Source: a virus
Strand: one strand, 5' to 3'
IMG/VR virus record: IMGVR_UViG_3300043464_001826
Span: 1 to 38,591 of that record
DNA length: 38,591 bases
The notes beneath the pieces were generated by a model. That model made no database searches. It was not told where the DNA came from and saw nothing but the letters and a program-made list of their open reading frames with translations. Of this stretch, positions 1 through 38,591 are shown piece by piece. How positions within the stretch are numbered: the stretch's first letter is position 1; each line of letters opens with the position of its first letter. A program made the position numbers and the translations under genes.

Positions 1-26
1 GGGCCAGGTGCGCTAACACCTGACCC
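1..26 (+). promoter_or_regulatory. Hairpin in the leader of the ERF gene
   Basis: Bases 1-10 pair with 17-26 in 9 of 10 positions around a 6-base loop (CGCTAA). The only mismatch is C4 against A23. It lies 18 bases before the ERF start and 13 bases after the end of the RuvC-like gene (across the junction). No T-run follows, so it is not a standard terminator. It could be an operator, an mRNA processing site or a translational control hairpin. Confidence 0.5.
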
Positions 27-127
27 GCAATTGAACACACACCAATGGAGACGAACCCAGAGAGCGTGTCAAAACCACGCAAGCAGATATGTGCCGCGCT
101 GGTCAAGGCCCAGAAAGGCTTTGGCCC
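1..127. repeat. Terminal direct repeat, copy 1 (circular junction)
   Basis: Bases 1-127 are identical to 38465-38591. The repeat cuts through the ERF gene at both ends, so it is not a natural gene boundary. A 127-base exact overlap matches the largest k-mer size of common short-read assemblers. I therefore read it as an assembly overlap of a circular or circularly permuted molecule, giving a unit length of 38,464 bp. A true short terminal repeat is possible but less likely. Confidence 0.95.
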
Positions 128-605
128 AGCACTAAAGAGCAGCCAGAACCCGCATTTCAAAAGTCGCTACGCCGATCTGTCGGCCTGCGTCGAGGCCGTG
201 GTCGAGGCGTTGAACGACAACGGCATCGCCCTGACTCAGCACACGCACCACGCCGAGGGTGGCGTTTGCGTTGAGACGATCCTCATTCACGAGTCGGGCG
301 AGGAGTTGAGCTTCGGCAAGCTCTTCTTGCCTTGCACCAAGCAAGACGCGCAGGGTTACGGCAGCGCCATCACCTACGCCCGCCGCTACCAACTGCAAAC
401 CGCGCTTGGCATCGCCCCGGAGGATGATGACGGCAACGCGGCGAGCGCATCTGCCCCGCGAATCATCGCCAAGGATCTGACCAAAGGCACCACGACTTAC
501 GCGGCGAGGCCGAAGCCAACCCCGCGCACCACGGAGGAGTTCCACGAGGAACGCTCAAGCAAAGCGAAACCCGTGGAGGCCGACGATGACCGCATCCCGT
601 TTTAA
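45..605 (+). CDS. erf: ERF-family single-strand annealing recombinase
   Basis: The 186-residue protein has the ERF superfamily core at about residues 15-130: a QKGFGPALKS.NPHFKSRYADL segment, the GYGSAITYARRYQL motif near residue 105, and an acidic stretch (PEDDDGNA) after it. ERF proteins anneal complementary single strands during phage DNA circularisation and recombination. The C-terminus is a charged linker ending in DDDRIPF, which resembles the SSB C-terminal peptide that docks partner proteins. A RecE-like exonuclease lies two genes downstream, the usual exonuclease/annealing pair. The ATG at 45 follows a CA-rich leader (AACACACACCA), not a Shine-Dalgarno sequence. Length is normal for the family. 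Confidence 0.92.
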   Translation: METNPESVSKPRKQICAALVKAQKGFGPALKSSQNPHFKSRYADLSACVEAVVEALNDNGIALTQHTHHAEGGVCVETILIHESGEELSFGKLFLPCTKQDAQGYGSAITYARRYQLQTALGIAPEDDDGNAASASAPRIIAKDLTKGTTTYAARPKPTPRTTEEFHEERSSKAKPVEADDDRIPF

Positions 606-637
606 GCAACCAACCAACAACCAACACACACACCATT

Positions 638-919
638 ATGGCAATTCAACTCAAAATCGACGTTAGCAAAATCAGCAAGCCCGATCTCTACCAGGGCAAG
701 AAGGGCGTCTATCTCGACGCAATCCTCTGGGAGAACCGCGACGGCCAAAGCCAATACGGAGATGACGGCTACATCACACAAGGCATCAGCAAGGAGAAGC
801 GCGATGCCGGCGAGCGCGGGCCGATCATCGGCAACTGGAAGCACATGGAGAAGAAGGCCGACGCACCGAAAGCGAAGCCGCAGGCCGACGAGATGGCCGA
901 CTCAGACATTCCCTTCTGA
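638..919 (+). CDS. Small protein with SSB-like acidic tail
   Basis: This 93-residue protein has an N-terminal beta-rich part (KIDVSKISK..LYQGKKGVYLDAILWEN), a Lys/Ala-rich linker, and a C-terminus ending in MADSDIPF. That end closely matches the DDDIPF tip of bacterial single-stranded DNA-binding protein. It sits between the ERF gene and a RecE-like nuclease, so a single-strand binding or recombination accessory role is likely. It is much shorter than a normal SSB (about 150-180 residues), and I cannot show an OB-fold from sequence alone. The start follows the CA-rich leader ACACACACCATT. Confidence 0.65.
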   Translation: MAIQLKIDVSKISKPDLYQGKKGVYLDAILWENRDGQSQYGDDGYITQGISKEKRDAGERGPIIGNWKHMEKKADAPKAKPQADEMADSDIPF

Positions 920-921
920 CC

Positions 922-1734
922 ATGAGCAACCTCACAGGCATCCACTTCGATATGCCCGAAGCCGAATACCGCATGGCTCCCGCCATTGCCGCCTCGGACA
1001 TTAAATACATCCTCCCGCCACGCACGCCCGCGCACTACGCGAGCCACATGGCGGGCGAGGTGAAGAAGGAAACGACCAAGGCCATGCTCCTCGGAACCCT
1101 GACGCACTTGGCTGTGTTGGAACCCGACAAGCTGGACGCGGCATTTGCTGTGCGCCCGGCTGGCGTTGATTACCGAACCAAGGCGGGCAAGGAATGGCGG
1201 GACGCGCAGACCGCGCCCGTCATCGACAAAGAGGATGCCGACTCGCTCCACGGGATGCGCGATGCCGTCGCTGCTCATGCTGGCGCGCAAGGCGTATTGG
1301 CCGAGACGCGGCGGGAAGCCGCCCTCTTTGCCGAGCATCGCACGGGGCTTTGGATCAAGGGCCGCATCGACATTCTCGGCGCGGACTTCGTGGGCGATGT
1401 TAAGACCACCGAGAACGCAGACCCGGAGAGCTTCGCTCGCACTTGCGTCAATCTAAACTACGCCGCACAGGCGGGGCATTACACGCAACTGGCGCGACTC
1501 AACGGACGCGAGGTGAAGCACTTCACGTTCATTGCCGTCGAGCGCACCGCACCGTTTGCCATTGCCGTCTATCGGCTGGACGAGCGGGCGCTGGCTTGGG
1601 GACTCAAGCAGATCAACGATGCTTTGCAGCTTATCGCGGAGTGTGAGGATCGCGGGGAGTGGCCGGGTTATGGTGATTCGCCGATGACGTTGGCCTTGCC
1701 CGCGTGGGCCTATGGGAAGGCGGTGGCGGCATGA
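922..1734 (+). CDS. RecE-like PDDEXK exonuclease
   Basis: The 270-residue protein matches the putative exodeoxyribonuclease VIII-like PDDEXK family. Visible motifs are GTLTHLAVLEP near residue 58 (the early His), KGRIDILG..FVGDVKTT near residues 145-161 (the catalytic Asp and D-x-K), and NYAAQAGHY near residue 178. It would digest duplex DNA 5'-3' to give the 3' single strand used by the ERF protein. It begins two bases after the previous stop and overlaps the next gene by ATGA, so the cluster is translationally coupled. Confidence 0.88.
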   Translation: MSNLTGIHFDMPEAEYRMAPAIAASDIKYILPPRTPAHYASHMAGEVKKETTKAMLLGTLTHLAVLEPDKLDAAFAVRPAGVDYRTKAGKEWRDAQTAPVIDKEDADSLHGMRDAVAAHAGAQGVLAETRREAALFAEHRTGLWIKGRIDILGADFVGDVKTTENADPESFARTCVNLNYAAQAGHYTQLARLNGREVKHFTFIAVERTAPFAIAVYRLDERALAWGLKQINDALQLIAECEDRGEWPGYGDSPMTLALPAWAYGKAVAA

Positions 1735-2054
1735 CGTGGCAACCCGACTTGTTCGACACGGGCGCGGCGGTCATCGACGTTGCGCCAGTCCGCTACACTG
1801 ACCCCGAAACGTGCAACGAGGCGCGCAAGGACGCGCTATCGAACGCCGCAAGAGGTCGCAAGATCGCGCTGGATTTGCTTTTCGCCAACTCGGATGGCCT
1901 GACCGACTTTGAGTTGGCCGAGCTTTCGGGATGGCAGCAGACCAGCATTGGCAAGCGCCGTGGCGAATTGCGCGACCTTGGGCTGGTCGAGGATTCGGGG
2001 CTTCGCCGCCCAAGCCCAAGCGGAAGCCGGGCGATTGTTTGGAAGATCACATGA
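1731..2054 (+). CDS. Winged-helix DNA-binding protein
   Basis: This is a 107-residue protein. Residues about 35-95 look like a winged helix-turn-helix: a hydrophobic helix (RKIALDLLFANSD), a recognition unit (LTDFELAELSGWQQTSIGKRRGELRDLGLV), and a wing ending in SRAIVWKIT. Such small proteins in early phage operons are often regulators or replication accessories. The ATG at 1731 overlaps the stop of the exonuclease gene as ATGA. An upstream in-frame GTG-type start would add nine Gly-rich residues and lie inside the nuclease gene, so I prefer 1731. Confidence 0.75.
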   Translation: MTWQPDLFDTGAAVIDVAPVRYTDPETCNEARKDALSNAARGRKIALDLLFANSDGLTDFELAELSGWQQTSIGKRRGELRDLGLVEDSGLRRPSPSGSRAIVWKIT

Positions 2055-2100
2055 ATTTGCCCACGGGCGAAAGCAAGAAACACACAAAGAGAACACACAC

Positions 2101-2733
2101 ATGAGCAAGAACACCAAAGAAGAAAACGTGACGATAAAAGCGCCGTCCATCTCGACCGCAGCTTTTAAGATCGTCGGCACATCACCCTACATCCAACTGC
2201 GATTTTCGCAGAAAGCCATCGAGACAATGATGGCGAAAATGGCGGCTGGATCGCAGGCAAACAAAAAGAAGGCCCGCGAGGCCCGCGATTTCGACGCGGA
2301 CTTTGAGGCTGCAAAACACATCAGCACGGAAGGATGGTGCGGCATCCCCGCATCTGCTTTCCGCAACGCGCTCATTTCGGCCTGCCGCTTAGTCGGCTTC
2401 AAGATGACGCTCGCCAAATTGTCGCTATTCACGGAGGCCGATGGTTTTGACATCGTGGACGCGGTGCCGCTGATCAAGATTGAGGGTGAGGCCGAGAAGC
2501 ACATTATGCACGCGCGCAACGCCACGGGCGTCTGCGACTTGCGGGTGCGGGCGAAGTTCTGGCCGTGGTCGGCTAACGTGCGCGTGAGCTACGACACCGA
2601 CCAGTTCAGCGCAACCGATGTCGCCAATCTCCTGCAACGTGTCGGCCAACAGGTCGGCATCGGCGAAGGCCGCAACGACAGCAAAATGTCGGCGGGCATG
2701 GGCTGGGGCAATTTCACGCTGGCAACGGAGTAG
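2101..2733 (+). CDS. Conserved phage protein of the recombination cluster
   Basis: This 210-residue protein has the pattern of a phage family I recognise only as conserved hypothetical: WCGIPASAFRNALISACRLVG near residue 75, a central acidic strand (IKIEGEAEKH), RVRAKFWPW with VRVSYDT, and the Gly-rich end QVGIGEGRNDSKMSAGMGWGNF. The Gly-rich loop near the C-terminus recalls RAMP-type folds, but this is only a shape resemblance. It follows ERF, SSB-like and exonuclease genes, so it probably acts in DNA metabolism. The ATG at 2101 follows the CA leader GAGAACACACAC. Function unknown. Confidence 0.75.
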   Translation: MSKNTKEENVTIKAPSISTAAFKIVGTSPYIQLRFSQKAIETMMAKMAAGSQANKKKAREARDFDADFEAAKHISTEGWCGIPASAFRNALISACRLVGFKMTLAKLSLFTEADGFDIVDAVPLIKIEGEAEKHIMHARNATGVCDLRVRAKFWPWSANVRVSYDTDQFSATDVANLLQRVGQQVGIGEGRNDSKMSAGMGWGNFTLATE

Positions 2734-2745
2734 CCAAGCGCCGCC

Positions 2746-3315
2746 ATGAACAATTTCGCCACGGCGATCAATCAAACTGCTGCGCGCTCCGTGGGGCGCG
2801 TGGAGCTAGGCACGCCTAGACTTGGCCCGTTACGTCAGCGCAACGCTGGCTGGGCTAGGCGCTGCACCGCTGGGCGAGCTAAGGCTTCGCAGGCGAGGAT
2901 AGGTCTGGCACGTCCGGGCCCGGCGAAGCACCGCTGGCAAGGTATAGCAAGACGAGTCGCGGCAATTCGCGGCAACGCAGGCTTGGTAGGCCGGGCTAGG
3001 CAGGGTCAGGCGAAGCAACGCAGGCTAGGCTGGGCACAGCGCGATAGCGCGCGGCCAGGCACGCATTGGCAACGCAGGCATGGCGTTGCGAGGTTAGGCG
3101 TGGTCAGGACTGGCGTAGCAACGCAGGCTGGGTATGGGTTGGCACTTCCGCGCATGGCACGAGTAGGCGCGGCAACGCAGGCGCGGCATGGCCTTGCGTG
3201 GCATGGACTGGCGCGACCGGGCGCCGCAAGGCTAGGCAACGCAGGCAAGGCCAGGCGAGTCGGGGCGCGGAGCGGCAACACACGACACACACCGGGGAGC
3301 GCGACCGGGGTATAA
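2746..3315 (+). CDS. Open frame through the 5-bp periodic tract (doubtful gene)
   Basis: A 189-residue frame runs through the repeat tract and reads as a degenerate Gly/Ala/Arg pentad pattern such as GLAWHGLARPG and GRARQGQAK. Because 5 is not a multiple of 3, every frame of a 5-bp repeat encodes a related pentad, so an open frame here is expected by composition alone. Overlapping open frames also occur in other frames and on the other strand. No ribosome site or CA leader precedes the ATG at 2746. I think the DNA, not a protein, is the functional element. Confidence 0.2.
   Translation: MNNFATAINQTAARSVGRVELGTPRLGPLRQRNAGWARRCTAGRAKASQARIGLARPGPAKHRWQGIARRVAAIRGNAGLVGRARQGQAKQRRLGWAQRDSARPGTHWQRRHGVARLGVVRTGVATQAGYGLALPRMARVGAATQARHGLAWHGLARPGAARLGNAGKARRVGARSGNTRHTPGSATGV
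2790..3290. repeat. 5-bp-periodic GC-rich repeat tract with GCAACGCAGGC cores
   Basis: The stretch is built from degenerate 5-base units of the form NAGGC or NNGGC, for example CAGGC TAGGC TGGGC. The 11-mer GCAACGCAGGC occurs perfectly six times, at 2972, 3015, 3069, 3118, 3172 and 3236, spaced 43-64 bases. Near copies lie at 2840, 2864, 2884 and 2928. It separates the recombination genes from the replication genes. The role is unknown: a protein-binding array, a recombination hot spot or part of a replication region are all possible. Confidence 0.85.
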
Positions 3316-3360
3316 ATTGCGCTCACTTTTTTCAGAGAACAACAAACCAAACACACACCA

Positions 3361-3852
3361 ATGATTAGCCTACTAGAACCACAACGCGGGTCGCTGACCC
3401 GCAACGACGAACTCCGCAAGGAACTCACGGCCATCGCCGCCAGCAAGCGCGGCCTGACGCCGGAATCGGTCTTGGCCGTTGCCAAGAGTCCGCGCTCAAC
3501 CCTGCACACTTACTTTTGTTGGGACGATACGGAGGCAGCGCGGAAATACCGCGAGTTTCAAGCCTACGAGTTGATTCGGCGGGTAAAGGTGACGATTGAA
3601 ACACCCGACAACAAGACGCTGACGATCCGCGCTTTTTGGCCGGTCAAACAGGTCGAAAACGACGGGACGATTGATGCGGCTAAACGTGGAACATACTTGC
3701 CGCTCGCTGACGCTTTCCAAGACGAGAAGGCTTTGGCGCAAATCATCAATGCCGCCAAGTCGGAGCTTCGCGCTTTTACCGTTAAGTATTCGCAGCTTGA
3801 GCGGGTGGCAGACATGACAGGGGTATTCACGGCCATACGAGAGGCAATCTAA
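3361..3852 (+). CDS. Conserved phage early protein of unknown function
   Basis: The 163-residue protein contains a segment I recognise from many phage early regions: a helical N-terminus (LTPESVLAVAKSP), then FCWDDTEAARKYREFQAYELIRRVKVTIE near residue 52, then a beta-rich half and a helical C-terminus. No enzymatic motif is visible. It is followed without a gap by the replication initiator (TAATG), so a replication accessory role is plausible. The ATG at 3361 follows AACCAAACACACACCA. A TATAAA box at 3311-3316 might be part of a promoter after the repeat tract, but I see no clear -35 element. Confidence 0.7.
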   Translation: MISLLEPQRGSLTRNDELRKELTAIAASKRGLTPESVLAVAKSPRSTLHTYFCWDDTEAARKYREFQAYELIRRVKVTIETPDNKTLTIRAFWPVKQVENDGTIDAAKRGTYLPLADAFQDEKALAQIINAAKSELRAFTVKYSQLERVADMTGVFTAIREAI

Positions 3853-4715
3853 TGGCTGGCGATTGGATCAAAATGCGCTGCAATCTGGACACCGACCCAG
3901 CGGTGTTCCAGATGGCGGCGGCGCTGGAAATGGACGAGCTTGCCGTAGTCGGAAGGCTCTGGAAGGTCTGGGCGTGGGCCGATCAGCACATCGCAGATTG
4001 TAACGCTGTGAGCGTTACAGCAAATGTGCTCGATCGCATCACGACCACACCGGGTTTCGCCGAGGCGATGCGAAAGGTGGGCTGGTTGGAGGGCCGCGAT
4101 GGCGACTTGTCCTTCCCGCACTTTGACCGTCACAACGGCCAAACAGCTAAGAAGAGGGCACTTACAAAGAATCGGGTGGAAAAAACGAGGGCCGATTCTG
4201 TAACGCTCCCAGCGTTACAAGAGCGTTACCAGAGAAGAGAAGAGAAGAGTATATATAGCACAGTAGGTGGCGAGGCGGGGTTTGCGGTCGAGGAAGTCAT
4301 CGAGGCAGGAAGACGCGCCAGCATTCCCGAAGACGTATGCCGAGCCTACCACGATGACCGCGAGGGCGCGGGATGGCTGGACGGCAAGGGAAGGCGCGTC
4401 TCGTCCATGCCGCATGACCTTTCGGGATTCTGGCGCAAGTGGCAGAGCAACCGAAGCCCGAAGCAATTCGGCAACGGTGCGGTCAACGGCCACAACGGGA
4501 ATCCAAAGCCCGAAGGGGTGTGGCAGCTTCAGCAAAGAATCGAAGCCGCGCAGAAGGAAGTGGATCGGATCTGCGCGAACCCGGCGAACAAGGAGCAAAT
4601 CCCTGACTCGTTCGACAGGCGCTTGAAGGCCGAGCCGATGGCGAAGGTCAAGGCGTTGAAGGCGTCGATATCGGAAATGCGGCAGCGGCTTGCTGGCGTG
4701 GAGGTGGCAGCGTGA
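3852..4715 (+). CDS. Phage replication initiator / replisome organiser
   Basis: This 287-residue protein starts with a winged-helix module known from phage replication proteins: DWIKMRCNLDTDPAVFQMAAAL, then LWKVWAWADQHIADCN, GFAEAMRKVGWLE and FPHFDRHNGQTAKKRALTKNR (residues 3-108). A linker follows, then a DnaD-like central region (EDVCRAYHDDREGAGWLDG..) and a helical C-terminus. Such proteins bind the phage origin and recruit host helicase. The gene contains two 21-bp inverted repeats and an AT-rich stretch that may be the origin, as in lambda O. It overlaps the previous gene (TAATG) and the next (GTGA). Confidence 0.8.
   Translation: MAGDWIKMRCNLDTDPAVFQMAAALEMDELAVVGRLWKVWAWADQHIADCNAVSVTANVLDRITTTPGFAEAMRKVGWLEGRDGDLSFPHFDRHNGQTAKKRALTKNRVEKTRADSVTLPALQERYQRREEKSIYSTVGGEAGFAVEEVIEAGRRASIPEDVCRAYHDDREGAGWLDGKGRRVSSMPHDLSGFWRKWQSNRSPKQFGNGAVNGHNGNPKPEGVWQLQQRIEAAQKEVDRICANPANKEQIPDSFDRRLKAEPMAKVKALKASISEMRQRLAGVEVAA
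3999..4257. other. Putative replication origin inside the initiator gene
   Basis: Two perfect inverted repeats, TGTAACGCT-N3-AGCGTTACA, lie at 3999-4019 and 4199-4219, exactly 200 bp apart. The 9-base arms are identical and only the 3-base centre differs (GTG, CCC). A further half-site AGCGTTAC is at 4222-4229. It is followed by a purine tract (AGAGAAGAGAAG, 4231-4249) and an AT run TATATATA at 4250-4257. Repeated initiator sites beside an easily melted stretch within the initiator gene is the lambda-type origin layout. That this is the origin is inference. Confidence 0.6.
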
Positions 4716-4915
4716 GCGAATCCCTGCGCGCCTACATCGCCGCCCGTGGCCTCGACGCCCGGCTGACGATGAACTTCCTGCAAGACAACGGGGTCATTTC
4801 CGACAATGCCGTGAGCGTGGCCGATGTCGGAAACGGCGGCGAGTGTATTGGCTGGCTGGAAAAGCGCGACACGCGGCATTTGCGGGCCAATGAGACGGCA
4901 AGGAGGGCGGCTTAA
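4712..4915 (+). CDS. Small hypothetical protein, 67 residues
   Basis: The GTG at 4712 overlaps the stop of the initiator gene (GTGA). The protein begins MSESLRAYIAARGLDARLTMNFLQDNGVISDNAV and ends in a basic stretch (RHLRANETARRAA). The first half could form a small helical unit. No family is recognised. It is one link in a chain of coupled early genes and ends TAATG with the next one. Confidence 0.6.
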   Translation: MSESLRAYIAARGLDARLTMNFLQDNGVISDNAVSVADVGNGGECIGWLEKRDTRHLRANETARRAA

Positions 4916-5085
4916 TGAAAGGCGAACAAGGAACGACGGGCCATGCCATGCCGATGGGGCCACTGCGACCGACTGGGCCGCGCTACGAGAAGCCCCGCAA
5001 GCGGACAAAGACCAAACGCGACCGGGCCAAGGCCAAAAGGCGCAGACTTATGGCGAAACAAAGCAGACGGAGGAACCGCAAATGA
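4915..5085 (+). CDS. Very basic 56-residue protein
   Basis: The ATG at 4915 overlaps the previous stop (TAATG), and an AAGGAGG site sits about 8 bases before it. The product starts MKGEQGTTGHAMPMGPLRP and is then almost all Lys and Arg (EKPRKRTKTKRDRAKAKRRR), which suggests nucleic acid binding. The stop overlaps the next ATG as ATGA. The tight coupling on both sides and the ribosome site support a real gene despite its size. Function unknown. Confidence 0.6.
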   Translation: MKGEQGTTGHAMPMGPLRPTGPRYEKPRKRTKTKRDRAKAKRRRLMAKQSRRRNRK

Positions 5086-5588
5086 TTGACATTCGACGCT
5101 TCGCCAGCATGGGCGAAAACCCCTTAGACAAGCTCGAAACGAGCTACAAACCCGACATGGCGGGCGAGATCGACACGCTGGCCGACGAGTGGGCCGACGA
5201 GCTCGACCTGGCTGAATGGCAGCATAAGGCGCTCGTCCTGCTTATGGCCGAATACCAGATGCGCGAGGCACGGGAGGCGGCGAGCAAGATGCTCATTCCC
5301 ATCCTGACCTATCTGAACGAGCCGCGAGGCAACAAGACGTTGCGGTATTACGCCTTCCTGCTCGCGGCCGGCGATACGTCCATAACGCTGGCGCATAGCT
5401 ATTCGGAACTGGCGCGGAAGATCGGGGTCACGAGGGCCGCGCTGTCCAAGGCCGTCATCGAGATGCAGGACAAGCTGGGGCTCAAGGGGCACAACAACTT
5501 TCAAAAGAGTGACGCGGCGCGGGAGAGTTCCCGCAAGGCCGCGCATCGCTCTTGGACAAAACGACACGACAAGGAGAACACACACTGA
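5082..5588 (+). CDS. Helix-turn-helix protein of the early operon
   Basis: The 168-residue protein has an acidic helical N-half (EIDTLADEWADELDLAEWQHKALVLLMAEYQ) and a C-terminal helix-turn-helix (HSYSELARKIGVTRAALSKAVIEMQDKLGL, about residues 108-137) followed by a basic tail (RESSRKAAHRSWTKRH). It may be a regulator or an origin-binding accessory. The start at 5082 is fixed by the ATGA overlap; an upstream open extension in this frame lies over the two preceding genes and is rejected. Its stop overlaps the next start (TGATG). Confidence 0.7.
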   Translation: MIDIRRFASMGENPLDKLETSYKPDMAGEIDTLADEWADELDLAEWQHKALVLLMAEYQMREAREAASKMLIPILTYLNEPRGNKTLRYYAFLLAAGDTSITLAHSYSELARKIGVTRAALSKAVIEMQDKLGLKGHNNFQKSDAARESSRKAAHRSWTKRHDKENTH

Positions 5589-6160
5589 TGAGCAAGGAGA
5601 TTGAACTACGGGCGGCGGATGATCTGGCCGCGCAAATTAACAAAGACCACGCCGAGATCATGGCAAAGGTGGACGCGGTAAAGGCCACGGCTTCCGAGAT
5701 CGGGTCGATGGCAAACCATGTCGGGATGCTGCTTGCCAGCGCACGCGATACGGTGGGCGATGCGTTCCATCATTGGCTGCGCGAGAAGGTCGAAATGCCT
5801 GGCGTGACAGCCGAGCGATACATTCGGCACCACCGCAACTATCATCCTGGGCAACTGTTCTTGCCGGGCTTCAAGCCTGTCGAGGATCGGGCCAGCGTTC
5901 AGGCGCAGGCCGAGGCCAACGCTGAGACAGCGGAAGGCGACACACCGACGAAGGACGAGGTGCCAGAGGTGAGTGTGCGCGATATAGCGGCGGGCTGGGT
6001 CTACGATGCGCGGCGCTGGTTCAGTCAGCTATTGGTCAAGATGCCACCTGACAAGATGAACGCCGACCAGATCGAGGAGACGCTGCGCGTGGTCAAGCCT
6101 GTGCGTGACGCCATCTATGCCTACGAACAGAGGTATGTGCAGTTGAAGGGGGAGGCGTGA
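5588..6160 (+). CDS. DUF3102-like phage protein
   Basis: The 190-residue protein begins with a helical segment (DDLAAQINKDHAEIMAKVDAVKATASEIGSM..VGMLLASARDTVG..FHHWLREKV) that resembles the DUF3102 group, whose members often pair with plasmid or phage DNA-maintenance genes. A variable acidic linker follows (residues 105-130), then a helical C-terminus (DIAAGWVYDARRWFSQLLVKMP). It is the last gene of the early block. An AAGGAGAACACACACTG leader precedes the ATG. The family assignment is tentative. Confidence 0.6.
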   Translation: MSKEIELRAADDLAAQINKDHAEIMAKVDAVKATASEIGSMANHVGMLLASARDTVGDAFHHWLREKVEMPGVTAERYIRHHRNYHPGQLFLPGFKPVEDRASVQAQAEANAETAEGDTPTKDEVPEVSVRDIAAGWVYDARRWFSQLLVKMPPDKMNADQIEETLRVVKPVRDAIYAYEQRYVQLKGEA

Positions 6161-6357
6161 CCAGTCTCAATAAGAGTAAAGAACAATGCTCCTTGTTGAG
6201 ACTTGATAAGGAATCTTTTCGGTTGGCGGAGCGCGAGGAGCTTGCGACTCCCGGAAAATGGCCGCAAATTTACTGCGATTGGTGAAGTGGTGAACGTCTA
6301 AGGCCAAAACCAGTCGCAATAAGCCATTTTGATAATGCGACTCTCATAGGGTCAAAA
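6161..6357. promoter_or_regulatory. Structured spacer with paired inverted repeats before terminase
   Basis: This 197-base gap has no gene. Two related elements start with CCAGTC(T/G)CAATAAG, at 6161-6174 and 6310-6323 (13 of 14 bases shared). Each is followed by its complement: AGTCTCAA (6163) with TTGAGACT (6196-6203), and AGTCGCA (6312) with TGCGACT (6336-6342). The bases that differ change on both arms, so pairing is kept. A further TGCGACT is at 6243-6249. The place, between the early block and small terminase, suits a packaging site or a late-operon control site. Confidence 0.6.
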
Positions 6358-6987
6358 ATGAACCTCCAAGTGCCATCCCAAGCCCAGATTGCCCGCGAGT
6401 GCGGCATCTCCAACCCGCTTGTTACGAAATACAAAAAGCGCGGCGCGCCCACACATTCGGTGGAGGCTTTCCGCGCCTGGTTGGCGGTGAACGTCAATCA
6501 GAGCAAGGCGCTGGATACCGCGCCCGGCCCTGACGCGCTGGAAGACCGCATGGAGGAGCAGCCCGCCGAAGTGGCCGAGGTGCTCCAGACGCCCGTGCCG
6601 GAACAGGTGGCGTCCATCAACGCCCAACTCAAACAGACGGAAACAATTCTGAAATGGACGCAGGGCATGATCGCAAAGCTAAACAGAGACGGAAACATTG
6701 AAGCAGCCCGCAAGTGGCTCCACAGCTACGCCCTTGTCTCCAAGAAGATGCAGGAGATCCAAGACAAGCTGGTCGAGACGCGCATCAAATGCGGGGAGCT
6801 TGTGCGCTACACTGTTGCCAAGGACATGGTGGCCTCGCCATTGCGCCGGCTTCGCGCCTCCTTGGTCAAGATGCCCCACGAGCTTGCTGGCCGTTGCAAC
6901 CCGCAGAACCCAGAGCAGGCCAAGGACGCCATCAACGAATGGTGCGCCAATTTTTTCAGAGAAGAATCACAATATGAAATCCATTGA
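6358..6987 (+). CDS. Terminase small subunit (Nu1-like)
   Basis: This 209-residue protein opens with a helix-turn-helix of the Nu1 / phage DNA-packaging type (VPSQAQIARECGISNPLVTKYKKRGAP, residues 4-30, then FRAWLA). A linker and a long helical region follow (AQLKQTETILKWTQGMIAKLNRDGNIEAARKWLHSYALVSKKMQEIQDKLVETR). Small terminase recognises the packaging site and recruits the large subunit. The large subunit lies two genes downstream. The gene starts the late block directly after the inverted-repeat spacer and overlaps the next gene by 14 bases. Confidence 0.75.
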   Translation: MNLQVPSQAQIARECGISNPLVTKYKKRGAPTHSVEAFRAWLAVNVNQSKALDTAPGPDALEDRMEEQPAEVAEVLQTPVPEQVASINAQLKQTETILKWTQGMIAKLNRDGNIEAARKWLHSYALVSKKMQEIQDKLVETRIKCGELVRYTVAKDMVASPLRRLRASLVKMPHELAGRCNPQNPEQAKDAINEWCANFFREESQYEIH

Positions 6988-8206
6988 AAACATCGAGCAG
7001 ATAGCCGTCTCGTCTTTGATTGCTTACGCGGGCAACCCACGAAAGAACGACCACGCTGTCGAGGCTGTAGCCGCCGCCATCAAACGCTTTGGCTTCCGCG
7101 TCCCGGTCTTGGCAAAGTCTGACGGCTCGCTGATCGACGGGCATCTGCGCGTAAAGGCGGCCAAGCATCTCGGCATGGAGGAAGTGCCCGCCGTCTTGTG
7201 CGATGATCTCAGCGAGGCCGACATCAAGGCGTTGCGAATCAGCATCAACCGCATGGCAGAGCTTGCCGAGTGGGATGCCGAGCTACTAAACGCGGAGCTT
7301 GAGGGATTGGCGGCGGAAGGATTTTCGATTGAAGACTTGGGGTTTGATGCCGCCGCGCTGGAAGAACTCGGCGCGGACTTAGGGCTGGAAGAAAAGCCCG
7401 AATTGGACGCCGAACCGCAGATCGACAAGGCCGAAGAACTCCGCGCCAAGTGGGGCGTCGAGCCGGGGCAACTTTGGGAGCTTGGCGACCATCGGTTGCT
7501 GTGCGGGGACAGCACCAAGAAAGAGGATGTGGAGAAAGCATTGGGCGGGGCTTCGCCGATGCTCATGGTTACAGATCCGCCGTATGGGGTGAACTACGAC
7601 GCCTCTTGGCGGGTAGAGGCTGGCGTAAATAAACCGTGGCAAACTCGCGCGGAAGGCAAAGTTGAAAACGACGACAAGGCCGACTGGACTGAAACGTGGG
7701 AACTGTTCAATGGGTCTGTTGCCTATGTCTGGCACGGTGGTCTGCACGCAAAAGTCGTTGCGGAAAGTCTTCAGACGTCGGACTTTGCAATTCGCAGCCA
7801 GATTATTTGGGCCAAACCATCGCTTGTAATGGGTCGGGGCCACTACCACTGGCAGCACGAACCGTGCTGGTATGCCGTAAGAAAAAACGAAACCGGAATT
7901 TGGAAAGGAGACCGCAAGCAAGCCACAGTCTGGGACATTGCAAATATGCACCGAACCCAAGGCTCGGTTGATGATGGAAAAACTTTTCACAGCACCCAAA
8001 AGCCCGTCGAGTGCATGGCCCGCCCGATCCGAAACCACGACAGCGAGTTTGTCTACGAACCTTTCAGCGGCAGCGGCACAACCATCATCGCCTGCGAGCA
8101 ACTTGGTCGCAAATGCCGCGCCATTGAGATCAGTCCCGCCTATGTCGCCGTGGCACTCCAACGATGGGCCGATGCCACAGGCAAGACGCCGAAGCTGGTG
8201 GCATGA
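6974..8206 (+). CDS. ParB-domain / DNA methyltransferase fusion
   Basis: In this 410-residue protein, residues about 8-100 form a ParB N-terminal-type domain (AYAGNPRKND..AIKRFGFRVPVL, then DGHLRVKAAKHLGMEEVPAVL). The methyltransferase motif DPPY is at residues 201-204 and FSGSGTT at 364-370. DPPY before FxGxG is the beta-class order of N4-cytosine or N6-adenine enzymes. Phages use such enzymes to protect their DNA from restriction or to mark packaged DNA. Placement between the two terminase subunits suggests action close to packaging. It overlaps both neighbours (ATGA with large terminase). Confidence 0.9.
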   Translation: MKSIENIEQIAVSSLIAYAGNPRKNDHAVEAVAAAIKRFGFRVPVLAKSDGSLIDGHLRVKAAKHLGMEEVPAVLCDDLSEADIKALRISINRMAELAEWDAELLNAELEGLAAEGFSIEDLGFDAAALEELGADLGLEEKPELDAEPQIDKAEELRAKWGVEPGQLWELGDHRLLCGDSTKKEDVEKALGGASPMLMVTDPPYGVNYDASWRVEAGVNKPWQTRAEGKVENDDKADWTETWELFNGSVAYVWHGGLHAKVVAESLQTSDFAIRSQIIWAKPSLVMGRGHYHWQHEPCWYAVRKNETGIWKGDRKQATVWDIANMHRTQGSVDDGKTFHSTQKPVECMARPIRNHDSEFVYEPFSGSGTTIIACEQLGRKCRAIEISPAYVAVALQRWADATGKTPKLVA

Positions 8207-9927
8207 CGCTTTGCCGCCCAGAACTCAAACTGCACGTCGAGATCCGCGCCGAATGGGTCTGGAAACCCGTGCAGGACGTTGTTGATTGGGCCGAGTCGAA
8301 TCTGGTTATTAGTGAGAGGACAAGCGCCACGCCGGGGCGCTACTCAACAAAGCTAACGCCCTATGTGCGCGAGGTGCTTGAGCACTTCCGAAACGATCGA
8401 ACCAGACGCCTTACGCTGGTGTGGGGGGCGCAAACCAGCAAGACCACTTGCATCCTGACGGGTATGGCCTACCGATTGGACTGCGCGCCTTCGCCCTGCC
8501 TGTGGGTCATGCCCTCGGCGCACCTTGCCAAGTCATTCTGCGAGACGCGATGGATACCGCTGGTAGATGACTGTGCTGCTTTGGCAAGGCACAAGCCGGT
8601 CAATAATGACCAGTTCCGAATGTTGGAGCAGCATTTCGACAAAATGAGCGTGTGGTTTGTCGGCTCGAACTCTCCAGCCAACCTCGCAAGCCGATCCATC
8701 TCGCTGCTGATGATGGACGAAATGGACAAATTCGCCACGCAAAGCAGAAAGGAAGCAAGCCCGGTGCAGCTTGCCGAGGCGCGGTGTGTCACCTATCCGA
8801 ACCATTTGATCGTCTGCACCTCGACCCCGACCTACGAAGACGGGGCGATCTGGACGGAATGGCTGAAGGGCGACCAGCGCAAATACTTCGTGCCGTGCCT
8901 TGGCTGCGCCGAAGCGTGGTCTTTGGAGTGGGAGCACATCAAGTGGGACGAGACGGCCAAGCAGGAGGAGGGCTGGAACATGGAGCGGGTGGCCGCAACG
9001 GCGCGGTGTGTTTGTCCTGCCTGCGGTCACACGCACGAAGAGGCAGACAAACAAGAGATGCTTGAGCGGGGCGAGTGGAGGCCCACGGATTTTGCCGCCG
9101 AGCCAGGGCGGCGAAGCTATCACTTGTCTTCTCTCTACGCACCGTGGCGGAAGTGGGCGGATTTGGCCGTGAAGTTTTTGCAAGACCGAGAGGCGCCGGG
9201 CGGATTGCAGGATTTCTACAACCGCGAACTGGCGATCCCGTGGAAGGTCGAAGGCTCACGCGTCACCACCGCCATGATCCGCGAGCGCATCGACGCCTCG
9301 CCCAAGTATCTGCTGGGGCAACCACCGAGTGACGGGGTGCTGGCGCGGCTCATGGCCGTGGACGTGCAACAAACCGAACTGTGGTGGCTGGTTCGCCAAC
9401 TCCACGAAGACGGGAGTAGCTATCTCGTGCAATACGGGTCGGCCTTGGGATGGGGCGGGCTGTCAGAGAAATTCCGCGAGCTTGGTTGCCAGTGGGGGAT
9501 TGTTGATGCCGGGTATGCGGCCAAAGCGACTTCGGGCGTTTACAACTTTGTCTTCGGCACGGCGGGCAAATTCTGCGCGGCCTTTGGTCGAACCAAAAAG
9601 CACAACTCCTCTTTGAAGCCTTGGGAGACGGGCGAGCTTCAGATCGACGGCACCCGCACCATCCGCCAAATGCGCTTCGATGCGTTGCTCTGGCAGGAGA
9701 GGCTTTACCACGATGTGCTACGGGATGGCCGCGTGCCGTGGTATTTGCCGCGTGATCTGGCCAAGGACTACGTTTCGCAGATGCAAAACGAGGCGCTGGT
9801 AGACGATAAGGACGAAAAGAAGTGGCAGCGATTCGGCCCCAACCACTTGGCCGACTGCGAGAAAATGGCGCTGGTTTACATGGATTGCTTCTTGTCGGCC
9901 TTCCGCGCACAGAACGCCACTCCTTGA
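8203..9927 (+). CDS. Terminase large subunit (lambda gpA type)
   Basis: The 574-residue protein fits the GpA family. Residues 75-81 are a deviant Walker A (GAQTSKT), and the Walker B acidic pair is D172-E173 in LLMMDEMDKF. A zinc-ribbon-like Cys set follows (CLGC near residue 232, CVCPAC near 270). The C-terminal nuclease half carries MAVDVQQTELWW and WGIVDAGY with acidic residues. It cuts concatemers and drives DNA into the prohead through the portal. The ATG at 8203 overlaps the methyltransferase stop. Confidence 0.93.
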   Translation: MTLCRPELKLHVEIRAEWVWKPVQDVVDWAESNLVISERTSATPGRYSTKLTPYVREVLEHFRNDRTRRLTLVWGAQTSKTTCILTGMAYRLDCAPSPCLWVMPSAHLAKSFCETRWIPLVDDCAALARHKPVNNDQFRMLEQHFDKMSVWFVGSNSPANLASRSISLLMMDEMDKFATQSRKEASPVQLAEARCVTYPNHLIVCTSTPTYEDGAIWTEWLKGDQRKYFVPCLGCAEAWSLEWEHIKWDETAKQEEGWNMERVAATARCVCPACGHTHEEADKQEMLERGEWRPTDFAAEPGRRSYHLSSLYAPWRKWADLAVKFLQDREAPGGLQDFYNRELAIPWKVEGSRVTTAMIRERIDASPKYLLGQPPSDGVLARLMAVDVQQTELWWLVRQLHEDGSSYLVQYGSALGWGGLSEKFRELGCQWGIVDAGYAAKATSGVYNFVFGTAGKFCAAFGRTKKHNSSLKPWETGELQIDGTRTIRQMRFDALLWQERLYHDVLRDGRVPWYLPRDLAKDYVSQMQNEALVDDKDEKKWQRFGPNHLADCEKMALVYMDCFLSAFRAQNATP

Positions 9928-9946
9928 CACAAGCAACGAGGGCATG
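9924..9946 (+). promoter_or_regulatory. TTGACAC-N7-GAGGGC-ATG start context
   Basis: TTGACAC at 9924-9930 overlaps the terminase stop and is followed by GAGGGC at 9938-9943 directly before the ATG. The same arrangement occurs before the genes at 18545 and 31110. The G-rich box is closer to the ATG than a normal Shine-Dalgarno sequence. Probably a translation signal. Confidence 0.4.
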
Positions 9947-10204
9947 ACCGATGCGTCGATGCTCGCCCGTGTCTTCACGGCGTCCGAACTTTCCCAACTC
10001 AAAGCAAGCTGCAAGGCGCAAATTCTGGCGGGCGGCGCCTCTCAAGCGTTTGTTTTGTCAAGCAGCGTGGGCGGTCGGTCGGTGACGCTCCAGAAAAGTT
10101 ACGATGCATGGGAAATGCTTGGCCTCATCGAGACGGCCCTCGCCATCAATGCCGGCGACATCGGCAACGACCGCGCCACCCGCGCCCAATACGGAGTATA
10201 TTAA
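9944..10204 (+). CDS. W-like head-tail joining protein
   Basis: The 86-residue protein lies between large terminase and portal, the place of lambda gpW. It starts with a helix (ASMLARVFTASELSQLKASCKAQIL), has a central beta hairpin (AFVLSSSVGGRSVTLQKS) and a second helix (AWEMLGLIETALAIN). This helix-hairpin-helix order fits the gpW fold, although sequence identity is low. It would bind beneath the portal after packaging and close the head for tail attachment. Confidence 0.6.
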   Translation: MTDASMLARVFTASELSQLKASCKAQILAGGASQAFVLSSSVGGRSVTLQKSYDAWEMLGLIETALAINAGDIGNDRATRAQYGVY

Positions 10205-10205
10205 A

Positions 10206-12260
10206 ATGGCCAACCTCATCGACAAAATGGCCAAGGCGCTGGGCTTTTCCCGCATGGTCGAAGCCGCCAACTGGCGCCCGGAAGAACGCGCATGGGTGCA
10301 GTCGCAGGCGCAGGACAGCAAGGTGGACATCTCCAACGGCGACCGCGTGCGCCTGCTCGGCCTGTCGCGCAAACTTTTCTACAACAACGCGATCGTCAGA
10401 AGCGCCATACGCGACAAGGCGACCTACTCGGTCGGCTCGGCCATCGCCCCGCAGGCCAACAGCGGCGATCCCGCATGGGATGATGCCGCCGAAGCGTGGT
10501 GGGAGAACTGGAGCAAGTCGCCCGAAATCAGCGAGCGCCACGATATGCGCCGGCTGCAAATGCTCATTTCCGAGGCCATCGACCGCGACGGCGAAATCTT
10601 TGCCATCCTGACCAACAAACGTGACGGCGCGCCCGCCGTCCAAGTGGTCGAGTCGCATCGCGTGGCCAACCCGCCCGACAAGGCCGACCAGATCATTGAT
10701 GGCGTGAGCCTCGACCGCTTTGCCCGTCCGCTCGCTTATCATGTGGTCGAGGGCGACACCTTCAGCCAGCGCACCAGCCGCAGCATCCAGGCGGATCTGA
10801 TGCTTCACGTTTACGAGCCCGAACGTCCCGACCAAGTGCGCGGGTATCCCGCCGTGGCCGTGGCGCTCAACAACCTCCTCGACCGCGACGAACTTCTGCG
10901 ATTTGAAATGCAGGCCGCGAAGATCGGTAGCAGCATTGGCCTTGTCGTTCAGAACGCGCAGGGCGGGGTGGGGGCCGAAGGATTCTTTGGCGACTTGTCC
11001 AAGAGCACGGGCGAATCCCTGACCCGCGAAACCGTTTTCGGCGGCGGCATGATCCCGCGCCTGAAGGCCACCGAGCGCATCGAGTCCTTCATGATGAATC
11101 GTCCAAACGAAAAGTTGGACGCGCATTTGGAGCAATACATCCGCGCTGCCGCGCTGGGGCTCGGCCTGCCCTACGAATTTATTTGGGACACCTCCGCTGT
11201 CGGCGGTGTGGCCCAGCGTTTCATCATTCAGAAAGCCGCCCGCGCCTTTTCCGCCCGGCAGGACGTTCTTATCTCCTCCTTCCTTGGCAAGCTCTGGAAC
11301 TACGCGATCGCCAACGCCATGCGCCGCCGCGAACTGCCGCAGAACGCGAACTGGCGCAGCGTTCACTGGCAGACCCCCCGCAGCATCACGGTGGACGTAG
11401 GCCGCGAAGCCGCCGCCCGCCGCGACGATGTGAAGGCGGGCTTGATGACCTTGGCCGACTTCTTTGGCGAGCAAGGGCTCGACTGGAAAACCGCCATGCA
11501 GGAAATCGCTGCCGAACGTCAGTTCGCCGCCGAGCTCGGCGTGGTGGTCGGCGTCGAGCGCACCGAGGGGGCGACGGTTATCGACCCTGTGCTCCCCGCA
11601 GGGGACGGCGGTTCAACTCCGCCCGCCTCCACCGATGCGGGATTTGCTCAACTGGACTGTGGCACGGGCGCTGGCGGGTTTAAGCCGGGCAATGATTGTG
11701 CTAAAGGAAAAGGCGCATCTTCTGAAGGAAAGCAAAAGCCAAACGTGAATTTTCCCGGAGCAAAAATAGAGAGCGATGTAAAAGCCATAAACAGCGTTGA
11801 AATGTCGCATTTTACAACCAAAACATCTGCAGAGCAGATTACAGAAAATGGTTTCAATTACAGCGAAAACAGCATGTATGGACGGGGCGTTTATTTTACA
11901 AATAAAAAAGGAGTTTATAGCGGAGAGCGCAATGAAGCTTCTCTTCAGGTTAGGCTAAAACCACACAACCAGCTATTTGTTAAAGACGACACAGATGTGC
12001 CAAAAGCTGTCGAATCAGTGACCGAAAAATCTTTTTATTCGTCTAATACAAGAGAAATGCTTGTTGAAAAAGGCGTCAAAAGTTTGAGATTTTCTGTGGA
12101 CAATGAAATCTACACAGTTGTTTTAGATAAAAGCGTGATTGAGATAACAGGCAGAAGCCTATCTGCCATACTTCAAAACAAGACAGAACTTTCGGAACGC
12201 GCCCGCAAAAAGAAGCGCATCTACAAGCGCAAGAAGGCCGAAACCAAGCCGGTTGCTTGA
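10206..12260 (+). CDS. Portal protein fused to an ADP-ribosyltransferase-like domain
   Basis: This 684-residue protein has a lambda-type portal at residues about 1-470 (YNNAIVRSAIRDKATYSVG, an AEAWWENW segment, YIRAAALGLGLPYEFIWDTSAVGGVAQRF). Lambda-type portals are usually 500-550 residues. A Gly/Cys-rich linker follows (DCGTGAGGFKPGNDCAKGKG, from 484), then a domain at about 520-650 with the H-Y-E pattern of PARP-like ADP-ribosyltransferases: H535 (SHFTT), Y563 (GRGVYFT) and E634 (NEIYTVV). A basic tail ends the protein (ARKKKRIYKRKK). The added domain is AT-rich. The portal forms the dodecameric DNA entry vertex, so the domain could be carried in the virion. Confidence 0.85.
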   Translation: MANLIDKMAKALGFSRMVEAANWRPEERAWVQSQAQDSKVDISNGDRVRLLGLSRKLFYNNAIVRSAIRDKATYSVGSAIAPQANSGDPAWDDAAEAWWENWSKSPEISERHDMRRLQMLISEAIDRDGEIFAILTNKRDGAPAVQVVESHRVANPPDKADQIIDGVSLDRFARPLAYHVVEGDTFSQRTSRSIQADLMLHVYEPERPDQVRGYPAVAVALNNLLDRDELLRFEMQAAKIGSSIGLVVQNAQGGVGAEGFFGDLSKSTGESLTRETVFGGGMIPRLKATERIESFMMNRPNEKLDAHLEQYIRAAALGLGLPYEFIWDTSAVGGVAQRFIIQKAARAFSARQDVLISSFLGKLWNYAIANAMRRRELPQNANWRSVHWQTPRSITVDVGREAAARRDDVKAGLMTLADFFGEQGLDWKTAMQEIAAERQFAAELGVVVGVERTEGATVIDPVLPAGDGGSTPPASTDAGFAQLDCGTGAGGFKPGNDCAKGKGASSEGKQKPNVNFPGAKIESDVKAINSVEMSHFTTKTSAEQITENGFNYSENSMYGRGVYFTNKKGVYSGERNEASLQVRLKPHNQLFVKDDTDVPKAVESVTEKSFYSSNTREMLVEKGVKSLRFSVDNEIYTVVLDKSVIEITGRSLSAILQNKTELSERARKKKRIYKRKKAETKPVA
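11690..12190 (+). other. AT-rich insert encoding the ADP-ribosyltransferase-like domain
   Basis: Hand counts on six 60-base stretches between 11701 and 12120 give about 35-45 percent G+C, while flanking portal and protease sequence is clearly above 55 percent. Codon choice also shifts to A/T-ending codons (AAA, GAA, TTT, ATA). The GC-rich style returns at about 12195 in the basic C-terminal tail. This points to recent acquisition of the domain by an older portal gene. Confidence 0.75.
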
Positions 12261-12277
12261 CATGAGCCGCCGCCTAT

Positions 12278-13138
12278 ATGGCGGAACTCAAATTTGACGG
12301 CATCAGCGTAGCCACTGTTGGCCCCGCTCTCGGCCACGAGATGTTCGTGGACACGGTAACCCTGCTCCAAGCCGAACAGGCGGGGCAGGCTGGTAGCCCG
12401 GTCAAAGTGTTTGTCGATCACGACGAGTCCATTGATTCGCTCATCGGCCTGCTCAACAACTTCCGCATCGAGGAAGACCAACTGCGCGCCGATTTGGAAC
12501 TGCTTTCGGCTCACCCGCAGGCGGAGTTTTACGCCGAGATTCTTTCCAAAGCGCCTGGCCGCGTCGGATTCAGTATGGCTTTCAGCGGCAAGCCCGAAGA
12601 ATTGGGCGAGAAGCGTTTTGCCCGCGTCGAAAATCTGGTTTCCGTAGACCTCGTTAGCCGCCCCGCCGCGAACCGCGAAGGCGTCTTTCGCGCCGGCATC
12701 GAGCCCGCCCAAGTTGACACCTCGGCGGAGGGCATGACCGAAAATTCCGCGTCTGACAAAGTTGAGTTTGATGCCAAGGCCGCCATTGAGGCGCTGACCG
12801 AGGTTGTTTCCAAACTTCAAGAATCCGTCGAGGCCATCGCCGCCGACAAATCCGAACCCGCCGAGGCTGAAGTTGTCGCCGAGGAAGTGAAGTCCGAAGA
12901 GGCCGCGCCCGCTCCCGAAGCCGCCGAACTCTCGGCTCTCTCCGCGAAAGTCGCCGAGCTCGAAATCGCTCTCGCCGCCAAAGGCAGCGAGGCCGTCGCC
13001 AGCAACGCCGTCGCCTCCGAAGACCCCGTTGAGCAGTTCAAAGCTGCCAGCGAGTCGAAGGACTGGAAGCGCGCCGCGCAAATCTTTTCCGCGAACAAGA
13101 GCGCCATCTACCGCGCTCGCAACGCCAAGACTTTCTAA
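12278..13138 (+). CDS. Prohead protease fused to scaffold
   Basis: This 286-residue protein has an N-terminal protease domain (residues about 1-150) like caudoviral prohead proteases: H48 in VFVDHDES and S99 in GRVGFSMAF are the likely catalytic pair, followed by VENLVSVDLVSRPAAN. The C-terminal 140 residues are Ala/Glu-rich coiled coil (AELSALSAKVAELEIALAAKG), typical of a scaffold. The protease matures the prohead and removes the scaffold. It lies directly before the major capsid gene, the usual place. The ATG at 12278 has no clear ribosome site. Confidence 0.85.
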   Translation: MAELKFDGISVATVGPALGHEMFVDTVTLLQAEQAGQAGSPVKVFVDHDESIDSLIGLLNNFRIEEDQLRADLELLSAHPQAEFYAEILSKAPGRVGFSMAFSGKPEELGEKRFARVENLVSVDLVSRPAANREGVFRAGIEPAQVDTSAEGMTENSASDKVEFDAKAAIEALTEVVSKLQESVEAIAADKSEPAEAEVVAEEVKSEEAAPAPEAAELSALSAKVAELEIALAAKGSEAVASNAVASEDPVEQFKAASESKDWKRAAQIFSANKSAIYRARNAKTF

Positions 13139-13184
13139 GGGCCAACCCCCAAAGAAAAACCAACAACCAACAAACAAATAGTAT

Positions 13185-14033
13185 ATGGCAAACTCATTCG
13201 ATTCAGCACTCGTCGTTGCGACGATCTCTGAACAAGTGCAGACGGTGCTCGCCAACAGGTTGGCCCCGCTTCGCATTTTTTCTACAGATTTCAGTAACGA
13301 GGTAAGAAAGAGCAAGGAAACCATCCAGGTTCCTCTCGTCACGGCCACCAGCGCCACGACCACCAACCCGACCGATTTCACCCCGGCTTCCGACGTTACC
13401 GTTGGTAAGGCGACCGTGACGCTCGACCACTACAGCCAGTTCTTCGGCATCACACAGGCCGACCTCGCTCTGGGTCACCGTCTGGAGAACCTGGTTCGCA
13501 TCAACCTCAACGCCCTCGCCGACAAGTTGTTCTCGGTGGCGATCACCCCGATCACCACGGTTAATTTCGGCGCGGCCACGGTTACTACGACCACCATCAC
13601 CCCCGGTTCCGGCCATCTCGCTTCCCTGTGGAGCGCGATCAGCAAGAGCGACCGCAAGGGCTTGGTTGTTACTCCCGAAATCTACAGCAAGCTGATCCCG
13701 ACCAACGCCGATTTCCTCCCGCTCCAAAACGGAGCCTACGGATTCGACCAGGGCATCTACTACGCCAACTCGTTTTCTGGTGCGGTCACGGGCCTCGACG
13801 GCTTCGCGGTTTCGCCCGAAGCGGTTGCGGTGGCCTCAGCCATGCCTGTCATCGATCCGGCGGTCGCTAACCTCCTCTACGTCTCGGACAACGTGACGCT
13901 TGAGCAGCTTGGAATGACCGTCATGTATAACATCACCGCTTCGCAGTCCACCCGCACGGTGACTGCCTCGGTCGAAGTTATGTTCGGATCGGCAGCCGGT
14001 CTGACCAGCGGCACCTGCGCGCTCATCATCTAA
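13185..14033 (+). CDS. Major capsid protein
   Basis: The 282-residue protein follows the protease/scaffold gene and is followed by a strong hairpin, as expected for a highly expressed shell gene. It has an N-terminal arm (ISEQVQTVLANRLAPLRIFSTDFSNEV), a Thr-rich beta region and a C-terminal half with GLVVTPEIYSKLIPTNADFLP and LEQLGMTVMYNIT, like the HK97-fold capsid proteins of some siphoviruses. The leader is A/C-rich (CCAACAACCAACAAACAAATAGTAT). Confidence 0.8.
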   Translation: MANSFDSALVVATISEQVQTVLANRLAPLRIFSTDFSNEVRKSKETIQVPLVTATSATTTNPTDFTPASDVTVGKATVTLDHYSQFFGITQADLALGHRLENLVRINLNALADKLFSVAITPITTVNFGAATVTTTTITPGSGHLASLWSAISKSDRKGLVVTPEIYSKLIPTNADFLPLQNGAYGFDQGIYYANSFSGAVTGLDGFAVSPEAVAVASAMPVIDPAVANLLYVSDNVTLEQLGMTVMYNITASQSTRTVTASVEVMFGSAAGLTSGTCALII

Positions 14034-14048
14034 GGCTCGTGTGTTCAC

Positions 14049-14078
14049 CTCCCGGCGGTTTGAGTGGCCCGCCGGGAG
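14049..14078 (+). terminator. Hairpin after the major capsid gene
   Basis: CTCCCGGCGG at 14049-14058 pairs perfectly with CCGCCGGGAG at 14069-14078 around a 10-base loop. Only a short T-run (TTTCC) follows, so it is probably a partial terminator or mRNA stabiliser that sets high capsid expression above that of the genes downstream. Confidence 0.7.
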
Positions 14079-14093
14079 TTTCCATCTGGGTTT

Positions 14094-14108
14094 CGACCCG
14101 AAGGGTCG
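14094..14108 (+). terminator. Second small hairpin before the glycosyltransferase genes
   Basis: CGACCC at 14094-14099 pairs with GGGTCG at 14103-14108 around a GAA triloop. A T-rich stretch (CCCTTTCCTTTTG) occurs about 20 bases on. It may act together with the larger upstream hairpin. Confidence 0.45.
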
Positions 14109-14145
14109 CGCTTCCACTCAGCGCGGCCCTTTCCTTTTGTAGTCA

Positions 14146-15870
14146 GTGGCAAAGATTCATCTCGGCATCATTGTAGGCAACGAAGCGGCCAACATCACCC
14201 GCTTCCTCGACAGCTTCCAGCCGCACGTTGATTCCGTCAGCGTGGTGCGCGCCTGCGGCAAGCAACCGCCCGACGAGACGCTGGACATCGCCAAGGCGCG
14301 TGGCTGCATCGTGGGCGAATACCACAACGGCGAGACGGGCAAGGAATGGCCCCACGTCGATAACTTCGCCGCCGCCCGCAACCAGACCTTTGCCCTCGCG
14401 CCCGAAGGCACAGACTGGCTTATGTGGGCAGATTGCGACGATCTGCTGGCCGACTCAGGGGCCGAGGCGCTGGCCAAGATTCGCAGCGGCACTGAAATTA
14501 TCAAAGGCGCCATCTACGCACCGTATGTGACCAGTGCCGCCGGAAGCTATGCCCGCCGCATCCGCCTCGTCCATGTGGACTGCTACAGCCAGTGGATCAA
14601 TGCCGTTCACGAGGACATCGAGACGAAGGACGGCACCAAAAACACTTGGTGCATGGAACTTCAAGTCATCCACCTCCCCGAAAACAACAAGCGCGGCAGC
14701 GTAGTCCGCAACCGCGCCATTCTTGAAAGCGTGCCGCCAGAGCAACGCACGGGCCGCGAATGGTGGTTCCTTTTCCGCGAGTGCGAGACACAGCAGGACA
14801 TCCCGAAGGCCATGGAGGCCGCGATCTACGCCACGGCCCACCCTGACCTCGGCGACGAGGAAAAGTTCGTGGCCTACCAAACCATAGGCCGATGGATCAA
14901 AGACGTGGACGAAGCCGAGCGCCCGCTGCTGGAAGCCGTGCGCCTCATGCCGTGGCGCCGCGAAGGCTATGCCGAGCTTTGCAAAATGCACACGGCCAGA
15001 GGCAACGCGAAGAAAGGGCTGGCCTATGCCTACGCGATGGAGGCGCAACCTATGCCCGACGAACCCTCTTGGACGCACGATGCGTCCCTCTACGGATGGC
15101 GAGCGCACGATCTAAAGACGCTCGCCCTGGCTAAAGCCGGCCACACCAAGGAGGCCGAGCGCATCCGCAAAGAATGGCAGAAGCGCCTCAAGCCGCGCAT
15201 TGCCGTAGGCCACCCGGCGGGCAGGGGGCAGAAGGACATCGAAGTCCGCAACCTCTGGCTGGAGCGGGCCGCGCACCCGGAGCGCGTGGCCTATTATTTT
15301 GGCATCTGCGAGTCGGACGCGGAGGTGGTTGAGCAGTTGCAGCACTACCCGCACGCATTGGCACCCGCCGTTCCCGAAGGCCATTCCTCTGCCGTGGCCA
15401 ACTACAACGCCGCCGCCCGCGCAGCCACTGCATCGGGAGCGCGCATCTTCATTATGAGTCAGTCGGACGTTTACCCGCCGCATGGTTGGGACGAGCAAGT
15501 GATCCAAGCCATGACCCCGCACATGGACAAGCCGACCGTGCTGCACGTTTCGGATGGCTTTAACAAGCCCGACGAGAAGTTAATGACCATCATGTGCTTC
15601 AACTGGCGGTGGTGGCTGGGCCGCGATTGGTTGCTGTGCCCCGAATACGACGGCTATTGGAGCGATACGGAGTTTTCCTTCCGCGCCTACCGCGACGGCG
15701 TGGTCGAGGATGCACGGCACATTAAGTTCTACCACGACCACCCGCTATTCACGGGCGCGGCCACCGACGAATGTTACCGCCGCCAGCAAAACCCAGAAGC
15801 CAACGAGCGCGGCAAAGCCGTCTTCCGCCGCCGCAACCCGGATGCCGTGGCGCAAGGATGGGTGCCATGA
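14146..15870 (+). CDS. Two-domain glycosyltransferase
   Basis: In this 574-residue protein, residues 1-230 form a GT-A/family 2-like domain (IHLGIIVGNEAANITRFLDSF, then the metal-binding D96-x-D98-D99 in MWADCDDLL). The middle (about 250-350) is helical and TPR-like (AVRLMPWRREGYAELCKMH). The C-terminal 200 residues look like a second transferase-type domain (NYNAAARAATASGARIFIMSQSDVYPPHGWDEQV, GYWSDTEFSFRAYRDG, FYHDHP). It probably moves sugars onto virion proteins or host surface glycans. It starts with GTG at 14146, 112 bases after the capsid stop, and overlaps the next glycosyltransferase gene (ATGA). Confidence 0.82.
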   Translation: MAKIHLGIIVGNEAANITRFLDSFQPHVDSVSVVRACGKQPPDETLDIAKARGCIVGEYHNGETGKEWPHVDNFAAARNQTFALAPEGTDWLMWADCDDLLADSGAEALAKIRSGTEIIKGAIYAPYVTSAAGSYARRIRLVHVDCYSQWINAVHEDIETKDGTKNTWCMELQVIHLPENNKRGSVVRNRAILESVPPEQRTGREWWFLFRECETQQDIPKAMEAAIYATAHPDLGDEEKFVAYQTIGRWIKDVDEAERPLLEAVRLMPWRREGYAELCKMHTARGNAKKGLAYAYAMEAQPMPDEPSWTHDASLYGWRAHDLKTLALAKAGHTKEAERIRKEWQKRLKPRIAVGHPAGRGQKDIEVRNLWLERAAHPERVAYYFGICESDAEVVEQLQHYPHALAPAVPEGHSSAVANYNAAARAATASGARIFIMSQSDVYPPHGWDEQVIQAMTPHMDKPTVLHVSDGFNKPDEKLMTIMCFNWRWWLGRDWLLCPEYDGYWSDTEFSFRAYRDGVVEDARHIKFYHDHPLFTGAATDECYRRQQNPEANERGKAVFRRRNPDAVAQGWVP

Positions 15871-16433
15871 AGCTGGAAATTCTGATTCCCACCATGCCGT
15901 CGCGTGCGGCCATGCTGGAAAAGCTGCTTGCCGTCTTGAAGCCGCAGGCCAAGCGCAGCGTCCGCATCACCATTGATGACGGCCCTGGCACGGTCGGGGT
16001 TAAGCGGCAGCGGATGATCGAGCAGGCCACGGGCGACTATGTGGCTTTTGTGGACGATGACGATATGGTAGCGCCCGACTACGCTGCCCGAATCCTTCCT
16101 TGTCTTAAAAGCAAGCCCGATGTGGTGGGCATCACCATGCACGTCACGATGGATGGAGAGGACTACCGCCCTTCGCCTATTTTCCGCCACAGCCTGCGTT
16201 TCCGCGACAACCACCACTGGCAGGGTCAAGACCGCACACCGCATCATTTGTGCGCCATTAAGCGCGAGGTGGCCCTACAAAGCCGCTTTCCTGACATGAT
16301 GTGGGGCGAGGACTACAACTATGCGCTCGGCCTCCTGCCGCATTTGCAGACCGAGGAATGGAGCGGCGACGAGCCGATCTATTTTTACAGCTACGTCACC
16401 AAGCACTACGACCCCGGCGTGGCGGGGCTTTGA
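15867..16433 (+). CDS. Family 2 glycosyltransferase
   Basis: The 188-residue protein starts with LEILIPTMPSRAAMLEKLLAVL, carries the nucleotide-sugar and metal motif TGDYVAFVDDDDMVAPDY (D63-D66), and ends with WGEDYNYALGLLPHL and HYDPGVAGL, the typical acidic acceptor region. It is short but complete for a GT-A fold. The ATG at 15867 overlaps the previous stop (ATGA); an ATG at 15858 would add three residues. It pairs with the upstream two-domain enzyme. Confidence 0.85.
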   Translation: MKLEILIPTMPSRAAMLEKLLAVLKPQAKRSVRITIDDGPGTVGVKRQRMIEQATGDYVAFVDDDDMVAPDYAARILPCLKSKPDVVGITMHVTMDGEDYRPSPIFRHSLRFRDNHHWQGQDRTPHHLCAIKREVALQSRFPDMMWGEDYNYALGLLPHLQTEEWSGDEPIYFYSYVTKHYDPGVAGL

Positions 16434-16449
16434 CTCGCAGGAGTAGGGC

Positions 16450-16788
16450 ATGGCGAATCAGTTAGACACGGCGCACATCCTTGGCGTGGCCGCAATTACG
16501 GACGTAGGCGGCGAATATGTGACCATCGGCGACACACAACTCAAGGCCGTGGTCGGCGACATGGATTTGCGCGACGAGCTCGCCGAGGGCGGGGTGCGCC
16601 AGATCCGCTCGGTGCGGGTCGGGATTCCGCGCAGCGAGTTTGAACGCTGTATTGCAATGGGAATTAAGACTGTGGAGATCCCCGCCATCTGGAGTCGCAT
16701 CACCGTGCGCGACATTGAACTGCAAGTGCTCGGCGTGGCGCAGGACGCGGCGGTCATCGAGATCACAGCCGGCGGGCTGGCGGAGTAA
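16450..16788 (+). CDS. Putative head-tail connector
   Basis: This 112-residue beta-rich protein lies at the head-tail boundary (ANQLDTAHILGVAAITDVGGEYVTIGDTQLKAVVG, then RQIRSVRVGIPRSEFER, IWSRITVRDIELQVLGV). Size and place suit lambda FII-like head-completion proteins that bind the connector. The sequence match is weak. A CAGGAG site precedes the ATG. Confidence 0.5.
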   Translation: MANQLDTAHILGVAAITDVGGEYVTIGDTQLKAVVGDMDLRDELAEGGVRQIRSVRVGIPRSEFERCIAMGIKTVEIPAIWSRITVRDIELQVLGVAQDAAVIEITAGGLAE

Positions 16789-16792
16789 GGCG

Positions 16793-17650
16793 ATGGCTGC
16801 AAGCGTTTCAGTCGAAGTCGATCTCTCCGACTTTGGGGATTTTCTTCCCAAGTTTGCCGCCGCAACCAAGCAAAGCATTGCCCAAGTTGTTCGCCAGCAA
16901 GCTCGGCTTATGCTTCGCGACGAAAGCGGCAACGGCATCATTAAATTCACTCCGCCCGTGGGCGAGCAAGAAGCCAAAGCAAAAGGGGATGCTATGGTGC
17001 GCCGCGACATTCACAGGGTTTTTCTCACGAGGGCCAGCGCATTAGAGATTGCAAAACGCGCCAAAGTGCGAGGGCTGAAACAGGCTTTCCGCAACAACAA
17101 CCACCCCAGAATCCTTGAGCTATTAAACAAAACCCAACCTGGCACCGCTAAGGTCAGGGGCTACGAGCGAAAAGGAAAGCAAGTGGCGGGCTACACCCAG
17201 CGCCGCCAGGTCAGCAGCCTAAACAATAACCGCCTTGGGTTTCTGACCAGTGTTTCAGAGGCGCCAGATCGAGCCGTCCACAAGGCAAGACAGGACGGCA
17301 ACAAAAACGTGAGGCGCAACCGATGGAGCCAGCTTGTTTTGAGCAAGGGCGCGCTCACCTCATACATTTCCGAAATTCAAAAGCGCGTTGGCACCATGAA
17401 AGCTGGCTGGCGCCCAGCGGCCAAAGCACTGCAACTGAATGTCCCGAAGTTTGTCGCCGATGTGCAACGGGCAAGTGGTGACATCAAAATCCAACTTGAG
17501 GGCGACAATCCGTCCATCACCCTAATTAACTCCACACCTAACGCTGACCGCGTAGCGAAAAGGGCCATTGAATTTGTGCGCTCTGGTCGAGAGAGCGCTA
17601 TGGTGGCCAACCTTGAAAAAGTATTGGCCGCGCAGGCCGCTAAAATCTAA
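16793..17650 (+). CDS. Putative minor tail protein (Z/gp10-like)
   Basis: This 285-residue basic protein begins VSVEVDLSDFGDFLPKFAAATKQSIAQVVRQQARLMLRDE and contains a long basic central part. The start and the helical first 40 residues recall HK97-gp10/lambda Z-type tail completion proteins, as does its place after a connector and before the tail terminator. It is longer than gp10 (about 130-190). The DNA is somewhat less GC-rich than the neighbours. It couples to the next gene by TAATG. Confidence 0.5.
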   Translation: MAASVSVEVDLSDFGDFLPKFAAATKQSIAQVVRQQARLMLRDESGNGIIKFTPPVGEQEAKAKGDAMVRRDIHRVFLTRASALEIAKRAKVRGLKQAFRNNNHPRILELLNKTQPGTAKVRGYERKGKQVAGYTQRRQVSSLNNNRLGFLTSVSEAPDRAVHKARQDGNKNVRRNRWSQLVLSKGALTSYISEIQKRVGTMKAGWRPAAKALQLNVPKFVADVQRASGDIKIQLEGDNPSITLINSTPNADRVAKRAIEFVRSGRESAMVANLEKVLAAQAAKI

Positions 17651-18528
17651 TGCTGCACCGCGAATTAGAAGCTGCTTTTGCGGCATATCTGACTGCATCT
17701 CGGACGGGAACAGCACTGGCAGGCGTCCCAATCCGTCACGCCGTGCCAGCCGACGCGTTGGGCTTTCCTTGCGTCATTGCCTCCACGGCCTCGGCGGAGT
17801 TGTTGGAGGGCGGCGTCCGACAGGCCACCCGCGCCACGATGGATTTCTCGGTCATTTCCGCCGCCAATGCCGGCGCAGGCTGGCAAGCGGCCCACAAGGA
17901 TCGCGTGGCCGCGCTGTCGCGCCTTTTGGACGATACCAACGCCAACACCGCCCTTGCCGCCATCAACGCGGCACAGACGGATTTCACGCTCTACGGCTGG
18001 CACCTGACCGAACTGGCCAGCGATACCACCCCGAACCACCAAACCGACAGCATCCGAATCAGCCTTGTCGCAGGCGAGCGCATCAACACCTCCCCGGCTG
18101 GCCCCACGGCCACCCCGCAAAATTACAGCCTTCGCCACGAGATCGAGCAAATCGTGTCAGCCCACCTCGGCACCGAGCTCCCCAGCGCCGTGACGGATGA
18201 CTACACGGTGTATCCATACTACTACGAAACCACTGTCCCACCCCGCCGCATTGTCGCCGCCTGCCTCTCCGCCGAGCGCCCGTTCCCGCAACTGGCCCGC
18301 TGGTCGGCGCAAGTCACGATTCACGTTATCACGCCGGGCCAATACGCCAGCACCCACGACGAAGCGGTCACTTTGGTGCAGGAAACTCTGCGCGATATTG
18401 TCGCCCAAGACTTCACCTCGGCCAAGATAACGGTTGCCGGGATGCTGGAGCGGGGCCACTCGGTCGATAGCTCCGACAACCGCATCACCGACGTCCTGGC
18501 CGTGACGCTTTACTGCCAGCAGAATTGA
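17650..18528 (+). CDS. Tail terminator-like protein with duplicated domain
   Basis: The 292-residue protein looks like two diverged copies of a gpU/tail-terminator-type unit. Copy 1 is residues about 1-140 (LHRELEAAFAAYLTA, ATMDFSVISAANAGAG, LYGWHLTELA..IRISLVA). Copy 2 is about 158-292 (LRHEIEQIVSAHLG, SAQVTIHVITPGQYA, VAGMLERGHS..VLAVTLYCQ). Tail terminators cap the tail tube and join it to the head. A single unit is usually 120-140 residues, so this would be a fused tandem. Confidence 0.55.
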   Translation: MLHRELEAAFAAYLTASRTGTALAGVPIRHAVPADALGFPCVIASTASAELLEGGVRQATRATMDFSVISAANAGAGWQAAHKDRVAALSRLLDDTNANTALAAINAAQTDFTLYGWHLTELASDTTPNHQTDSIRISLVAGERINTSPAGPTATPQNYSLRHEIEQIVSAHLGTELPSAVTDDYTVYPYYYETTVPPRRIVAACLSAERPFPQLARWSAQVTIHVITPGQYASTHDEAVTLVQETLRDIVAQDFTSAKITVAGMLERGHSVDSSDNRITDVLAVTLYCQQN

Positions 18529-18547
18529 CACGCTCCGCGAGGGCATG
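18525..18547 (+). promoter_or_regulatory. TTGACAC-N7-GAGGGC-ATG start context
   Basis: TTGACAC at 18525-18531 covers the previous stop, and GAGGGC at 18539-18544 touches the ATG of the tail tube gene. It matches the contexts at 9924 and 31091 in both boxes and spacing. Probably a shared translation-start signal. Confidence 0.4.
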
Positions 18548-19099
18548 AGCTTAATTTACGGTTCCCCTTCTGGCTTTTCCGTCACGACCAGCAAAAACTT
18601 TGAGCGCCTAATTGTCCTCAATAAGGACGGCGCACTGGCGACTGGCGGTAATATCGTCAAATATACCCGCACCGAGACAACCACCGAAACGGTAAGTTCC
18701 ACCTTTGGCGGCGGAACCATCGGCTCACTCGATGTGTTAGACGCTACCATTGTTTTCTCGGTGGACGAGACGATTATTGATCCGTCTGCCTCCGGCACCA
18801 CCGTGCCGTTTGCTCGCACATACAACCCTCGCGCAGAGGCTACGGCCACTGTGCTGGGCGAGTTCAGTGCCGCCACATTCCAACTCGACAGCGTCACTTT
18901 CGCAACCGATTCGCACGAAAAATCGGCCACGGCAGGAGATGTCGTTAAGACTACCCTGCGCGGCACGGCCTACGGCAGCGCGGGCGGGCTTACCGTTGGC
19001 AACATTGCCAGTGGCGGCACGATTCGGGAAGAAAAGCGCTTTAGCAACACCGACTTTGTCCGCACCGTTACCACAGAGGTTAGCTTCTCCGGAACATAA
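18545..19099 (+). CDS. Putative major tail (tube) protein
   Basis: This 184-residue protein is rich in Thr, Ser and Gly and in beta strands, with ERLIVLNKDGALATGGNIVKYT, an acidic loop (SVDETIIDPSASG) and TTLRGTAYGSAGG. Its place after the tail terminator and before chaperone-like genes and the tape measure is that of the major tail protein in siphoviruses. No single motif proves it. Confidence 0.55.
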   Translation: MSLIYGSPSGFSVTTSKNFERLIVLNKDGALATGGNIVKYTRTETTTETVSSTFGGGTIGSLDVLDATIVFSVDETIIDPSASGTTVPFARTYNPRAEATATVLGEFSAATFQLDSVTFATDSHEKSATAGDVVKTTLRGTAYGSAGGLTVGNIASGGTIREEKRFSNTDFVRTVTTEVSFSGT

Positions 19100-19102
19100 T
19101 CT

Positions 19103-19396
19103 ATGACCAAAGAAGAGCACGTAAAACGGCTTTGCTACTTGTATAGCAAACTCGCCGAAATGAACGCCGAGAATTTGGCGTATCGAATCAAGTTTGAAGC
19201 GCTCGGCAAAGCCGACCCCGACAAACTTGCGGCTAAGTTGCTTGCGCTTAAAGACGGAGCCAAGCCTGACCCGAAAGCCCCGGAAGACGAGGCCATTTGG
19301 TGCGAAGTTATTCTGACGCTGATGCCGGCGACACCCGCCGCGCCTGCCGAGGTTGCCAAGCCTAATACAAACCCCGCCAAAGCCGATGCGGAGTAG
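19103..19396 (+). CDS. Small protein before the tape measure (chaperone-like position)
   Basis: This 97-residue protein is helical with a Pro/Ala-rich tail (PATPAAPAEVAKPNTNPAK). It has the place of the first tail assembly chaperone (lambda G). The next gene is in the same frame, nine bases beyond this gene's TAG stop, so occasional stop read-through would give a G-GT-like fusion without a frameshift. No family is recognised from the sequence itself. Confidence 0.5.
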   Translation: MTKEEHVKRLCYLYSKLAEMNAENLAYRIKFEALGKADPDKLAAKLLALKDGAKPDPKAPEDEAIWCEVILTLMPATPAAPAEVAKPNTNPAKADAE

Positions 19397-19405
19397 GAGG
19401 CTGCC

Positions 19406-19972
19406 GTGGATGCACTGGCCGCCGAATCATTTTTAAATGCCGAGCACCGCGTTTGCGGGCTTCGGATGCGACCCCTTTCGTTAGGACACGCTTTCGCGCT
19501 GGAGGCCATTGGCAATCCTTTTTACCACGGCAAGCTGGGCACGCTGGACGAACTGCGACTGGCGGCATGGATGTGCAGCCGCCCGCCGCTGGCCCTGCCG
19601 CAGACAACAGGGTGGCGCTACAAGCTGTGGCGGTGGGGCACGGACAAGGCTAATCTAAGCGCCGAGGTGACGCGCTGGCGGGCGTATGTGGCCGACTATG
19701 TTGCCCCCCCGCAATTTTGGAGCAAGGCACCGAAGGCCGGCGAGGAGCGCGCCGAACCGAGCAAGATCCCCCACAACCTTTCTTCTGTGGTTAAACTTAT
19801 GCGGCTGGGATTCAGTGAAGAGCGCGCTTGGGCAACGCCGGTAGGGGTTGCTGCATGGTATGAGGCCGCATCCTTTGAGGCCGAGCACGGATCAAAACTC
19901 GACATCGTGACTGACTCGGAGCGCATTGCGATCCTCAAGCAAAAACTAAGGAGGGCAAAACAAAATGGCTGA
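19406..19972 (+). CDS. Putative tail assembly protein
   Basis: This 188-residue protein begins with GTG at 19406 after a strong AGGAGG site that overlaps the previous stop. It has RPLSLGHAFALEAIGNPF and LRLAAWMCSRPPLALP near the start and ends in a helix (DSERIAILKQKLRRAK). Similar proteins lie before tape measure genes in some prophages. It overlaps the tape measure start by 8 bases. A chaperone role is inferred from place. Confidence 0.5.
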   Translation: MDALAAESFLNAEHRVCGLRMRPLSLGHAFALEAIGNPFYHGKLGTLDELRLAAWMCSRPPLALPQTTGWRYKLWRWGTDKANLSAEVTRWRAYVADYVAPPQFWSKAPKAGEERAEPSKIPHNLSSVVKLMRLGFSEERAWATPVGVAAWYEAASFEAEHGSKLDIVTDSERIAILKQKLRRAKQNG

Positions 19973-22337
19973 AGTAAAAGTAAAAATTACCGCGCAAAAC
20001 GAAGTTCAAACCGGGCTTCAGCAAGCCTTGAACGATGCCAAAAAATTCGGGCAAGAGGCGACCAGTGCCGTCACCATTGACGAACAAGCCGCTACGGCTC
20101 CCATTCGAAAAATACAATCGGCGCTGGCTCAAGGTGTAAAAGTTCCATCACCGAAATTAGAAAGCGATCGGCCGCTAAAAGTTGCTGTAGAGGCGGAGAC
20201 TCCAAAACTCAGCGACCAGCAAGCGGTCAAGGTGGCCTTGGAGGCTACGGGGCTTGAACAGATCGAGCAGCTAAAAGCCGCGCTGGCCGAGGCCGACAAC
20301 AAGGTCTTGCGCGTGGCGCTTGAAGCGTCGGGCCTTTCTACCGCAGAGGAATTGCGCGAGGCCTTGGCGCAAGCAGAAGACAAAACCGTGCAGCTTGCCC
20401 TTGAGGCCACGGGGCTCTCTTCCGTAGAAGAATTACGCGCTGCCCTTGACCAAGCCGACAGCAAAACCGTGCAGCTTGCCTTGGAGGCCACGGGGCTCTC
20501 GTCTGCAAAAGAATTAACAGATGCGATTGATCGCTCTGAAAATAAATCCGTCCAACTGGCTCTTGAGGCGACCGGCTTATCTGACGCCAAAAGCCTTAAA
20601 GCCGCCATTGACTCCCCAAAAGACAAAACGGTGCGCCTTGCGCTTGAGGCCACGGGGCTCAAAGGAGTAAAAGACCTTGAGAGTGCCATTGATTCCGTCG
20701 AAAGCAAAAACATTGAAATTGAAACGGAACACGAAAAAGCCTTGGCTCCACTGCGGGAATTACAGGCGGAGCTAAAGAAGACAAGACAAGCGGCGCAGCA
20801 AGCCCTCGACCCGCAGCCAGCGGAAGAATTTAGCGGGGGCATTGCCGAGAGCGCGGGACGAATGGCGCTTTTGGGAGTGGGCGCCGCCGTTGTTGGCAAG
20901 GCCATTTCTGCCGCCTTCGATCAACTTAGTCAGGCGCTCAAGTCGGCCATTGGTATTCAAGAGCAATTTAATCAAACTCTTTCGCAGGCGGGACGAGCCA
21001 CAAGCCTTTCTGGGGCCGTTTCGGAATTTACCCAACTCAGCAACGCGGCAAAACAAACAGGCAAGGTCATCGCTGACACCTTTGGGCGCAACATAGGCGA
21101 GTCGATTGCCAACGCGCTACAAGGCCGTCCAGGGCAAATTATCGCACGATTAGCCGACCTCGCTACGGGCGGGGCTGTTCGCGGAGAGCTTGAGGCGGGG
21201 CAAGAGCAACAGCGCCGCATTGCCAGAGAAAACGCGATGGCCAACATGGCGAGGCTTGACCAAGAATCTTTTGAATTGGTCGGGGCGGGGGGAGATCCCG
21301 CCGAGTTGGCACGCATCAAGCGAGAGCAAGAAAAGCGCAGGCAGATGGAAGAGTTGCGGGCCGGGTCGGCTGGAAAAAGCCCCGCCGATATTGAGCGAGA
21401 AGAAAACGAACTTCGCAACATTCAAGCCATGCAGGATCAAATGACCGCGCAGGAGCGGGCTTTTGCCGCGCAGCAGCGAGCCGCGCAGACCAATCGGGCA
21501 ACCGCGCAAATCGGCATGACGCCCCAAGAAAGGCTGGCGCAAGAGCAAGCGAACCAAACGCGATTGCAGGGCGAGGTTGTCGGCGCGTCTCAGGGCGCGC
21601 AATCAATGGCCGAGGTTGCCGCTCGCGTGGCCGAGCTCAATGCCGAGATTGCCGCCAGCAAACAAATCCAAGCGCAACTGGAAAAGCAAATTGCCGACGA
21701 AGCAGAGCGCGCAGCCAAAGCCTCTGAAGCGGCACAAAGAAATGCGATGGCATCCGCCCAAGCGCAAGCGCAGGCCAACCGCGTGGCCGGCATGACGCCC
21801 CAAGAGCAGCTTGATTTTGAAAAGCGCGGCCTGGCTGATTTGGAGGGCTTTGTTGGCCCCGCCGTGGATTTAGCCAGAGAGCAAACCATTTCGCGCATAT
21901 TGGCGCTGGAATCCCAAATCACCTCGGAGAGAGAGCGGCAAGAAAAAGCATCGCAAGACGCAGTTGATTCTTTGGAAAACGTCATCGAGCGGCGTGATTT
22001 TTCTGCCCTTTCGACAGACGAAGAAAAGCAGGCGTCGATAAGATCAGCCGAGTCCGACTTAATTGCAGGAATTGAAAGCGGAGAAATAAGTCCCGCCGAG
22101 GCCGCTGCGCGAGCCATCGAGCTACAAAACAGGCAAGACTCAATCAACGACAACGAAAGCAGATTTGGCGGAAGCGATGCCGCCTCTTCGCTCCAACGTG
22201 TCGGCCTTGCCTCCAACGAGTTCTTTGACGCCTCGGCCAACAAGACAACGAAAGCAATTAACGACACAACGGCCATTGTGCGACGAATCGCCACCCTGCT
22301 GGAAGGCAGCAAAGGACTTTATTTGGAAAGGAACTAA
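19965..22337 (+). CDS. Tail tape measure protein
   Basis: This 790-residue, nearly all-helical protein is the largest helical product of the tail region. Residues 86-247 are six 27-residue repeats. A hydrophobic stretch follows (MALLGVGAAVVGKAISAAF, about 301-319), then long Gln/Glu/Ala-rich coiled coil to the end. Tape measures set tail length and help DNA entry; longer helical content means a longer tail. A GGAGG site lies before the ATG. Confidence 0.8.
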   Translation: MAEVKVKITAQNEVQTGLQQALNDAKKFGQEATSAVTIDEQAATAPIRKIQSALAQGVKVPSPKLESDRPLKVAVEAETPKLSDQQAVKVALEATGLEQIEQLKAALAEADNKVLRVALEASGLSTAEELREALAQAEDKTVQLALEATGLSSVEELRAALDQADSKTVQLALEATGLSSAKELTDAIDRSENKSVQLALEATGLSDAKSLKAAIDSPKDKTVRLALEATGLKGVKDLESAIDSVESKNIEIETEHEKALAPLRELQAELKKTRQAAQQALDPQPAEEFSGGIAESAGRMALLGVGAAVVGKAISAAFDQLSQALKSAIGIQEQFNQTLSQAGRATSLSGAVSEFTQLSNAAKQTGKVIADTFGRNIGESIANALQGRPGQIIARLADLATGGAVRGELEAGQEQQRRIARENAMANMARLDQESFELVGAGGDPAELARIKREQEKRRQMEELRAGSAGKSPADIEREENELRNIQAMQDQMTAQERAFAAQQRAAQTNRATAQIGMTPQERLAQEQANQTRLQGEVVGASQGAQSMAEVAARVAELNAEIAASKQIQAQLEKQIADEAERAAKASEAAQRNAMASAQAQAQANRVAGMTPQEQLDFEKRGLADLEGFVGPAVDLAREQTISRILALESQITSERERQEKASQDAVDSLENVIERRDFSALSTDEEKQASIRSAESDLIAGIESGEISPAEAAARAIELQNRQDSINDNESRFGGSDAASSLQRVGLASNEFFDASANKTTKAINDTTAIVRRIATLLEGSKGLYLERN
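20220..20705 (+). repeat. Six 81-bp tandem repeats in the tape measure gene
   Basis: Units start at 20220, 20301, 20382, 20463, 20544 and 20625. Each encodes 27 residues of the form KTVQLALEATGLSS..EL.AALD.AD. Units 3 and 4 are almost identical at the start of the unit. Adding or losing one unit would lengthen or shorten the protein by 27 residues. Confidence 0.95.
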
Positions 22338-22339
22338 TC

Positions 22340-22981
22340 ATGTCTACAGAGATCCCCGGCAGTCAGTTAATCGTTCAGGACAACAAGATCATTGAGCGGA
22401 AGGTTCTCATTAACGCTGGAAGCCCGCCCACCGCACCCGGAGGGAATGGCGTTTTCACAGGATCGGAAATCACGACCCTGCCGGGCGGGTTGCAGCGCGG
22501 CACATTTGAATACACGCGCTTCGGCCAAACGGAAGCGGGCCAACAGGCGGGAGGCGGCGGGCCGCAGATAGAGCTCATCGGCGGAAGCCGAGATGTTCCT
22601 ATTCAGACGCACCCTAAATTCGCCGATCTATCCGAAGATGATGTTCTTGCCATCACGGCAGCAGCAGAACAAAAGGACGCCAGCCTGTTGCCCGAATCAA
22701 TGGAAGGAGCGGCCACAACGCTCTATCGAATGCTTCGGCGCAACGTGACGCATTTTTTGGCTCCCTCGGTTGTTGCCCGCGTGACGCAAGTAGAAAGCGG
22801 CATTCCGAGCCTGTCGGGGCTAACAACTCTTGATGCTCCACCCGGTATCGACGCGCCGACCGCATCAAAGTGGGTTTTGACCGGAGTTTCGGCGCGTGGC
22901 TTCGGGGGGGAATTTGAAGTAAGCCGCGAATATACCCTTATTGGAGATGGGATCGAGTTTGCCAGCTTCCTCTACAGCTAA
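22340..22981 (+). CDS. Tail-tip protein of unknown function
   Basis: The 213-residue protein has a beta-rich N-half (SQLIVQDNKIIERKVLINAG), a Gly-rich loop, a helical middle (LSEDDVLAITAAAEQ) and ends with GFGGEFEVSREYTLIGDGIEFASFLYS. Its place directly after the tape measure suits a distal tail protein. No family match is claimed. It joins the next gene by TAATG. Confidence 0.5.
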   Translation: MSTEIPGSQLIVQDNKIIERKVLINAGSPPTAPGGNGVFTGSEITTLPGGLQRGTFEYTRFGQTEAGQQAGGGGPQIELIGGSRDVPIQTHPKFADLSEDDVLAITAAAEQKDASLLPESMEGAATTLYRMLRRNVTHFLAPSVVARVTQVESGIPSLSGLTTLDAPPGIDAPTASKWVLTGVSARGFGGEFEVSREYTLIGDGIEFASFLYS

Positions 22982-23670
22982 TGCCCATAAACTTCCGATT
23001 TGAGGGCAACCGCCCGCTTTTGCGCGAACTGACCGCCGAAAGGCTTAACCAGCTTATTATTGAATTGCAGCGCGCCAAGCCGCTGCCGGGGCGCGGGATC
23101 TCGGCCCGCCAAGAAGCGGGAGGGGTGCGGCTCGATGTGCTCGGCTCCCCGACAGGCGGAGCATCGGGCGATGGGTCAAGCCATCCATTCAAGGTCGTAA
23201 CCAAAAAAATTGGCGAAACGTGGCATTGGGGCGTGGTGCCCAATAGCCGCGCTTTTTTGGGTATATTTCAAACAGACAACTACCCTTCTGGACTGCTAAC
23301 CACCCGCGAGAACAATGACCCCGGATGGCTTGCGATTGAGACATCGAGCGAGGCTGACTACATCTATCTGCAATACGACGCCACGACCCTTGAAGCGTCT
23401 ATTGATTCGGTCGGAAATGGCGGGAGCTTAAATCCAACCGCAAACGGAAACGAAGAGGGCGCTTGGCTTGAAATAGATTTTGAAGAAACGCCCCCGGTCT
23501 TCAAATTTGCCAGAAAGATCATTGCACGAGCGGAAGACCCAGAAGACCCGGAGGCACCGCCAACCATTGTGCAGGGCATAAGGTCGCACCAGCTTTTGCA
23601 GGACATTTGCTACGGAGGAATGCCAGCGCAGTGGTGGTTCGATTATTCGGGCGGAACTTTTGTTGAATAG
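22981..23670 (+). CDS. Tail-tip/baseplate protein of unknown function
   Basis: The 229-residue protein begins with a helical part (RPLLRELTAERLNQLIIELQRAKPLPG) and has a beta-rich remainder including IGETWHWGVVPNSRAFLG and EGAWLEIDFEETPPVFKFARK. It is part of a run of tail genes without internal gaps. The N-terminal pattern recalls small baseplate adaptor proteins, but I cannot assign it. Confidence 0.45.
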   Translation: MPINFRFEGNRPLLRELTAERLNQLIIELQRAKPLPGRGISARQEAGGVRLDVLGSPTGGASGDGSSHPFKVVTKKIGETWHWGVVPNSRAFLGIFQTDNYPSGLLTTRENNDPGWLAIETSSEADYIYLQYDATTLEASIDSVGNGGSLNPTANGNEEGAWLEIDFEETPPVFKFARKIIARAEDPEDPEAPPTIVQGIRSHQLLQDICYGGMPAQWWFDYSGGTFVE

Positions 23671-23672
23671 CC

Positions 23673-24536
23673 ATGCCAGTGGCGCGTTTACTTTACGTCG
23701 GGTCATCGTTGCCATACTGCCCATTAGCGGCCCCCTATGGGTTTGATATAGGACAAGGCGAGTCAGGCGGCAGCGCGGTCGTAACACCCGAAGGCGCAGG
23801 CAGCGTTTTTCCTCTCAGGCTATCACTCGGCGAGTATGCGTATTATTTTTGGCGAGTGAAGGGCTACACCCTTTCTGGCGATATATCTATTGCCTACACA
23901 CAGGTCGATCCAATCACCGAAGAAGCGCAAACATGGTTTGGCGGTTCAACTTTTGAAATCGACTACGAAAGAAGCGTCACAGAGCGCGACTTGATTTGTT
24001 CCAGCAATGAGGACAGTCAATCGCCTTTCCAGCTTGGTGAGCAAGTCCACACATTCACCGGAACATACGAGACGGGCGAGACAAGCCAAGAGGCCCAATT
24101 CACACTTACGCTTCGTTTTGGAAACTTCATTACTCAGGACGAGGTGAACTGGAACGCAGTCGGCCTAAGTCAGACCGAAAGCGGCAAGCTCGCGGCTTTT
24201 GTCGGAATAGTTGGCGGGCTGACCGCAAGTGCGGGCGCGGCATCCTTTGAAATACAACTAAGGAGCGGGCGAACGGTTCTTGGCAGTCCTGGCGCTGACC
24301 CGATAGAGGGCGACCCCATCGCCAACATAGAGTTTTCGCTGGCAGGCGAGGAAGAAGCACCGCCGGGGCGAGTAGTTGCCATCTATCCCTTTGTTTTTGA
24401 GGGTCAAGAAGGCGCGATTGAAGGCGTCACATTTGAAAACCTGAGATTCACGCCCTCAAATTTTTATGAATACGCATTGAACGGCCAGCCCGCGCTTTAC
24501 GATTTAGAAAACGGCCAAGTCATCGGCCAGCTTTAG
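23673..24536 (+). CDS. Tail protein of unknown function
   Basis: The 287-residue protein is beta-rich throughout (YAYYFWRVKGYTLSGDISIAY, FTLTLRFGNFITQDEV, VAIYPFVFEGQEGAI). Low Lys content and many aromatic beta strands are common in virion surface proteins. No catalytic motif is visible. It starts two bases after the previous stop. Confidence 0.45.
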   Translation: MPVARLLYVGSSLPYCPLAAPYGFDIGQGESGGSAVVTPEGAGSVFPLRLSLGEYAYYFWRVKGYTLSGDISIAYTQVDPITEEAQTWFGGSTFEIDYERSVTERDLICSSNEDSQSPFQLGEQVHTFTGTYETGETSQEAQFTLTLRFGNFITQDEVNWNAVGLSQTESGKLAAFVGIVGGLTASAGAASFEIQLRSGRTVLGSPGADPIEGDPIANIEFSLAGEEEAPPGRVVAIYPFVFEGQEGAIEGVTFENLRFTPSNFYEYALNGQPALYDLENGQVIGQL

Positions 24537-24584
24537 CCCTTCATCGGGCTGTTTTGACACAGGAGCCACGGACAGGAGCTACCT

Positions 24585-25118
24585 GTGCGCGTTTACATCA
24601 ATTTAGACACAAACGAACCTTGCGTTTCGCCTGTCTTCACCTCCCGCGTCAGCACGTTCTACTTCGTGCGCCGGGACACGGTTCCGGTCGAGGTGCAGTT
24701 CGTACGCGGTGGTGCCGTGGTCGAGCTTGGGGCGGGGGCGACCGGGACTATTGGGCTTAAAAAGACTTATGCGGGCAGCTTCCTCGCCAATGACTCAGGA
24801 TGGACAAAGACAGGAACAGGCGCGGCTACCGTTTACACGTTTGACCTCAACCTGAACACGACCGAGCTCGGCACTGAGTTCACCGTGGACACCCTCGACT
24901 CGATCACTTGCAAACTGGAAATATCGTGGAGCGTCAGCGGCACAACCTCCAGCACCATGCCGACGAGCGCGGTGGTTTACAACGATGTCATTCGCGGGAC
25001 GGAAGGCGCTCCCAACTTTGCCACCGTCCTTTCGCAGTTCGATCTCCGCTCCCCGGACAACGCCACATGGCGGATCACGGTGGACAACGACGGCTCTCTG
25101 ACAGCCACCAAACAATAA
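24585..25118 (+). CDS. Baseplate-like protein (BppU N-terminal type)
   Basis: The 177-residue protein starts with GTG. Its N-terminal part (FYFVRRDTVPVEVQFVRGGAVVELG...TGTIGLKKTY) resembles the N-terminal domain of upper baseplate proteins that dock receptor-binding proteins. The same domain type recurs at 27081. The rest is beta-rich with an acidic end. A TTGACAC element lies 25 bases before the start. Confidence 0.5.
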   Translation: MRVYINLDTNEPCVSPVFTSRVSTFYFVRRDTVPVEVQFVRGGAVVELGAGATGTIGLKKTYAGSFLANDSGWTKTGTGAATVYTFDLNLNTTELGTEFTVDTLDSITCKLEISWSVSGTTSSTMPTSAVVYNDVIRGTEGAPNFATVLSQFDLRSPDNATWRITVDNDGSLTATKQ

Positions 25119-25120
25119 CC

Positions 25121-26902
25121 ATGAAGACCCTTCTCGCCATCCTTGTAGCCACCCTCTGCGCGGCCACCTCTTACGCTCAAGTCCGAAAAAGCGTCATGGT
25201 GGACACCAACGGCGTTGTTCAAGCGCCAGCCAATTTTTGGACGGCCAATGCCGGGACTAATTTCCAGCAATACATGGCCCCGTTTTCGCAAGTGCCTTCC
25301 AACTCTCCAGTAACCTTTCTTGCCGCAACAAACTCCGTTGCGGTGCAAAACAGCAACTCTTTACAAATCATGTGGCCTCATGCGCTGGTCAGGGCGGGCA
25401 ACGATGTCTTTGCCTTCCGCCGTGACGCTGCAACGGGCATGAATGGCAACGGCAGCGGAGTGGTGTTCCGTGGGGCGAATACCAACCTTTCCGACTTTAC
25501 GACCATCACCATAACAAACGGCGGGGCGCTTCCCGATGCGGTGTATGATGCCAGCAATAACCGCATATATGTGTTTGCCACGGGGCAGTTTACCAATCCA
25601 GTAATGGGCGGTGGGATTTATTCCATCAATCCGAGCAACCTTGCCACAACGCTTCTCTCGACAAATACGACGGACATCGCCGGTGCCATCACTCACCACG
25701 GCGAGCACATCTATCTGGCAGGATCGAACAACATTTTCAAAATTGCGAAAAGCAACGGGGCGACAGTTGCAACGCTGACAATTACCAATCTTGGATCGGC
25801 AAGCAATAACATCCACGCGCTTGAAGTCACGACTGACGGCGCTTTGCTGGTCGGCTCGACGTTACGGTCGGGAACAAATGCTGCGGCATTTGCTGTCACG
25901 CTGTCCAATTTCGCCCTTACCAATACAACATTCAACACCAACGAAACTTTCGGTGTTTACACGGATGATTTGGCAATCGTTGGCAACACGGCGTATCTCG
26001 GGGCGGAGGAAGGATTCGGCGCTCTTGTTTCTTACAACCTAACCAATTTCTCCAAAACGACCCTGTTTGAAAATCAAGGAATTATTTATTTCGTCAAGAC
26101 GGACGGAACCAACGTGTTTTTCGGAGGGGAAGAGCGTGTCGTGGGTGTTTACAACCCCGCGCAAAACCGACTGTTTCAATACGCGACAACGGCAAGCCCA
26201 CTGAACGAGATCGTCTTTTATGAGAACTCGTTTGTCGCCACAACTTATGCGAGCAACGCGGCAATTTTGTCGGCTTCGCTATCTCGAAACATTGCGCCGT
26301 CGCAAATAAGCATTGCCGACGTGTCCGGGGCTGCTTGGGCTCTGACCTCCACCAGCGTTGTCGTTACCAACACCAACGTGGTTGCGCTTTCCGCCGACAA
26401 ATTCACACGCGCTCTGTGGGTAAATGTGAGCGGAACGAGCGATGCCAATATCAACATCAACAGCATTTACAATTCCTCGACAAATCAACGCAAACTGAAT
26501 GACCGCGTGATCGTCAAAAATGACGGAACCAACAAAGTAAATGTCCGAAGCGGAATCACCAGCTTCTTGCTTCAATCTTTAGAGCCGCAACAGCAATTTG
26601 AAATTGTTTGGGTGGGCCAAGGGAGCGCGGGAACCAACGCCAGCTTTTGGGAGATAATCAATGCAGGGTCTTATGGACTCGGAGCGACCTGGCTCACCAA
26701 CACTAACGTGACCAATTTCCGCTCGGAGATTGGGTTGAGCCTCCCCGCCCTGACCAACACCAGCAACGTCACGGTCATGCGCGCGCTCGCGGGAACCACA
26801 AATACAAATATGCCGTTGAGCGGCACAATGATTATCGCCCCGGCCAACACCTACGAGATGGTTGTGAGCAATGGCATCATCTTGGATTTTTACGTTCAAT
26901 GA
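25121..26902 (+). CDS. Secreted propeller-like protein among the tail genes
   Basis: This 593-residue protein has a clear Sec signal peptide: MKTLLAILVATLCAATSYAQ, with likely cleavage after A19. Residues about 60-400 read as repeated beta blades (LPDAVYDASNNRIYVFATGQF, GAITHHGEHIYLAGSNNIF, DDLAIVGNTAYLGAEEGFGALVSYNL), a propeller-like pattern. The C-terminus has NTNVTNFRSEIGL and TNTSNVTVMRALAG, repeats often seen in tail fibres. A signal peptide is not expected on a virion protein assembled in the cytoplasm. It could be exported by lysogens, or be a captured host gene. Confidence 0.7.
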   Translation: MKTLLAILVATLCAATSYAQVRKSVMVDTNGVVQAPANFWTANAGTNFQQYMAPFSQVPSNSPVTFLAATNSVAVQNSNSLQIMWPHALVRAGNDVFAFRRDAATGMNGNGSGVVFRGANTNLSDFTTITITNGGALPDAVYDASNNRIYVFATGQFTNPVMGGGIYSINPSNLATTLLSTNTTDIAGAITHHGEHIYLAGSNNIFKIAKSNGATVATLTITNLGSASNNIHALEVTTDGALLVGSTLRSGTNAAAFAVTLSNFALTNTTFNTNETFGVYTDDLAIVGNTAYLGAEEGFGALVSYNLTNFSKTTLFENQGIIYFVKTDGTNVFFGGEERVVGVYNPAQNRLFQYATTASPLNEIVFYENSFVATTYASNAAILSASLSRNIAPSQISIADVSGAAWALTSTSVVVTNTNVVALSADKFTRALWVNVSGTSDANININSIYNSSTNQRKLNDRVIVKNDGTNKVNVRSGITSFLLQSLEPQQQFEIVWVGQGSAGTNASFWEIINAGSYGLGATWLTNTNVTNFRSEIGLSLPALTNTSNVTVMRALAGTTNTNMPLSGTMIIAPANTYEMVVSNGIILDFYVQ

Positions 26903-27084
26903 GCTTCCACGACCCCATCGACTTTCTTTCTCGTCCCTTCGTCGGCGTGACCACCTCGCTCGGCTCGGTCATCGTCTCGCTTTTGCCGCACCTTGAAACG
27001 GGGATGCGCCTGTCCGCCTTGGCACTCGGCCTGTTTGTCGCGGCGATGTCCGCACGCAAAGTCTGGAAGGATCGGAACAAATGA
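26899..27084 (+). CDS. Small membrane protein
   Basis: This 61-residue protein has two hydrophobic stretches (PFVGVTTSLGSVIVSLLP and LSALALGLFVAAMSA) and a basic C-terminus (RKVWKDRNK). This is a possible class II holin-like or tail-membrane peptide. The ATG overlaps the stop of the secreted protein gene and its own stop overlaps the next ATG. Confidence 0.55.
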   Translation: MSFHDPIDFLSRPFVGVTTSLGSVIVSLLPHLETGMRLSALALGLFVAAMSARKVWKDRNK

Positions 27085-27446
27085 GCGCGTGCACCTCATC
27101 CCAAGCCGATCTTTGCTGGACTCGCGGCGACAGCGGACGCCTCGATGTGTCGGTGAAAGACGCGGACGGCACGGCCTACAATCTTACAGGAGCCACGCTT
27201 TTTCTCACAGTGAAAACGGCCCTGACCGTTGCAGACGCCAGCGCCACGATCCGCAAGGAAGTTACCGCACACGATAACGCAGCCGGTGGCGAGTCGCACT
27301 TTGACCTGGCAACCACCGACAACCCGACGGCAGGCACATTCTATTATGATGTGCAACTCAAAACCTCGGACAGCAAAATCTACACGTTGTTTGGGGGCTT
27401 GTGGAAAGTCCTCTCCGACGTAACCACTCGCACCGCCCCGCTTTAA
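27081..27446 (+). CDS. Second BppU N-terminal-type protein
   Basis: The 121-residue protein matches the baseplate upper-protein N-domain pattern well: WTRGDSGRLDVSVKDADGTAYNLTGATLFLTVK, a central KEVTAHDNAAGGESHFDL, and TAGTFYYDVQLKTSDSKIYTLFGGLWKVLSDVT. It is a stand-alone domain, probably an adaptor for the fibre encoded next. It starts by ATGA overlap. Confidence 0.6.
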   Translation: MSACTSSQADLCWTRGDSGRLDVSVKDADGTAYNLTGATLFLTVKTALTVADASATIRKEVTAHDNAAGGESHFDLATTDNPTAGTFYYDVQLKTSDSKIYTLFGGLWKVLSDVTTRTAPL

Positions 27447-27447
27447 C

Positions 27448-30400
27448 ATGGCCGCTTACCACAAAGTCGAGGTCAGTCTGAACACCAACGCGGTTGAGGT
27501 GGGCATCCCTTCGCCGCAGACGGTGAACGTGACTCTTCCGACCATCGGCCCTGCGGGGCCAGCCGGGGCCGCAGGAGCGGCTGGAGCGGCGGGCCAAGCC
27601 GCGACCGTCGCGGTCGGAACCGTCACCACGGGAGAACCTGGAACCCAAGCCAGCGTCACAAATGCCGGAACATCAAACGCAGCGGTTTTGAATTTCACCA
27701 TTCCGCGCGGCGAAGATGGCGAAGGCGGCGGCGTTTCGTCGTGGAACGATCTCACAGACAAGCCTTCGGAGTTTGCGCCAAGTGCCCACGCCGCTAGTCA
27801 CCTCCCCGATGGCGTTGATGAGATTTTTGACCAAGACCTCAACACCGATGACGATGTTCAATTCAACAGCGTAGGCGTCAATACGCCATCCAGCGGCAAC
27901 GACTTGTATATTGTCGGCAAAGACAACGCCGATGCCAACATGGTCTTTGAGACTTCAGAAAATTTAGACGGCGGATACAGGGCCAGTATATTGTTTGAAA
28001 ACAAAGGGACAGGTGGGCGGCGTTGGCAAATGGCAGCGAGCAACGATGCTGACGGCGGATTGGGCGGCGGAAAGTTTTCAATCGTGGACGGCACGGAAGG
28101 GCCAAGCGACGACAGATTTCATATCACCAGCAGCGGCCTCGTCGGCGTTGGAGCGTTTGGAGTGGATGAGGCGCAAGCCCAACTTGATGTTGCAGGCGAA
28201 ATACAATTTGCCGACTCCACCGACACAAGCAAAAAGGCAACTTTCGACGTTTCGGGCGTCGAGTCAGGCGAAACAAGGACTTTAGAAATTCCCGACGCCT
28301 CTGGAGTCATCGCCCTCACAACCGACAACGCCGATCAATTCGGCAGCGGGTCTGCGCCAGACAACTACGTCCTTACGTCTGACGGCGCGGGTGGCGCTGC
28401 ATGGGAAGCGGCAACTGGCGGTGGCGGAGGCGATACCGTCTCAATCGAAACAAGTGCCGCAGACATTCTTTCCGTCTCATCGGGGGCCATCTCGGCAGAC
28501 GATGCGGGCGCGGATCGGATCGTTTACTGGAACAACACGAGCAACAAACTCGCTTACGGAACGCCGTCCGATGTTGGCGCGGCGGCAAGCTCGCACACGC
28601 ACTCGGATGCCACACAGTCTGTCGCTGGATTTCTTTCCACGGCAGACAAGACCAAGCTGGACGGCATTGCGAGTGGCGCGGAAGTAAACGTCAACGCCGA
28701 TTGGAACGCATCGAGCGGTGACGCGCAGATCCTTAACAAGCCGACCCTCGGCACCGCAGCAGCAGCAGCGACAACTGACTTTGCGGCGGCTTCGCACACC
28801 CACGCAGCCTCGGCCATCACCTCGGGAACCTTGGATGTGGCGCGCCTCCCTGTCGGCACAGGCAGCACACAGGTCGCCGCAGGCAATCACACGCACGTTG
28901 TCGCAGACGTTACAGGCGCAGCCGCCAGCGGCTCCATCACCACCTCTGGCCTCACCCAAGCCACGGCAAGAATTTTGGGAAGGACGAGCGCCAGCACAGG
29001 CTCCATCGAGGAGATCCAAATCGGGTCGGGCCTTTCGCTTTCGTCGGGGGAGTTGTCGGCTACGGGATCGGGCGTCACCGATGGCGACAAAGGCGACATC
29101 ACCGTCAGCGCATCGGGCGCGACATGGACGATTGATTCGGGCGTAGTCGGAACCTCCAAGCTCGGCGGCGACATCACGACAGCGGGCAAGGCTCTGCTCG
29201 ATGACGCAGACGCAGCGGCACAGCGGACGACCTTGGGCCTCGCTGCCTCGGCCACGACCGACACGACCAACGCCAGCAACATTTCCAGTGGGACGCTTGC
29301 TGTGGCGCGTATGGGCAGCGGGACGCCGAGTGCGTCGAACTTTTTGCGCGGGGATGGGTCATGGCAGGCGGTGACAGCGGGAGTCGGCGGTGGCACAGGC
29401 TCCACCGACAATTCTATTTTGCGGAGTGACGGCACGGGAGGCAGCACGTTGCAGGCAAGCGCCATCGTCATCGAAGACGCCGTATCCCCCATCAACATCA
29501 CAGGCGATGCAGGCACGGACATCATCACCGCAGTTGGCCACACTTACACGGCCAACCAAGGCGTCCGCTTCCCGACCTTGACGGGCGGTGCAGGGCTCAC
29601 CGCAGCAACCACCAACTACTTCGTCCGCGACATTTCTGGCGACACGTTCAAGGTATCTACAACAAGCGGCGGATCGGCGGTTAATTTTACGACCAACATC
29701 ACGGCGGGGACGGTGATCGCCATGCAGGCGAATGTTGCCATTGTTAATAATGCGGCAGACACCGATTCATCCTTGGTTCTTGGCTTAAAGGGCGCTGGCG
29801 CATTGATGCTTGTCAGGCCAGACGGTGGCACTGCTGGAGGAAATGCAAGGGGGCTTGGCGCAGTTGATTTACAAGCAAGACTAACAGGCATAACCAACAT
29901 TGACATAGCATCGGGGAACTACAGTTTCGCGGCTGGTTCCAACGGAAGGGCAAGCGGCTTGTATTCAGTCGCTATGGGCAGACAATCCATTGCGTCACAA
30001 GAAACTGCCATCGCCATCGGCAACATAGCAACAGCATCTGGAACGCATAGCGTTTCTATTGGCGGAAGCAATAATGCGGCATCGGGCGGCTGGGCGGGTT
30101 GCATTGCTGGCAATAGCGGTTCAGCAAGCGGAACAACTTCGCTCATGTTGGGCGGCGATTATTCGCTGGCCGACAGAAACTATTTGCTTGCCAACGCAAG
30201 CGGACGTTTTGCTGCAACTGGAGATGCACAATGGATTCACGTTGTCTTACGCGCCAAAACGACAACCAATACCGCCGTCGAATTGCAAGCTGGCGGATTT
30301 GCCGCCTCTGCTGCCGCCCTCAACATCCCCAGCGGCAAAGTCATCAGCGGCATCGTGAACATTCACGGCGTAAAATCAGACGGGTCGGCTGTCGCTCACT

Positions 30401-30618
30401 ACATTCGTCAATTTTCTGTAAAAAATGTGGCTGGAACCAGCAGCGAGAACTATGCCGCCGCGACCATTGGAACCGATACCGCCGCTGGCACATCAATTAC
30501 CTTTAACAATCCTGACACCAACAGCGACCGACTTTCAATTTCGGTAACTGGCGTTACATCCGAAACATGGCGCTGGACGGCTCACGTTAGCGCAGTCGAG
30601 ACAGCTTATGGAACCTAA
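27448..30618 (+). CDS. Tail fibre with collagen-like and YadA-head-like repeats
   Basis: This is a 1056-residue protein. A short N-terminal docking part is followed by a collagen-like stretch (GPAGPAGAAGAAGAAGQ, about residues 34-50) and GEDGEGG. The middle has fibre motifs such as SWNDLTDKPSEF, SGTLDVARLPVGTGSTQVAAGNHTH, and ILGRTSASTGSIEEI. Residues about 820-915 are YadA-head-like (SFAAGSNGRASGLYSVAMG, SQETAIAIGNIATASGTHSVSIGG). The C-terminus is a beta domain. It is probably the receptor-binding fibre, a trimer. The domains look mosaic. Confidence 0.85.
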   Translation: MAAYHKVEVSLNTNAVEVGIPSPQTVNVTLPTIGPAGPAGAAGAAGAAGQAATVAVGTVTTGEPGTQASVTNAGTSNAAVLNFTIPRGEDGEGGGVSSWNDLTDKPSEFAPSAHAASHLPDGVDEIFDQDLNTDDDVQFNSVGVNTPSSGNDLYIVGKDNADANMVFETSENLDGGYRASILFENKGTGGRRWQMAASNDADGGLGGGKFSIVDGTEGPSDDRFHITSSGLVGVGAFGVDEAQAQLDVAGEIQFADSTDTSKKATFDVSGVESGETRTLEIPDASGVIALTTDNADQFGSGSAPDNYVLTSDGAGGAAWEAATGGGGGDTVSIETSAADILSVSSGAISADDAGADRIVYWNNTSNKLAYGTPSDVGAAASSHTHSDATQSVAGFLSTADKTKLDGIASGAEVNVNADWNASSGDAQILNKPTLGTAAAAATTDFAAASHTHAASAITSGTLDVARLPVGTGSTQVAAGNHTHVVADVTGAAASGSITTSGLTQATARILGRTSASTGSIEEIQIGSGLSLSSGELSATGSGVTDGDKGDITVSASGATWTIDSGVVGTSKLGGDITTAGKALLDDADAAAQRTTLGLAASATTDTTNASNISSGTLAVARMGSGTPSASNFLRGDGSWQAVTAGVGGGTGSTDNSILRSDGTGGSTLQASAIVIEDAVSPINITGDAGTDIITAVGHTYTANQGVRFPTLTGGAGLTAATTNYFVRDISGDTFKVSTTSGGSAVNFTTNITAGTVIAMQANVAIVNNAADTDSSLVLGLKGAGALMLVRPDGGTAGGNARGLGAVDLQARLTGITNIDIASGNYSFAAGSNGRASGLYSVAMGRQSIASQETAIAIGNIATASGTHSVSIGGSNNAASGGWAGCIAGNSGSASGTTSLMLGGDYSLADRNYLLANASGRFAATGDAQWIHVVLRAKTTTNTAVELQAGGFAASAAALNIPSGKVISGIVNIHGVKSDGSAVAHYIRQFSVKNVAGTSSENYAAATIGTDTAAGTSITFNNPDTNSDRLSISVTGVTSETWRWTAHVSAVETAYGT

Positions 30619-31087
30619 CGCAATGATTACAGTCGGCCTTGTGCCGTCACAGCAACTCATCAGCCTTCTAACCGATGACGAGGGCAACTGGCGCGATGTG
30701 CCAGAGGGCGAATCCGTAGTGCCGCTGGTCAAAATCCCGAAGCCTGACCAAGGAGCATGGGAGCCGAGCGTTGTCTGGTTTGCTGATCGCGTGGAGCGGC
30801 AGTGGGTCGCGGGAACTCCTGCGCCTGTGGCGACTTTCACCGCCGAACAAGCCGTCAGCCAATACTTCTCGCCTTACCAGACGCTCGCCCTCCAGCGTTT
30901 TGAGATGGCCCTGCTCCAAGCAAACAAGCCCCTCGGCCCGAAGATGACCGCCGCGAAGACATGGCTTGAAGGCGTCATGCTTTCATGGGCCGCGAACCCG
31001 ACACCCGCACCAGCGGAGTCTTTCGGCCAGCCGCAGGCGAGCTTTGAGGAGGCGAGTGGGGAGGCTGTCACCGATCTCGCCGGGTAG
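30608..31087 (+). CDS. Hypothetical protein after the fibre
   Basis: This 159-residue protein overlaps the fibre gene by 11 bases. The N-half is Trp/Pro-rich and the C-half is helical (TLALQRFEMALLQANKPLGPKMTAAKTWLEGVML), as in small proteins found just after fibre genes; a fibre chaperone is possible. An ATG at 30623 is an alternative start. Confidence 0.5.
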   Translation: MEPNAMITVGLVPSQQLISLLTDDEGNWRDVPEGESVVPLVKIPKPDQGAWEPSVVWFADRVERQWVAGTPAPVATFTAEQAVSQYFSPYQTLALQRFEMALLQANKPLGPKMTAAKTWLEGVMLSWAANPTPAPAESFGQPQASFEEASGEAVTDLAG

Positions 31088-31090
31088 GCT

Positions 31091-31112
31091 TTGACACCCA
31101 AGCGAGGGCATG
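31091..31112 (+). promoter_or_regulatory. TTGACAC-N6-GAGGGC-ATG start context
   Basis: TTGACAC at 31091-31097 and GAGGGC at 31104-31109 precede the holin ATG. Here the element is separate from the previous stop (TAG at 31085-31087), so the match with 9924 and 18525 is not forced by an overlapping stop codon. Confidence 0.4.
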
Positions 31113-31277
31113 AACTACCTGGTTGCACGCCTCAAAGAAAAAAGCACTTATTCTGGCCTCTTGGCCCTGCTTTCCGCCCTCGGTCTGGCCGTTGATCCCG
31201 AACAGTTTTCGGCCATCGCCGCCGCCGTGATGGCCTTGGTCGGAGTCTTTGAAGTCTTTCGCCGGGAGAGCAAGTAA
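31110..31277 (+). CDS. Holin
   Basis: The 55-residue protein has a basic N-terminus (VARLKEKSTYSG) and two hydrophobic segments (LLALLSALGLAV and AIAAAVMALVGVFEVF) split by DPEQF, ending RRESK. This is the pattern of a common class of small phage holins found beside an endolysin. It would form the membrane lesion that times lysis. It couples to the next gene by TAATG. Confidence 0.8.
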   Translation: MNYLVARLKEKSTYSGLLALLSALGLAVDPEQFSAIAAAVMALVGVFEVFRRESK

Positions 31278-31414
31278 TGCGCCTCGCATTGGTTGCTGTG
31301 GCGCTTCTGCTTTGCGGCTGCGCGGGAATGAAGCTCGGCGGCGGCTACAATTTCGAGACGAAACAGTTTTTCGTAAATTTGGAAAAGCCGCTTGAGAGCG
31401 GTCACAAGAAGTGA
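31277..31414 (+). CDS. Small lipoprotein (possible outer spanin)
   Basis: This 45-residue protein begins with a lipoprotein signal (MRLALVAVALLLCGCAG) with the lipobox Cys at C15. The mature part is only about 31 residues. Its place between holin and amidase fits an Rz1-like outer-membrane spanin or a lysis lipoprotein. That would imply a host with an outer membrane. Confidence 0.65.
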   Translation: MRLALVAVALLLCGCAGMKLGGGYNFETKQFFVNLEKPLESGHKK

Positions 31415-31424
31415 GCCCGCTCAA

Positions 31425-31577
31425 ATGGTTCAGTCACTTATTCGCGGCCTTGCGAAATGGCCCACCGTCGATCTCGCGGAACTTATCCACGCCATCCAAG
31501 CCATCCTTGCCAAGCGAGCCAAAGAAGCAGAACGCGCCGTCAAAAAGCGCGCCCGCCACAAAGGCGAAAAGCCCTAA
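31425..31577 (+). CDS. 50-residue basic helical protein
   Basis: The frame 31425-31577 reads MVQSLIRGLAKWPTVDLAEL...AILAKRAKEAERAVKKRARHKGEKP and uses GC-rich third positions like the rest of the genome. The overlapping frame, in which the amidase is also open, reads as Ser/Pro/Lys without that bias. I take this as the real coding frame for the interval. No signal peptide is seen. Its role in lysis is unknown. Confidence 0.6.
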   Translation: MVQSLIRGLAKWPTVDLAELIHAIQAILAKRAKEAERAVKKRARHKGEKP

Positions 31578-31593
31578 GTCTTACCCGGAGAAG

Positions 31594-32055
31594 TTGCTTA
31601 ACTCTCCGAACGTCACGAAAGGCAAGCGCATCAAGCCACGAGCTATCGTCCTACATCACACGAGCGGCACCTACGGGGGATCAGTCGCGTGGTGCATGAA
31701 CCCGGCGAGCAAGGTCAGCTATCACTGCATCGTCGCCAAAGACGGGCGGCGCTCCACGTTGGCCGATCCAGACGAGAGAGCTTGGCACGCGGGCGTTTCG
31801 TCCTGGCGCGGCAAGCGCGACCTTAACTCGTGGAGCATCGGCGCGGCTTTCGAGGGCGACACCTACAAGCGGCCACTTGGCGAGGACGAGATGGCGAGCA
31901 TGGCGGAATACTTAGTGCCGCTGATGAAGCAATACAACTTGGCCCTTGGCGATGTGACCGACCACCGCACCGTTTCGCCGAAGCGCAAAGACGATTTGAA
32001 CCCGGTCGAGCTGGCGCGGTTCAAGAGCTACCTGTCCACGCGAGTCCTCGGTTAA
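31594..32055 (+). CDS. N-acetylmuramoyl-L-alanine amidase (endolysin)
   Basis: The 153-residue product has an amidase_2/T7-lysozyme fold: AIVLHHTSGTYGGS with zinc His at H21/H22, SYHCIVAKDGR, AWHAGVSSWRG, NSWSIGAAFEGD, and DVTDHRTVSPKRKDDLNP with the second zinc ligand. It cuts the amide bond between MurNAc and the stem peptide. The frame is open upstream to a GTG at 31411, but that part overlaps the 50-residue gene, so I prefer TTG at 31594 after GGAGAAG. The start is uncertain. Confidence 0.82.
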   Translation: MLNSPNVTKGKRIKPRAIVLHHTSGTYGGSVAWCMNPASKVSYHCIVAKDGRRSTLADPDERAWHAGVSSWRGKRDLNSWSIGAAFEGDTYKRPLGEDEMASMAEYLVPLMKQYNLALGDVTDHRTVSPKRKDDLNPVELARFKSYLSTRVLG

Positions 32056-32471
32056 GTCGCTGGAGAACATTTTGGCGAAGTGTCGTAGAGAGCACCGCAT
32101 GGTGTATCGAGTCGCGGCCCGATGCGGGTTCAAGCGTGCTTGCGCCTGCGGAACCTTTAATAGCGCGGCCAGCTATTCAAGCGCACCGCAGTATCGTTTA
32201 ACAATACTAGCGAACTTGTCGATACCATCGACAGGTTCGCGGGACGTGTCGAAAATAGCTTAATTTTTACGCACATTGTGCAAGAAGCGGATAGAAAACG
32301 CATCACTTGTTATAAACTGTATGCACTTTTTGGCACTGTCCTACGGTTTGCAACAAGTTCCCGCACGGGTATAGCGAAGAAGCGGCTACAGAGACGGGCC
32401 AGAATAACTGCCCCGAAAAGGTATAGAGCGGGAATGTTTTGATTGGCGGCGGCAGATGGAGCGGGAGTCGA
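32056..32471. other. Gene-poor gap between convergent operons
   Basis: This 416-base gap lies between the end of the lysis genes and the end of the leftward operon. A 63-residue frame from a TTG at 32072 (to 32263) is Cys-rich at its start but I do not trust it. The only strong features are the hairpin at 32210-32240 and a short palindrome GCACATTGTGC at 32271-32281. The stretch around 32241-32340 is AT-rich. Confidence 0.6.
32210..32240. terminator. Strong hairpin, probable bidirectional terminator
   Basis: Bases 32210-32223 pair with 32227-32240 over 14 positions (one G-U pair) around the loop ACC. It lies between the convergent lysis and leftward operons. The nearest T-run (TAATTTTTA) is about 20 bases on, so terminator function is likely but not certain; an operator is the alternative. 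Confidence 0.6.
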
Positions 32472-32624
32472 TTAACGCCACCCCAAAGCAATCGCCATGA
32501 ACCCCGCATTGGCGCAGGCATAGAACAGAAAGCACACGCCGAGGGCTGGCTGGCCTTGGCTCCAGAATCCGTAGGCCGTCCACAAATAGCAGGCGGTGGT
32601 GACGAGTAAGGGCCAGAAAGTCAC
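32472..32624 (-). CDS. Small two-helix membrane protein
   Basis: On the reverse strand, a GTG at 32624 overlaps the stop of the HExxH gene (GTGA). The 50-residue product is MTFWPLLVTTACYLWTAYGF, a short polar turn (WSQGQPAL), then GVCFLFYACANAGFMAIALGWR. Both halves are strongly hydrophobic. It is the last gene of the leftward operon. Possibly an anti-host or exclusion peptide, but its role is unknown. Confidence 0.6.
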   Translation of the reverse strand: MTFWPLLVTTACYLWTAYGFWSQGQPALGVCFLFYACANAGFMAIALGWR

Positions 32625-32965
32625 GATGCCTTGTGCTTTCCAATGGAAATCTTGCCGTCACAAAACTGGTTTGCCACCCAAGCCGTGACCACCGAAACGA
32701 TCCGCTCGTGATCGCGCACATGGGTTTCGTCCACGCAAGGCATGGTCACATGGGCGATTTCATGCGCGACAATGCCGAGCAAGTTGCCCGCCACGGCATT
32801 CGGATGGAGATAGACTGTCCTGCGTTTATAGTGCGTGATGCCCTCGCAAAGCTCTTTGGCAGGGGGGCGAGCCACAACTACCTTCCACCATTCGCCATCG
32901 ACCTTGAAGCGCAGCGTGGGACGCTTGCTCTTGCGCCGAGGCTGGCTTGTGGCGGGCTTTTTCAT
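32621..32965 (-). CDS. HExxH metallopeptidase-like protein (SprT-like)
   Basis: The 114-residue protein has H68-E69-I-A-H72 in GIVAHEIAHVTM and a third His downstream in ETHVRDHE, a zinc-peptidase pattern of the SprT/minimal gluzincin type. The N-terminus is basic (RRKSKRPTLRFKVDGEWWKVVV). It could cut a DNA-bound or host protein. It is translationally coupled to the genes on both sides (ATGA, GTGA). Confidence 0.7.
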   Translation of the reverse strand: MKKPATSQPRRKSKRPTLRFKVDGEWWKVVVARPPAKELCEGITHYKRRTVYLHPNAVAGNLLGIVAHEIAHVTMPCVDETHVRDHERIVSVVTAWVANQFCDGKISIGKHKAS

Positions 32966-33246
32966 CGCAACTTGTAGTGCGGCACTGGCCGAGTGACCGC
33001 GCCCGTGGTCAGGCGGAATTTCTGCACCTCACAGCGGCCAGCCGCTACGGCATCGGCGAGCAGGCGGGCCATCGTTGGCCTCGTTTTGTTGAGCTTGTCG
33101 GCCAACGTCTTCGTGGTGAACCAGCCGGGCGGCACAACGTCCGTCACGGCGGGAGCCGCGAGGGCCGCGCACCACTTGGCGAGATCGGGATCGAAGGAGG
33201 GGGGCAAATTGCCGCCCCCCTTTGTGGTCGAAAGTTTCGACTTCAT
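32962..33246 (-). CDS. Winged-helix-like DNA-binding protein
   Basis: This 94-residue protein has a helix-turn-helix near residues 50-76 (WFTTKTLADKLNKTRPTMARLLADAVAAGRCEV) and a wing-like end (RLTTGAVTRPVPHYKLR). It is likely a regulator. The start at 33246 (ATG) overlaps the phosphoesterase stop; a longer frame upstream lies over that gene and is rejected. Confidence 0.65.
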   Translation of the reverse strand: MKSKLSTTKGGGNLPPSFDPDLAKWCAALAAPAVTDVVPPGWFTTKTLADKLNKTRPTMARLLADAVAAGRCEVQKFRLTTGAVTRPVPHYKLR

Positions 33247-33983
33247 AAGGGCAGGCGGTAGTGGGGGGAAAGCGTGACGAGATTGACCGTGCAGGCGTTG
33301 TCGCAGTATTCGCCGTAGGCAAAACCATGCCGCCATGCCAAGGTCTGCCGCCTTCCTGCGGCATACTCCATGTTGAGGCGAGCCAGACACCCGATGTTGT
33401 AGCCGATGGCGTCGGCATGGGTGCGGGCGGGCTCCATCGCCACCCGGTGCGTGTGGCCGAACACGCTATGCGCGCCGATGGTTTCCGCCGTGTCGCGGGC
33501 CGCGCTGACGTTGAACAAAGCGCCATGCAGAAAGGCCGTGCCGCCCAGATACCGCACTGAGTCGCGGGCCATGCCGCGATAGGGGATGATCTCGGTTTTG
33601 TATTTGGCGAGGTTGTCGTGGATCTTGGCCATGACCGCGCCCGCCGCATAGGCCACGACCTGATTGGCGCTATGGGTCAGGGCAACGGCGCGGGCCTCGT
33701 GGTTGCCGTGGAAATACATGGTGGGCCGCATCTCGTGCAGGAACGACAACCCGGCGAGCAAATCGTCCATGAGGGACTCGGCGCGGTCGGGGTCATCGGG
33801 ATCACGCCGAGCGCCAGCGCGCAGGCAAGCGAGGTCAATGGCATCGCCGAGGTGGATGCGTTGGTGCGGGTTGTAGCGGTCGAGGAAAGTCAGGAACGCT
33901 TCGCGGGCCTTGGAGTCGATGTCTGAACCGTGGGAGCAAGTCGCGGCTACCCAGCGTTTCCACTTTCGTGTAATGTTTGCCAC
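33243..33983 (-). CDS. Metallophosphoesterase
   Basis: The 246-residue protein carries calcineurin-like phosphoesterase motifs in order: CSHGSDID (a D-x-H variant with Cys for Asp), HLGDAIDL, YFHGNHEAR, FLHGALFN and VFGHTHR. It would cut a phosphomonoester or phosphodiester; the substrate is unknown. It starts with GTG at 33983 and heads the leftward operon, so it may be expressed from the prophage. The first metal-ligand change could alter activity. Confidence 0.85.
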   Translation of the reverse strand: MANITRKWKRWVAATCSHGSDIDSKAREAFLTFLDRYNPHQRIHLGDAIDLACLRAGARRDPDDPDRAESLMDDLLAGLSFLHEMRPTMYFHGNHEARAVALTHSANQVVAYAAGAVMAKIHDNLAKYKTEIIPYRGMARDSVRYLGGTAFLHGALFNVSAARDTAETIGAHSVFGHTHRVAMEPARTHADAIGYNIGCLARLNMEYAAGRRQTLAWRHGFAYGEYCDNACTVNLVTLSPHYRLPL

Positions 33984-34030
33984 GCAAGGCGGCGCGGTAT
34001 GTCAAAGTCTCCGTAGGGCTGCGGAAGTTA

Positions 34031-34060
34031 GGGGTCAAAAGTTGGACAGGATTTGACCCC
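34031..34060. promoter_or_regulatory. 9-bp inverted repeat near the leftward operon start
   Basis: GGGGTCAAA (34031-34039) and TTTGACCCC (34052-34060) are perfect complements separated by 12 bases. It lies between the phosphoesterase start and attP. It could be an operator of the leftward promoter or an integrase or excisionase arm site. Confidence 0.5.
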
Positions 34061-34131
34061 GAATTAAGACCATGCTGGCAATCGGTGGCAACGCTTTCGC
34101 AAGTCGTTGACTATTAGGGGCGACCGCTCCC

Positions 34132-34189
34132 CTCGAAATCGAGCGTTGGGTTAAACCAACCGTGGGTTCGAATCCCACCCCTTCCGCCA
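34132..34189 (+). other. attP core: 3' half of tRNA-Ser(CGA)
   Basis: Reading from 34132: anticodon loop CTCGAAA (anticodon CGA), anticodon 3' stem TCGAG, long variable arm GTTGG-GTTAAA-CCAAC (34145-34160), T-arm GTGGG-TTCGAAT-CCCAC (34162-34178), acceptor strand CCCTTCC, discriminator G and CCA (34187-34189). The long variable arm and G discriminator are serine traits. The bases before 34132 do not form the matching 5' half, so this is a tRNA fragment used as attachment core. On integration it restores the host tRNA 3' end. Confidence 0.85.
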
Positions 34190-34272
34190 GTTTTCTCTGT
34201 AAAAGCCGCACAAGCTCAAACACTTACGCCGCTCCAGTGTCTTTGTTTGTCGCGGCTTTTCGTTTGTCAAAG

Positions 34273-34310
34273 TTGGCAATTAAGCGTAGGGTTTTGGCAA
34301 TTATGGCAAT
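34273..34310. repeat. TGGCAAT repeats, candidate arm-type sites
   Basis: TTGGCAATTA occurs at 34273-34282 and 34294-34303, 21 bp (two helix turns) apart, with TGGCAAT again at 34304-34310. Upstream of the core, TGGCAAT occurs at 34076-34082 and TGGCAAC at 34086-34092. Repeats of one short motif on both sides of an attachment core are typical of integrase arm sites; here the role is inferred. Confidence 0.5.
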
Positions 34311-35313
34311 GGGACGCAACATTAACCCCGTGCGATTCCGAGTGCGGCGGGCCGATTGGAACAAGGCTAACCCGTGGTGCTGCGACTTTTTCGCCCACGG
34401 CAAGAGGGTGCGAAAGTTTTTCCCGACCGACGAACTGGCGTGGGCGGAAGGGGCCAAACTGACGGCCCGCGTGACCGAGAAGGGGATGCAATCGCTGCAC
34501 AATCCTGACGGGCTGACGGTCAAGGCCGCATTGCGGATGTTCGTGAACGAAGCCGATCCGCAAAGCAGCAGCCACGAGGAGAAGCTCCGCATCTTCGAAC
34601 GGGCGTTTGGCAAGGCGTTTCGCGGGGCGGTGGGCGACATCGAGGCCGTCGATCTTCGGCGGTGGATCAAAGCGCGCAGCGCCAATGGCAACACTCAGGC
34701 CATGTATTACCGCTATGCGCGGATGTTCTTCGGCTATCTCGCGGCCAACCGACTCATCCCGCACGATCCGATCACGGCGGTGCCAGCGCCTAAGACAAAG
34801 CCGAGCCGCAATATCCTGACCCCCGACCAGATGAAGGCGCTGCTGGCCTTGGAGCTTCCTGACCATGTGCGGGCGCTGTTGCTGCTTGGGGGCTTTGCGG
34901 GGCTTCGGACTGAGGAGGTGGAGCGGATGGAGTGGAGCCACGTAAATACTAAATCGGGCCAGATCCACGTCCCGCCTGGCGCGATGAAGGATTCGGGTGG
35001 ATATGACCAGCGCATCGTGGATTTCACCGAGCCGCTACGACGGCGCAGGGCGTGGCTTGCGAAGCAAAAGGGCAAGATCATCCCCGTGGCCTCGGAAACC
35101 CTGCACACCCACCGCCGCCGCGCCTGTGCGCCCGTCCTGACGGAGTGGCCTGATAATTGCCTGCGGCATAGCTACGCGACCTACCACCTTGCCAAAGCCA
35201 AAAATGCGGGGCTGACCAGCTACCAGATGGGCCACACCTCGTCCGCGATGGTGCAGCGGGTCTATGCCGTGCCTGCCGCTCTTGCGGATTGGCGGGCTTG
35301 GTGGGCTATTTAG
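34303..35313 (+). CDS. int: Tyrosine integrase
   Basis: This 336-residue protein joins phage and host DNA at attP/attB. It has an arm/core-binding N-terminal half (FFAHGKRVRKFFPTDELAWAEG; a helical SAM-like part at about 70-170) and a catalytic C-terminal half with R202 (GFAGLRTEEV), the box N285-C-L-R288-H-S, H311 (MGHTSS) and the nucleophile Y321 (RVYAVP). The first His of the usual HxxR box is Asn. The frame is open upstream to a GTG inside attP, so the ATG at 34303 (or 34309) is preferred. It lies beside attP, as usual. Confidence 0.9.
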   Translation: MAMGRNINPVRFRVRRADWNKANPWCCDFFAHGKRVRKFFPTDELAWAEGAKLTARVTEKGMQSLHNPDGLTVKAALRMFVNEADPQSSSHEEKLRIFERAFGKAFRGAVGDIEAVDLRRWIKARSANGNTQAMYYRYARMFFGYLAANRLIPHDPITAVPAPKTKPSRNILTPDQMKALLALELPDHVRALLLLGGFAGLRTEEVERMEWSHVNTKSGQIHVPPGAMKDSGGYDQRIVDFTEPLRRRRAWLAKQKGKIIPVASETLHTHRRRACAPVLTEWPDNCLRHSYATYHLAKAKNAGLTSYQMGHTSSAMVQRVYAVPAALADWRAWWAI

Positions 35314-35521
35314 GGCGCTTTGCCGCCTTCGGTAGCACGGGCTTGACCGTGTAAGTCTCTGGCTCTTCGGCCACGCGGGCAATCATCTCGGACAACCCGC
35401 GTGTGATCGCGCCAGAGGTTGAGCCGAAGATCGCCAGATTGGCCTCGATAAAGGCCATGTGGTCGGGTTGCAGGCTTACGGACGTTTTAATCGCCCGGTC
35501 TTTTTTGGGTTTTGTGTTCAT
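35306..35521 (-). CDS. Ribbon-helix-helix regulator, leftward
   Basis: The 71-residue protein has KTSVSLQPDHMAFIEANLAIFGSTSGAITRGLSEMIAR, the strand plus two helices of a ribbon-helix-helix (MetJ/Arc) fold, and a variable tail. It is divergent from the ribbon-helix-helix gene at 35661 and shares the operator region between them. Its 3' end overlaps the integrase end by 8 bases on the opposite strand. It is likely one half of the lysis-lysogeny control; antitoxin is an alternative. Confidence 0.7.
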   Translation of the reverse strand: MNTKPKKDRAIKTSVSLQPDHMAFIEANLAIFGSTSGAITRGLSEMIARVAEEPETYTVKPVLPKAAKRPK

Positions 35522-35558
35522 AGCTGTGTGCGTTCGTGAGCAGGAACAACGTCCTACT

Positions 35559-35677
35559 GGTATCACCAAAAATCAAGTCCCTGCCCCCCCCCGAAAAAAA
35601 TTCATCTCCCCCCAAAATAATTCTTGTCTGGGGTATTACCAGTAGGGTATTACCCTACCAATGCGACAAGGTATTCC
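35559..35677. promoter_or_regulatory. Operator array of the divergent switch
   Basis: The 139-bp region between the divergent regulators holds a 17-bp perfect palindrome, GTAGGGTA-T-TACCCTAC (35642-35658), ending 3 bases before the ATG at 35661. A related GGTATTACC is at 35632-35640 (centres 14 bp apart), a weaker GGTATCACC at 35559-35567 near the leftward gene, and a half-site GGTATTCC at 35670-35677. Binding at the palindrome would cover the start of the rightward gene. Confidence 0.75.
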
Positions 35678-35894
35678 AAAGAAATACGAGGGTGGGACAG
35701 CAAATGTCCGTGGCCTGCGTGAGATGATCTTGGGCGTGAAAAACACAAACACACCCACCGTTAAAAAATCCATCAGCATCCCTCAATCCCTTTACGTCTG
35801 GGCGCTCAAGCGGGCCAAACAACAAGGCCATTGCAACGTGTCTCGCGTTCTGCGCGAGGGCATCGAGTGCTTGATGCAAAAGCAACGCGTATGA
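35661..35894 (+). CDS. Ribbon-helix-helix regulator, rightward
   Basis: This 77-residue protein has a variable N-terminus, then TVKKSISIPQSLYVWALKRAKQQGHCNVSRVLREGIECLM, a ribbon-helix-helix pattern. It begins just after the 17-bp palindrome, which suggests autoregulation. It is the first gene of the long rightward early operon, so it may act like a Cro or antirepressor. It joins the next gene by ATGA. Confidence 0.75.
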   Translation: MRQGIPKKYEGGTANVRGLREMILGVKNTNTPTVKKSISIPQSLYVWALKRAKQQGHCNVSRVLREGIECLMQKQRV

Positions 35895-36094
35895 GCACGA
35901 CCGATTTCATCATCCGCCCCGAAGAGGCGTCACGCATGACGGGCTACAGCATTTACATGATCCGCGAGTTTGCGAGGCGTGGAGAGTTTTCGGCGTGTAT
36001 GCCACGCGGCAAGCGGGGCGGATGGGAAATCCTCAAACCAAGTTTTGAAGCGTGGTGGCAGTCAAAGCGCGCTTCCTCAAGCAACAGAAAATAA
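35891..36094 (+). CDS. Excisionase-like MerR/HTH protein
   Basis: The 67-residue protein has IIRPEEASRMTGYSIYMIREFARRGEFSACMPRGKRGGWEILKPSFEAWW, the helix-turn-helix plus wing of excisionase / MerR-type small proteins. It is a good candidate for Xis, which directs the integrase to excise. It is in the early operon beside the integrase region, as expected. Confidence 0.7.
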   Translation: MSTTDFIIRPEEASRMTGYSIYMIREFARRGEFSACMPRGKRGGWEILKPSFEAWWQSKRASSSNRK

Positions 36095-36100
36095 ACACAC

Positions 36101-36340
36101 ATGGACTACACAACCCTAATCCTCGGAACCGCCGCCATCGCTGCCCTCGTGGGCCTCGCGTTTATGAGCGGATGGGAACTCGGCAGCGCAAGCGGCATTG
36201 ACCGCGAGCGCGAATCGGCAAACCGCCGCGTCAATGGCGTCTTGGCTTCGGTCAAAGATGTCATCGCCTACGAGAACACCCGCAAGCCCAAGGCTGCGAA
36301 AAACAAACGCAAGGCGCAACGAAAGGCGGTGCGGGCGTGA
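36101..36340 (+). CDS. Small membrane-anchored basic protein
   Basis: The 79-residue protein has one N-terminal membrane segment (LILGTAAIAALVGLAFMSGWELG) and a basic cytoplasmic tail (PKAAKNKRKAQRKAVRA). Function unknown. The leader is AATAAACACAC. Confidence 0.6.
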   Translation: MDYTTLILGTAAIAALVGLAFMSGWELGSASGIDRERESANRRVNGVLASVKDVIAYENTRKPKAAKNKRKAQRKAVRA

Positions 36341-36507
36341 GCATCGACCCGCGCCTTCGTTACTCCGACAACCTCGGAGCGTGTCCTTGCCTCGATCCGC
36401 TGGCCTTGGGCCGCGTGATGGAGGCGATCTGTAACGGCCACCGCCCGACACTCGCCGACCGGGTAAAGCGCGCCCTGGCTCAACTCCGCAAGAAGCTCGC
36501 CAAATGA
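36337..36507 (+). CDS. 56-residue hypothetical protein
   Basis: A GTG at 36337 overlaps the previous stop (GTGA). The product has LGACPCLDPLALGRVMEAICNG and a basic helical end (DRVKRALAQLRKKLAK). GC-rich third positions support coding. No family is recognised. Ends with ATGA into the next gene. Confidence 0.5.
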   Translation: MSIDPRLRYSDNLGACPCLDPLALGRVMEAICNGHRPTLADRVKRALAQLRKKLAK

Positions 36508-36611
36508 CTCCGACACCCCCCGACAACGCTATTGGCGCGATGGCGGTTCTGACCGCAATCGCCGTGCTGCTGGTTCTGGTTGCCGATTGGATTGCCAACT
36601 TACTCCGATGA
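36504..36611 (+). CDS. 35-residue membrane peptide
   Basis: The ATG at 36504 overlaps the previous stop. The peptide is almost only one membrane helix (AMAVLTAIAVLLVLVADWIANLL). It is coupled at both ends (ATGA at 36504 and 36608), which supports translation despite the length. Possibly a regulator of a host membrane protein. Confidence 0.5.
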   Translation: MTPTPPDNAIGAMAVLTAIAVLLVLVADWIANLLR

Positions 36612-37042
36612 TCTCCGACATCTCTGACATTTGCGTGGCCTCGCATAACGGCAAGCCTTCCCGCTCCGTGGGTGGCGACCCGTCGCTCGATCGTAGCGGC
36701 TGGGAACTATTGGCGTGGGCTATATTGGAGCAGGCCGTCGCCGACCTCGTGCTGTTCGCCCGCTTCGGCATCATCACCACTTCGGGCAAGTGCCTTCCGT
36801 GGCCTACCACGATGAAGCGCATCACCAAGTATGGCCCCAGCGGCAAGCTCGGCACCTACTGGCACCGCGTCCCGCGCAATCTCGCAACGGCCAAGGGGCC
36901 GAACGAGCACAGGGAACTCAAAGCGTGGTTCCTGTCAGACCACGCGCAGAGCTTTTGCGACCTCATCGGGTGCAAGCTGCCAGCCAAAGAGATTTTTCAC
37001 AACACACTCAAGACACACGGAGGGCTCAACCATGTCGCATGA
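36608..37042 (+). CDS. Hypothetical early protein
   Basis: The 144-residue protein has a short N-terminal part (SDICVASHNGKPSR), a hydrophobic helix (WELLAWAILEQAVADLVLFARFGII) and a basic C-half (KAWFLSDHAQSFCDLIGCKLPAKEIFHNTL). I do not recognise the family. It starts by ATGA overlap at 36608 and overlaps the next gene by 11 bases. Confidence 0.55.
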   Translation: MISDISDICVASHNGKPSRSVGGDPSLDRSGWELLAWAILEQAVADLVLFARFGIITTSGKCLPWPTTMKRITKYGPSGKLGTYWHRVPRNLATAKGPNEHRELKAWFLSDHAQSFCDLIGCKLPAKEIFHNTLKTHGGLNHVA

Positions 37043-37292
37043 AATGGAAATGGAGGATTTCCTTCGCGTAAAGGATGCCGAACTCGGCGCGCTGCGCGAG
37101 GAGTTGCAACGCTGCCGCCTCATCATCGAGCGATTGGAAGCCGAGATCAGCCAGCTTTACACGGCAGCGAAACGAGCAACCAAGGAAAACCTTGAGCTTC
37201 GCAAGCAGCTTCAATCGTGGGCTGACGAGGCCGACGCGGAGATTCAATTAGCCAAGCTGCGGCGGGCCGAAGTGGAGGCTTGCGAGCTATGA
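37032..37292 (+). CDS. Coiled-coil protein
   Basis: This 86-residue protein is almost entirely heptad-like helix (VKDAELGALREELQRCRLIIERLEAEISQLYTAAKR, then LRKQLQSWADEADAEIQLAKLRRAEVEA). It is likely a dimeric adaptor. Function unknown. It is coupled to the next gene by ATGA. Confidence 0.55.
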   Translation: MSHEMEMEDFLRVKDAELGALREELQRCRLIIERLEAEISQLYTAAKRATKENLELRKQLQSWADEADAEIQLAKLRRAEVEACEL

Positions 37293-37885
37293 ATTTGTCC
37301 ACAGGACAAGCGGCGTCTCGAAGGGGAGACAACAACAACAGCGGGGGCGGTGGCACCTTGCGCGGTGCGTTTGATGCCGCCCCCGCTAATCCCCTGACGG
37401 TGGGCGCCGTCGGCTTTGGCCCGGCATGGAACGACGAGCCAAGCCTGCGCGAGCTATACGATACGGCTTGCGCGTCCATCGTTCGCGCCGAGTGCGAGGC
37501 CGACGAGCTACGCGCCGAAGTAGCGATGCTCAAGCAGGGAATGGTCATGCTTGCCGAGGAGCGCGACGAAGAACGGTTGCGTGTTCGCTCGCTCAATGCT
37601 TTTTCGTCTTCGCTGGTTAAGACTATCGGCGAATTGAAGGCCGAGCGCGTCGAAGGCCGTCTCAAGCTCTCCGATTGGCGCGACTGCGCGAAGCGGCTCG
37701 TGGCTGCGGTGGAGTATTACCACCCCGATTTGCGCGACGAATCCGAGGGCGGATGGAGCGAAGAGCGCGCCGCCATCGGCCTGTTTGATGACTTGGAGCG
37801 CCATCACCAACTGGCACGCGATGAAGCCTGCCGCGAATCGTGCCGGGACAAGGCAGCGGCGGATGGAGGGTGGGACAACCGATGA
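37289..37885 (+). CDS. Coiled-coil hypothetical protein
   Basis: This 198-residue protein has a Gly-rich disordered N-terminus (GDNNNSGGGGTLRG), a coiled coil at about 60-115 (RAECEADELRAEVAMLKQGMVMLAEERDEERLRV) and a helical C-terminus with HHQLARDEACRESCRDK. No enzyme motif is seen. It is coupled to the RuvC-like gene (ATGA). Confidence 0.55.
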   Translation: MNLSTGQAASRRGDNNNSGGGGTLRGAFDAAPANPLTVGAVGFGPAWNDEPSLRELYDTACASIVRAECEADELRAEVAMLKQGMVMLAEERDEERLRVRSLNAFSSSLVKTIGELKAERVEGRLKLSDWRDCAKRLVAAVEYYHPDLRDESEGGWSEERAAIGLFDDLERHHQLARDEACRESCRDKAAADGGWDNR

Positions 37886-38451
37886 GCCGCGAGATCCATT
37901 ACTGCCGCTGCGGGCAAAGCATTTTTGGCGATATGATTGATTGCGGAGATTGCTCGGAAAGTTTGCGCGGAGTTATTGGCATTGATCCCGGACAAGAGCA
38001 GTCGGCTTTTGTTTTATTCGATGGCTTGCGGGCAACTGTTTCCAAGATCACGAGCAACCAAGAGTTGTTGTTTCACATTCAGCAATACCAAGATCATACG
38101 CCCCATATTTTTTGCGAGCAGATTGCAAGCTATGGCATGGCGGTCGGCGCGAGCGTCTTTGAAACTTGCGTGTGGGTTGGGCGGTTTTGGCAGCGCGCAC
38201 TGCAATACAGTTACGAATTTCATCCAGTATATCGGCGCGACATCAAGCTGCACCTCTGCAACTCCCCACGCGCCAAAGACGCAAATGTCCGTCAGGCGCT
38301 CATTGACCGACTCGGCCCGCAGGGAACGAAGAAAGCACCGGGGCCGACTTACGGAGTGAAGAGCCACGAGTGGGCCGCTCTCGCGGTGGCCGTGTATGGC
38401 TGGGATCAGATTTTCGGACGGACAACCAAACACGGAGGCCCGCCCATCTAA
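37882..38451 (+). CDS. RuvC-like Holliday junction nuclease with zinc-binding N-terminus
   Basis: This 189-residue protein has Cys pairs C8/C10 and C21/C24 before a RuvC-like RNase H fold: GVIGIDPG (D35), IFCEQIASYG (E79), and a late SHEWAALAVAVYGWD (H162, E163) in place of the usual HxxD helix. The middle SPRAKDANVRQALIDRLGP is typical of phage RuvC-like enzymes. It would cut four-way or branched DNA during recombination or packaging. The next gene across the junction is ERF, so it belongs to the recombination set. Confidence 0.82.
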   Translation: MSREIHYCRCGQSIFGDMIDCGDCSESLRGVIGIDPGQEQSAFVLFDGLRATVSKITSNQELLFHIQQYQDHTPHIFCEQIASYGMAVGASVFETCVWVGRFWQRALQYSYEFHPVYRRDIKLHLCNSPRAKDANVRQALIDRLGPQGTKKAPGPTYGVKSHEWAALAVAVYGWDQIFGRTTKHGGPPI

Positions 38452-38464
38452 CGAAAACCAAGAC

Positions 38465-38591
38465 GGGCCAGGTGCGCTAACACCTGACCCGCAATTGAAC
38501 ACACACCAATGGAGACGAACCCAGAGAGCGTGTCAAAACCACGCAAGCAGATATGTGCCGCGCTGGTCAAGGCCCAGAAAGGCTTTGGCCC
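38465..38591. repeat. Terminal direct repeat, copy 2
   Basis: Identical to bases 1-127. It holds the hairpin, the CA-rich leader and the first 83 bases of the ERF gene. Confidence 0.95.
38509..38591 (+). CDS. erf: ERF gene, partial second copy at the contig end
   Basis: The first 83 bases of the ERF gene are repeated here because the contig overlaps itself. It is not a second gene: the complete copy is at 45-605. Confidence 0.9.
   Translation, partial: METNPESVSKPRKQICAALVKAQKGFG

Follow-up and report, generated by a model that had tools for sequence, protein, structure and literature searches.

A probable VIPR guide-RNA array, marked by a 4.9-nucleotide period, in a virus genome and in related phages

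What is the function of a short-period repeat set among the genes of a virus? We have studied this question in a DNA of 38,591 nucleotides (IMG/VR record IMGVR_UViG_3300043464_001826), the whole of which is termed the window. A first-pass annotation had described a five-base-periodic, NNGGC-like tract of about 500 bp lying between recombination and replication genes, and had suggested a protein-binding array, a recombination stimulator or a structured RNA as its role. The placement is correct. Upstream lie genes for an ERF annealing protein and a RecE/exonuclease VIII-like exonuclease, followed by the gene at 2101–2733; downstream come the gene at 3361–3852 and then a replication initiator (at 3852). 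The window also encodes a terminase, a portal protein, an endolysin and an integrase, and this suggests that the phage is a temperate tailed phage.

We conclude, with a probability of about 95%, that the locus is a VIPR (Viral Interference Programmable Repeat) system and that the tract is its guide-RNA array. Membership of this class is well supported by the protein, the array and the tail. As outlined in the bioRxiv preprint that described it in 2026 (PMC13142463), a VIPR system comprises a RAMP protein (Vipr), GGY/NN vrRNAs, a structured 3′ tail and accessory vap genes. DNA, often that of competing phages, is recognized by the NN pairs with a one-nucleotide skip, and the system is proposed as an ancestor of CRISPR. 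The earlier ideas of a protein-bound array and of a structured RNA thus came near the answer, while a recombination stimulator finds no support. The features of the locus are as follows.

2101–2733, + strand: vipr gene, encoding a 210-residue RAMP-fold protein of the phrog_4652 family, predicted RNA-binding subunit (from profile, fold and selection)
2783–2800, + strand: 5′ leader hairpin read from the sequence, stem CGCGCTC / GGGCGCG, loop CGTG
2801–3276, + strand: predicted vrRNA guide array of NN-GGY units, about 9–10 modules parted by 4-nt steps (from dynamic-programming parse, spectrum and about 110 loci)
3287–3325, + strand: 3′ tail, H-type pseudoknot, stem 1 3292–3295/3305–3308, stem 2 3297–3301/3320–3324, extending to 3302/3319
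3361–3852, + strand: conserved partner gene, candidate vap, phrog_15946, accompanying vipr and the tract at most loci

The tract had been placed at 2790–3290. It is indeed there, but the conserved leader hairpin and the tail, which runs to about 3325, reach beyond these bounds.

The periodicity was analyzed spectrally. The strongest period within 2790–3290, in the range 3.5–8, was 4.88 with a power of 20.1; in 1000 dinucleotide shuffles the maximum power averaged 2.4 and was 5.0 at its highest. The tract is therefore clearly real. Six perfect copies of GCAACGCAGGC, reported earlier as 43–64 bp apart, were found with starts at 2972, 3015, 3069, 3118, 3172 and 3236 (spacings of 43, 54, 49, 54 and 64), and there are no copies on the opposite strand. 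The proposed period of five bases is close to a strong peak but is not exact: the power at 5.00 over the whole tract was just 0.55. The true period is 4.9 because each GCAACGCAGGC core, reading GGC AA CGC A GGC, includes a 4-nt step, which shifts the phase. Testing the tract for an exact period of 5 would have been misleading.

We parsed the tract by dynamic programming, allowing both 5-nt and 4-nt steps. Positions 2785–3276 resolved into 101 units, the first two short rows being the leader hairpin, with an exact GGY in 54% of units and NGY in 80%. This conformity to the scaffold is modest, compared with 92–98% GGY in some clades. An Rfam search gave no credible family for the tract, and nothing resembling it was found in a plasmid collection.

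The gene at 2101–2733 is predicted to encode a RAMP-fold protein related to the Vipr of Escherichia phage SUSP1, on the basis of profile and model comparisons. A profile of 48 relatives matched the PDB entry 36pp_D ("SUSP1 Vipr protein") with E = 4.7e-6, in an alignment of just 47 residues. Applied to the SUSP1 genome (KT454805), the same profile picked out the Vipr gene product at 28474–29061, which has GGT/NN vrRNAs flanking it. An AlphaFold2 model of the window protein had a pLDDT of 89, and all 38 Foldseek hits at E ≤ 0.001 were CRISPR RAMP-containing complexes of Csm3/Cas7 type, at modest TM-scores of 0.3–0.5. Searches of Pfam and NCBIfam gave no family for the protein. The gene is under strong purifying selection, with 36 of the 37 nucleotide differences from the close relative L005 being synonymous.

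By Foldseek the protein falls in the fold family of the RAMP backbone (Cas7/Csm3) of Class 1 CRISPR-Cas. A protein filament on a guide RNA is established for CRISPR, and by analogy may be expected here. The locus differs from CRISPR-Cas, however, in having no CRISPR repeats, in a period of about 5 rather than 6, and in guide information that would reside in alternating dinucleotides. Repeat and tandem-repeat scans revealed no array of the CRISPR kind, in which identical repeats alternate with unique spacers, and no cas family was matched by the neighboring proteins tested.

The array is accompanied by vipr in many other genomes, and almost every relative of the 2101–2733 protein has such a tract adjoining its gene. 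When the first 8 kb of the window were compared by BLAST, cluster F mycobacteriophages were matched at the tract; these carry a cleaner NNGGC tract adjoining a homolog of the 2101–2733 protein. Loci with such homologs were then fetched and scanned for an adjacent periodic tract. About 110 loci have one, with the spectral peak at 4.8–4.94, some of these being the same contig fetched twice; where no tract was seen, the vipr homolog was mostly at a contig end. The sources include IMG/VR phages, mycobacteriophages, a cyanophage and Gordonia phages, together with contigs of Bradyrhizobium, Roseococcus, Verrucomicrobia, Planctomycetes, Gemmatales and Synergistaceae. Across loci the repeat is one-stranded, with 4101 NNGGY units in runs on the vipr strand vs 36 on the opposite strand. 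Evidently a one-stranded GGY/NN array travels with vipr across unrelated phages. Two loci use the unit NNGTC in place of NNGGC, so that the letters differ and the spacing is retained. One is L031, with GTC units and AGGCAGGC steps; the other is a Gemmatales contig with a VIPR-like array of about 1.9 kb (L120:4535–6412), whose scaffold has GTC in place of GGC. Near the start of loci L094 and L095 there is a strong signal of period 4.5, possibly from a 9-bp repeat, that is separate from the VIPR array.

The 3′ end of the array has a defined RNA structure. In an alignment of 16 tails in one register, 96.5% of cells were paired and two-sided changes occurred at all five stem-2 pairs; there were 29 cells with such changes, compared with 8.2 in shuffles. 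The covariation score was 0.573 vs 0.120 for shuffled alignments (none of 500 reached the observed value), and slid controls gave ≤0.07. The pseudoknot is therefore supported by compensatory changes. A simple detector found pseudoknots of 10–12 bp in the four SUSP1 tails and of 11 bp in the window tail, and the topology is the same in both. This type of tail is not universal among the clades, the motif GGGTAWAA being present in 37 of 100 tails and the remainder averaging weaker structures. The leader hairpin also appears by eye to covary: in L012 the loop is unchanged and the stem is altered (GGATTC-CGTG-GAATCC).

The closest described system is the type II VIPR of SUSP1 (PMC13142463; PDB 36pp). 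Both loci have profile-related RAMP Vipr proteins, GGY/NN repeats on the vipr strand and an H-type pseudoknot as the 3′ tail. SUSP1 has four separate vrRNAs of about 100 nt, each with its own tail, whereas the window appears to have concatenated guides with one visible tail. The SUSP1 units are mostly GGT; those of the window are mostly GGC, with A-marked 4-nt steps. The partner genes are also unlike, the 3361–3852 product showing no similarity to that of the SUSP1 neighbor gene. The partner has no Pfam family, and its AlphaFold model (pLDDT 84) gave no fold match in the PDB. It is most likely the vap protein of this VIPR type, for which we regard it as a candidate.

Binding, RNA processing and function in the window phage may be envisaged by analogy with SUSP1 and with the RAMPs of Class 1 CRISPR. 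The tract would be transcribed into guide RNA, along which Vipr would oligomerize, each subunit taking up roughly one 5-nt unit. The protein would hold the GGY positions, leaving the NN pairs to read double-stranded DNA as NN-x-NN-x-NN, i.e., with a skip of one nucleotide. The NN letters probably recognize the DNA of competing phages, and the complex would repress a gene carried by a competitor, be it a phage, a prophage or a satellite.

How is the array divided into guides? In the non-redundant loci there were 5938 five-nucleotide steps and 765 four-nucleotide steps, and the single letter of the 4-nt step was A in 703 of the 765. The 4-nt steps lie mostly 8–11 units apart, and the coefficient of variation of the interval is 0.40, compared with 0.94 for random placement. 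From this we deduce that the A-containing 4-nt steps may bound guide modules of about 9 NN. A junction and four of the modules downstream of it in the window are listed below.

2972–2982, + strand: module junction GCAACGCAGGC, 4-nt step with A; the 11-mer recurs at the five later starts given above (3015, 3069, 3118, 3172, 3236)
3023–3075, + strand: guide module of 10 NN, TA TG AC GC AG GC CA AC TT AA
3077–3124, + strand: guide module of 9 NN, AT GT GA TA GT CA CT GT AA; replaced in L005
3126–3178, + strand: guide module of 10 NN, TG AT TT AC CG AT AC TA GC AA
3180–3242, + strand: guide module of 12 NN, GC AT CT GT AT CT GC CG GC AA TA AA

These data suggest an arrangement in which several guides lie head to tail in the manner of CRISPR spacers, each guide having about 9 NN and a 4-nt GGC-A-GGC step at its boundary, with modules gained, lost or recoded singly and one pseudoknot tail shared by all. 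We put this forward tentatively, at somewhat short of an even chance. If one tail serves the whole head-to-tail array, processing must differ from that in SUSP1. We claim no priority for a concatenated layout, since staggered arrays, in which the vrRNAs of some types overlap, and other kinds of array are already mentioned in the preprint (PMC13142463).

The single tail visible at the array end could also mean that the whole VIPR tract is one long guide, or that guides overlap the 4-nt steps, as in the staggered arrays of overlapping vrRNAs that the preprint mentions for some types. Against this, the 4-nt steps are regularly spaced with a near-invariant A, and whole modules have been gained or lost in the mycobacteriophages and in the relatives of the window. 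These features point to modules as the units, and we consider the alternative readings unlikely, though they deserve to be kept in mind.

The modules between 4-nt steps are the units of gain and loss between relatives. Two modules of Donkeykong are absent from Brocalys, and one module of James is absent from ByChance. The window and L005 have the leader-side modules in common, and differ in the module 2892–2934 and in everything from 3077 onward. In L004 the vipr gene has 41 nucleotide differences from that of the window and the protein is identical, yet the array is different. Close relatives thus have leader, tail and vipr in common while whole modules differ, a replacement that resembles the turnover of spacers. 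Where the window and L005 arrays can be aligned, in their 5′ part, 7 of 111 NN sites and 6 of 177 scaffold sites differ between the two, so that site-by-site hypervariability of NN is weak there and rests mainly on the replaced modules.

Two further features of the arrays may be mentioned. The module TG AA CA GA CA GC AT AT AC is kept in ten related phage contigs (L071, L072, L073, L075–L078 and L082–L084), with an AG-first form in three more, and is a good candidate for target finding. The array L111:3303–3927 contains two near-identical long NN stretches, suggesting array growth by internal duplication.

Could the tract be a DNA element, iteron-like or a site of replication or recombination, bound in double-stranded form by the 2101–2733 protein or by the initiator at 3852? 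A repeat array set between recombination and replication genes, beside a likely nucleic-acid-binding protein, would accord with this, and the iteron arrays of phage and plasmid origins are likewise tandem repeats adjoining replication genes. However, the position and neighbors of the tract vary among phages and its link to vipr is constant: it lies between vipr and the partner in the window, and in other phages precedes vipr or follows the partner gene. In one mycobacteriophage it adjoins the immunity region. In contrast to an iteron array it keeps strictly to the vipr strand, its end forms an RNA pseudoknot backed by compensatory changes, and it is tied to a protein with the fold of RNA-binding RAMPs rather than to an initiator. 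We judge a DNA element to be very improbable; neither a stimulator of recombination nor an array serving replication is supported, and both an iteron origin and a recombination hotspot were rejected.

That the 189-residue ORF at 2746–3315 is a repetitive protein-coding gene is scarcely credible and was likewise rejected: the frame is open for 189 codons, and its ATG and first 17 or so codons are similar in relatives, but it has no family match, ORFs from the shared ATG run to 89–300 codons in the relatives with unrelated end points, the 4- or 5-nt unit steps shift the frame, and no + frame stays open in 12 of 45 long tracts. Conservation of the 189-residue frame, raised by the first-pass annotation, was thus not borne out on checking. 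Its remarks that open frames arise in several frames on both strands, and that the period is incompatible with a normal gene, were sound; the tract is non-coding.

Returning to the VIPR reading, if the base passed over in the 1-nt skip is the wobble base, NN should resemble codon positions 1 and 2. NN composition correlated with positions 1+2 on the sense strand of vipr and partner genes with r = 0.80, against ≤0.38 for the other five choices of phase and strand. This choice was favored in 1000 of 1000 bootstraps over guides and over loci, and in the window's own clade (171 NN) the values were r = 0.56 and ≤0.10. The match is indirect, and part of it could arise if binding favored NN that begin with a purine.

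Searches for targets turned up no natural target, the matches being at the level expected by chance. With the 1-nt-skip rule, 520 unique guides showed no excess against the fetched loci over skips of 0, 2 or 3 or over shuffled NN. There was again no excess for 411 guides of at least 16 nt against an enlarged set of related phage and host DNA (3.6 Mb, both strands). The exact hits at skip 3 in these searches were unmasked arrays. Six guide patterns gave 0, 0, 0, 2, 14 and 2 hits in IMG/VR, none extending convincingly past the pattern. The last window guide had two IMG/VR hits that are alike (VMLARANY); these were rejected as chance, the proteins being unrelated and the outer NN mismatched, and one is probably a spurious frame. 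Two Bradyrhizobium guides gave three matches in 243 genomes of a Bradyrhizobium genus, compared with two for the reversed-pattern control and one at one mismatch, again consistent with chance.

A VIPR-type locus can be recognized by its 4.9-nt period, with the sequence as the only information. This places the arrays in annotated phages that are tractable in the laboratory, those of cluster F infecting Mycobacterium smegmatis and those of Gordonia, where the array has been annotated as hypothetical proteins or as nothing. To the published account of VIPR our comparisons would add the A-marked 4-nt steps, the turnover of whole modules and the match of NN to codon positions. The module boundaries predict where guides start and end, and the codon-phase signature predicts guides that reproduce the codons of the coding strand and leave out the wobble base.

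Some minor observations were also made. Gp48 of Mycobacterium phage Donkeykong (L002:2381–2767), annotated as a hypothetical protein, overlaps the array, as happens in several cluster F phages, and its gene is probably spurious. Elsewhere in the window, 6974–8206 encodes a ParB-like domain fused with a DNA methyltransferase (phrog_498), and an ORF at 14146–15870, downstream of the terminase and portal genes, resembles the beta-1,4-glycosyltransferase family (phrog_13126). An 81-bp tandem repeat of 2.3 copies lies at 20329–20516 within a 790-residue ORF of unknown function.
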